A stretch of 40,291 nucleotides of DNA from a virus, in IMG/VR virus record IMGVR_UViG_3300009161_000101, positions 1 through 40,291 of that record. One strand, 5' to 3'. How positions within the stretch are numbered: position 1 is the first letter of the stretch; each line of letters begins with the position of its first letter. This document shows positions 1 to 40,291 of this stretch, in pieces. The notes below the pieces were generated by a model that ran no database searches, was not told the origin of the DNA, and was given only the letters and a program-made list of their open reading frames with translations. The position numbers and the translations under genes were made by a program.

Positions 1-21
1 CAACTAATTTAAACCTTTAAT

Positions 22-1008
22 ATGGCAGAAGTATACATAAATAGTAATTCACCAACAGCAACAAAAATAATTTTTGGTGGCGAAATCATAAATGCAGACA
101 GTGATTACGTCATGGCTACAGTTTATGATATTACAGAAGATCCTGCCGTATCACCAGCAGTAAATCCAGCAACCCCAGTTCTTTCTATTCAGGCAACAAA
201 AATAGAAACTGATAATGGTTCATATAAAATAAATATTCCATATAATTTAACTAATAGAATAAAAAAGTTTAAGGTTAATTGGGCATATCAAATAAATAGT
301 CAATCTCAAAGCCATGCAACGTATGTTGATGTGGTACAGCCATATTGCAATCTAGCAGAAGCGATTGAGGATATGGGTTTTGGAACTGATTCATCTGATC
401 CTAACTATAAAACATATCACGAACTGGTAATGGCAGAAAAGTATGCACGAAAAGTAATAGAAAACCATACGGGCCAAAAGTTTTGTCTATACGATGATGT
501 TCAAATTGCCTACGGTTCGGGCTCAGACATCCTCCCATTACCTTTTAAATTAAACACATTACATAAACTATATTCAAATGATATCTTACTAGTAGATACT
601 ATTAATCAAATAAATAATTGGAATTATTCAACTCAAGTAACAGAATCTGGTTTTGGAATAAGAATTAACAGAGCAGAAATGCTGGACAATACAGTCTACA
701 CAGCAAACGGAATGGTTCCTCCATCCATCAACGATTATGGTTACGGAGTCTTTATTAAAGACTACAGATATCGTGTGCAAGGAAGATATGGATGGGACAA
801 CGTACCAGATGATATTGAAATAGCATGTATAGAATTAATGAAAGATTATTTTTCTAAAGACTCTATTTGGAGAGCAAAATACGTAAACAATGTTCAGTCA
901 TTTGATTGGAAGTTTGAGTACAATGCAGAGGCATATCGTGGAACAGGAAATGTATACGTAGACCAAATACTTCTTCCATATGTATTAACTCAATTAATGG
1001 TAATTTGA
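22..1008 (+). CDS. Head-tail connector (adaptor) protein, gp6/gp15-like
   Basis: Probable head-to-tail connector that docks on the portal ring. The protein has 328 residues. Residues 1-100 look like a beta-rich domain; from about residue 108 a helical segment (LAEAIEDMGFG, then YHELVMAEKYARKVIENHTG) resembles the helical core of HK97 gp6 / SPP1 gp15 adaptors, followed by a beta-rich part and a final helix (IACIELMKDYFS). It is about three times longer than gp6, so the extra N-terminal domain is notable. Bases 1-12 (three codons then TAA in frame 1) could be the end of the preceding gene, expected to be the major capsid protein. It is followed by head closure, gp10-like and tail terminator genes, the usual siphovirus order, which is the main support. 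No clear Shine-Dalgarno precedes the ATG. Family assignment is inference. Confidence 0.65.
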   Translation: MAEVYINSNSPTATKIIFGGEIINADSDYVMATVYDITEDPAVSPAVNPATPVLSIQATKIETDNGSYKINIPYNLTNRIKKFKVNWAYQINSQSQSHATYVDVVQPYCNLAEAIEDMGFGTDSSDPNYKTYHELVMAEKYARKVIENHTGQKFCLYDDVQIAYGSGSDILPLPFKLNTLHKLYSNDILLVDTINQINNWNYSTQVTESGFGIRINRAEMLDNTVYTANGMVPPSINDYGYGVFIKDYRYRVQGRYGWDNVPDDIEIACIELMKDYFSKDSIWRAKYVNNVQSFDWKFEYNAEAYRGTGNVYVDQILLPYVLTQLMVI

Positions 1009-1436
1009 TGTTTCGAGTAGTAGATGCTTCGTTTTCTATGCTTATGGATGTCTACAAGCAATCGGACTCTCAAGACGTATCTACTGGGGCAATCAAAAAA
1101 GAGTGGAGCTATATAAAAACAGTTTCTTGTTATGCAAAAGGCGTTATTAGTAACACAGCCACAGCACGAAGTGGTGACAGGCAAGTTCTTGGAACTAAAT
1201 ACGAAAACGTTCAAGTTATAGAAGTTAGAACAAACTCAAAGCTATCAATTAGAGAAAAAATAACAAATATTAGAACAGGGAATGGCGAAAATATTTGGAC
1301 AGAATTAGATTACCCTAATGATACCCCAACCGTATTTGAAGTAGTCGGAGTAACCCCAATGACAGATCCATTTGGAGATGTACTTGCTTGGAGTGCCGTA
1401 CTAAAAAGATCGGAGAACCAGCAAATTGGAATCTAA
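1008..1436 (+). CDS. Head closure (stopper) protein
   Basis: Small (142 aa) beta-rich protein in the position of SPP1 gp16-like head closure proteins, which seal the connector after packaging and receive the tail. I start it at the ATG at 1008, which overlaps the TGA of the connector gene (TGATG), rather than the TTG one codon upstream. The N-terminal half (VYKQSDSQDVSTGAIKKEWS) has the pattern of stopper proteins, in which a line about the sampled variable is followed by strands, and the end (FEVVGVTPMTDPFGDVLAWSAVL) fits the final strands of the barrel. The assignment rests on gene order and size as much as on sequence. Confidence 0.6.
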   Translation: MFRVVDASFSMLMDVYKQSDSQDVSTGAIKKEWSYIKTVSCYAKGVISNTATARSGDRQVLGTKYENVQVIEVRTNSKLSIREKITNIRTGNGENIWTELDYPNDTPTVFEVVGVTPMTDPFGDVLAWSAVLKRSENQQIGI

Positions 1437-2214
1437 CGTAATGTTATTGCAGGCCGCTTCTGGACTAGAGCGGTTAATGCACGGTCAACCTAAAGACTCC
1501 TTAATCAGAGACAGTAATGTAGCGCAAATATCAGCGGCTTTATATTATGAAGCTAATGTTATAGCTAAATTTAGTAAGAGCAAAAGATTTAAAAATGCAT
1601 TTAAGAAAACAATCTTTACACAGATAAATAAAGATTTTGGAGAACACATAGATGCTCAAGCTAGATCAAAGCCAAAATCATTACACCATGTCTATGAGTG
1701 GCAAAAGGCTGGAAATAAAAATGCTAGGCTATTTAAATTAAAAACAATTGATGGCGATGGTATTTCATTTAAGGTAAATTATGAGTTACAGCCATCTAAA
1801 TCATTTGTCCCATCTCCAGAAAATAATAGAAAGCATGTTTTTGTTAATAAAGCGTCCGTGATGGAAGCAGGCATGCCCCTAATAATTGCTCCACGCCATT
1901 CTGAGAGGCTAGTATTTGAATCTAATGGTAGAACAGTCTTTATGCCAATAGGGGCCTCAGTGACCGTTAAAAGGCCAGGAGGACCTAGTGTTAAAAATCA
2001 ATTTACATTATATTATTCAAGATTCTTTAGTGGTAATTTAGTAAATAACGCTATTAGAAAATCTGGATTTCAACAGATATTTAATTCAGAAATTTCCAAG
2101 GCATTAAAAATACCTGCTCCAATTAAAAGAGTTCAATATTCATTCTCTCCAAACTCAATTAGATCTATGGCGGACTCAGCAGTAGAACAATCATTTGGGG
2201 GTGCAATGATATGA
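1426..2214 (+). CDS. HK97 gp10-like minor tail / neck protein
   Basis: 262-residue basic protein between the head closure and tail terminator genes, where siphoviruses carry the HK97 gp10-like gene. The chosen start is TTG at 1426, because GGAGAA sits 8 nt upstream; it overlaps the end of the previous gene by 11 nt. The next in-frame ATG is at 1441. The central part (residues about 45-190) has alternating helical and strand stretches and a surface-type segment rich in Lys/Arg/Ser. At the 3' end it overlaps the next gene as ATGA, so the two are probably translationally coupled. No catalytic motif is visible. Function is inferred from synteny. Confidence 0.5.
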   Translation: MESNVMLLQAASGLERLMHGQPKDSLIRDSNVAQISAALYYEANVIAKFSKSKRFKNAFKKTIFTQINKDFGEHIDAQARSKPKSLHHVYEWQKAGNKNARLFKLKTIDGDGISFKVNYELQPSKSFVPSPENNRKHVFVNKASVMEAGMPLIIAPRHSERLVFESNGRTVFMPIGASVTVKRPGGPSVKNQFTLYYSRFFSGNLVNNAIRKSGFQQIFNSEISKALKIPAPIKRVQYSFSPNSIRSMADSAVEQSFGGAMI

Positions 2215-2723
2215 CAGCCAATTATAAATTAGACGCCATGTTTGAAATTAGAAAGTATTTATGGGAAAACCTATGCTCGTATAATGTCTTCGATCCAGAA
2301 GAGTATTATAGCGATTCTCTTGGAGACGTCATAATCCCTATTATCCCAGTTCAACAGTCCCCAGAAATGAATCAATTTTTAAGCGGGAAAAAGCATATTG
2401 TATATGACAAGGTTGGATTATCGTATGAAGAAAATTGGCTAATATGTTGTGAGCAAATACTATTTACTGTTTACTCTACAGATGTCTCTGAAATATCAGA
2501 AATTCGAAATCTAATGACAGACCTATTTAGACGTATGGACGACTCTGCTGGAGACATAAATAAATCAGATAACATAAATGATAAATTTAAATTTCATAGT
2601 ATATTTATAGCAGATATATCCCCAACGGCACCTTCTCAAGAGCTCCAGGGGTTCCTTTCAGCAGATATAACATTAGAGGTTAAATACTCTAGAATAACAA
2701 ACCAGGCAGGAAGATTCTTATAG
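2211..2723 (+). CDS. Tail terminator / tail-to-head joining protein
   Basis: 170-residue protein in the slot of tail terminator (lambda gpU / SPP1 gp17-like) proteins, which cap the tail tube and bind the head. It starts with ATGA overlapping the previous stop. The layout is helix (KLDAMFEIRKYLWENL), strands (VIIPIIPVQQSP), a longer helix (SEISEIRNLMTDLFRRMD) and a final beta hairpin (FLSADITLEVKYSR), which matches the alpha/beta order of this family. It is immediately followed by a promoter and the tail tube gene, consistent with a neck-to-tail transition. Sequence alone does not prove the family. Confidence 0.55.
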   Translation: MTANYKLDAMFEIRKYLWENLCSYNVFDPEEYYSDSLGDVIIPIIPVQQSPEMNQFLSGKKHIVYDKVGLSYEENWLICCEQILFTVYSTDVSEISEIRNLMTDLFRRMDDSAGDINKSDNINDKFKFHSIFIADISPTAPSQELQGFLSADITLEVKYSRITNQAGRFL

Positions 2724-2724
2724 G

Positions 2725-2753
2725 TTGCTTTTAGTCAACTTGTTCCGTATAAT
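2725..2753 (+). promoter_or_regulatory. Promoter for the tail tube gene
   Basis: TTGCTT (2725-2730), a 17-nt spacer and a perfect TATAAT (2748-2753). The predicted start near 2760 gives a leader of about 73 nt ending in a strong AGGAGGT Shine-Dalgarno (2821-2827). The -35 region contains an imperfect inverted repeat (TTGCTTTTAGTCAA, 2725-2738) that resembles the perfect palindrome at the -35 of the 38269 promoter. This explains extra expression of the most abundant tail protein. Confidence 0.7.
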
Positions 2754-2832
2754 TGGATACGAGGAAAGAAGCCTAGCCAGCTTGATTTTAGGATTTAAAT
2801 ATATATATATATTGAAATACAGGAGGTAGTAA

Positions 2833-3495
2833 ATGTCATTTAACAATGCCAAAAATATTCTTGTAGGTGCATCACCACTTTTCATTTCTGAGAAGGACTC
2901 AACACAGTCAGGTTATGTAGTACAAGAACCAGGATCAGTAGCAGCAGCTGCTTTTGCACCTGGAGTTTCATACACAACAACATTAAACGCTTTAAATGGT
3001 TCAAAGTATCGTAACGTTGGTTTTACCAACAACGGTCTTCAAATCACTTATAATCCAACATACGATTCAGTAACAGTAGATCAGCTACTTGATACAGCTA
3101 AGCTGTTCAAATCTGCGATGGAGGTTATGATTGCAACAGAAATGGCCGAAGGAACACTAGAAAACGTTCTAGTAGTTTTCGGACAGGCTGGAGAACCAAC
3201 AGCAGTAGGCTCAGGAAATACAAAGACAGAAACAATCGGTCTTGAAGCAGGAGCTCTTGGTATTGCACCAACAGAGCGTCAGCTAATTGCCGTAGGTCAA
3301 GCACCTACAGCAGATGCCGCAAAAGCTGAGCGTATTTACTATGGACGTCGTGTTTTGTCAGTACAACAGTCACAGTTTTCTTTGGCTCGTACCCAAGCAA
3401 CAACATTCCCAGTAACATTCCGTCTTCTTCCAGATTCAGCATACTCTGGTCAAGAATACGGTAAGATTATTGACCGTACATTAACAGTAGCTTAA
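2833..3495 (+). CDS. Major tail protein (tail tube)
   Basis: 220-residue protein predicted to polymerise into the tail tube. It has its own promoter, the strongest Shine-Dalgarno of the window (AGGAGGT, 5 nt before ATG) and a dedicated terminator after it, and its codons include more G/C-ending choices (CGT, GGT, CTT) than neighbouring genes; all suggest very high expression. The sequence is Ala/Thr/Val-rich and beta-rich (SYTTTLNALNGSKYRNVGFT; VTVDQLLDTAKLFKSAMEV; RQLIAVGQAP), typical of tube subunits with one helix packed on a barrel. It lies between the tail terminator and the frameshifted tail chaperones, which is the canonical tail tube position. Confidence 0.82.
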   Translation: MSFNNAKNILVGASPLFISEKDSTQSGYVVQEPGSVAAAAFAPGVSYTTTLNALNGSKYRNVGFTNNGLQITYNPTYDSVTVDQLLDTAKLFKSAMEVMIATEMAEGTLENVLVVFGQAGEPTAVGSGNTKTETIGLEAGALGIAPTERQLIAVGQAPTADAAKAERIYYGRRVLSVQQSQFSLARTQATTFPVTFRLLPDSAYSGQEYGKIIDRTLTVA

Positions 3496-3516
3496 TTTAA
3501 TTTAATTAAATTATAG

Positions 3517-3547
3517 AGACCCCCATTGATTTGGGGGTCTTTCTATT
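3517..3547 (+). terminator. Intrinsic terminator after the tail tube gene
   Basis: Perfect 8-bp stem AGACCCCC (3517-3524) / GGGGGTCT (3533-3540) with an 8-nt loop, followed by a T-rich tract (TTCTATTT). It separates the highly expressed tube transcript from the chaperone and tape measure genes, which have a new promoter at once. Confidence 0.9.
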
Positions 3548-3575
3548 TGTAGTGATAATGCCTATATGTTATAAT
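3547..3575 (+). promoter_or_regulatory. Extended -10 promoter for the chaperone / tape measure operon
   Basis: TTGTAG (3547-3552), 17-nt spacer, perfect TATAAT (3570-3575) preceded by TGT (extended -10, TG at 3567-3568). It begins at the tail of the upstream terminator, so the tail tube unit is insulated from the tail assembly operon. Predicted start near 3582; AGGAGG (3591-3596) lies 5 nt before the TTG start at 3602. Confidence 0.75.
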
Positions 3576-3601
3576 AATTTAGACAATCCTAGGAGGATAA
3601 A

Positions 3602-3934
3602 TTGGCTACAACCGTATACAATGTAGAAGAAATTGAGCTGCAAAATGGTTCAAAGATTAAATTAAAGCCACTAAGCATTAAGGCACTACGCCTGTTTATG
3701 GCAGAGATTCAAAAAACACAATCGGCAGAAAATGAAGAAGAAACATTAACAATTCTAATTAACGCATGTGGAATTGCAATACAGTCACAGTTACCAGATT
3801 TGGTAGCAAATAAAGATTTACTAGAAGAAGCTTTGGACATGCCAACAATCAATCGCATTCTTGACGTTTGCGGAGGGATCAAGCTTGACGACCCAAACCT
3901 TCTAGCGGCAGCGGTTCTGGCTGGTCAGAACTAG
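3602..3934 (+). CDS. Tail assembly chaperone (short, gpG-like form)
   Basis: 110-residue unshifted product. Tail assembly chaperones bind the tape measure protein and deliver tube subunits; they are normally not in the virion. The TTG start is set by AGGAGG 5 nt upstream. The protein opens with a beta stretch (YNVEEIELQNGSKIKLKPLS) followed by helices (IKALRLFMAEIQKTQ; TINRILDVCGGIKL), the usual gpG-type layout. Near its 3' end the slippery heptamer C CCA AAC at 3892-3898 lets part of the ribosomes shift to the -1 frame and make the longer form annotated separately. Ribosomes that do not shift end at the TAG at 3932. Confidence 0.85.
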   Translation: MATTVYNVEEIELQNGSKIKLKPLSIKALRLFMAEIQKTQSAENEEETLTILINACGIAIQSQLPDLVANKDLLEEALDMPTINRILDVCGGIKLDDPNLLAAAVLAGQN

Positions 3935-4260
3935 ATTTAGCCGCTTTGCTAGGAGAAGTTTTTCTTTTAGGTAATTGGAAAAATTACGAAGAACTAGAAG
4001 AAAGTCTTTCAATGCCAGAGTTAATACAAACATTTAAGTCTATGCAAAAGACTGAAGAAGAAAAAAGAAAATTCTTGGCTTCTCTACAAGGTGTAAACCT
4101 AAATGGAGAAGAAAAAACAGAAGGTCCAACCTTCGAAGATATTCAAAGAAGGGCTTTAGGAATAGATGCATCAGGAGATGATATAGTTTCTTTACAAGGC
4201 CCACTTGCAGCACAGCAAGGATTTGGTATTGGGGCAGGGTTAGGATACTCTAAGGGGTAG
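3602..4260 (+). CDS. Tail assembly chaperone, -1 frameshift fusion (gpGT-like)
   Basis: Programmed -1 frameshift product of about 219 residues: codons 3602-3898 in frame, then the base at 3898 is re-read and translation continues in the -1 frame to the TAG at 4258. The -1 frame is closed by TGA at 3886, so slippage must occur after that, and the only canonical heptamer between there and the stop at 3932 is CCCAAAC at 3892-3898, correctly phased. The shifted part begins PSSGSGSGWSELDLAALLGE, a flexible linker then an acidic helical domain (YEELEESLSMPELIQTFKSM) as in lambda gpT. No Shine-Dalgarno or good start codon precedes this second part, so it is not an independent gene. It sits directly before the tape measure gene, as in nearly all siphoviruses. 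Confidence 0.88.
3892..3945 (+). promoter_or_regulatory. -1 ribosomal frameshift signal (slippery site and stem-loop)
   Basis: Slippery heptamer C CCA AAC (3892-3898), then a 5-nt spacer, then a nested hairpin: outer stem AGCGGC (3904-3909) / GCCGCT (3940-3945) and inner stem GGTTCTG (3913-3919) / CAGAACT (3926-3932) with a 6-nt loop. Heptamer, spacing and structure all match known -1 frameshift elements. Confidence 0.88.
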
Positions 4261-4270
4261 AATATAGTTA

Positions 4271-7200
4271 ATGGCTGAAGAACAAATAGTAACGAACATA
4301 GTTGCTAAATCTGATTTCTCAAATCTTATTACAGATCTTAATAAGGTATCTTCAGCCTTAACAGGTTTACAAGACAAACTACAAGCAACCAATAAAACAT
4401 TAGCGGCACAAGTTGCTGTAATGAATAGATCCTTTGCAGAAACAATGCGAAGCACAGGTCAATTCTCAACACACTTTGTTAGTCTAAGTTCAGACGTAGA
4501 AAAATTTGGCTCCCAATTAGATAAAGGCCAGATGAAGCTTGGTAAGTTTTTTCAAACTTACTCACAGCATGTAAAAACAAACGGCGGATTGATAAGAGAT
4601 TTAGCTAAACAACAAGTACAATTACAAAATTCAATTCTTCAACCATTGGGAAGAAATGCTGAAGGTCTTATGCAGTATAACGTGCATATACCAAGAGGCT
4701 TAGATGTAGTTAAAAATAAAACAGCAATAGCAAAACAAGAATTAATGATCATGAATAAGGTTATTCAAGAAGGTGCTGGTCAATTAATTAACTGGGGTAA
4801 AAATACACAGTGGGCTGGACGACAATTAACAGTAGGACTAACAGTGCCAATTGCAGCATTTGGAAAAGCTTCCGCAGATGCATTTAAAGTAGCTGACCAA
4901 GAACTTGTTAGATTGACAAAAGTTTACGGAGGTATTGCAGCAACTTCTTCACAAGAACTTGGTAAAGTAAGACAAGATGTAATAAAAACTGCAACCGAAA
5001 TATCAAAGGCTTATGGGCGTTCATTTTCAGATACAATTGCATTAGCTGCCGATATTGCTGCTACTGGAAAACAAGGGAATGAATTATTAGGATCTGTTAG
5101 AGAAACAAGTCGTCTTGCAATACTTGGTGAAGTTGACAGACAAGATGCAATGAAAGCAACACTTGCAATTCAAACAGCATTTAAACAAAATACAGAGCAG
5201 CTATCTGAATCAATTAACTTTCTTAACGCAGTTGAAAACCAGACATCAACAACACTTAATGATTTAGTAGAAGCAATTCCTAAAGCAGGACCAATTGTTA
5301 AAGGTCTTGGTGGAGACGTAAAAGATTTAGCTCTTTATTTAACAGCTATGCGTGAAGGTGGAATATCTGCCTCTGAAGGAGCAAACGCACTAAAATCTGG
5401 TTTAGCTTCTTTAATTAACCCAACAAAAGTTGCAAAAGGAATGTTTGAAGGGTTTGGAATATCTTTAACAGATATAGTTCAAAGAAATGCAGGAGACACA
5501 ACAGCAACTATATTAGAGCTACAGTCAGCATTAGAAACATTGAACCCATTACAAAAACAACAAGCTTTAGAGCAGTTATTTGGTAAATTTCAATTTGCCC
5601 GTATGAATGCTTTGTTTGAAAACCTTGGCAAACAAGGAAGTCAAACTTTACAAGTAATGGATTTAATGAAAGCAAGTTCTCAAGATTTATCAAATATTGC
5701 TGGTCGAGAATTATCAATGGTTACAGAATCTGCATCTGGTAAATACCGTAGAGCAATAGAAGGCCTTAAAGCCGATCTTGCTGGTATTGGAGAACAGTTC
5801 TTAAAAATTAATACTACATTGATTAATTTTGTTGATGGTATATTAAAATTTGCACAGTCATTACCAAATCCAATTAAGCAAGCATTAGGATTTTTAGGAA
5901 TGATTACAGCCGCAGCTGGTCCACTAATTATGTTAACTGGTGTACTTGGAAACTTTTTTGGATATATTATTAAAGGTGCTTCACATTTTAGAGCTTTCTT
6001 TAAAGGCGGAGAAGGATGGAAGCTACTAACACCAGAAATACTTGCAGCACAAAAAGCTGGCAATTTAGTTGAGCAAACATTTTATAGCGATGCAAAAGCA
6101 GCCGCTATATTAAAACAGGCAATAGCATCTTTGTCTGCAGAATTTGGAACATTAGAACAAAGAGCAATGTCAGCCGCAGTAGCAGTAAATCCAGCAGTAT
6201 CAACTGTTGGTGGAACAACAATATTAGCTGGAAGCGTAAACCCATCGCACCCACTTGTTGGAAAACCAGGAACTAGAGCGGCAGCACATCATAACCCAAG
6301 ATCTGGCATGTCTCAATCACAAAGAGATTCACAAACTATTCACTCAGTTACACCAGCACCAATTCCTGTAAATCAAAAAATAGGGGCTGTGCCACAAATA
6401 TTTATGGGAGACAATTTCCCACAGTATGAAGGTTTAACAACTGTTAATAAAGTTTCAACTGGAATTGTTGCAGGAGAAGCGGCCAAATGGCATGCTATGA
6501 TGGGTTCTTTGTCTATGATGACAAAACAAGAAGTTGCTGCGCTTAAAAAAGAAATTGCTAGAACTGGAACATTCAGCGCAGAAATAAACAGTACATTTAG
6601 TCAACTTCTACCAGCAATGACAAAACTAACATCGAATGCAGCAACAGAGTCAGCAGCAATTGTTAGAGAGCTTCAGTCTGGTAAAATAACAGTAGATGCG
6701 GCTCGTATAAAAATTATTGCAGTTAATGCTGAACTAGAAAGATTGATGGCTCAAACAACATCACAAGTAGCAGCAGGATTAGGAAGAACTGCAAACTTAA
6801 CTCAGGTTCCTTTAGTTAATCAGCCTATTGTAAGTAATACTGGAAAATCAAATATTAAAGAAATATTTAGACCAAATAGAAAAGCATCTGGAATTCTTGA
6901 TAAAATTGCTAAAACATTAGGAGTAAGAACTTGGGGAGGCGGGTACTCAACAGAAACAACAATGCCTAAAAAGTTTGCTGGCGGAGTTGCGGCACTTGGA
7001 GCCAATCTTCCAAAATTTGCCAACCCAAGAGTTGCAAAACAAGCAGCTCAATATCTAAGAAAATTTGCCGAAAGATCACGTATGATTGGTGGAGTAAAAT
7101 CAACTTCAAATAGATCTCCTAGAGTTGGTGCAGAGTCTGGAGCTGGGCTATCGTATGGAGAAATATATAAAAGAAGTTCAGCAATTTATAAGGATCCAGC

Positions 7201-10200
7201 GTATCAAGCATATGGAATAACCCCCACAAAAAAATTACCTGGAAAAGATGATGAGTATTTAATTCATGCAATGGTTCCTGGCTTTTTAAGAAGAACTAAA
7301 TCTTTATCTTCAAAAGGATCTAGTGGAGTTATAAGTAAAGATCAGTACTCAGATTATAATTTAGAATTATCAAAATCTGTTGGAAGCAAAGAGTCTCTTC
7401 AGGTATTGCCAACTCAATTTATTAAAAACAGAAAAGGTTTTAATGAGGGGCTTAGAGATGGCACCGCTACAGCAGCTGACTTTAGGGACGTATCTGGAGA
7501 AGATATGGTCAGTTTATTATTATTTCTTAAAGATCAAAAAGTTCCTGCATCTGAAGCTAGATTGCTTGCACAAAAAGCAGCTCAAGTTTTAAATGCAAAA
7601 GTTCGTGCACAAAATGGAAATATAACAGAAGCCCTTTTTGGCAAAATGGTTAATGATTCATCAAGAAGAGCAATTAGATCTGGATTCCATCCAAAAATGA
7701 CAGCTGTTACAAATGAATTGGCAACTGATCCACATATGAGGAATAGAGGATTAATTCCAACTCCTTTCAAAAATGGAGTTTCACAGCTACCAGGTTATGG
7801 CGGAGGAGACAGTATTCCAGCACTTCTTGAACCAGGAGAATCAGTTGTAACAAAAACTGCAACATCTGGAAATCAAAATGCAATTACATTAATGAACCAA
7901 GGATATCCAATAGATAGAATGCTTGGATTTAAAAATGGCGTTACTAATTTAAAAATGCCTGTTAGAAAATATGCTTTGGGCGCTACTGCAATACAAATGA
8001 TTGGCGGAACTGCTGGATGGATGGGCGGTCAATCATTAGGCTCAATGGCTGGCGGAGATATGGGCGGAATGATAGGAGGCATGGCAGGATCTATGATGAT
8101 TCCAGCAATGCTTTCAAGGACATCAAAAGTAGCAGACGATACAGTTCCAAAACTAGGAAGATTTAAGTCAGCACTCAATGCAATAGTAATGCTACCTGGA
8201 CCAGTTAAATTATTAGGCGGATTAATGGCAATAGGTGCCGCCGTTAAAACAGTCAATGACAAAATCAATGAACATCGTCAAATTATTAATTTAGCTTTTG
8301 GACCAAGCGAAGATGCTGCACAAAGATTGGGTATTAAATATAATTCATTAACAAATCAATTAAAAGATTTTGCTGAGCAAACAAAGCTAAGTAAAGCAAA
8401 CATTGAAGAGTATTATGCTGCAACTCAAGCTTCTGGTGTTCCTGGTCTAAATTTAACAATTAAACAACTTAAAGAATTAAAGACAACTATAGAAAAAGAC
8501 TTCCCAGATTATGTAAGCATGTTTAATAAGGCAGATCCAGGAGAAGTAATAGTTAAAGCACAACAGCTAAAGGCTCAACTAGTAGCTGGTGGAATGGGAG
8601 CAGAAGAAGCTACAAAGAAAATATACGCAATGATCTCTGTCTCAGACAAAGCAAATCAAGCTGTTCAAGCAATAGCAAATAGTGGATTTGCTGCAATAAA
8701 AGACAAGGCCACCGCAGCAGTACAATCCGTTAAAACATTTAATGCATTATTAAAAGAAGGTAATACGGATCAACTTTCTTTATCATTTGATACAGTAATA
8801 ACATCTTTACAGTCCGCAGAAAAATCATTAGTTGGCACTAAAGATGCACAGGGTAAATTAATAACAGAAGCGGAAGCATTCAATTTAACACTGGAGTCAA
8901 TCAGCAATAAGCAGATGGGCAACAATAAACTAAACCAACAAGGCGTAGACGCTCTATCTAAACAAAATGCAGTAATGGGATTAATTGTAAATAAATCAGA
9001 TACAATTCAGGGTGCTTTTGCTAAAATGAAATTATATTTAAGTGGCATAGATGTTGATATAAAATCAATGAGCTCAGAAATGTCTATCCTAGCCGCAAAA
9101 GCCGTTGGCTTGGCAACTCAAAATCTAGTAGGCGGTAAATACAAAACAATAGCAGATGAAATAACAAGACTAACAACTATTGGGTCTTCAGATAAATCAG
9201 TTAAAGCACAGCAAAGAATTCAAACAAATTTAGATGATCAAATTAAAAAACATCAAAAAATTATTGATCAAATTAAAGAAGAGGCTGACGCAAGAGTAAA
9301 GGGTCTTGAAAGACAAAATTCAACAGAAGATTATAATTTACAAATAAAGAAGCTTCAAATTGAATATCAGGAAAGACTTGCCTCTGGAGATATGTCTGGT
9401 GCAGCGCAGGCTCAAATAGATATTCAATCACTTTCATCATCAAGACAAAAAGATTTAGCAGTAAATGCTATCAGGGATAAAGAAGCGGCAGACATAAAAG
9501 CACAAGAAGCAATTATTGAGGGCTTACAAAAGAAGATTGACGGATCTCAAGCAACAATTAAAAAAGCAACAGATTCAGCAGATGCTAGTTTAAAAAAGGC
9601 AGCAGAACTTCAAGTTACCTTAAACGAATTGGTTACAGCAACATTAAATGCTGCAAACGGTACTCCTGATCAAAAACAATTAGCTAATCTGCAAACTAAA
9701 TTAAAAGGACTTGGGTTTAAAGATATAGCAAATTCTATTGGTGGACAAGGTCCACGTATTCCGTACGCAGATGATTTTCGTACACAATCAACTGGAATAG
9801 AAAGTATTGGAAAATCTGCATTGTCTGAAGTAATAAATAGTAATAAAGAATTAAAAACAGCTGATGCTGCTCTTCTTGCATATTTTACAAAATCAAAATT
9901 TGGACAAACTGGAGTAACTCCTACTACATTAACTTTAAATAAAGGAACTAAATATCAATCAACTGGACAGTTTGTACAATCATCTGAGCTAGCAAAATCT
10001 GGAGTTAAGCCTGGCAAGAATGGATATGTTGGACAAACATTTGTTGGGTCAGACGGATCTACATATGAGATTACAGGAGATGCTGGGTACTACGGACTGT
10101 CAGTTAAAAAGAAAATGGCAACTGGAGGATTTATATCAGGAGCTGGAACTGGCAAGTCTGATTCTATTCCTGCAATGCTCTCAAATGGAGAGTACGTAAT

Positions 10201-10450
10201 AAATGCTGATTCTGTTAAAAAATATGGAGTACAAACATTTAATGCTTTTAATAATAAAAAATATTCAATGGGTGGACCCGTAACAAGAATGCCTTACTCA
10301 GCAGGAGGACTAGCATCATCAGCTAACTCTTTATATAATATTAATGTTACACTTAACGGATCAGATCTTGATGCAAATGATGTAGCAAGAGCAATTCATA
10401 GAGAAATGAAAATGCGTGAAATAGCCTCTGGAAGGAGTAGAAACATATGA
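4271..10450 (+). CDS. Tail tape measure protein
   Basis: 2059 residues, the longest gene here. It sets tail length and is ejected ahead of the DNA. Residues about 185-430 resemble the TP901-type tape measure core (QELVRLTKVYGG, IALAADIAATGKQG, then repeated short helices). Hydrophobic stretches occur at about 533-575 (ALGFLGMITAAAGPLIMLTG) and 1239-1325 (a Gly/Met-rich stretch, then LLGGLMAIGAAV), probable membrane-inserting segments. Residues about 1650-1780 form a charged coiled coil. Two copies of a SIPA-L/M-L-x-x-GE motif appear near residues 1178 and 1960 (DSIPALLEPGESVV; DSIPAMLSNGEYVI), a motif often seen in tape measures of phages of Gram-positive hosts. By the usual 0.15 nm per residue the tail would be roughly 300 nm, if unprocessed. 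I see no peptidase or lytic domain. The stop overlaps the next start (ATGA). Confidence 0.93.
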   Translation: MAEEQIVTNIVAKSDFSNLITDLNKVSSALTGLQDKLQATNKTLAAQVAVMNRSFAETMRSTGQFSTHFVSLSSDVEKFGSQLDKGQMKLGKFFQTYSQHVKTNGGLIRDLAKQQVQLQNSILQPLGRNAEGLMQYNVHIPRGLDVVKNKTAIAKQELMIMNKVIQEGAGQLINWGKNTQWAGRQLTVGLTVPIAAFGKASADAFKVADQELVRLTKVYGGIAATSSQELGKVRQDVIKTATEISKAYGRSFSDTIALAADIAATGKQGNELLGSVRETSRLAILGEVDRQDAMKATLAIQTAFKQNTEQLSESINFLNAVENQTSTTLNDLVEAIPKAGPIVKGLGGDVKDLALYLTAMREGGISASEGANALKSGLASLINPTKVAKGMFEGFGISLTDIVQRNAGDTTATILELQSALETLNPLQKQQALEQLFGKFQFARMNALFENLGKQGSQTLQVMDLMKASSQDLSNIAGRELSMVTESASGKYRRAIEGLKADLAGIGEQFLKINTTLINFVDGILKFAQSLPNPIKQALGFLGMITAAAGPLIMLTGVLGNFFGYIIKGASHFRAFFKGGEGWKLLTPEILAAQKAGNLVEQTFYSDAKAAAILKQAIASLSAEFGTLEQRAMSAAVAVNPAVSTVGGTTILAGSVNPSHPLVGKPGTRAAAHHNPRSGMSQSQRDSQTIHSVTPAPIPVNQKIGAVPQIFMGDNFPQYEGLTTVNKVSTGIVAGEAAKWHAMMGSLSMMTKQEVAALKKEIARTGTFSAEINSTFSQLLPAMTKLTSNAATESAAIVRELQSGKITVDAARIKIIAVNAELERLMAQTTSQVAAGLGRTANLTQVPLVNQPIVSNTGKSNIKEIFRPNRKASGILDKIAKTLGVRTWGGGYSTETTMPKKFAGGVAALGANLPKFANPRVAKQAAQYLRKFAERSRMIGGVKSTSNRSPRVGAESGAGLSYGEIYKRSSAIYKDPAYQAYGITPTKKLPGKDDEYLIHAMVPGFLRRTKSLSSKGSSGVISKDQYSDYNLELSKSVGSKESLQVLPTQFIKNRKGFNEGLRDGTATAADFRDVSGEDMVSLLLFLKDQKVPASEARLLAQKAAQVLNAKVRAQNGNITEALFGKMVNDSSRRAIRSGFHPKMTAVTNELATDPHMRNRGLIPTPFKNGVSQLPGYGGGDSIPALLEPGESVVTKTATSGNQNAITLMNQGYPIDRMLGFKNGVTNLKMPVRKYALGATAIQMIGGTAGWMGGQSLGSMAGGDMGGMIGGMAGSMMIPAMLSRTSKVADDTVPKLGRFKSALNAIVMLPGPVKLLGGLMAIGAAVKTVNDKINEHRQIINLAFGPSEDAAQRLGIKYNSLTNQLKDFAEQTKLSKANIEEYYAATQASGVPGLNLTIKQLKELKTTIEKDFPDYVSMFNKADPGEVIVKAQQLKAQLVAGGMGAEEATKKIYAMISVSDKANQAVQAIANSGFAAIKDKATAAVQSVKTFNALLKEGNTDQLSLSFDTVITSLQSAEKSLVGTKDAQGKLITEAEAFNLTLESISNKQMGNNKLNQQGVDALSKQNAVMGLIVNKSDTIQGAFAKMKLYLSGIDVDIKSMSSEMSILAAKAVGLATQNLVGGKYKTIADEITRLTTIGSSDKSVKAQQRIQTNLDDQIKKHQKIIDQIKEEADARVKGLERQNSTEDYNLQIKKLQIEYQERLASGDMSGAAQAQIDIQSLSSSRQKDLAVNAIRDKEAADIKAQEAIIEGLQKKIDGSQATIKKATDSADASLKKAAELQVTLNELVTATLNAANGTPDQKQLANLQTKLKGLGFKDIANSIGGQGPRIPYADDFRTQSTGIESIGKSALSEVINSNKELKTADAALLAYFTKSKFGQTGVTPTTLTLNKGTKYQSTGQFVQSSELAKSGVKPGKNGYVGQTFVGSDGSTYEITGDAGYYGLSVKKKMATGGFISGAGTGKSDSIPAMLSNGEYVINADSVKKYGVQTFNAFNNKKYSMGGPVTRMPYSAGGLASSANSLYNINVTLNGSDLDANDVARAIHREMKMREIASGRSRNI

Positions 10451-10920
10451 GTATAGTAACAATGCCCAGAGGATCTATTCTTCAAATTCAAGGGTATGAT
10501 GCATCTGCAAATGGCGGGGATGGATCATTAAAATATAACAAGGTTTCAGAGCACAACAGATCTCAATTTGACATTTCAAGTGAGCGTATTGAAAGACAAC
10601 AAAGAATGTCTAATGGAACACTTAGAAAATATTTTGTGGCAGATAAAAAGACATTTACCTTATCTTGGGACATGCTACCATCATATAGAACGTTAACAGT
10701 TGATGGCGCATGGGGAGCAGAAGATTTAAGAACATTTTATAGCAGTGCCCAAGGACAATCATCATTTAATATTAGAGTGAATTTAGCAAAAAACGGAACC
10801 AATCAGGAATCAGCAAACTATGAAGAGTACGTAGTTGTATTTAGCAACTGCAACTTTACGGTATTAAAAAGAGGTATGCAGCCATTTTGGAATGTATCAA
10901 TAACACTGGTAGAGGTCTAA
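10447..10920 (+). CDS. Distal-tail-type minor tail protein
   Basis: 157-residue beta-rich protein immediately after the tape measure, coupled by an ATGA overlap. Position and size fit the first tail-tip component that joins the tube to the hub. Visible features are a repeated strand pattern (FTLSWDMLPSYRTLTVDG; WNVSITLVEV) and a Gly-Asn-rich front (ILQIQGYDASANGGDG). The C-terminal NFTVLKRGMQPFWNVSITL hairpin is like the ends of tube-like proteins, so it may be a distal tube ring. I do not recognise a named family with confidence. Confidence 0.55.
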   Translation: MSIVTMPRGSILQIQGYDASANGGDGSLKYNKVSEHNRSQFDISSERIERQQRMSNGTLRKYFVADKKTFTLSWDMLPSYRTLTVDGAWGAEDLRTFYSSAQGQSSFNIRVNLAKNGTNQESANYEEYVVVFSNCNFTVLKRGMQPFWNVSITLVEV

Positions 10921-10921
10921 A

Positions 10922-12955
10922 ATGATAACAGCTTCAACTAATTTAAAGAATACTCTTTATAACAATACTAACATTCAAATAGACTCAGGATGCTATATTG
11001 AATATAATATGAACCACATGCTAGATAATATTTCTGCAACAAACAATATTGCCGATTCGGCATACACAGGTCAAATTACTAATGCAATAGGACAAGCATC
11101 TTGGCCTTCAAGCCGACCAAACCCTTATAAAAAATTATTTCCCGTAGACTCACTAATAAAACCTTTTAGGCCTTTAAGCTCAGGAATTAAATATTTTATC
11201 ATGGCAGATGCCGATACATACACAAATTCATTTTCACCGTACAGGTCTGTGAAGTATCCAGACAATCAACCTAGAATATACTATCCAGGAGTAGAAACTT
11301 TTTATAAGTATTGGGTTACTCCAATAAATACGGGAGCAAATGTAACAATAAATTATGCTACATCTGGAACAAAGTATGCTCTTACAAATAAAGTTGTATT
11401 AAGGTTTGAAAAAAATCACACGCTTCCATCCACCTATACAGTAGTAGTAACTAAGTCAGATAATACTCAGGTTACAATTGCAAGCGCATTGTCAACTCCT
11501 TCCGATGGGAATGTATCTTTATCTTATAATGGAACATCATGGACATCAAGCCCACTACCAGAGCCAACATCTTTTGGAACACCAATATCAATTAAATCTG
11601 TTACAGTTACAACTCCAAGCGCTGGGGCAGGGAAAATAATTGGTCTTATAGAGATCTCAGCAAGATGGGTAAAAGATATATCATCAGATGTAGTATCATT
11701 TGAAATAAATAAAGAATCTTCATCCAGCTCAGAAGACATACTGCCAGTTGGAAAAGTAACCGCTAATAGTTTAAGCGTAAGTTTAGCAAAATTTAATCAA
11801 ACAGCACCGCAATATATTTCCTATAATAGGACCTCAACGCTAGATAGTTCATTAACATATATATATAAAAATGCAATAATTAATCCGTATTTTAAAATAT
11901 ACCATTCAAATGGAGCAATTACTGAAGGATCTAAAAAGTACGACAAAATATCTCAAGGGTATTATTATGTAGACAACTGGGACATAGATAGCTACGGGGA
12001 GTCAACAGTAACTGCATTAGACAACACTAAGTATTTAATGGAAACCGTGGCACCAGATATTCTTTGCGAGTACTACCCAGCCACAGCCGTAATTAGAAGA
12101 CTACTAGACTCAGTAGGATTTACAAACTATTCTTTTAATTTAACATCTGATACAGATAATTCTATACCATTTATTAATTATTTTTGGACAGATGGAAGCA
12201 AGACTGTGTGGGAAAATATTCAAGAAATATGTAGAGACATACAGATGAATGCTGTAGTGGACGAAAACAATATACTGCAATTTTATAGTAGAAACTATAT
12301 GTATTCAAGAACTGAAAAGTCTTGGAATTTTTATTATGAAAAAGACGGTACATATTTGCCAAACATAGCTAGCTTTAATCAGAAAGAAATAGCATCAGCA
12401 AATCAAGTTAAAGTTCTTTGGTCTACCCCAATATCATCTAGCTATCTAGGCGCATCTGGTCCCCTGTGGCAGTCACCAACCTCATATTTAATTGCTGGAG
12501 GACTAAAAGAAACTCTAACTTCAAGTAGTGCTAAAATAATATTAGATTTAGGAACTTTAGATAAGTACAGCAAGTTTCAATCAGGATTTAATTTTAATGG
12601 ATACTTCATGATAGACTCAGAAATAATAGAGTTTGATGCAATAGGTTACCAGTATATTCCAAAAGAACTAACCCCTTCTACAATTTATGACGCATTAACA
12701 GAAACAAACGTTTCAAATAATGGATCAAACTTTATAAATATTTGGATAGAGAACTCAGCAGATGTAAATAAATATAGAAATTTTTCAAAAGTAGGAACCG
12801 CAGACATAAACTCAGAAATTTACTTTAAGCCAAATGGAGCATACAGGGTTAAAACAAGAGGAGCCCTGGGAACAACAGCCGCTGCACATAATGCTAGTGG
12901 TGTGCCATCAACAGAATATTTTTGGACTGGAACTTTGGTGACGCAAAATGCGTGA
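10922..12955 (+). CDS. Tail hub-like minor tail protein (N-terminal half of hub?)
   Basis: 677-residue structural protein. Residues about 90-250 look like a beta-sandwich (carbohydrate-binding-like: NKVVLRFEKNHTLPSTYTVV; SIKSVTVTTPSAGAGKIIG). From about 390 onwards is a segment like tail hub / Tal-type proteins: PATAVIRRLLDSVGF, then TVWENIQEICRDIQMNAVVD followed by ENNILQFYSR. This helix plus 'D-E-N-x-I/L-x-F' pattern is typical of hub domains that evaluate a tip complex. It overlaps the next gene by 8 nt in a different frame. Because the hub C-terminal signature occurs in the following gene, the hub may be split over two polypeptides. No peptidase motif seen. Confidence 0.6.
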   Translation: MITASTNLKNTLYNNTNIQIDSGCYIEYNMNHMLDNISATNNIADSAYTGQITNAIGQASWPSSRPNPYKKLFPVDSLIKPFRPLSSGIKYFIMADADTYTNSFSPYRSVKYPDNQPRIYYPGVETFYKYWVTPINTGANVTINYATSGTKYALTNKVVLRFEKNHTLPSTYTVVVTKSDNTQVTIASALSTPSDGNVSLSYNGTSWTSSPLPEPTSFGTPISIKSVTVTTPSAGAGKIIGLIEISARWVKDISSDVVSFEINKESSSSSEDILPVGKVTANSLSVSLAKFNQTAPQYISYNRTSTLDSSLTYIYKNAIINPYFKIYHSNGAITEGSKKYDKISQGYYYVDNWDIDSYGESTVTALDNTKYLMETVAPDILCEYYPATAVIRRLLDSVGFTNYSFNLTSDTDNSIPFINYFWTDGSKTVWENIQEICRDIQMNAVVDENNILQFYSRNYMYSRTEKSWNFYYEKDGTYLPNIASFNQKEIASANQVKVLWSTPISSSYLGASGPLWQSPTSYLIAGGLKETLTSSSAKIILDLGTLDKYSKFQSGFNFNGYFMIDSEIIEFDAIGYQYIPKELTPSTIYDALTETNVSNNGSNFINIWIENSADVNKYRNFSKVGTADINSEIYFKPNGAYRVKTRGALGTTAAAHNASGVPSTEYFWTGTLVTQNA

Positions 12956-14657
12956 CATATATCCAATCGGAGGGTCATATACTCAACTAGCATTTGTTAA
13001 AAATTTAGTAATAAAACCATTATCGTACACTTCAGTAGAAATAAATATAGATACCTACGAATGGTCTGTTAATCCAACATCGTACAGCATTTATATACAA
13101 AAAAAGATATACTCTGGCGGGGTATGGGTAAACGACCCGTCATCTGCAGAAGTTTCATTAAGCAAAAATGCCGATCCTTTTGTTATTGATAATTTAATCA
13201 TGGGAGCAACCTATGATTTTCAAGTAGTGCCATATCTAAATTCAAACATGGGCTACGGAATACAGCAAAAAGATTACACAATGCCAACTGATGGAATTTC
13301 CATACAAACGCTTTCATCTACTCCAAAAGATTTTAAAGTGGCAAAATCATACATGGCTTTATCTGTTACAGAGCAAGACTACTTGGCAAAAAGATACGCT
13401 ATTGCTTTTAGAGAATTTCCAGCTATCGTTGTTCCAACAACAAAAACAGTTTCTCAGGTAAATGGAAATGAATACAACGTGGGATACTTTTCGTATGGCA
13501 CTAGTTTAATTTTAGACAATACTGTTGAAAATCCAAATCAGATGGGAGGTCTAGGATTTTTTGTAAATAGTTTGGGGCAAACTGGATATTATATTTTAAT
13601 AGAATCCACATCTTCCGCAGCAGCAGCAGATAAAAAATCAGTAAGAATTGTTAAGTTTGTAGGAAATAAAGTAAAGCCATTAAAAGAAATTGGAACAAGA
13701 ACAGAGTCTACAGTAGAAGGAATCTATGGCGGAAGAATATATAATATTGATGTAAAAGTAAAAATAGAAAATAGAGTAGTAAATATTGATGCTTATATAA
13801 ATGGCTATAAGGTTAGCTATCAAGATTCAACGGTTAAAACAGCAAGTAAGGTTGCCCTACTAGAAACATCTATTCTTGCACCAACTAATAAAGTTGCAGT
13901 TATATGTGGCCGTGGCGAAGTTGCATTTGATTATGTTTACGGAAATGAATTAAAAGATTATCAGTACGTAGATGCAAGCTTTGATGTAAATCTATATCAA
14001 GGTCAATTTGGAAACGATTTAATTAATACTTCATTTGGAGACCTTTCATATATGGGCAATTATTCTCAAGATGAGATAGCAATTGGAAACAAAAAGCTAA
14101 CCGCCCTAGACGAGTTTGGAACAGTCGTAAGAGAAATTTTAAAGGTAGATGTTAAATACGACACAAGGCCGTCATATCCAATTAAATGGAGTACTGGTAT
14201 AAATAAATATGCAAGTCTTATTGGTCAAAAAGTATCTAACTTTGGAGCACAAGCATATATATTAAATAATACATCTACCAGCATACCAATATCAAATGGA
14301 CTTGAAGCAAGCCTTTATATATATGGAAATACGCTAGGAAGTTCTGGGGAGCTAGAATATAAAACAGACGGGCTAAATGATTACGCAACTGCAGAGCCAG
14401 TTATATTTCAATCTTCATGGCTTCAAAACGAAGCGGACGTAAAAGCCCTTGCCTTATGGATTAAAAGTAATGTTATTAATAAAGGAAAATTAATAGATAT
14501 GTCCATATTTGGAAACCCACTTATTTCGGTAGGAGACATAGTTGGAATTAAATACTCTTACCATGGATTAGCGGGAACAGAAAATTTTATAGTAACCAAT
14601 GTAAAGCATTCCTATTCTCAAGGATTGGAGACCCAAATAACCTGTCGAACCTTATAG
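12948..14657 (+). CDS. Minor tail protein with FN3-like, lectin-like and hub C-terminal regions
   Basis: 569 residues. Residues about 15-110 resemble a fibronectin type III fold (TSVEINIDTYEWSVNPTSYS; ATYDFQVVPYLNSNMGYG). Residues about 125-345 look like a concanavalin/LamG-type jelly roll (VGYFSYGTSLILDN; GLGFFVNSLGQTGYYI; YNIDVKVKIENRVVNIDAYI), possibly glycan-binding. The C-terminus (about 480-569) has the hub pattern: ADVKALALWIKSNV, then a GNPLISVGDIVGIKY strand pair and VTNVKHSYSQGLETQIT. Together with the upstream gene it probably builds the tail tip. The gene ends 20 nt before the next one, where a promoter lies. Domain boundaries are estimates. Confidence 0.6.
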   Translation: MRDIYPIGGSYTQLAFVKNLVIKPLSYTSVEINIDTYEWSVNPTSYSIYIQKKIYSGGVWVNDPSSAEVSLSKNADPFVIDNLIMGATYDFQVVPYLNSNMGYGIQQKDYTMPTDGISIQTLSSTPKDFKVAKSYMALSVTEQDYLAKRYAIAFREFPAIVVPTTKTVSQVNGNEYNVGYFSYGTSLILDNTVENPNQMGGLGFFVNSLGQTGYYILIESTSSAAAADKKSVRIVKFVGNKVKPLKEIGTRTESTVEGIYGGRIYNIDVKVKIENRVVNIDAYINGYKVSYQDSTVKTASKVALLETSILAPTNKVAVICGRGEVAFDYVYGNELKDYQYVDASFDVNLYQGQFGNDLINTSFGDLSYMGNYSQDEIAIGNKKLTALDEFGTVVREILKVDVKYDTRPSYPIKWSTGINKYASLIGQKVSNFGAQAYILNNTSTSIPISNGLEASLYIYGNTLGSSGELEYKTDGLNDYATAEPVIFQSSWLQNEADVKALALWIKSNVINKGKLIDMSIFGNPLISVGDIVGIKYSYHGLAGTENFIVTNVKHSYSQGLETQITCRTL

Positions 14658-14663
14658 GCGAAA

Positions 14664-14672
14664 TGGTATAAT
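14664..14672 (+). promoter_or_regulatory. Extended -10 promoter, likely leaderless transcript
   Basis: TGG followed by perfect TATAAT (14667-14672), with the ATG of the next gene only 5 nt after the -10. The transcription start would fall on or next to that ATG, so the mRNA would be leaderless. No good -35 is present at 16-18 nt (GTCGAA/TGTCGA), compatible with an extended -10 promoter. Confidence 0.6.
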
Positions 14673-14677
14673 AAAAT

Positions 14678-15478
14678 ATGGCTAAAAATATTAGAACAGA
14701 CATTAAGGATATTACTAGAGGGTCAGTAATAGCGCTCCCAGTAGACCACCCAGACGCTATACATTTACATCCAAATGATTATATTGCAATTAAAGGTGGG
14801 TCAATAGACTATTCTAAATATTTAAACTCTAATCCATATGCCTACATATCCACCCCAGACACATTAGAAAATCAAGATATTTTGGCGGGAGACCCAATAA
14901 CAATAGATGAAATGTTAGACATTCCATCATTAAGCGATATAGAAAGCGTTGTTTATGAGCCATATTATGACACTGTTTCTAAATTGCAAAAAGTTAGAGC
15001 ATTAATTAAAATTAGAAACTCTAGTAAAAACCCAACCAATATTGCAGGTGTAGACACAAGAATATTTAACCCTAGTACAGTAGTGCCAGTTGTTTTAAAT
15101 ACAAGCACTACAAAGTCCGTAGAATTTATTACTCCGTCTCCAGGCATTCCAAGTGTTGTATTTAAAAGAGATTCAACTGCAATTGCATGGGGCTGGGACA
15201 ATGTTTCTGGACTTGGATCATATTCTTCTGTATCGTATGAATGGATAATTAGTTCATCAAGCGGAGCCTCAGCAGCAACATTAGATAGCGGAACATTAAC
15301 ATACTCAACATCTACAAGTAAACAAATAGGAATTGGTGGAAGCATAAAGCAATATAGAGTAAGCTCTAGAGATGGAAATACTAGCGCTACATCTTCACCA
15401 AGATGGCTAAGAGTAAGGGCAGTTGTAGTAGGAACAAATGGTACTACATATAGGTCTAGTTACTCTACACCAATTTAA
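14678..15478 (+). CDS. Minor tail protein with FN3-like C-terminal half
   Basis: 266 residues. The N-terminal 100 residues are a mixed segment containing VIALPVDHPDAIHLHPNDYI, then DEMLDIPSLSDIESVVYEPY; the C-terminal 120 residues resemble a fibronectin type III domain (FKRDSTAIAWGWDNVSGLGS, SYEWIISSSSG, then RWLRVRAVVVGTNGT). It lies between the hub genes and the fibre genes and ends 10 nt before the next start. The gene appears to be read from a leaderless transcript because a TATAAT lies just upstream and no Shine-Dalgarno is present. Role in the tail tip is inferred from context only. Confidence 0.55.
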   Translation: MAKNIRTDIKDITRGSVIALPVDHPDAIHLHPNDYIAIKGGSIDYSKYLNSNPYAYISTPDTLENQDILAGDPITIDEMLDIPSLSDIESVVYEPYYDTVSKLQKVRALIKIRNSSKNPTNIAGVDTRIFNPSTVVPVVLNTSTTKSVEFITPSPGIPSVVFKRDSTAIAWGWDNVSGLGSYSSVSYEWIISSSSGASAATLDSGTLTYSTSTSKQIGIGGSIKQYRVSSRDGNTSATSSPRWLRVRAVVVGTNGTTYRSSYSTPI

Positions 15479-15488
15479 TAGGAGAATA

Positions 15489-16559
15489 ATGATAACAAAA
15501 TTTGGAAAAAGATTTTTAACCGATCAAATGGCTGGTAACGTATCTGCCTTAAATAAAGATATTGCCATAGGAATTGATTACACCGCAGATACTGAAAATG
15601 ATACTAGACTTGGGTTTGAGTTCTACAGAGTTCCAGTGTCATTTGGAACTACAGATATACAAACACTAAACGGAGTCACATCATACTCAGTAATTTTTAA
15701 AGCAACAATTCCACAAGATGTTGAAGGTCACATTAACGAGATAGGTCTTTATCCATCAACAAGGTCTTCAATAAATAACTTTGACAGTAAATTTATAACA
15801 GATTTTGCAACCTACACAGACTGGACAGACACAGACGGATTTAAATCAGACTATTTAACTGGAAGTCAAAGAATTGGAAACACTATACTACTTATGCAAT
15901 CAGCTGCAACTTCTGCAAACGAATATATTCAAAACACAGTTAATTTAGATTTATCTGGATATAGCGCTAATGATACTTTAAGATTGGCATATTACAAACA
16001 AGATGCAAATTTAGCATCTATAAAAATTAGATTCTATAGCTCAGACACAGAATATTTTGAAAAAGTAATTACACCAGCATCTGGGACTGGAAACAAATTA
16101 ACTGCAGATATCCCAATGTCAGAAATTTTTAATGGGGCAACAGCTGTAGCACCAGATAAGTCATCTATTATAAAAATAGGAATAACTATAACCCCATCTG
16201 CAGGGCAAACAACTTACGTTGGATTTGATGGATTAAGAATAAATGATGAAGATACATTTGATCCAAACTTTGGATTAATTGGAAGATCTGTCGTATCTAC
16301 AACAACTACAGTGTCTGGAGTATCTGGGCAAAGTACTATAACGGTAGGCTCTGTTAATAATTTATTTATAGGACAACCTGTATCTGGAACTGGAATAGCG
16401 ACAGGTGCTTTAATTAGCAGCATATCAGATAAAACAATTACCCTTTCATTAAACAATACAGGAACAGTTTCTGGAAGTGGAACTTTTTATGGAATTAAAA
16501 AACTTGCTGGAAGATCTTTGGATCTTGAGTATAAGTTAGATTTGGACTGGAATATCTAG
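15489..16559 (+). CDS. Tail fibre / tail-tip protein
   Basis: 356 residues from the ATG at 15489, chosen because GGAGAA (15481-15486) precedes it; an upstream in-frame start at 15438 would overlap the previous gene and lacks a Shine-Dalgarno. The front (ITKFGKRFLTDQMAGNVSAL, then IAIGIDYTADTENDTRLGFE) and the HINEIGLYP motif are the usual pattern of tail fibre attachment domains ('NEIGLY' type). Residues about 100-260 form a beta-sandwich like a carbohydrate-binding module (NTVNLDLSGYSANDTLRLAY; IKIGITITPSAGQTTYVGFD). It is followed by the fibre genes. Exact part in the tail is not known. Confidence 0.6.
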   Translation: MITKFGKRFLTDQMAGNVSALNKDIAIGIDYTADTENDTRLGFEFYRVPVSFGTTDIQTLNGVTSYSVIFKATIPQDVEGHINEIGLYPSTRSSINNFDSKFITDFATYTDWTDTDGFKSDYLTGSQRIGNTILLMQSAATSANEYIQNTVNLDLSGYSANDTLRLAYYKQDANLASIKIRFYSSDTEYFEKVITPASGTGNKLTADIPMSEIFNGATAVAPDKSSIIKIGITITPSAGQTTYVGFDGLRINDEDTFDPNFGLIGRSVVSTTTTVSGVSGQSTITVGSVNNLFIGQPVSGTGIATGALISSISDKTITLSLNNTGTVSGSGTFYGIKKLAGRSLDLEYKLDLDWNI

Positions 16560-16560
16560 G

Positions 16561-18468
16561 ATGGCAGCATATCAAGATTTGTTAAAAGATAACTCCGTTG
16601 CAGTTGAAAACGGAAATTATTTTATTGTAACAGTAACAGATCTTGATTTAAATGAAACTTACCCAATTCAATTTAGATGGAAATATCAAGATGGAACGTA
16701 TGGATTGTGGGGAGCTACTAAAATTTTAACAACCCCTGGAGAAACAGTACCAGGAAGACCAAATTTAGGAATTACAGATGTTGTTGGAGATCAGGGATTT
16801 ATTAAAATTACTTGGAACGGAAATGATAGTTCTGGTAAGCCGATTTCTAATATAGATAGAGTAGACATTTATATTGATGGTGCTCCATTTGATGCAACAA
16901 AACCAGCGGCAAGTTTTAAAACTGCTGGTACACAAACTATAACAGCACCAGCTGGACAATATATAGTTGCGTTGTATGCAGTAACAAATTACGGGGGCAC
17001 TTCTCCAGTAAGTTATTCAAGATCAGTAACTGTAACGGGACAAGCAGAAACAATAGTAAACCCAGAAGACCCATATGCACCAACAGTAACCGCTGGCTTA
17101 GCATCTTTAATTGTAGAATGGAATGGTAAAAAGTCAGATGGTGAAGGTGGGTATACAAATTTTACAAAAGGATCTTTTGCGGGAGCAAAAGTATTTATTG
17201 GTACCACTGCAGATTTTGTTACAAGTGATAACAATTGGGTACATACATTAAACTTTGCAAACGGATCTAATAAGGTTTCAATAGGAGTAGGCACAGTTAT
17301 TAATAAATCTACTGGTGCTACATTACAATATGGAGTTCCTTATTATATAAAAATAGACACAATTAATTCTAATAATTTATCCAACGGACAACCAGTATCA
17401 GCAAGCGGAAACCCAATAACAGTAGATATGCTTCCTGCAAGCGAAATTAAAACAGGATTCCTGGACGCAGATGCTTATATTAAAGCTGGCGCAAATGGTG
17501 GAGCAAGAGTTGAAATAGGTGGATCTACTACACCATTAGTTATTTATGGAACAGATGGAACAACAGAATTATTAAAATTTACTGGAGGGTCTACAGGAAC
17601 ATTAGCAATTAAAGGCTCTGGAACATTTACTGGAAATCTTTCTATTGGAACAGGCAATACAGTTTTCAAAGCAGAGCCAGCAACTGGAATATGGCTAGGA
17701 AATGCTAACTACGCAGATGCAGATTTTAGAGTATCAACTAATGGTGTATTAAGAGCAAAAGCTGGAGAAATTGGTGGATGGGAAATAACAGGAAGTTATT
17801 TACAAAATACTGCAGGTACATTTCAAATAAATAGCAATTTGTCTACAATGTATTTAGGAAGCCCAGATTCAAGTCACATAAGATTTACTCCTTCACAAAT
17901 TGCACATTATAGTGGAGCGGGATCACTTAGTAATAAATTTACTTTAACAACAGCAACTGGTGCACTAACTTTATCTGGAACAATTACTGGTTCTAACATA
18001 TATGGCTCTAAAATTACTGCAGCATCTTCTGAAAGTGGAAAAAGAACTGTTTTAGATTCAACAACAAATGCAATATCTTTTTATGATAATAGTAATGCAG
18101 TAGGTCATATTTCTCCTTCTACTGGTGGTTTAATTTTTACTTCTGGCGCCAGCGCAGTAGACACAAGAGTAAATGGGTCTTATCCTAGATTTGAAATGAG
18201 AAGTAATTATGGATTTATATTTGAAACTGGTGGGTGGGATAATAATTATTACGGAGGGTTTCAAGTAACTTCTGAAAATTATGGTACTAATAAAGTTTAT
18301 ACAGATTTACAAATTTATGGAAATACTAGAGTGTATGATAGTTTACAAATTCAAAGCGCAAGACCAATAGCAGCTATATCAAACTCAATATTTGGCGGAG
18401 CAACTTATATAAATTCTAGCTGGCCTTCTTCTCAAGAAGGACTTATAATGCTAGTATACAATCCATAA
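16561..18468 (+). CDS. Tail fibre with FN3-like and beta-helical regions
   Basis: 635 residues. Two fibronectin-III-like segments lie at about 60-165 (RPNLGITDVVGDQGFIKITW) and 165-290 (VTAGLASLIVEWNGKKS), followed by a linker (ITVDMLPASEIKTGFLDADA) into a repetitive, Gly/Thr-rich region with the alternation typical of triple-stranded beta-helical fibres (VFKAEPATGIWLGNANYADA; GVLRAKAGEIGGWEITGSYL). 'GEIGGW' is a motif common in central fibre proteins. The stop overlaps the next start as TAATG, so it is coupled to the next fibre gene. Host specificity is probably set by this protein, the 704-residue neighbour, or both. Confidence 0.68.
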   Translation: MAAYQDLLKDNSVAVENGNYFIVTVTDLDLNETYPIQFRWKYQDGTYGLWGATKILTTPGETVPGRPNLGITDVVGDQGFIKITWNGNDSSGKPISNIDRVDIYIDGAPFDATKPAASFKTAGTQTITAPAGQYIVALYAVTNYGGTSPVSYSRSVTVTGQAETIVNPEDPYAPTVTAGLASLIVEWNGKKSDGEGGYTNFTKGSFAGAKVFIGTTADFVTSDNNWVHTLNFANGSNKVSIGVGTVINKSTGATLQYGVPYYIKIDTINSNNLSNGQPVSASGNPITVDMLPASEIKTGFLDADAYIKAGANGGARVEIGGSTTPLVIYGTDGTTELLKFTGGSTGTLAIKGSGTFTGNLSIGTGNTVFKAEPATGIWLGNANYADADFRVSTNGVLRAKAGEIGGWEITGSYLQNTAGTFQINSNLSTMYLGSPDSSHIRFTPSQIAHYSGAGSLSNKFTLTTATGALTLSGTITGSNIYGSKITAASSESGKRTVLDSTTNAISFYDNSNAVGHISPSTGGLIFTSGASAVDTRVNGSYPRFEMRSNYGFIFETGGWDNNYYGGFQVTSENYGTNKVYTDLQIYGNTRVYDSLQIQSARPIAAISNSIFGGATYINSSWPSSQEGLIMLVYNP

Positions 18469-20582
18469 TGCCTTCGTTTATTAATAAAAATGGTTCATGG
18501 AAAACTGTTCTTGATGGATTTATTAATGTAAATGGTTCATGGAAAAAAATTCTTTATGGATTTATAAATGTTGCAGGAGCATGGAAATCATTCTGGTCTG
18601 CAGGTCTAGTGCCAGAAATTTCTCAACAAGTTACAATTTCTAAATCAACAAATACTAATGGAACTATAAAATTAACTGGTAAAAACTATTATTGGACAAA
18701 CTTTTCTAGTGGAATTTATCAATTTGAAAAATATAATAGTGCCTATACAATATGGGTTACCCCTGAAATGGATGGGGGAACTATTACAAATCCTTCTATT
18801 GGCGCATTTAATACAAAAACATATAATGTATTGCAATCAGATATGTATCCAAATAAACAAAATAAATTTAGATTTTCTGTAGTAGCAACATCATCCACTG
18901 GTGGTGCAACAACTTCAAGTTCTGATTCTGTTATATTTGAAATGCCAAGAGATATAACAAATTTAACAATTAATGAAAATACTTATACAGCAGTTACAAA
19001 TAATTATGCAATAACATTTACATGGACTCCATCTCAATATTCTGGATCTCAGACAATACAGTATAAGAAATCTTCAAGTAGTACATGGTTAAATTGGGTA
19101 GCAGTTGATGGATCAACTGGATCTGGAGGAGTTGGTGCTCTTGATGCTGGAACATCTTATGATTTTAGAGTATTACCTTGGACAGGATCAGCAGAGGATG
19201 GATATTATGGTAACTTTTCAAACATAATAACTGCAACTACTCGTACTGCAAATAAACCAGGAACACCAATTAATTTATCAGCAAGTGATATTACAAGTAA
19301 TAGTTTAACATTTAATTGGCAGGCAAATAGCTCAGGTGGGGCTGCCACATATTATCTTTGGACCTATAATACTAATGGTGCAACTCCAAATTCGGGTAAT
19401 GCAGTATATTCAACTAGTACACCTATAAATGGATTAAACCAATCTACATTATATTATTTATGGGTAGTTGCTGGAAATGATGACGGGTACTCTAATTGGA
19501 CATCGATACCAGTCTACACTATATCAGCAGTTATTACCCCAGGTACTCCACAAAATTTAAGTCATACAAAAGATTATTCAAATGGTTATATAAGCACTAG
19601 TCTTGAAGCAATTTCTACAAGTTATAAAATACAAAGATGGAATTATACTGCCGATGTAAATTATTATTTAACTTGGTCAGCTGCAACAAATGCTTTATAT
19701 TATGAAATTTCTTATAATACTTCAAATTCAAATACAGGAACAGTTTGGACTACAACATCTAATACAAGTTTAACGGCATCATGGGGACTACTATCTATTT
19801 ACTCTTACACATATTATTATTGGGTCAGAGGAGTTTCTTCAGATGGAACACGGGGAAGCTGGAGTTCTGGTACTGGAAGTAATGCGCTAATACCTACATC
19901 AACAAATGCATCTCTTAGGCTATACCGATGTGATGATAGCGCATTTAGCAGCCGTACATCTTTATTAAATGATCTTGGCTATGAATGGACTGGGGTGAAT
20001 ACTTCATATTCACATTACGGTTATATATCCGCAACAATAGCAGGAACTTCAGTTAGTGCTAGGTCTACTGGATGCGTTCCTTATATTCCATCAATTACTT
20101 ATGGAACATGTGATTATTATGCATCAAGTAGTTCTTATGAATGTTCTGGGACTCAAAATAGAGACTATACAACATATTCTTATAGAAGAAAAATATATAT
20201 TGACGGAGTGTGGGACGGAAGCTCTTATGACACTTCTGGATGTTCAAGTAGCACAACATATGGATCTTATCAATATACAGTTGGTAGATGCGGATATACA
20301 GCAAGCACAAGTTGCACTTGTTACTATTCAGACTATGGTTCATATTATTATTCTCCTCAATGCTGTGGTAGCGAAACAACCGTATCATATACTGGAGCTG
20401 GTTCATATTCTCCAAATCCAAGAGCTTGCTGTCCAACCGTATATAAAACATCTAAATTTAATTGTACAAATTACGATGTTACAAATTCAGCAAGCACAAA
20501 TTACTATGACTGTTATTCAGTTGGAGCATGCACTGCCCCAAGAAACCCAGCAGGAACAAGAACAACTTGCTATGTCCCATAA
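18468..20582 (+). CDS. Receptor-binding tail fibre candidate, cysteine-rich C-terminus
   Basis: 704 residues, coupled to the preceding fibre gene by a TAATG overlap. Three tandem 14-residue units start the protein: FINKNGSWKTVLDG, FINVNGSWKKILYG, FINVAGAWKSFW. Residues about 160-265, 265-360 and 360-485 resemble fibronectin-III-like domains (for example PGTPINLSASDITSNSLTFN). The last 215 residues are rich in Tyr, Ser and Thr and hold 16 cysteines, including two CC pairs (QCCGS, RACCPT), which is strange for a phage tail protein and suggests a disulfide- or metal-held tip. The region contains no known glycosidase or peptidase motif. It is the last long structural gene, where receptor-binding proteins usually sit. 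Function inferred. Confidence 0.6.
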   Translation: MPSFINKNGSWKTVLDGFINVNGSWKKILYGFINVAGAWKSFWSAGLVPEISQQVTISKSTNTNGTIKLTGKNYYWTNFSSGIYQFEKYNSAYTIWVTPEMDGGTITNPSIGAFNTKTYNVLQSDMYPNKQNKFRFSVVATSSTGGATTSSSDSVIFEMPRDITNLTINENTYTAVTNNYAITFTWTPSQYSGSQTIQYKKSSSSTWLNWVAVDGSTGSGGVGALDAGTSYDFRVLPWTGSAEDGYYGNFSNIITATTRTANKPGTPINLSASDITSNSLTFNWQANSSGGAATYYLWTYNTNGATPNSGNAVYSTSTPINGLNQSTLYYLWVVAGNDDGYSNWTSIPVYTISAVITPGTPQNLSHTKDYSNGYISTSLEAISTSYKIQRWNYTADVNYYLTWSAATNALYYEISYNTSNSNTGTVWTTTSNTSLTASWGLLSIYSYTYYYWVRGVSSDGTRGSWSSGTGSNALIPTSTNASLRLYRCDDSAFSSRTSLLNDLGYEWTGVNTSYSHYGYISATIAGTSVSARSTGCVPYIPSITYGTCDYYASSSSYECSGTQNRDYTTYSYRRKIYIDGVWDGSSYDTSGCSSSTTYGSYQYTVGRCGYTASTSCTCYYSDYGSYYYSPQCCGSETTVSYTGAGSYSPNPRACCPTVYKTSKFNCTNYDVTNSASTNYYDCYSVGACTAPRNPAGTRTTCYVP
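18477..18602 (+). repeat. Three tandem 42-nt units encoding FIN-x-x-G-x-WK
   Basis: Three in-frame 42-nt units (18477-18518, 18519-18560, 18561-18602) at the start of the 704-residue fibre gene. The first two share most bases (tttattaat, ggttcatggaaaa); the third is more diverged. The protein motif FIN(V/K)xGxWK may be a trimerisation or attachment element that binds the upstream fibre. Confidence 0.8.
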
Positions 20583-20586
20583 TCTA

Positions 20587-20615
20587 TTTACAAAATTTAT
20601 TAGAAAAGGTATAAT
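20587..20615 (+). promoter_or_regulatory. Promoter with leaderless start at 20622
   Basis: TTTACA (20587-20592), 17-nt spacer, perfect TATAAT (20610-20615). The ATG begins 7 nt after the end of the -10, where transcription is expected to start, so the mRNA should be leaderless. The AAAAGG at 20605-20609 lies in the promoter and would not be transcribed. Confidence 0.78.
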
Positions 20616-20621
20616 CAAGAT

Positions 20622-21032
20622 ATGATATTTTTAGATTCTGAAAATTGGTTTATACAGGGTATAAAGCAAATTAAAATAGAGCAAGGCAAAACTGCTGAAT
20701 TAATGGCTATTATTATAGATACCGAAGTAGCAGACATTATTGCAATAGATCCACAAATATGTTTTAAGCTTATGAGCGCTACTAGTTTTCAAGAATGTCA
20801 AGTGACATCTGAAGAAAATAATCTTTTTTGTGTTGCTTTTGAATATATTAATTATATGACTCAAAATATTAATAGTGATAGCATTATATGCAATGAAAGA
20901 TTTTTTGCTATTTTAATGTCTGATCCTAAATTTATAAGAATAGAAAAAGAAAAACATAAATACGGGGATATGGTAAAATCTGGTTGGTCATATATTAATG
21001 AACAATTTATAATTCCAGGAGAATATGAATAA
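20622..21032 (+). CDS. Hypothetical protein (136 aa), post-tail region
   Basis: I do not recognise this family. The protein starts with a beta/alpha pattern (MIFLDSENWFIQGIKQIKIEQ; AELMAIIIDTEVADIIAID), has a helix (CNERFFAILMSDPKFIRIEK) and no membrane segment or catalytic motif. It begins the set of small genes after the tail fibres and is served by its own leaderless promoter; its stop overlaps the next start (TAATG), so it forms a unit with the zinc-ribbon gene at 21032. It could be a fibre assembly factor, given its place, but that is a guess. Confidence 0.6.
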   Translation: MIFLDSENWFIQGIKQIKIEQGKTAELMAIIIDTEVADIIAIDPQICFKLMSATSFQECQVTSEENNLFCVAFEYINYMTQNINSDSIICNERFFAILMSDPKFIRIEKEKHKYGDMVKSGWSYINEQFIIPGEYE

Positions 21033-21271
21033 TGTCTAAATGGGAAGAATATAAACAAAAAAATAAAGACAATCCTAAACCAACTAAACCATGGAGTTTA
21101 CTAAATCCATTTACAGAATATACAACAGAAGAGTTATTTGATAAAAGAATGGATATCTGTAACTCTTGCCCAGAATTAATACAGTTAACAAAACAATGCA
21201 AAAAGTGTGGATGTTTTATGGGATTAAAAGCAAAAATGACTAATTCAACATGCCCACTAAATAAATGGTGA
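21032..21271 (+). CDS. Small zinc-ribbon protein (79 aa)
   Basis: 79 residues with a cysteine pattern in the C-terminal half: C-x2-C (ICNSCPEL), then C-x2-C-x-C (QCKKCGCFM) and a final C (STCPLNKW). Spacing and the KMTNSTCPLNKW end match small zinc-ribbon proteins that are widespread in environmental phages; I recall these as DUF6171-like but cannot check. The N-terminal 35 residues are Lys/Pro-rich (YKQKNKDNPKPTKPW). TAATG overlap with the preceding gene. The function of the family is unknown; zinc binding is inferred from the cysteines. Confidence 0.7.
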   Translation: MSKWEEYKQKNKDNPKPTKPWSLLNPFTEYTTEELFDKRMDICNSCPELIQLTKQCKKCGCFMGLKAKMTNSTCPLNKW

Positions 21272-21281
21272 AAGGAGAATA

Positions 21282-21506
21282 ATGACATACGAATTAACTA
21301 ATTTAGAAAAAATTGGAGTAATTGACCAAAGTCTTAAAGAAATTGAGTTTAATATTTATATTAATCAAATAAATATTATCTCTGCTCAAGCAGACCCAAG
21401 CAATACTTTACAAGATCTTGAGCCCTATAATGCCATATTGACAAGCCTTAATTTACAAAAATCAGCTCTTTTGGCTGAAAAGGCTAAGGTAAATGACATT
21501 GACTAA
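21282..21506 (+). CDS. Small coiled-coil protein A (74 aa)
   Basis: 74 residues starting after AAAGGAG. Almost entirely helical with a heptad-like pattern (ELTNLEKIGVIDQSLKEIEF). It is clearly related to the next gene: both begin M-T-x-x-L-T-N-x-E-K-x-x-V-I-x-Q and continue K-x-x-E-F-N, so the two arose by tandem duplication. Cysteine-free. No known function; candidates are a virion-associated or assembly protein given the structural genes on both sides. Confidence 0.7.
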   Translation: MTYELTNLEKIGVIDQSLKEIEFNIYINQINIISAQADPSNTLQDLEPYNAILTSLNLQKSALLAEKAKVNDID

Positions 21507-21526
21507 TATTATTAAAATGCTATAAT
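21499..21526 (+). promoter_or_regulatory. Promoter for coiled-coil protein B
   Basis: TTGACT (21499-21504), 16-nt spacer ending TGC, perfect TATAAT (21521-21526). It lies over the stop of coiled-coil protein A. Expected start near 21533, so the transcript opens within or just before AAGGAGG (21531-21537). Both the 16-nt spacing and TGC repeat in the promoter at 22740. Confidence 0.78.
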
Positions 21527-21542
21527 ATCAAAGGAGGTAAAA

Positions 21543-21761
21543 ATGACAATAACATTAACTAATGAAGAAAAGCTTACAGTAATATCGCAGCACATTAAAA
21601 ATTTAGAGTTTAACAAGTTTAATCTTGAAATGTCACTAGTAGAAGAAAATGCTAGGCTAGAACCTAAATCAGATGAAATTGCATCAATCAATACACAAAT
21701 TGATGATGTTGAAGCGAGAATAACAGCATTAACTACAGAATTAAATAAGCTTCCTAAATAA
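21543..21761 (+). CDS. Small coiled-coil protein B (72 aa), paralogue of A
   Basis: 72 residues with strong Shine-Dalgarno AAGGAGG and its own promoter. It shares the N-terminal signature of the 21282 protein (TxTLTNEEKLTVISQ, KNLEFN), then diverges into a charged helical region (SINTQIDDVEARITALTTEL). The duplication with separate promoter suggests it is needed in quantity, as for a structural or decoration component. No recognised domain. Confidence 0.72.
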   Translation: MTITLTNEEKLTVISQHIKNLEFNKFNLEMSLVEENARLEPKSDEIASINTQIDDVEARITALTTELNKLPK

Positions 21762-21776
21762 ACAGAAGGAAAAAAA

Positions 21777-21956
21777 TTGGAAAAAGAAGAATTAATTATT
21801 ACAGCTTTACAGCAAAGAATGGGCGAATTGGTATCTAATTATGAAACTCAAATTGCAATTTTACGGGCAGAAATTACTCAACTTATTAATGAAAAGCAGG
21901 AACGTGAAAAATCTGTTCAAGAATACTCAGACTCCCTTAATAACATCACCAACTAA
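21777..21956 (+). CDS. Small coiled-coil protein C (59 aa)
   Basis: Short gene from TTG at 21777 with AGAAGGA 6 nt upstream, ending at TAA 21954-21956. Product of 59 residues, highly helical and charged (LQQRMGELVSNYETQIAILR; LINEKQEREKSVQEYSDSLN). It follows coiled-coil proteins A and B and may be a third, more diverged member. The downstream gene overlaps its end in the +1 frame by 53-68 nt, which is the longest overlap in this part and could also indicate a frameshifted fusion. Confidence 0.62.
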   Translation: MEKEELIITALQQRMGELVSNYETQIAILRAEITQLINEKQEREKSVQEYSDSLNNITN

Positions 21957-22302
21957 TTTTCCTTCAGGAATTGCAGTTAAAACTGATAAGGCAACTTATT
22001 GGATTAAAGATGAAAAGAGATATAAATTGATTTCAGACAGGGCTTCAAAATCTTGGTCATTTGCTACCGCAAATGCAACAGAAGAGGCCCTATCATTAAT
22101 CAAGATTGCAGGAAAACTTGGATTTAGAGACGGCTCTTTGATAAAGAATATAGCAGATGGTAAAATATATTTAATATCACAAAATAAAAAAAGGCATATT
22201 GTAGACCCAGATTCATTTACCAAGTACGGTTTAGATAGATCAAAAACTATAGAGGTAAGCGAAGCAGAATCAAATGCTCATGATTTAGGAGAAAATTTAT
22301 AA
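21889..22302 (+). CDS. Putative surface-binding domain protein
   Basis: 137 residues if started at ATG 21889 (132 from GTG 21904, after AGCAGGAA); the upstream in-frame region to 21841 is covered by coiled-coil gene C in another frame. The product carries two repeats of an aromatic-rich unit: residues about 31-75 (GIAVKTDKATYWIKDEKRYK) and about 78-125 (GSLIKNIADGKIYLISQNKK, then RHIVDPDSFTKYGLD). The second, 'YLI-x-x-x-x-K-R-H-I-x-x-P-x-x-F-x-x-x-G', is a repeat I know from secreted and phage proteins, often beside cell-wall enzymes, with unknown ligand. It ends in TAATG overlap with the next gene. Probably virion or envelope related; function inferred. Confidence 0.6.
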   Translation: MKSRNVKNLFKNTQTPLITSPTNFPSGIAVKTDKATYWIKDEKRYKLISDRASKSWSFATANATEEALSLIKIAGKLGFRDGSLIKNIADGKIYLISQNKKRHIVDPDSFTKYGLDRSKTIEVSEAESNAHDLGENL

Positions 22303-22736
22303 TGGCAGAAACATGGAAGTCCGTAGTATTCAATGAGGGTGCCCCACTAGATCCTAATGATTTAAATCAATTACAAACTAATTTAACAAACGTATTTAAC
22401 ACATCTAAGTCTTTATTAAATGCAACTAAAGATGCCTCTGGCACAAATAGAGTTGCAATTATTGACTCAAATGTAGAAACAATTCCATTAAGTGGAAAAG
22501 CAAACATAGCCTCTTCAGCGTATCCAGTAACATTTAGTTCTTCATTTAATTCTGGAACCGAAATATCATTTACGGCCTCTGTAGGAGACGTACCCTTATC
22601 GGGAGCTGGAGTCATATCTGTCGCAGCCGTTGTAACACCTGGAACTCTAAGCGGCAAGATATATGTTACAACTAGTTTAGCAAAGGCTGGTTCAGTTAAA
22701 GTGAACTGGATTGCAGCCCAATTAAAAGACATTTAA
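22302..22736 (+). CDS. Hypothetical virion-like protein (144 aa)
   Basis: 144 residues, TAATG overlap with the preceding gene. The N-terminal part (VVFNEGAPLDPNDLNQLQTN) is a helix-plus-loop motif that is common in fibre and virion proteins ('LDPNDLNQLQ'), then a Ser/Thr/Val-rich beta region (TFSSSFNSGTEISFTASV; VISVAAVVTPGTLSGKIYVT). Composition is like a tail or head fibre. It is the last gene before a terminator and thus ends the structural region. I do not recognise a family. Confidence 0.6.
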   Translation: MAETWKSVVFNEGAPLDPNDLNQLQTNLTNVFNTSKSLLNATKDASGTNRVAIIDSNVETIPLSGKANIASSAYPVTFSSSFNSGTEISFTASVGDVPLSGAGVISVAAVVTPGTLSGKIYVTTSLAKAGSVKVNWIAAQLKDI

Positions 22737-22739
22737 TAC

Positions 22740-22767
22740 TTGACGATATTTAACAATATGCTACAAT
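22740..22767 (+). promoter_or_regulatory. Promoter followed at once by a terminator
   Basis: TTGACG (22740-22745), 16-nt spacer ending TGC, TACAAT (22762-22767), the same spacing and extended -10 element as the promoter at 21499. Expected start near 22774, only about 8 nt before the terminator hairpin at 22782, so most transcripts would be about 33 nt unless the terminator is overridden. Confidence 0.72.
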
Positions 22768-22781
22768 TCCATGTAGTATGC

Positions 22782-22808
22782 AAAGTCACGAAACCGTGAC
22801 TTTTTTAA
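22782..22808 (+). terminator. Intrinsic terminator at the structural/replication junction
   Basis: 9-bp perfect stem AAAGTCACG (22782-22790) / CGTGACTTT (22795-22803), 4-nt loop AAAC, then TTTAATT. It ends the structural operon and sits between the promoter at 22740 and the metallophosphoesterase gene, so it could act as an attenuator for that gene. Confidence 0.88.
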
Positions 22809-22823
22809 TTTAAGGAACAAAGA

Positions 22824-23639
22824 ATGTCAAATGATTTAAAATGGATGCTCTCATCAGATCAGCAATTTCCGTACCAAGATGATAAAATGATTGAGCTTTG
22901 GTTTAAAGTAATGAAATGGTTTAAGCCAGACGTTGTAGACTACCTAGGCGATACAGACGATCAGGCATGCTACAGCAAGTATACTGACGGTAAACCAACA
23001 GAATTTTTAAAGGCATACAAGAACGATGATGTAACTAATGACTTAGAGTTAATGCTAAAAGATATGAAGATTGAAGCAAGCGGTGCTAGAGAATTTTATG
23101 CTAGGACAAGAAAAATGCTTCCGAAGGCTCAACTGTTTTCTGCTCTAGGAAATCACGATATAAGAATATTTGATTACCTAGATAAAAAGATTCCAGAGTA
23201 TGCAAAGCACGTAACCCCAGAAGCTTTATGGAGTTTAGATTCTTTAGGATACGATTATATATATTATGATAGTTTGCCTAAGAAGCGATTTGGAGATATC
23301 CATGTTCACCACGGACTTTCAATATCAGCAACTGGGGCAGTAAGAAAAGATATGGAAGACATGCAGGTTTCATTAATCAGAGGTCATTCCCATAGAATTG
23401 CTTCTCATATGGTAACTTACGAACTTAGAAATAATGGAAAAGGCGAAACTCTTAGAGGATATGAAATTGGTCACATGTGTGACGAAAAAGGTCCAGGAAT
23501 GAAATACACTCAGCATCATGATTGGCAAAAGGGATTTGCTATAGCACATATTGAAAATGGAAAATACCCACACGTACAAATGATACATGTATCTCCAAAC
23601 TATACATGCGTAGTTGATGGAAAGATGTTTGCCTTATAA
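22824..23639 (+). CDS. Calcineurin-like metallophosphoesterase
   Basis: 271 residues with all metal-site motifs of the family in order: SSDQQ (residues 10-14, D12, in place of the usual DxH), GDTDD (42-46), GNHD (109-112), VHHG (161-164) and GHSHR (187-191). Such enzymes hydrolyse phosphodiesters or phosphomonoesters with two metal ions; phage members have varied substrates (nucleic acid ends, nucleotides). The DxQ instead of DxH at the first motif is a variant that occurs in DNA-repair-like members. Shine-Dalgarno AAGGAAC precedes the start. It opens the early region and overlaps the next gene (TAATG). The cellular target is not known. Confidence 0.85.
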   Translation: MSNDLKWMLSSDQQFPYQDDKMIELWFKVMKWFKPDVVDYLGDTDDQACYSKYTDGKPTEFLKAYKNDDVTNDLELMLKDMKIEASGAREFYARTRKMLPKAQLFSALGNHDIRIFDYLDKKIPEYAKHVTPEALWSLDSLGYDYIYYDSLPKKRFGDIHVHHGLSISATGAVRKDMEDMQVSLIRGHSHRIASHMVTYELRNNGKGETLRGYEIGHMCDEKGPGMKYTQHHDWQKGFAIAHIENGKYPHVQMIHVSPNYTCVVDGKMFAL

Positions 23640-23824
23640 TGTGGTGTCAAAAATGTAAAGGAAGAGTTTTTGTAGATAGAGTGTTTTCTCAAAAACTTCA
23701 CATAGAACTTTTTTGCATTCTTTGTGGAAAAAGATGGATGATTAACAAAGAGACGAATAGGTTTGGTAAATGGTTAGAAAAAAAAGATCAGGCATACGCA
23801 AAAAGTTCCTCTATTTCTTCTTAA
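23639..23824 (+). CDS. Small zinc-ribbon protein (61 aa)
   Basis: 61 residues with two C-x2-C pairs (WCQKCKGRVF and LFCILCGKRW), spaced about 23 residues apart, a classic zinc-ribbon. The rest is basic (FGKWLEKKDQAY). TAATG overlap with the metallophosphoesterase gene. It could bind nucleic acid or act on host RNA polymerase; nothing in the sequence settles it. Confidence 0.72.
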   Translation: MWCQKCKGRVFVDRVFSQKLHIELFCILCGKRWMINKETNRFGKWLEKKDQAYAKSSSISS

Positions 23825-24249
23825 ACGATAAATTACATAAAGTAATTAGATCGTCTAGGGCGAAAGACGAACTAGTAGCATGGTCATACCTAGATAAAAA
23901 AAGAGTCCTGTATTCATTTTCAGATGTACAAAAGAATATGGAAACAGCATATACAATGAAACAAGCTGGACAAATATTGGGCAGGCACAAAGTTACAATT
24001 GAAGAGTATATACTTCAAGGTAAAATAAGCAAACCTCAGAAAGTATACCCAATAAGTAATCCAGATAGCAGATGGTATAAATTTATGTTTAGTGAATCTA
24101 GTATACTTAAAATACACGAGTATATACTTGAGGCTGGATATTCTAAAAATTTACCCTCAAAGGCAGAATTACAGGCCCTTCTCAAACACAACATGATATT
24201 GTATACTAAGACCGTTGATGGTTTTGTGCCAGTATGGAAGGCGGAGTAA
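23770..24249 (+). CDS. Excisionase/MerR-like DNA-binding protein
   Basis: 159 residues. The central part (residues about 57-100) reads as a winged-helix or MerR/excisionase type: TAYTMKQAGQILGRHKVTIE, then EYILQGKISKPQKVYP and the wing-like RWYKFMFSESSILKIHEYIL. The N-terminal 30 residues are very basic (MVRKKRSGIRKKF). It overlaps the preceding zinc-ribbon gene by 55 nt; no better in-frame start lies further on before residue 57. Since no integrase is present in the window, it is more likely a regulator of early genes than a lysogeny excisionase. The stop overlaps the next gene (TAATG). Confidence 0.65.
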   Translation: MVRKKRSGIRKKFLYFFLNDKLHKVIRSSRAKDELVAWSYLDKKRVLYSFSDVQKNMETAYTMKQAGQILGRHKVTIEEYILQGKISKPQKVYPISNPDSRWYKFMFSESSILKIHEYILEAGYSKNLPSKAELQALLKHNMILYTKTVDGFVPVWKAE

Positions 24250-24359
24250 TGTCTAATAGAGTTGTTGTCTGTGATATTTGTAGTAAAGAAATAGAGTTAC
24301 GCTGGGCAATATTTGCTAGCGATACCTTGCGAAGACATATTAAGGCGGAGCACAGTTAA
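24249..24359 (+). CDS. C2H2 zinc-finger micro-protein (36 aa)
   Basis: Small gene between two TAATG overlaps (start shares the previous TAA, stop shares the next ATG), so it is well supported by architecture. Product: 36 residues with C-x2-C (VVCDICSKEI) and H-x4-H (RRHIKAEHS) separated by a 15-17 residue loop, the pattern of a single C2H2 zinc finger. Bacterial and phage single fingers of this type bind DNA or RNA polymerase in some cases; here only zinc binding can be claimed. It is too short to be found in most gene calls. Confidence 0.75.
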   Translation: MSNRVVVCDICSKEIELRWAIFASDTLRRHIKAEHS

Positions 24360-24565
24360 TGTCAGAAACAAAAGTAAAGGTAGATCTTTCATTTACCAGA
24401 AATCTTGGTAATTATGAAAGCATTAAAATTAGTATTGGTGTGGAGGACGATGTTCGCTCTGGGGAAAATGTAGACTCAGCAACAGAAAGAGTATATAAGT
24501 TTGTTGAAGAAAAATTAATTAAAAAAACTCAAGAAATAGAAGAAGAGCTAAACAGTGGAAAATAA
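24359..24565 (+). CDS. Conserved hypothetical protein (68 aa)
   Basis: 68 residues. Beta strand pair (KVKVDLSFTRNLGNYESIKI, then SIGVEDDVRSGE) followed by a long helix (DSATERVYKFVEEKLIKKTQ) with acidic end. I know this layout from small proteins beside phage replication genes but cannot assign a function. It is coupled to its neighbours on both sides (TAATG; 11-nt overlap) and precedes the helicase-loader-like gene, so a role in the replisome is plausible. Confidence 0.65.
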   Translation: MSETKVKVDLSFTRNLGNYESIKISIGVEDDVRSGENVDSATERVYKFVEEKLIKKTQEIEEELNSGK

Positions 24566-24899
24566 TTTAGAAATTTTACAGGTTGATAAAAACAAGCAGC
24601 CATATGTTATGCTTTGGAAGTACGAAAAGTTGTATGAAGAAAAATATGGCAAAAAGCCGATGTTAAATAAATATAGAGATAAGTCAGCTATGAAAGATGT
24701 AATTGAAAGTGTTGGGTTTGAAAGGGGCATGGATCTTTTAGAATATTATTTTAAAACACCAAAGTATGGACACCCACTTATATTTTTTTTATATAATTTT
24801 GATAGAATGGACCGTGCAGAAAAAGAATTAATTAAAGATAAAAAGAATCGTAAACTTTTAAGAGAAGCAACTAAGAAGATGGTAGAGGGCGAAGAGTGA
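24555..24899 (+). CDS. Putative helicase loader / replisome accessory protein
   Basis: 114-residue all-helical, highly charged protein starting at GTG 24555 and overlapping the helicase start by GTGA. Helices include LWKYEKLYEEKYGKKP, YRDKSAMKDVIESVGFERGM and LLEYYFKTPKYGHPLIFFLY, then a basic tail (KKNRKLLREATKKMV). The position directly before a DnaB-type helicase with coupled translation is typical of phage helicase loaders. It has no Walker motif, so it is not a DnaC-type ATPase. Function is inferred. Confidence 0.5.
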   Translation: MENNLEILQVDKNKQPYVMLWKYEKLYEEKYGKKPMLNKYRDKSAMKDVIESVGFERGMDLLEYYFKTPKYGHPLIFFLYNFDRMDRAEKELIKDKKNRKLLREATKKMVEGEE

Positions 24900-26134
24900 A
24901 TACAGAAGCAACAGTAATATCGGCGGTTTGCAAAAACAAAGACATAAGCACTTTGCTTGCAGATAACGTTGACGATTTATTTACTTCGCATAGAGATGTG
25001 TGGGATGGACTAAAGTCATACTATTATAAGTTTAAGGCAGTTCCAGAAATTGGAGTACTGCAAGAAAAATTTAAAGACTTCGATCCAGATATAAATGTTA
25101 AAGCCGAAACTGGATACTACTTAGATAAATTAAAGAATGAATATCTTTCTTCTAGGTTAAAGTCAATTATGTTACAGGGCGGAGCAGCACTTAAAGAAGA
25201 CGCTGCATCTAGAGTTTTATCTGATATGCAAAGTAAACTTGCTGGTCTATCTAGATTTACAAACAACGTAAGAGATTTAGATGTAACAGACCTAGAGTCA
25301 GCAGAGCGACACTTTATGTCTGTAAAAGATAGATCATTAGCAATGGGTGGAAGCCCAGGAATTAAAACTGGATTTCAAGCAATAGACACAGCATACCCAA
25401 CTGGAATGGCACCAGGACATTTAATTGTTGCAATTGGTTGGCCAGGAAAAGGTAAAACATGGTTTACATCGTATCTTGCATGCAAAGCTTGGGAGCAAGG
25501 ATTTAAGCCAATGATTATTTCCCTCGAGATGTCTCCAGAAAATATGCGTGACCGTATTTATACAATGTTAGGTTCTGGATTATTTAAAGCTAGCGATTTA
25601 TCCAAAGGAGATATTAATATAGATGACTTTAAATCATGGGGTCAGAAAAAGTTTGAAGGAAAAAATAGTTTTGTGTTGGTTTCAAACGAGGGAGCAGGAG
25701 ATGTAACACCAGCAACTATTCAGGGTAAGATAGATCAACATAAACCAGACCTAGTTATTTTAGATTATCATCAACTATTTAATGATAACAAAAGAAGCAA
25801 CTCTGAAGTAGAGCGTAATAGAAACGTATCTCGTGAATTTAAATTGCTAGCGGTAACAAATAATATACCAGTTATTGATATTACTGCAGCTACAGCCGAT
25901 GACATTTCTGATCAAGAAAATCCTCCAATGATGAGTCAAGTTGCTTGGTCAAAAGCAATTGAATATGACGCTGATATGGCAATGGCAGTTCATAGACACC
26001 CAGGAACTAATTTATTTGAAATAGTTTCAAGAAAGAATCGTCACGGAACTGAGTTTGCCTTTCATTTAGATTGGGATATTAACAGAGGTATTATCAAAGA
26101 ATTGTACGATTATGTACCAGCACAAACAAATTAA
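24896..26134 (+). CDS. Replicative DNA helicase, DnaB-like
   Basis: 412 residues. Residues 1-120 are a short helical N-terminal domain (EATVISAVCKNKDISTLLAD, then LFTSHRDVWDGLKSYYYKF). The RecA-like motor starts at about 150: Walker A GWPGKGKT (181-188), catalytic Glu in SLEMS (E211), Walker B LVILDYHQ (286-293), and later motifs DITAATADDISDQENPP and SKAIEYDADMAM with AVHRHPG, as in DnaB/gp41 helicases. It unwinds DNA at the fork and works with the primase two genes later. The start is GTG, sharing GTGA with the previous stop. It overlaps the next gene by 23 nt. Confidence 0.93.
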   Translation: MNTEATVISAVCKNKDISTLLADNVDDLFTSHRDVWDGLKSYYYKFKAVPEIGVLQEKFKDFDPDINVKAETGYYLDKLKNEYLSSRLKSIMLQGGAALKEDAASRVLSDMQSKLAGLSRFTNNVRDLDVTDLESAERHFMSVKDRSLAMGGSPGIKTGFQAIDTAYPTGMAPGHLIVAIGWPGKGKTWFTSYLACKAWEQGFKPMIISLEMSPENMRDRIYTMLGSGLFKASDLSKGDINIDDFKSWGQKKFEGKNSFVLVSNEGAGDVTPATIQGKIDQHKPDLVILDYHQLFNDNKRSNSEVERNRNVSREFKLLAVTNNIPVIDITAATADDISDQENPPMMSQVAWSKAIEYDADMAMAVHRHPGTNLFEIVSRKNRHGTEFAFHLDWDINRGIIKELYDYVPAQTN

Positions 26135-26405
26135 AAGATTTAATATAGATGTAGAGTTTAAAGACGACTCAGATATAATTAGGCTCAAACATCAATATGA
26201 AAGTATGCTAACTCATAAAATGAGAGACAAAGGATATTCAAGGGTACTTGACATAGACACCTCATTTTCGGTAGAATTTACTGGTACAACATGGAGATTC
26301 TTAATGACTCTTTATGGTATATATACAGGAAGGCGGAAAGCATGGCAATCAGAGGGAATAACACAGGGCAAGTTAGTTCCACGCAATATGCACCCAGCCA
26401 TATAA
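26112..26405 (+). CDS. Hypothetical protein between helicase and primase (97 aa)
   Basis: 97 residues, overlapping the helicase by 23 nt and the primase by 64 nt. It shows an alpha/beta pattern (FNIDVEFKDDSDIIRLKHQY; SFSVEFTGTTWRFLMTLYGI) and ends with a basic segment (YTGRRKAWQSEGITQGKLVP). Its reading frame is under the 5' end of the primase frame, and the chosen start of the primase (26342) lies inside it, so this is a true overlapping pair. No known function; a replisome accessory is plausible by location. Confidence 0.6.
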   Translation: MYQHKQIKRFNIDVEFKDDSDIIRLKHQYESMLTHKMRDKGYSRVLDIDTSFSVEFTGTTWRFLMTLYGIYTGRRKAWQSEGITQGKLVPRNMHPAI

Positions 26406-27340
26406 AATCTGTTATAAAGGAAATTGGTTTAAGGATAATTAGCGAGTCAAATAATAATTTGGTTTTATACTGTCCATTTCATAACAATACTCATAGCCCT
26501 AGCTTTTACATTAGCGAAGAAAATGGAGCATGGCTTTGCTTTAATCCGTCATGTGGAGAAACTGGAAACATAATTCAATTAGTTAAACGCATTGCAGGTA
26601 AAAATGATTTTGAAGCTATTAGATTAATTACATCAAAAGAGTCACAGGCACTAGATAATTTTGACGAAGCCCTAAGTCAGATGTTTGAAGATAAACCAGA
26701 TTTTGTAGAGTTTGATCAAAAAAAACTTGACGACTTATCTTTAGAATTAACTTTAAATAAACCCGCTAGAGATTATTTTGAGTCTCGTGGAATCAATGAA
26801 CAATCTATGAATTATTTTAAATTAGGATATTCTGAGGCACAAGGCATGGTTATTGTCCCAGTTCATAGTCCAGACGGTACTCCAGTAGGACTAGTAGGCA
26901 GATCAATATCTGAAAAGAAATTTAAAAATAGCACAAACCTTCCTAAGAATAAAACTCTATTTAATATACATAGGGCAAAAAGAATTGGTGATCAAGTTAT
27001 TATTGTTGAATCTAGTTTTGATGCAATAAGAATACATCAATCTGGATTCCCAAATGTTATTGCCACATTGGGCGGACACATATCCACAGATAATTTAAAG
27101 TTATTAAATAGACATTTTAATAAAGTAGTAATAATGACAGACGCAGATCAGGCTGGCAGAGAATTAGGAATATCAATTTCTAGTAAATTAAAAAATAAAG
27201 ACATCTTGTGGGCTTCGTATTCTTATGGTAAGATATATCCTCATGATGCAAAAGATGCAGGAGACATGACTGAGGATGAAATTAAGCTTTGTATTAACAA
27301 CGCTGTTTCTGATATAGAATACAAATCCTGGAGCTTGTGA
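26342..27340 (+). CDS. DNA primase, DnaG-like
   Basis: 332 residues from ATG 26342 (GGCGGAAAG upstream); an upstream in-frame start at 26291 lies deeper within the previous gene. Zinc-binding domain: C44, H47, C66, C71 (LYCPFHNNTHS; LCFNPSCGET), as in CHC2 fingers. TOPRIM domain: E223 in VIIVESSFDAI and D267/D269 in VVIMTDADQAGRE. There is a GLVGRSIS segment before TOPRIM typical of the DnaG core. Synthesises RNA primers on the lagging strand. No helicase domain is fused, matching the separate DnaB-like gene. Its stop (27338) is at the start of the next promoter. Confidence 0.92.
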   Translation: MAIRGNNTGQVSSTQYAPSHIKSVIKEIGLRIISESNNNLVLYCPFHNNTHSPSFYISEENGAWLCFNPSCGETGNIIQLVKRIAGKNDFEAIRLITSKESQALDNFDEALSQMFEDKPDFVEFDQKKLDDLSLELTLNKPARDYFESRGINEQSMNYFKLGYSEAQGMVIVPVHSPDGTPVGLVGRSISEKKFKNSTNLPKNKTLFNIHRAKRIGDQVIIVESSFDAIRIHQSGFPNVIATLGGHISTDNLKLLNRHFNKVVIMTDADQAGRELGISISSKLKNKDILWASYSYGKIYPHDAKDAGDMTEDEIKLCINNAVSDIEYKSWSL

Positions 27341-27346
27341 TATAAT
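27336..27346 (+). promoter_or_regulatory. Extended -10 promoter for the SSB gene
   Basis: TGTGA then perfect TATAAT (27341-27346); TG at 27338-27339 gives the extended -10. The -35 (AATACA, 27318-27323, 17-nt spacer) is weak. Expected start near 27353. The leader to the ATG at 27396 is about 43 nt and contains a small hairpin GATGG (27356-27360) / CCATC (27368-27372). Confidence 0.65.
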
Positions 27347-27395
27347 ACAGTTACAGATGGATTTATACCATCAACTATAGAAAAGAGGAAATAAA

Positions 27396-28061
27396 ATGGG
27401 TCTAGTAAAAGGACTAAAAGATTTAAATAAGGTAATGGATAAACCGCAATCATCTGGCGGAGATAGCTCAAGAGCACGTTGGGTTAAATTGGATGACGCA
27501 GAAAGTGTTAAAATTAGATTTCTTCAGGAATTAGATCCTGACTCTCCCCACTATAATGAAAAAAATAGTTTGGGATTTATTGCAGTAGAACACACGAACC
27601 CAAAAGACTATAAGCGCAAAGCTTTATGTACAATTGACGATCAAGGAAAATGTTGGGGATGTGAACAACATCGTAAAGATTACAAAGCAGGATGGAAAGG
27701 CCGTTCTCGCCTATACATCAATGTTCTTGTAGATGATGGTAAAGAAGATCCATATGTTGCCATCTTGTCTCAGGGTAGTAGCGGAAAGACTATTACTCCT
27801 ACATTAATTGAATATGCTGGCGAAATGGGTAGCATATCAAATTTAGTGTGGCGCATTAAGCGTACAGGCACAAAGACAGACACCAGTTATACATCAATCC
27901 CTCTTGCCAAAGATGAAAAACCATTTGATTCATCTGGACTGGAATTGTATGAATTGGAAAAGGTTGCAGTTCGTGACCTACCCTATACAGAGCAAGAAGC
28001 CTTCTTTAATGGTGAAGGTGGAGAAGAGCCATCAAACGCAACAGGTAGCGTAGAGTGGTAA
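27396..28061 (+). CDS. Single-stranded-DNA-binding protein, gp32/zinc type
   Basis: 221 residues, preceded by AGAGGAAA. A core beta domain (ARWVKLDDAESVKIRFLQEL) includes a zinc-binding segment with C78, C86, C89 and H92 (ALCTIDDQGKCWGCEQH), as in phage gp32-like and related SSB proteins, followed by LYINVLVDDGKEDPYVAILS. The C-terminus is acidic with a terminal aromatic (FNGEGGEEPS, then NATGSVEW), as in the partner-binding tails of SSBs. Abundant protein at the fork that protects template DNA. It has its own promoter and terminator, and codons that are richer in preferred CGT/CGC than its neighbours, fitting high expression. The 'gp32-like' label is from pattern, not search. Confidence 0.75.
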   Translation: MGLVKGLKDLNKVMDKPQSSGGDSSRARWVKLDDAESVKIRFLQELDPDSPHYNEKNSLGFIAVEHTNPKDYKRKALCTIDDQGKCWGCEQHRKDYKAGWKGRSRLYINVLVDDGKEDPYVAILSQGSSGKTITPTLIEYAGEMGSISNLVWRIKRTGTKTDTSYTSIPLAKDEKPFDSSGLELYELEKVAVRDLPYTEQEAFFNGEGGEEPSNATGSVEW

Positions 28062-28074
28062 ATTAAATAGACTC

Positions 28075-28104
28075 AGGGGTGGCTATTGCCACCCCTAGTT
28101 TTAT
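28075..28104 (+). terminator. Intrinsic terminator after the SSB gene
   Basis: 9-bp perfect stem AGGGGTGGC (28075-28083) / GCCACCCCT (28088-28096) with 4-nt loop TATT, followed by AGTTTTATTT. It insulates the SSB unit. The right arm overlaps the -35 of the next promoter. Confidence 0.92.
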
Positions 28105-28114
28105 TTAGTAGAAT
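28086..28114 (+). promoter_or_regulatory. Promoter overlapping the terminator, leaderless start at 28121
   Basis: TTGCCA (28086-28091), 17-nt spacer, TAGAAT (28109-28114). The -35 lies in the loop and right arm of the SSB terminator. The ATG at 28121 is 7 nt after the -10 end, so the transcript should be leaderless, and no Shine-Dalgarno is present before it. Confidence 0.68.
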
Positions 28115-28120
28115 CCATAT

Positions 28121-28327
28121 ATGATAACTTATGAGATACCAGATCCATTTGCCACTTTTGTAAGAAATAGAAACATAAACTGTGTTGGTTCAACATATGA
28201 TTATTTTTCTAAAGAGTGGAGTTTTAAATGCTCAACATGTTCAGAATTTATGTTTGCTCCAAGTAAAAAAACAATAATAAAAACCAGACTTTATCACACA
28301 AGAAATATTTGCTTAGGCGGTTACTAA
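28121..28327 (+). CDS. Small cysteine-containing protein (68 aa)
   Basis: 68 residues. Cysteines at C21 (NINCVGSTY), C37 and C40 (FKCSTCSEF) and C64 (RNICLGGY) could form a zinc site, C-x15-C-x2-C-x23-C. No further motif. Read from a leaderless promoter and overlapping the polymerase start (TAATG), which suggests it is the first gene of the polymerase operon and may set the translation level of the large polymerase. Confidence 0.6.
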   Translation: MITYEIPDPFATFVRNRNINCVGSTYDYFSKEWSFKCSTCSEFMFAPSKKTIIKTRLYHTRNICLGGY

Positions 28328-31300
28328 TGAGTTTTACACACCTACACGTTCACAGTTATTACTCTTTAATGGATGGACTTAATTCTCCAAAAGAGTTATG
28401 CCAAGCGGCATTAGATGCTGGACAAACAGCTATTGCTATTACAGACCATGGCACACTATCATCACACCGTGAAATGCAAATTGCTGCAAAAGAATTAGGC
28501 ATTAAGCCAATTCTTGGAGTAGAAGCCTACATATCCCCAACGGATAGATTCGATAGGTCATCTAAAACAGATAAAAGTATTCAAGCCTATAATCATATTA
28601 TTTTATTAGCAAAAAACCAAAATGGATTAAAGAATATTAATAGTTTGCAAGAAATTGCATGGAACGAAGGCTTCTATCACAAGCCACGTATTGATATGGA
28701 GATTTTAAAAGAATATGCAAAAGATATTATTGTTCTTTCTGGATGCCTTAATGGACTTATTAGTAAGTGTATTGAAAAGGGAGAATTTGAGGAAGCGAAA
28801 ATTATTCTTAAAGATTTTAAGAAAACTTTTGGCGAAGATTTTTACATTGAAGTTCAATCTCATAACCCCAAAGAAATAAATGAAAACTTATTAAAGCTAG
28901 CAGATGAACTAGGAATTAAACCAGTTGCAACTGGAGATGCTCATTTTGCCAAAGGCGAAGATAAAATTTTAGAAGAAGCCATGCTAATTCTATCTACCTC
29001 ACCCAAGTCTGATAAAGAAGCAGATTTTGAAATGTCTAGAAACATGAATAACATGTTAGATAGATTTAATTATCTTTATCCTGACCGTAGAATTTCATTC
29101 CAAGACTATAATTTATTTATACAGTCCAGATCAGAAATTGAATCTGATTTTAATAAGGCTGGAATTCAACGAATAGACATTTATGAAAATACCACGGAGA
29201 TAGCAGAAAAAATTGGAGAATACGATTTTAACAGGGGTTTAGACCTGCTCCCTATCCCAAAGACCAACGCCGACCAAAAGCTGTCTGATATGGCCTTTGA
29301 AGGCCTAGAAAGGCTACGCCTGAGAGAGAGCTGGCTGGGAAATGACGTATATGACCAAAGGCTTATAGAAGAGCTTGAGATTATTAAAGATAAAAATTTT
29401 GCCTCCTATTTCTTAGTTGTTGCAGATATGATTAATTGGGCTAAAGAAAATGGTATTATGGTTGGGCCTGGACGTGGCTCTGCTGCAGGATCTTTAGTTT
29501 GTTATGCATTAGGAATTACCGATGTAGACCCAATAGAATATGACCTATTGTTTTTCCGATTCATTAATCCAGAGCGAAATGACTTCCCAGATATCGACAC
29601 AGATTTTGAAGACCGTCGCCGTAAAGAGGTTAAGGATTATCTTAAGAAAAAATTTAAACACGTAGCATCAATTTCTACATATACATATTTTAAAGACAAA
29701 GGCGTTATTAGAGACGCAGCCCGTGTATTTATGGTTCCACTACAAGACGTAAATCGTGCACTAAAATCAATTGATACTTTTGAAGACTATATGGAATCTC
29801 CAAACACTAAAGAATTTAGAATGAAGTATCCAGAAGTGACATGGCTAGCAGAAAGACTGCGTGGCAAAATTAGAAGCGTTGGTGTTCATGCTGCTGGTGT
29901 TGTTGTTGCTAAAGATGACCTTAGAAATTTTGCACCGATAGAATCAAGGGCAGACGCACAAGATCAAGTTTCTGGACGCATACCAGTAGTTGCATACGAC
30001 ATGGATACGGTTGCAGATATCGGGCTAATTAAACTAGACGCATTAGGGCTAAAAACACTTTCCGTTATTTCAGACACGATAAAAGCTATTAAAGAAAGAC
30101 ACAACAAGGATATATTTTTATCAAGTTTATCCATGGACGATAAAGAAGTTTATAAGGTGCTAAGCGAGGGATACACAAAAGGAGTGTTCCAGGCAGAAGC
30201 AACCCCTTACACAAATCTATTAATTAAAATGGGTGTTGATAAATTTGAAGATCTTGCTGCTTCAAACGCCCTAGTACGCCCAGGAGCAATGAATACCGTA
30301 GGAGCCTCCTATATTAAACGAAAACATGGAGAAGAAGCGGTATCGTATGTTCATGAAATTATGAAACCTTTTACCGAGAATACATATGGTGTTATCATAT
30401 ATCAGGAGCAGGTCATGCAGGCCTGCGTACACTTAGGTGGTATGTCTTGGTCAGAGGCTGATAAAGTCCGCAAGATTATCGGAAAGAAAAAGGATGCAAA
30501 AGAATTCGACCAATTCAAGGATCAGTTTATTGCTGGGGCTTCAAAACACATTTCTGAGAAAAAGGCCCAGTCTTTATGGAGTGACTTTGAGGCTCATGCT
30601 GGCTACTCTTTTAATCGTAGTCATGCTGTTGCTTATTCCATGCTTAGTTATTATACGGCTTGGCTTAAAAAGTATTACCCTCTTGAATTTATTTTTTCAA
30701 TTCTTAAAAACGAAAATGATAAAGACAAAAGAACAGAATATTTAATTGAGGCTAAAAGATTAAACCTTAAAGTATTGCTGCCTCACATTAATGAATCTGA
30801 ACTTTATTTTTCATTAAAGGAAAACGCAATTCAATTTGGATTAGCTGAAGTTAAATTTATTTCAGATAGCATTGCAAATAAAATTATAGAAAGAAGGCCT
30901 TATGCCAATTATTCCGATTTCGTACAAAAAGCCTCTACGAAAGGTAGTGGGATTAACAGTAGGGCTGTATCTGCTCTTAATGCTATTGGCGGTTCTGCTT
31001 TCGAGGACAATCTCAGAGACGGTAAGGAAAAAGAAAACTACTACGAATACTTAGGAATTCCTACATTTAATTTAGAATCTATCCCACCTAGAATTAAGGC
31101 ACAAGCAAAACCAATTGAAGAGTTTGATGACTTAGGCTCTTTCCCAATGTTTGGTATGGTTAAAAGTATTAAAAGAGGAACTGGCTGGGCAAGAGTTGAG
31201 CTAGTAGATGAAACTGGATCTATAGGTTTATTTCATAATGAGCAAACTCAAATAGAGACTGGGCAAATGTATTTTATTCTTGTTGGAGATAATAGAATAG

Positions 31301-31608
31301 CTAGATATATTAAAATAAATGACATGGACCCAAACGGATCAGACCTTTTTGTAGATTATCTATATAGAAAAGAATATGACATGGAAGATGACGAGCAAAT
31401 AGTTATTAACTTTAGTCCATATAAAACTAAAGCTGGAAAAACAATGGCCCACATAGTCATGTCAGATAAAAATAAACAATTAACTAGAGCAATTGCATTC
31501 CCAACAATGTATACAAAAGTTTTATCAAGAATGCGTGAAGGAATGAAAAGCAAACCCGTTCTGTCAAAACTAGAAGATGGAACCCTAATGATAAAGGAAA
31601 TAAAATGA
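28327..31608 (+). CDS. dnaE: DNA polymerase III alpha subunit (DnaE-like)
   Basis: 1093 residues from ATG 28327 (TAATG with the previous gene; an upstream TTG at 28309 is inside that gene). PHP domain at the front: HLHVHS (5-10) and TDHG (39-42) with GVEAYI and TGDAHF further on, keeping the metal-binding residues, so a PHP proofreading exonuclease as known for mycobacterial DnaE1 is possible. Polymerase core: GPGRGSAAGS, the DIDTD motif (422-426) and the third catalytic Asp (D571, IKLDALG). Helix-hairpin-helix (ALNAIGGSAF) and an OB-fold (FPMFGMVKSIKRGTGWARVE) follow. Slightly shorter than E. coli DnaE (1160). No epsilon subunit or sliding clamp lies in the window, so it likely uses the host clamp. 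Confidence 0.95.
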   Translation: MSFTHLHVHSYYSLMDGLNSPKELCQAALDAGQTAIAITDHGTLSSHREMQIAAKELGIKPILGVEAYISPTDRFDRSSKTDKSIQAYNHIILLAKNQNGLKNINSLQEIAWNEGFYHKPRIDMEILKEYAKDIIVLSGCLNGLISKCIEKGEFEEAKIILKDFKKTFGEDFYIEVQSHNPKEINENLLKLADELGIKPVATGDAHFAKGEDKILEEAMLILSTSPKSDKEADFEMSRNMNNMLDRFNYLYPDRRISFQDYNLFIQSRSEIESDFNKAGIQRIDIYENTTEIAEKIGEYDFNRGLDLLPIPKTNADQKLSDMAFEGLERLRLRESWLGNDVYDQRLIEELEIIKDKNFASYFLVVADMINWAKENGIMVGPGRGSAAGSLVCYALGITDVDPIEYDLLFFRFINPERNDFPDIDTDFEDRRRKEVKDYLKKKFKHVASISTYTYFKDKGVIRDAARVFMVPLQDVNRALKSIDTFEDYMESPNTKEFRMKYPEVTWLAERLRGKIRSVGVHAAGVVVAKDDLRNFAPIESRADAQDQVSGRIPVVAYDMDTVADIGLIKLDALGLKTLSVISDTIKAIKERHNKDIFLSSLSMDDKEVYKVLSEGYTKGVFQAEATPYTNLLIKMGVDKFEDLAASNALVRPGAMNTVGASYIKRKHGEEAVSYVHEIMKPFTENTYGVIIYQEQVMQACVHLGGMSWSEADKVRKIIGKKKDAKEFDQFKDQFIAGASKHISEKKAQSLWSDFEAHAGYSFNRSHAVAYSMLSYYTAWLKKYYPLEFIFSILKNENDKDKRTEYLIEAKRLNLKVLLPHINESELYFSLKENAIQFGLAEVKFISDSIANKIIERRPYANYSDFVQKASTKGSGINSRAVSALNAIGGSAFEDNLRDGKEKENYYEYLGIPTFNLESIPPRIKAQAKPIEEFDDLGSFPMFGMVKSIKRGTGWARVELVDETGSIGLFHNEQTQIETGQMYFILVGDNRIARYIKINDMDPNGSDLFVDYLYRKEYDMEDDEQIVINFSPYKTKAGKTMAHIVMSDKNKQLTRAIAFPTMYTKVLSRMREGMKSKPVLSKLEDGTLMIKEIK

Positions 31609-31844
31609 CACAGGCCCCAGATGAAATATTTAAATCCATGAATATTACAAAAATTTTATTAGCTATTTTAGAAAATCAAAAAGTTATTAATGTACCAATT
31701 GATATTTTTATTAATGCTGGTGTTGAAGAAAAAGGTTTAAATGTTGAATATAATGAAGAGACAAAAGAATTTGTATTTCAATTAAAGGAGAAAATTGAAC
31801 AACCAGATGATAATCAGGATGTTGATGCAGAATCAAATACCTAA
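31605..31844 (+). CDS. Hypothetical protein (79 aa) after the polymerase
   Basis: 79 residues, ATGA overlap with the polymerase. The first helix (FKSMNITKILLAILENQKVI) is followed by strands (VPIDIFINAGVEEKGLNVEY; EFVFQLKEKI) and an acidic tail (QPDDNQDVDAESNT). I recognise no family. Coupling to the polymerase suggests a small accessory protein. Confidence 0.6.
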   Translation: MTQAPDEIFKSMNITKILLAILENQKVINVPIDIFINAGVEEKGLNVEYNEETKEFVFQLKEKIEQPDDNQDVDAESNT

Positions 31845-31932
31845 AACCAAAGCCCCTATTTTAAATAAAAGATCAAAAGACTTTAATTATAATGACACAG
31901 AGCCTGATTTTAATGCTATAATGAGCATATAG
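31825..31932 (+). CDS. Possible micro-protein (35 aa) before recA
   Basis: An open frame from ATG 31825 (or 31819) to TAG 31930 fills most of the gap between the 79-aa gene and recA. Product: MQNQIPKTKAPILNKRSKDF, then YNDTEPDFNAIMSI. It overlaps the previous gene in another frame. The only ribosome-site candidate is a weak ATCAGG, and the recA promoter lies in its 3' end, so it may not be expressed. Reported because the frame is uninterrupted in an otherwise empty stretch. Confidence 0.3.
   Translation: MQNQIPKTKAPILNKRSKDFNYNDTEPDFNAIMSI
31914..31922 (+). promoter_or_regulatory. Extended -10 promoter for recA
   Basis: TGC plus perfect TATAAT (31917-31922), the same TGCTATAAT as at 21518. 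The -35 is weak (ATGACA at 31892 with 19-nt spacing, or GACACA at 17). A second TATAAT (31888-31893) lies upstream. Expected start near 31929 leaves a leader of about 16 nt with AGAGAAAG before the ATG at 31945. Confidence 0.55.
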
Positions 31933-31944
31933 AGAAAGAAAACA

Positions 31945-32949
31945 ATGACAATTTTAATAGATGACGTATTAGCAAAACTAGATCCAAAAACAAGAGCAAG
32001 AGTCCAATCAGCACAAAATATCAAAGTTGAAAAGCAGGCTACGCCAAGCATAGGATTAAATTTATCTTTAAAAGGTGGCCTTGGATACGGTAGGCAAGTT
32101 TTGGTTTGGGGAAATAAATCTGCTGGTAAATCATCTTTTTGTTTACAAATGATTGCAATTGCACAAAAAGAAGGCAAGACGTGTGCTTGGATTGACGCAG
32201 AAGCATCATATGACCAATCTTGGGCAGAACAATTAGGCGTAGACTCATCAAAGTTAATTTATTCTTCAGCTAAAACAGTTAACGATATGGTTGATGTTGC
32301 AACTAAACTTATGGACGCAGGTGTAGATTTAATTGTAGTAGATTCAATATCTGCTTTATTGCCAGCAATTTATTTTGAAAAAGATGGAAATGAAATGAAA
32401 GATCTGCAAGACACTAAGCAGATAGGCGCAGAAGCAAAAGATATGACACACGCAGTTAAAATGTTAAATTATGCAAACAAAAACACACTACTTGTTCTTA
32501 TATCACAACAAAGAAATCAATTTGGATCTATGCATGCTAGCCATATCCCAACAGGAGGCATGGCAGTAAAATTCTTTTCTTCTACAGTAATTAAGCTATG
32601 GTCATCTGAAGCTGAGGCAAATGCAATTAAAGCTGGCGTTAAAGTTGGAGATAAAATTATTGAACAAAGAGTTGGAAGACCAGTTAACTGGATTATTGAT
32701 TACAACAAGCTTGGCCCACCTAATCTTTCAGGACAGTACGATTTTTACTACCAAGGAGAAACTCTTGGTGTAGATGGTGTTGGAGAAACATTAGACGTTG
32801 CTGAGATGGTTGGAATCGTTGAAAAGGGTGGAGCTTGGTATACGGTTAATGGAGAAAGACTTCAAGGTCGTGCAAAAGCTGTGCAGTATTTAAAGGATAA
32901 TCCAAAAGTTGTTGAAAGTCTTAAGAAAGGCATAGATGCTAAAATTTAA
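31945..32949 (+). CDS. recA: RecA-like recombinase
   Basis: 334 residues. Walker A GNKSAGKSS (56-64), catalytic Glu in WIDAEASYD (E86), Walker B LIVVDSISAL (129-138) and loop L2 region SQQRNQFG (187-194), then TGGMAVKFF as in RecA TTGG-ALKF. Catalyses strand exchange for recombination-dependent replication and repair. The overall length matches bacterial RecA (about 350) with a short N-terminus. It is the first gene of a recombination operon ending in the RuvC-like resolvase. It overlaps the oxygenase gene by 14 nt. Confidence 0.92.
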   Translation: MTILIDDVLAKLDPKTRARVQSAQNIKVEKQATPSIGLNLSLKGGLGYGRQVLVWGNKSAGKSSFCLQMIAIAQKEGKTCAWIDAEASYDQSWAEQLGVDSSKLIYSSAKTVNDMVDVATKLMDAGVDLIVVDSISALLPAIYFEKDGNEMKDLQDTKQIGAEAKDMTHAVKMLNYANKNTLLVLISQQRNQFGSMHASHIPTGGMAVKFFSSTVIKLWSSEAEANAIKAGVKVGDKIIEQRVGRPVNWIIDYNKLGPPNLSGQYDFYYQGETLGVDGVGETLDVAEMVGIVEKGGAWYTVNGERLQGRAKAVQYLKDNPKVVESLKKGIDAKI

Positions 32950-33856
32950 CGACATTAAAAATGTAAAAGCATATAAAATTTCAGAAGGTGTAGTTTTATA
33001 TAAAAACGTAATTAAAAATGTAGAAGAAGTTTTGTCATTTTTTAAAGATGCAGAACTTTACGAAGAAGATACATATATGATGAAGAAATTTTATAAGTGG
33101 GGATATTATGGAACAATGACTGAAATTGATTCTGCGTCTTTCCATAATTTTTCACCACAATTTTTTAATTCAGACAGCCCAGAAGAAGTAAAGCAAAAAA
33201 ACTCTTTAGAAAGCATTCATGATGCATATAAATTTGTAAGAGATGATTTCATGTCAAAGTATGGCAATAAAGATATTTGGCCAGACCATTATAAAAAAGT
33301 AAATCTTTTTAACGAATCAAATAGCACAAAGATTGCATTTTTAAAATACGACAAAAAACATGTTATGCCTTTTAAAGGTAAAGGAACTATTTTTAATTTT
33401 ACAGCTTTTCATAGTGATTATTTTGATCAAGATATGGATACTCCTGGATACAAATTAATATTTACAGTTATGCTATATTTAAATGATGATTACGATAATG
33501 GAGAAATTTGTTTTTGGGACGGAGAAAACATTATAGGTTATAAACCAAAAGCTGGGGATATTGTTGTATTTCCATCTTGTGAGCCATTCTATCATGGAGT
33601 TTTAAATATTTATAATGCTGATCGGTATGCAATTAGAATGAATTACTACATAACAACAGAAGGATCAGAAGAATTTAAATCTGGAAATTTTCAACCATCT
33701 TTAAATTTAACAAATTATAAAGTTGGTTATGAGTGGTTAAAAGATGGAGTTCTAACTGTTACAAACCCAGAGATGCAAAAAATGAAACGTGTAAACCCTC
33801 CTATAATATTAGATGAGAGTGAAATGGAAAGAATGTCAATAGATGCCAAAGATTAA
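32936..33856 (+). CDS. 2-oxoglutarate/Fe(II)-dependent oxygenase (prolyl-hydroxylase type)
   Basis: 306 residues. Metal and co-substrate residues are all visible: H159-x-D161 (FHSDYFDQD), H220 (FYHGV) and an Arg following (R230 or R234 in DRYAIRMNYY), in a double-stranded beta-helix context (LIFTVMLYLNDDYDNGEICF; YKPKAGDIVVFPS). This is the prolyl 4-hydroxylase-like set of the family, which hydroxylates proteins, sugars or lipids; DNA-acting members have a different arrangement but cannot be excluded. The substrate is unknown. Overlaps recA by 14 nt and the next gene by 14 nt, so it is embedded in the recombination operon, an odd place for a protein hydroxylase. Confidence 0.85.
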   Translation: MLKFNDIKNVKAYKISEGVVLYKNVIKNVEEVLSFFKDAELYEEDTYMMKKFYKWGYYGTMTEIDSASFHNFSPQFFNSDSPEEVKQKNSLESIHDAYKFVRDDFMSKYGNKDIWPDHYKKVNLFNESNSTKIAFLKYDKKHVMPFKGKGTIFNFTAFHSDYFDQDMDTPGYKLIFTVMLYLNDDYDNGEICFWDGENIIGYKPKAGDIVVFPSCEPFYHGVLNIYNADRYAIRMNYYITTEGSEEFKSGNFQPSLNLTNYKVGYEWLKDGVLTVTNPEMQKMKRVNPPIILDESEMERMSIDAKD

Positions 33857-34031
33857 TGAATTTTTTAAAAATCCAGAAATATTACACAAAAAAAATTTAG
33901 AAGTAATACCTGGAACAAAACCTTGTGGCAAATGTAGTAAAGATGCACAAGAATCTTTTTGGAACCCATTAACTTTAACTATGTCCTGGCAATGCCCAGA
34001 TGGTCATAGCAACCAGCATAGGGTTAACTAA
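33843..34031 (+). CDS. Small cysteine-rich protein (62 aa), putative zinc binder
   Basis: 62 residues with C-x2-C (KPCGKCSKDAQ) and a third Cys with nearby His residues (WQCPDGHSNQH), which would complete a zinc site. It overlaps the oxygenase by 14 nt and the next gene by TAATG. The fold resembles small zinc ribbons that appear several times in this genome. Role unknown. Confidence 0.65.
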   Translation: MPKINEFFKNPEILHKKNLEVIPGTKPCGKCSKDAQESFWNPLTLTMSWQCPDGHSNQHRVN

Positions 34032-34345
34032 TGTCTGAAAGGTCGGAGGCTAAACGTGACGGAGCAAAACAACAAAAAAATAGCGGACGTGGTGATTATC
34101 AAAAGGGTGACGCTCAATGGAGAGATTTTGTGGTGGATTATAAAGAGTACAAAAAGTCAATCTCTATTTCGCAAAACATATGGGCTAAAATTTGTACAGA
34201 TACTTTTAAGGTCAGCAGGGATAAGTATCCAGTACTTAAACTAATACTTGGCTCTACTAGCAGTAAAACAAGGCTTGCTGTTATTGAATGGGCACTTTTA
34301 GAACAACTAATAGAATGTTGGGAGGAAAATAATGGGATCAAATAA
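34031..34345 (+). CDS. PD-(D/E)XK nuclease, Holliday-junction-resolvase-like
   Basis: 104 residues. SGRGDYQKGDAQ followed by FVVDYKEYKKSISIS matches the 'SGRG-x-KGD...F-V-(E/D)-x-K-x-x-x-K' active-site line of small archaeal/phage HJR-type PD-(D/E)XK nucleases, with GD as first Asp and D-Y-K replacing E-x-K. Then PVLKLILG and RLAVIEWALLEQL match the following strand-strand-helix. Such enzymes cut branched DNA. It sits in the recombination operon with RecA and an unrelated RuvC-like resolvase. I assign the family from the motif line only; no search was run. Confidence 0.58.
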   Translation: MSERSEAKRDGAKQQKNSGRGDYQKGDAQWRDFVVDYKEYKKSISISQNIWAKICTDTFKVSRDKYPVLKLILGSTSSKTRLAVIEWALLEQLIECWEENNGIK

Positions 34346-34463
34346 TAAAATACCTTTTAATCCTACTGTTATTAAAAATGGTAGAATAGTAAGAATTAGA
34401 AAAGATGGATCAATTAAAGCAGATTTAGGTCTATATAAACCTAAAAAGAAAACAGATAAATGA
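34332..34463 (+). CDS. Basic micro-protein (43 aa)
   Basis: Starts at ATG 34332 with GGAGG 6 nt upstream and overlaps the preceding stop; ends at TGA 34461-34463. Product of 43 residues, strongly basic (FNPTVIKNGRIVRIRKDGSI, then LGLYKPKKKTDK). The IVRIRKDGSI strand pair resembles a tiny SH3-like or tail-fragment. Function unknown; the Shine-Dalgarno and coupling to both neighbours make it a credible gene. Confidence 0.65.
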   Translation: MGSNNKIPFNPTVIKNGRIVRIRKDGSIKADLGLYKPKKKTDK

Positions 34464-34564
34464 TTAAATTTTTTATAGGAGTTTTAATTGGATTTTTAAT
34501 CGCATATCCAATAGGATTATGGGCTGGATATTATACTGATTGGATAAATAGAGATGGAAAATAA
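34460..34564 (+). CDS. Single-span membrane micro-protein (34 aa)
   Basis: Starts with ATGA overlapping the previous stop and ends by overlapping the next start by 11 nt. Product: MIKFFIGVLIGFLIAYPIGL, then WAGYYTDWINRDGK, one hydrophobic helix of about 22 residues and a short charged tail. It could be a membrane anchor, a superinfection or lysis-related peptide, but the position inside the recombination operon speaks against a dedicated lysis role. It is the only clearly membrane-spanning gene besides the tape measure. Confidence 0.6.
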   Translation: MIKFFIGVLIGFLIAYPIGLWAGYYTDWINRDGK

Positions 34565-34901
34565 ATCTGATTCAAAAAACACATTAGAATTAATTAGTGA
34601 TATTACTGAATTTAATGATTTACATGAGTTTATGAAGGATGAACATTTAGATAAAGCTCTTGCAATTGTGGTAAAATTGTTAATGAACCCAGATGTGCCT
34701 TCAGCTAAAGCACCTCATTTAATTATAGAGCTACAGGCAATGTCTACTAAATTTGCAGTTATGTCTTCTGTATACTCAACTATTATGAAAGATAAAGCTG
34801 GAACAGTTAATAATAATAAAAAAAATGTATATTATTCAGTAAAAGAATCTATAGACAAACTTGTAGATGCACTTAAATATGTGGTTAGGTACAACTCATA
34901 A
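34554..34901 (+). CDS. Hypothetical protein (115 aa) before the Cas4-like nuclease
   Basis: 115 residues, mostly helical (LELISDITEFNDLHEFMKDE; LDKALAIVVKLLMNPDVPSA; LIIELQAMSTKFAVMSSVYS). Proteins with this helical layout next to Cas4-type nucleases recur in phage genomes, so a partner or regulator of the nuclease is likely. The stop (TAA 34899-34901) is directly followed by the nuclease ATG. No catalytic motif visible. Confidence 0.6.
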   Translation: MENKSDSKNTLELISDITEFNDLHEFMKDEHLDKALAIVVKLLMNPDVPSAKAPHLIIELQAMSTKFAVMSSVYSTIMKDKAGTVNNNKKNVYYSVKESIDKLVDALKYVVRYNS

Positions 34902-35687
34902 ATGAGTAGAGAAATAGTAAAGAACCTTAAGTTTAAAAAACATACTGGAAAATTCTTTGACCCAGAACTTTTTGCAAATCTTCTCGATGAGTCTTATAGA
35001 AATACAAAACGTCCAAGCGGAGAAATGACAAAGAAATCTTTTAGCCCAAGCTCACTTGGGTATGGTCATGGCACTTGTCCAAGATATTGGTACATGGCAT
35101 TTTCTGGCGCTATGTTTATAGACGACAACGACGCTGTTGCTGTTGCTAATATGGCACAGGGAACACAGGCTCACGAAAGACTGCAGAATTTAATTAAGAC
35201 TATGCCAGAATGGAAATCAGAAGAAGAAGAAATTGTTAATGAGTATCCACCAATTAGAGGGTTTATAGATCTTATTATGGAATACGATGGCGAAACAGTA
35301 GTTGGTGAAATAAAAACAGCAAAGCAAGAAGTTTGGGACATAAGGCAGTCAGAAATGAAACCTACAGCAAACCATTTGTTGCAATTATTAACTTATATGA
35401 AATTAAAAAAAGCAAAAGAGGGATTTTTTCTTTATGAAAACAAAAACACACAGGAGCTAATAGTCATTCCAGTTTCCATGAATGAAAAAAATACAGCTAT
35501 TATTGAAGAAACTTTTACTTGGATGTGTGAGGTTTGGGATAACTTTAAAGATGGAGATCTCCCAATGAAGCCCTCTGGCGCTACAAAATCTAAAATGCCT
35601 TGCACCTATTGCCCAGTTAAAAAAGAATGTTACGCAGGACTTACTGGAACAGTTCAAATAGAATCTTATAAGGTACCATCTATATGA
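34902..35687 (+). CDS. Cas4-like Fe-S PD-(D/E)XK exonuclease
   Basis: 261 residues. Fe-S cluster cysteines: C59 (GHGTCPRYWY) and C234, C237, C243 (MPCTYCPVKKECY), the arrangement of Cas4/AddB-type nucleases. Nuclease motifs: H91 (GTQAHERL), D123 (RGFIDLIM), E136-I-K138 (VGEIKTA) and QLLTYMKL after them. Such enzymes degrade DNA ends and are often used by phages for recombination with RecA-like proteins. There is no CRISPR array or cas gene here, so the adaptation role is not implied. It overlaps the next gene by 4 nt. Confidence 0.88.
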   Translation: MSREIVKNLKFKKHTGKFFDPELFANLLDESYRNTKRPSGEMTKKSFSPSSLGYGHGTCPRYWYMAFSGAMFIDDNDAVAVANMAQGTQAHERLQNLIKTMPEWKSEEEEIVNEYPPIRGFIDLIMEYDGETVVGEIKTAKQEVWDIRQSEMKPTANHLLQLLTYMKLKKAKEGFFLYENKNTQELIVIPVSMNEKNTAIIEETFTWMCEVWDNFKDGDLPMKPSGATKSKMPCTYCPVKKECYAGLTGTVQIESYKVPSI

Positions 35688-35962
35688 TTTGTTTTAATAA
35701 AGAATGTGGTAAAGATTTTGAACCCAAAACACATAATCAAAAATATTGTAATGAGCAGTGTTGTCGTATTTCTACAAATAGAAAAATAATGGAAAAATAT
35801 TATGAAAAAAAAGCAATTAAAAATGGAGCAACAAGAATTTGCAAATCTTGTAAAACTAAATTAAGTAGGTACAACCAGCAATCTGTGTGCTCTTCTTGCG
35901 AAAAAAACATTAATCAACAAGCTAAAGCAGCAATATGGAGCATTCTAAATGAACTTAGCTAG
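35684..35962 (+). CDS. Double zinc-finger protein (92 aa)
   Basis: 92 residues. The N-terminal finger (CFNKECGKDFEPKTHNQKYC, then CNEQCC) follows the 'C..C-x-F-x-P-x-x-x-x-Q-x-Y-C-x-x-x-C' pattern common to small phage and HNH-linked zinc proteins. The second finger is C-x2-C (RICKSCKTKL) and C-x2-C (SVCSSCEKN). The middle is basic (RKIMEKYYEKKAIKN). ATGA with the nuclease gene and 14-nt overlap with the RuvC-like gene. It probably binds DNA. Confidence 0.7.
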   Translation: MICFNKECGKDFEPKTHNQKYCNEQCCRISTNRKIMEKYYEKKAIKNGATRICKSCKTKLSRYNQQSVCSSCEKNINQQAKAAIWSILNELS

Positions 35963-36515
35963 TTTAGTCAAAACTAAAGCAAACAGAGTTTTAGGAATAG
36001 ATGCTTCCACTAACTCAGTAGCATTTTGTTTAATGGAAAATGACGTCCCATTAAAATGGGGCAAAATAGAATTATCTGGATCAGACATATACGAAAAAAT
36101 ATATGATGCAAAAGTTAAAATGAAAGCAATGCTTAATGAATTAAAGTCTGATTATATAGTTGTAGAAGGCGCAATACTTGTCAGATCCCCCGATGCTGTG
36201 ATAAAATTGTCATATGTATATGGAGTTGTTATTGCTGAGCTTATGTCTACTGGCGCTAAGGTTATTACTATTGGCCCATCCTCGTGGCAGGCGTACATTG
36301 GCAACAAAAATCCAACAAAGGATGAAAAATCTGCAATAAGATTAAAAAATCCAGGGTATGCAGATTCTTGGTACAAAAATCAATTAAGGAATATGCGTAA
36401 GCAAAGAACGGTAGATTATTTTAATAGTAAGTATAATTTATCTTTAACCGATTTTGATGTTGCAGATAGTTTTGGAATTGCCCATTATTCAAATCAAGTT
36501 TTAACTAAAAGATGA
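35949..36515 (+). CDS. RuvC-like Holliday junction resolvase
   Basis: 188 residues. RNase-H fold catalytic residues: D18 (VLGIDASTNS), E73 (YIVVEGAILVRS) and D170/D173 (LTDFDVADSFGIAHY). The GPSSWQAYIG segment before a basic helix (NQLRNMRKQRTVDYF) is typical of phage and poxvirus-type RuvC members. It resolves branched DNA before packaging. It overlaps the zinc-finger gene by 14 nt and the HTH micro-gene as ATGA. Confidence 0.88.
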   Translation: MNLASLVKTKANRVLGIDASTNSVAFCLMENDVPLKWGKIELSGSDIYEKIYDAKVKMKAMLNELKSDYIVVEGAILVRSPDAVIKLSYVYGVVIAELMSTGAKVITIGPSSWQAYIGNKNPTKDEKSAIRLKNPGYADSWYKNQLRNMRKQRTVDYFNSKYNLSLTDFDVADSFGIAHYSNQVLTKR

Positions 36516-36658
36516 AGTTGTATCAAAGCCATCCTTGGCTATATAGAAGATACATTGTACAAAAAAAGACAGTTACAGAAATTGCTATAGAATGTGCAGT
36601 TTCTCCAATGACAATACAAAGATACCTTGATCAGTTTGGATTAATTAAAAAACGATGA
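36512..36658 (+). CDS. Helix-turn-helix micro-protein (48 aa)
   Basis: Small gene with ATGA overlaps at both ends (with the RuvC-like gene and the glycosyltransferase). Product of 48 residues: HPWLYRRYIVQKKTVTEIAI, then ECAVSPMTIQRYLDQFGLIK. 'TVTEIAIECAVSPMTIQRYL' is a resolvase/Hin-like helix-turn-helix, of the sort found at the N-terminus of homing endonucleases and small regulators. A free-standing domain of this size could regulate the cassette or be a remnant of a larger gene. The architecture argues it is functional. Confidence 0.72.
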   Translation: MKLYQSHPWLYRRYIVQKKTVTEIAIECAVSPMTIQRYLDQFGLIKKR

Positions 36659-37299
36659 GCATACCAGTACTAATAGTTCCAATATTAAATAGATATGATC
36701 TACTAGACTCTATGCTAGAATCAATTAATTATCCAGTTGACAATATATTAATTATAGACAATGGTGGAGAATTTAAAACACAAAAAGAAAATGTTAAAGT
36801 TCTTAGTATGCCAGCAAATTTAGGACTGTCTGCTGCGTGGAACCTGGGCATAAAATGTTACCCTGATTCTAAATACTGGCTATTTGCCTCTGCAGACACT
36901 ACTTGGGGAGAAACAGCCTTGCAAGAAATAGATACTCTTAGCGGACCAAGCAAGCTAATACTTACAAACGATGCTTACGGATGCTTTTCTGTTGGTGAAA
37001 ATGTAATAGAGCAAGTAGGATTGTTTGATGAATACTTCTATCCTATTTATTTTGAAGACAACGATTTTCATGAAAGAGTTGCAAGATTTTGTCCTGAAAA
37101 CACAATAACTTCAACATCGATACAGACCGCACCAGAATCTGGAAGTCAAACAATTAATAGCGATGATAAACTTAAAAATAGAAACCATGAAACATTTTTG
37201 AATAACCAAGAATATTATGAGTATAAAAGGAATGGTAACTTTGAAAATCCAAAGCCTTGGTCGTTATCTAGAAGAAGGGAACAGGAATGGCTACGATAG
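36655..37299 (+). CDS. Family 2-type glycosyltransferase
   Basis: 214 residues. GT-A fold motifs: VLIVPILNRYDLLDSMLESI at the start, then IDNGG, PANLGLSAAWNLGI (N-L-G-x-x-x-A-x-N, typical of GT2), SAD (79-81) as the metal-binding DxD equivalent, and FEDNDFHER (E134/D135) for the catalytic acid region. Transfers a sugar from a nucleotide sugar to an acceptor, which may be DNA base, capsid protein or glycan. It overlaps the following nucleotidyltransferase by 13 nt, so donor and transfer steps are probably linked. Confidence 0.85.
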   Translation: MSIPVLIVPILNRYDLLDSMLESINYPVDNILIIDNGGEFKTQKENVKVLSMPANLGLSAAWNLGIKCYPDSKYWLFASADTTWGETALQEIDTLSGPSKLILTNDAYGCFSVGENVIEQVGLFDEYFYPIYFEDNDFHERVARFCPENTITSTSIQTAPESGSQTINSDDKLKNRNHETFLNNQEYYEYKRNGNFENPKPWSLSRRREQEWLR

Positions 37300-37949
37300 G
37301 AGTACTGCCAGCTTCAGGTAAAGCATCTAGAATTGGAGGAATTCCTAAATTTTGTTTGCCAATATCAGATGAAAGATCATTACTTCAATGGCATGTAGAA
37401 CAAATGCTAGAGTTATGCGATGAGGTTAGAATTTCTACACGATCAGAATGGGTTCCTATTATTCAAAATATGGACATGAATGTTAAAATAATGGTTCGTG
37501 AGCCTTCAACAATGTCAGACGCAGTCAAGTATATGGTCGGAAATTACAACGACACAGTTCTTGTAGGTATGCCAGATACGTTTATTTTAAATGCTCCAGG
37601 TAATATATATAAAGGATTATTTAAAGAAAACACTGCAGATCTTGTTTTGGGAATCTGGGAATGTGTAGAGGGTTTAAAAGGTCGTGTTGGGCAAGTACTG
37701 GTTTCTAATAATAAAGTTGTTGATTCAGAAGATAAAGTAGATAATTGTAATTATTTAGACATGTGGGGCACTATGCTATTTCAGAATAATATGATAAGAT
37801 TCATAGATCCTAAGCTAGACCATCCAGGGAAACAATTAAAAGATTGGATATCTCAAGGATTTAATATTAGGGCGGAAAGACCAGGTGGACAATATATGGA
37901 TATTGGAACATTAAGAGGACTTAAACAATTATATAAGGAGATGGAATGA
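37287..37949 (+). CDS. Sugar-phosphate nucleotidyltransferase
   Basis: 220 residues. Nucleotide-binding loop VLPASGKASRIGGIPKFCLP (G-x3-R-x-GG-x-PK, residues 7-26), metal Asp D97 (VGMPDTF), and C-terminal MDIGTLRGLKQLYKE, as in glucose-1-phosphate thymidylyl-type enzymes. Makes an NDP-sugar, the donor for the preceding glycosyltransferase. The ATGA overlap joins it to the next gene. Shorter than bacterial RmlA (about 290), as in other phage versions. Confidence 0.85.
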   Translation: MATIGVLPASGKASRIGGIPKFCLPISDERSLLQWHVEQMLELCDEVRISTRSEWVPIIQNMDMNVKIMVREPSTMSDAVKYMVGNYNDTVLVGMPDTFILNAPGNIYKGLFKENTADLVLGIWECVEGLKGRVGQVLVSNNKVVDSEDKVDNCNYLDMWGTMLFQNNMIRFIDPKLDHPGKQLKDWISQGFNIRAERPGGQYMDIGTLRGLKQLYKEME

Positions 37950-38272
37950 CATTAAAGCCAGTGTTTGCAGATGTAAAAGAATTTTCATACCAAGACTTAT
38001 ACCTTCATGCAATTAGTGCACCAGCAGGGCACAAGATATTAAATTCTTGCTTAGAAATTGCACAGATGTTAATTGAAAAGAATATATCATATGGCAACTC
38101 AGCTTTAGATCCAATTAGAATATTTTCAACGGCTGATCCTACAGAGCAATTAAAGGTAAGAATTGACGATAAGCTAAATAGGGTAAAAAATAACCAGGGT
38201 TTTGCAGGAGATAATGACATAGACGACCTAATTGGATACTTATTATTATATAAAATAGCAAAATCTAATTGA
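37946..38272 (+). CDS. DUF1599-like (nucleotide-modification-associated) protein
   Basis: 108 residues, after AAGGAG. The line YGNSALDPIRIFSTADPTEQ, then LKVRIDDKLNRVKNNQGFAG and DIDDLIGYLLLYKIAKS is that of the DUF1599 / Nmad1 family, which is related to MazG-like proteins and has been linked to phage base modification by genome context. It follows a glycosyltransferase and a nucleotidyltransferase, which would suit such a role. The family call is from memory and not searched. Confidence 0.6.
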   Translation: MTLKPVFADVKEFSYQDLYLHAISAPAGHKILNSCLEIAQMLIEKNISYGNSALDPIRIFSTADPTEQLKVRIDDKLNRVKNNQGFAGDNDIDDLIGYLLLYKIAKSN

Positions 38273-38297
38273 CTTTTCAGTCAACTAGAATTATAAT
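38269..38297 (+). promoter_or_regulatory. Promoter with operator-like palindrome, near-leaderless start
   Basis: TTGACT (38269-38274), 17-nt spacer, perfect TATAAT (38292-38297). The -35 is the left half of a perfect inverted repeat TTGACT-TTTC-AGTCAA (38269-38284), a candidate operator. Expected start near 38304, 2 nt before the ATG at 38306, so the terminase mRNA is almost leaderless. Confidence 0.78.
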
Positions 38298-38305
38298 AAC
38301 TATAT

Positions 38306-38842
38306 ATGGAAATTGAATTATCTGATCATTTTGATCGAATGAATAAAGTTGTTGCCGAACTATTAAAGGGTAACAATCCTACACAAATAGCCACCCTAAC
38401 TGGATTTAAAAGGTCTGACGTAGTGGAGCTTATAGATGAATGGAAAACTGTTGTCTATAACGATACAAGTTCAAAAGAACGTGCTAAGGAAGCAATCTCT
38501 GGGGCTGACCAACACTACTCTATGCTTATTAAAGAAGCATGGAAAACAGTAGAGGATGCAGATCAGGCAGGACAATTAAATGTTAAGGCTAACGCACTCA
38601 AGTTAATTTCAGACATTGAGACTAAAAGAATTACAATGTTAAAAGAGGTAGGCCTACTAGATAATGCTGAGATGGCATCTCAAATTGCAGAGACAGAACA
38701 TAAGCAAGATATTTTAATTAAAATATTAAAAGAGGTAACAGCCAGTTGTCCAAAATGCAAAATGGATGTTGCACGTAGACTATCTCAAATTACTGGGATT
38801 GTTGAACCAATAGAAATTATTGAGGAAGTAAGTGGATCTTAA
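38306..38842 (+). CDS. Terminase small subunit
   Basis: 178 residues. N-terminal helix-turn-helix (VVAELLKGNNPTQIATLTGF, then KRSDVVELIDEW) for recognition of phage DNA, followed by a helical oligomerisation region (LNVKANALKLISDIETKRIT, MLKEVGLLDN) and a short C-terminal end with two Cys (ASCPKCKMD). This layout is that of small terminases, and the gene is directly followed by the large subunit with 11 nt overlap. It selects the packaging site and controls the large subunit. Confidence 0.82.
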   Translation: MEIELSDHFDRMNKVVAELLKGNNPTQIATLTGFKRSDVVELIDEWKTVVYNDTSSKERAKEAISGADQHYSMLIKEAWKTVEDADQAGQLNVKANALKLISDIETKRITMLKEVGLLDNAEMASQIAETEHKQDILIKILKEVTASCPKCKMDVARRLSQITGIVEPIEIIEEVSGS

Positions 38843-40291
38843 TTTTAATGACCTTATTGACATACTCGATGGAGAAGAGTTTGAAGAAAGACCAGTAGAT
38901 CTAAGAGCATTTGTAACCAACCCAGAGTATCTTGGACTTCCACCACTTTCCGAATATCAATATACTTTAATTGAAAAAAGTTCGCAAATATATAAAGAAA
39001 CAACCCTAATGAAACTTTTTGGAGAAGAAGAGGGTTCTAGAATATTTAAGCAAACGGCTAACGAAGTAATTGCTCAACTTGGTAAGGGTTCTGGTAAAGA
39101 CTACTGCTCAACAATTGCAACAGCCTATATTGTTTATTTATTATTATGCCTAAAAGACCCAGCGGCGTATTACGGAAAGCCACCAGGAGATGCAATTGAT
39201 ATTTTAAATATTGCTATTAACGCACAGCAAGCAAACAATGTTTTTTTTAAGGGGTTTAAAACACGAATTGAAAAGTCTCCGTGGTTTACTGGAAAGTACA
39301 CAGATAAAGCTTCTGAAATGAAGTTTGATAAATCTATTACAGTTCATTCTGGTCACTCTGAGCGTGAGGCTTGGGAAGGTTATAACGTTATTGTTGTTAT
39401 CCTTGATGAGATTTCAGGATTTGCTACAGAAAATACAACTGGACATGATCAAGCAAAAACCGCAGATGCAATATATGATATGTATAGGGCATCGGTAGAT
39501 TCACGTTTCCCAGACTTTGGCAAAGTAATATTGCTTTCTTTCCCAAGGTTTAAAAATGACCCAATACAAAAATTTTATGAATCTGTTATTGCTGAAAAAG
39601 AAACTGTAGTAAGAAGTCATAATTTTAAAATGGACTTAGATTTACCAGACGGAATTGAAGGTAATGAATTTGTAGTTGAATGGGAAGAAGACCATATACT
39701 TTCTTATTCTATTCCAAAAGTATACGCATTAAAAAGACCAACTTGGGAAATTAATCCAACTAGAAGCATTGATGACTTTAAAGTAGCATTTTATAAAAAC
39801 TCAATGGATGCACTAGGACGTTTTGCCTGCATGCCGTCAGACGCAGTAGATGCGTTTTTTAAATCAAGAGAAAAAATAGAAACTGCATTTAATAACACAG
39901 CAATTGCCATAGATCAATTTGGAAGATTTGAAAATTGGTTTGCCCCAGATCCAGATAAAGAATACTTTATACACGTAGACCTTGCACAAAAACATGACCA
40001 CTGTGCAGTTTCGTTAGCGCATGTTCAAAAATGGGTTAATGTAAAAGTCACAGACACATACTCCCAACCAGCTCCAATAGTAGAAGTAGATGCTGTCAGG
40101 TTTTGGACTCCCACACCAGACAAATCTGTGGACTTTGCAGAAGTAAGAGACTACATATTATCTTTACAGACAAAAGGATTTAAAATAAGACTTTGTACTT
40201 TTGATAGATGGAACTCTCACGACATGATGCAACAATTAAAACAGTACGGAGTTAATACTGAAATTTTGTCTGTTGCTAAAAAACATTATGA
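38832..40291 (+). CDS. Terminase large subunit (partial, runs off the window)
   Basis: Starts at GTG 38832 with GAGG 6 nt upstream, overlaps the small subunit by 11 nt, and is open to the end of the window: 486 codons seen, the 3' end is missing. ATPase: Walker A QLGKGSGKD (residues 82-90) with Asp where most have Ser/Thr, Walker B VIVVILDE (186-193). The nuclease domain begins with HVDLA (D383 at 39978-39980), and the later CTFDRWNSHDM fits the second metal-binding region. Packages DNA into the prohead. The remaining C-terminus, portal and head genes must lie outside this window. Confidence 0.93.
   Translation, partial: MDLNFNDLIDILDGEEFEERPVDLRAFVTNPEYLGLPPLSEYQYTLIEKSSQIYKETTLMKLFGEEEGSRIFKQTANEVIAQLGKGSGKDYCSTIATAYIVYLLLCLKDPAAYYGKPPGDAIDILNIAINAQQANNVFFKGFKTRIEKSPWFTGKYTDKASEMKFDKSITVHSGHSEREAWEGYNVIVVILDEISGFATENTTGHDQAKTADAIYDMYRASVDSRFPDFGKVILLSFPRFKNDPIQKFYESVIAEKETVVRSHNFKMDLDLPDGIEGNEFVVEWEEDHILSYSIPKVYALKRPTWEINPTRSIDDFKVAFYKNSMDALGRFACMPSDAVDAFFKSREKIETAFNNTAIAIDQFGRFENWFAPDPDKEYFIHVDLAQKHDHCAVSLAHVQKWVNVKVTDTYSQPAPIVEVDAVRFWTPTPDKSVDFAEVRDYILSLQTKGFKIRLCTFDRWNSHDMMQQLKQYGVNTEILSVAKKHY

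Follow-up and report, generated by a model that had tools for sequence, protein, structure and literature searches.

Genes and features at the locus

The window, i.e., the whole stretch of DNA that was analyzed, is a virus record of 40,291 bases. At the border between its structural and replication genes, a promoter is followed almost at once by an intrinsic terminator, and the next gene, which opens the replication block, encodes a metallophosphoesterase (MPE) (Table 1). Genes for a DnaB-like helicase, a DNA primase, a single-strand binding protein, a UvsX-like recombinase, and a Holliday junction resolvase are found 3' of the MPE gene. A mycobacteriophage member of this MPE family is described as an early gene on which replication of the phage DNA depends in one host (PMC12287305). 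The nearest named relatives of the MPE belong to Rhodococcus and Streptomyces phages and the more distant ones mostly to Mycobacterium phages, and the host is therefore likely actinobacterial; freshwater Nanopelagicales as the host is only a guess.

Table 1. Features of the promoter-terminator element and its flanking genes (window coordinates)
Feature	Position	Strand	Basis
Last gene before the element, stop 3 nt ahead of the -35	22302..22736	+	Gene list
-35 element TTGACG	22740..22745	+	Sequence and promoter scan
Extended -10 element TATGCTACAAT (hexamer TACAAT 22762-22767, TG 22759-22760)	22757..22767	+	Sequence and promoter scan
Hairpin 1, arms 22757-22765 / 22772-22780, overlapping -10 and +1	22757..22780	+	Fold, covariation
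Inferred transcription start region	22773..22775	+	Usual -10 to +1 distance
-10-like hexamer TAGTAT, about -1 to +5, candidate sigma-dependent pause element	22774..22779	+	TAnnnT offset, AlpA-like position
Intrinsic terminator, stem 22782-22790 / 22795-22803, loop AAAC, T-run 22801-22806	22782..22806	+	Sequence, scan, fold
Likely ribosome binding site AAGGA of the MPE gene, 3' of the terminator	22812..22816	+	By eye
MPE, PHROG 221, first gene of the replication block, putatively gated by the element	22824..23639	+	ATG at 22824

Several other features of the window were recorded. Two adjoining small open reading frames (21282-21506 and 21543-21761) have similar 5' ends that share a 45-nt repeat (73% identical), with a strong extended -10 promoter-like site between them (21499-21526). 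A strong bidirectional hairpin terminator of 9 to 10 bp with seven G-C pairs (28074-28097) follows the single-strand binding protein gene, and a promoter-like site at 28086 overlaps it. Adjoining glycosyltransferase-like and nucleotidyltransferase-like genes (36655-37949; Pfam PF00535 and PF12804) are perhaps involved in DNA or surface modification.

A strong promoter directed into a terminator

The first-pass annotation had described a TTGACG-N16-TACAAT promoter with an extended -10 at 22740-22767 and a 9-bp terminator stem starting at 22782. The sequence and the scan agree with both, including the 16-nt spacer, and the fold agrees with the stem. The promoter scored 10/12 with the TG in the scan of the window. 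The terminator hairpin, AAAGTCACG-AAAC-CGTGACTTT (22782-22803, 9 bp), runs into six T residues; about 10 bases separate the promoter from this stop signal, and 20 bases separate the end of the hairpin from the MPE gene. Judging from the usual -10 to +1 distance, the resulting RNA would be about 33 nt long, and the predicted transcript folds into the terminator hairpin alone (-11.2 kcal/mol, z = -4.3).

Neither half of this arrangement is unusual by count when taken by itself. The window has 15 terminator-like sites, including the hairpin at 22782 (8.3 expected), 80 promoter-like sites (85.8 expected), and 6 occurrences of TATGNTANANT (4.85 expected). A single site in the window combined a promoter with a promoter-proximal hairpin and T-run, and none of 100 dinucleotide shuffles of the window produced such a combination.

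The earlier statement that the MPE gene has no other visible promoter held in part. The scan of the window also recovered the extended -10 site at 21499-21526, but such upstream sites were present in just 25 of the 94 loci with 2.5 kb of upstream sequence, so the promoter at 22740 is the sole conserved one seen.

Some other identities for the element were considered and set aside. The window had no match in Rfam 15 at the gathering score, and no known RNA family or tRNA was found in it. There is no turn in GC skew at 22.7 kb, which argues against a replication origin there. A mimic of a host terminator was rejected as well, the five matches to the hairpin pattern in genome contigs coming from unrelated bacteria and being taken as chance.

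Occurrence in uncultured relatives and cultured phages

A protein search of viral contigs with the MPE returned 572 relatives, of which the best 80, and hence the nearest ones, were kept (L002 to L081). All frequencies given here were taken from these loci only; the rows of a separate pattern scan carry the promoter-hairpin pair by construction. Looking for the same pair in relatives was a check proposed in the first-pass annotation, and the outcome was positive: among these best 80 of 572, the pair stood directly before the MPE gene in 69 loci, and in 60 it was accompanied by a T-run of at least 5 nt. The 11 loci counted as lacking the pair were L025, L034, L038, L040 to L045, L070, and L073, although the contig of L073 begins inside the element and does show the hairpin and T-run. 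In L070, the promoter still stands at the structural border, but a gene has been inserted between it and the MPE gene, and the hairpin there has no T-run; the inserted region (L070:5250-6011) holds an open reading frame of 238 amino acids that appears oxygenase-like by eye. Nine of the 80 loci have a hairpin without a T-run. Six of these (L013, L014, L016 to L018, and L028) form a lineage that kept the promoter and carries a wholly different hairpin of 10 to 11 bp, and the other three (L021, L022, and L031) have both a different promoter and a different hairpin.

The gene-blind pattern scan recovered at least 119 stretches. Among the 80 that were listed, 77 preceded an MPE start (75 with the MPE gene directly downstream and 2 ending at its start), and 3 were chance matches. 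The stem pattern GTCACG-N4-CGTGAC occurred as one copy in 15 of 18 large records and was absent from the other 3. Similarly, in 17 of 20 records a covariance model gave a single strong match; the exceptions were the record of L070 (G020), with a weak match (E = 0.0097), and the records of L031 and L038, with none, and the remaining matches were weak or fell on the opposite strand of the same place. The recurrence of the pair at one position in many uncultured relatives suggests a built-in gate and not an accident. The sequence comparison also indicates that the gate is not essential, since nine of the 80 loci do without the T-run and L038 and L040 to L045 do without the pair.

Among cultured phages, the pair was absent from four Rhodococcus phages with 56 to 59% MPE identity (Peregrin, Trina, Weasels2, and NiceHouse) and from PhailMary, Dreamboat, and KatherineG, and a nucleotide search of the phage collection with the element gave no match. 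The Streptomyces phages Comrade and Annadreamy (Stanwilliamsviridae) have a comparable layout, with a TTGACA-N17 promoter and then a hairpin of 12 to 13 bp before the MPE gene, but the sequence differs from that of the element, and the hairpin is followed by CCTTTT in Comrade and by no T-run in Annadreamy. A hairpin at this place was absent from seven of the nine Streptomyces phages examined. TTGACA-N17-TANNNT promoter-like sites stand directly before the MPE gene in Comrade, Annadreamy, Wofford, Yaboi, and EGole (L218 and L221 to L224), as located by script in three of them and by eye in Yaboi and EGole. No description of the element was among the matches listed in our literature searches, and we make no claim that it is absent from print.

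Constraint on sequence and shape

To describe the shape of the element, as distinct from its frequency, we pooled the MPE-fetched and pattern-fetched sets into 126 distinct elements. The spacer is 16 nt long in 124 of them, and the -35 reads TTGACA in 121 and TTGACG, as in the window, in 5. A hairpin is present in 125 of the 126. Of these 125, 121 have a 4-nt loop, 122 have a T-run of 5 nt or more, and 120 have a stem that begins 11 to 14 nt after the -10. In 100 of 124 loci, the upstream stop codon lies 1 to 6 nt ahead of TTGAC.

Pairwise identities were calculated for 60 rows sampled from the 131 distinct ones, with the stem parsed in 57. Identity was 98.4% for the -35 and 98.8% for the left stem arm, compared with 55% for the loop, 49.5% for the -35/-10 spacer, and 57% for third codon positions of the MPE gene. 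The value for the right stem arm (88.1%) was lowered by six rows that were parsed out of register. One-sided changes in the stem core are of the wobble type and lie in the 3' arm (CGTGGC in six distinct rows). By these comparisons, the sequence of the terminator stem is under constraint as tight as that on the promoter, more than would be needed for termination alone.

A second hairpin and a -10-like hexamer

Two features go beyond the first-pass annotation, namely a covarying second hairpin and a -10-like hexamer at about -1 to +5. The second hairpin (hairpin 1) overlaps the -10 element and the start site and has a predicted fold of -8.2 kcal/mol (z = -4.05). It has at least six pairs in 99 of 125 elements, compared with 10.9 when the right-hand segment was shuffled and 88.8 when the right-hand segments were dealt among the rows (largest value, 96 in 200 trials), and it is absent from 20 of the 125 distinct rows. 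Its arm spacing varies, with a loop of mostly 3 to 5 nt. GTTAC in one arm pairs with GTAAC (rarely GTAGC) in the other, and GCTAC, where the stem is kept, pairs with GTAGC or GTAGT. In an alignment of 25 rows hand-picked from the locus listing, five pairs across both helices were changed on both sides, and 14 such cells were counted versus 2.9 expected (0 of 500 shuffles, a control that ignores relatedness). On the MPE tree, the Y/R sites of hairpin 1 shared 7 changed branches versus 1.1 expected. Other columns of the element also co-changed above expectation, so the exchange of whole blocks may contribute to the co-change.

At the core Y-R pair of hairpin 1, the one-sided variants that keep the stem were read by eye as U.G. 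Allowing A.C instead of G.U makes hairpin 1 longer on average (7.32 versus 6.62 pairs), chiefly through A.C at the loop end; the comparison of whole stems is therefore uninformative about the strand, and the core pair alone is informative. Hairpin 1 has its left arm upstream of the start site and could therefore be present in RNA only when a polymerase reads in from the structural genes. The first-pass annotation had seen no alternative pairing that could form an antiterminator. It missed this hairpin, but the minimum-energy folds (stretches of two sequences, all ending before the MPE gene) keep hairpin 1 and the terminator together. Because in these stretches it folds alongside the terminator and does not disrupt it, hairpin 1 is probably not a classical antiterminator.

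The -10-like hexamer follows a TAnnnT pattern. Of 125 distinct elements, 96 have this pattern at 5 to 7 nt beyond the -10, compared with 13.3 in shuffled segments, and these include 15 of the 20 elements without hairpin 1. The promoter and terminator motifs, their spacing, the hexamer, the strong conservation, and the single copy per genome are features that can be read from the sequences themselves.

A proposed attenuator at the entrance to the replication operon

The first-pass annotation had offered two readings of the pair at the structural/replication border, an attenuator or a small RNA. The conservation of both halves and of their spacing argues strongly for the attenuator, and the variability of the 5' tail and the loop, where a target could be paired, weakens the small RNA. 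That the element is a promoter-proximal attenuator appears to be well supported by these comparisons, and the candidate opening step is a separate matter. The explanation that we favor, tentatively and with somewhat less than even confidence, is that this attenuator stands at the entrance to the replication operon and is opened, most likely, by promoter-loaded antitermination like that of Q or AlpA. In such a mechanism, a strong sigma-A type promoter would start RNA polymerase just after the last structural gene, and the intrinsic terminator within about 30 nt would end most transcripts as the tiny RNA. Entry into the MPE and replication genes would require a polymerase made termination resistant at or near the promoter. 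Sigma at the hexamer would make the polymerase pause near +15, when the terminator hairpin has yet to emerge, and it is in a window of this kind that the antiterminators lambda Q, 21Q, and AlpA load. We infer promoter use, termination, the pause, and a phage or host antiterminator acting at the element. Several results count against this explanation: the near-invariant stem is not explained by termination alone; the -35/-10 spacer, where Q and AlpA bind, shows no greater conservation than MPE third codon positions, so that no shared binding element is seen; no antiterminator gene was identified; and some relatives lack the T-run or the pair.

Hairpin 1 finds an explanation if the element is unregulated operon punctuation that works as a one-way valve, a reading that we consider rather unlikely overall. 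The terminator would mainly stop polymerases arriving from the late operon, hairpin 1 would be part of the read-in transcript in tandem with the terminator hairpin, and the promoter would feed the replication operon through leaky or intrinsically resistant readthrough. The upstream structural stop just a few nucleotides ahead of the -35, the covariation of both hairpins, and the U.G variants at the core pair of hairpin 1, which fit a plus-strand RNA transcribed through the promoter, are all consistent with such a valve, as is the lack of a conserved antiterminator binding site in the spacer; hairpin 1 is accounted for and no protein is needed. However, a terminator placed ahead of the promoter would serve without penalty, and the reverse order is seen in 60 of the 80 MPE-fetched loci. 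The valve also leaves the -10-like hexamer unexplained, and 20 of the 125 distinct rows lack hairpin 1. A protein-free directional gate, which we regard as improbable, would give the hexamer a role: sigma at the hexamer would keep the promoter-started polymerase termination resistant and so let it pass, and hairpin 1 together with the terminator would stop the read-in polymerase. If so, one 65-nt module would keep late and replication transcription apart, and neither a repressor nor an antiterminator would be needed.

We attach a similarly low probability to a protective or tuning role of the hairpin in the 5' leader of the replication mRNA, with the T-run being secondary. Hairpins of 9 to 11 bp kept without a T-run in the nine loci described above, and the hairpin at this place in the distant phages Annadreamy and Comrade, are what a leader hairpin would predict, and a hairpin of at least 8 bp was found at other promoter-like sites of the relatives in just 10 of 160 cases. 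A stabilizer, though, needs no T-run and should lose expression by having one, and yet 122 of the 125 distinct elements keep a T-run of at least 5 nt.

The tiny RNA may itself be the product, as a small regulatory RNA or a protein-binding decoy, but we judge this to be still more doubtful. The nearly invariant stem and its single copy in most large records speak for such an RNA. Against it, the lineages without a T-run would make none, and the parts that usually pair with targets, i.e., the single-stranded 5' tail and the loop, are the variable parts. No conserved single-stranded seed for a trans-acting small RNA was found, the stem alone being fixed, and a small RNA with a seed was therefore dropped as the main reading.

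Least likely of the rivals, and very improbable in our estimation, is that the inverted repeats (GTCACG-N4-CGTGAC and/or TGYTACA-N-TGTARCA) are DNA operators for a phage repressor such as a MerR-like protein, because, despite nearly fixed half-sites with 4-nt spacing and a MerR-like winged-helix protein at every locus with room downstream, the arm spacing of the first repeat varies, the one-sided changes in the terminator stem are of the wobble type in the 3' arm, as RNA pairing predicts, and the variants of the protein helix and of the operator do not match up cleanly.

This MerR-like winged-helix protein is encoded two genes after the MPE gene (23770-24249), and its gene is present in 160 of 160 loci with room downstream. 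Its structural model (mean pLDDT, 81.4) aligned best with MerR-type winged helices (Z = 8.7 over 57 residues; rmsd, 1.4) and had no Foldseek match below an E value of 0.001; no Q or AlpA chain was among the structural matches listed, which excludes neither. Since there is no clean correspondence between its helix and the element variants, the protein was rejected as the partner of the element; it is a possible regulator of the replication operon, a lead only. It is the one conserved DNA-binding candidate near the element and the one nearby candidate that was modeled, and no antiterminator gene was identified at this scope.

Comparison with promoter-proximal antitermination systems

Returning to the attenuator with promoter-loaded antitermination, the closest known systems are those of lambda and 21 Q (PR'-tR') and AlpA (PalpB-tB). 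In the published accounts of Q and AlpA, sigma engaged at a -10-like sequence pauses the polymerase, after which the antiterminator loads and transcription continues past the terminator; AlpA requires a -10-like hexamer at -1 to +5 with the terminator downstream, and 21Q likewise uses a -10-like sequence (PMC6606751, PMC9371919, PMC7969949). The same accounts describe proteins that bind DNA between the -35 and the -10, place the start of the AlpA terminator tB 54 nt from the start site, and treat promoter-proximal antitermination in coliphages and a Pseudomonas operon. The element resembles these systems in having an apparent strong sigma-70 type promoter ahead of the controlled operon, an intrinsic terminator between promoter and first gene, as seen in the sequence and fold, and a -10-like hexamer in the first transcribed bases, at which pausing is predicted. 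It differs from them as they are described in that no conserved binding element is seen in its -35/-10 spacer, where sites may be phage specific, and no antiterminator was found for it. Its stem starts at about +8, in contrast to tB, and it stands before replication genes, unlike the late and lysis genes of the Q and AlpA systems. Because the spacer is not conserved and no antiterminator was found, we do not file the element as a member of this group, but by analogy it may work in a similar way.

The short leader with a hairpin, the constrained stem, and the position before an operon also recall leader attenuators and LoaP-type RNA-hairpin antitermination. Overall, the strong conservation of this 65-nt module, and its fixed place in many uncultured relatives, suggest that these phages share a control step for switching on their replication genes. 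If it is opened by antitermination, the promoter-proximal mechanism would extend to phages that probably infect Actinobacteria; the element may instead offer a protein-free alternative to it.
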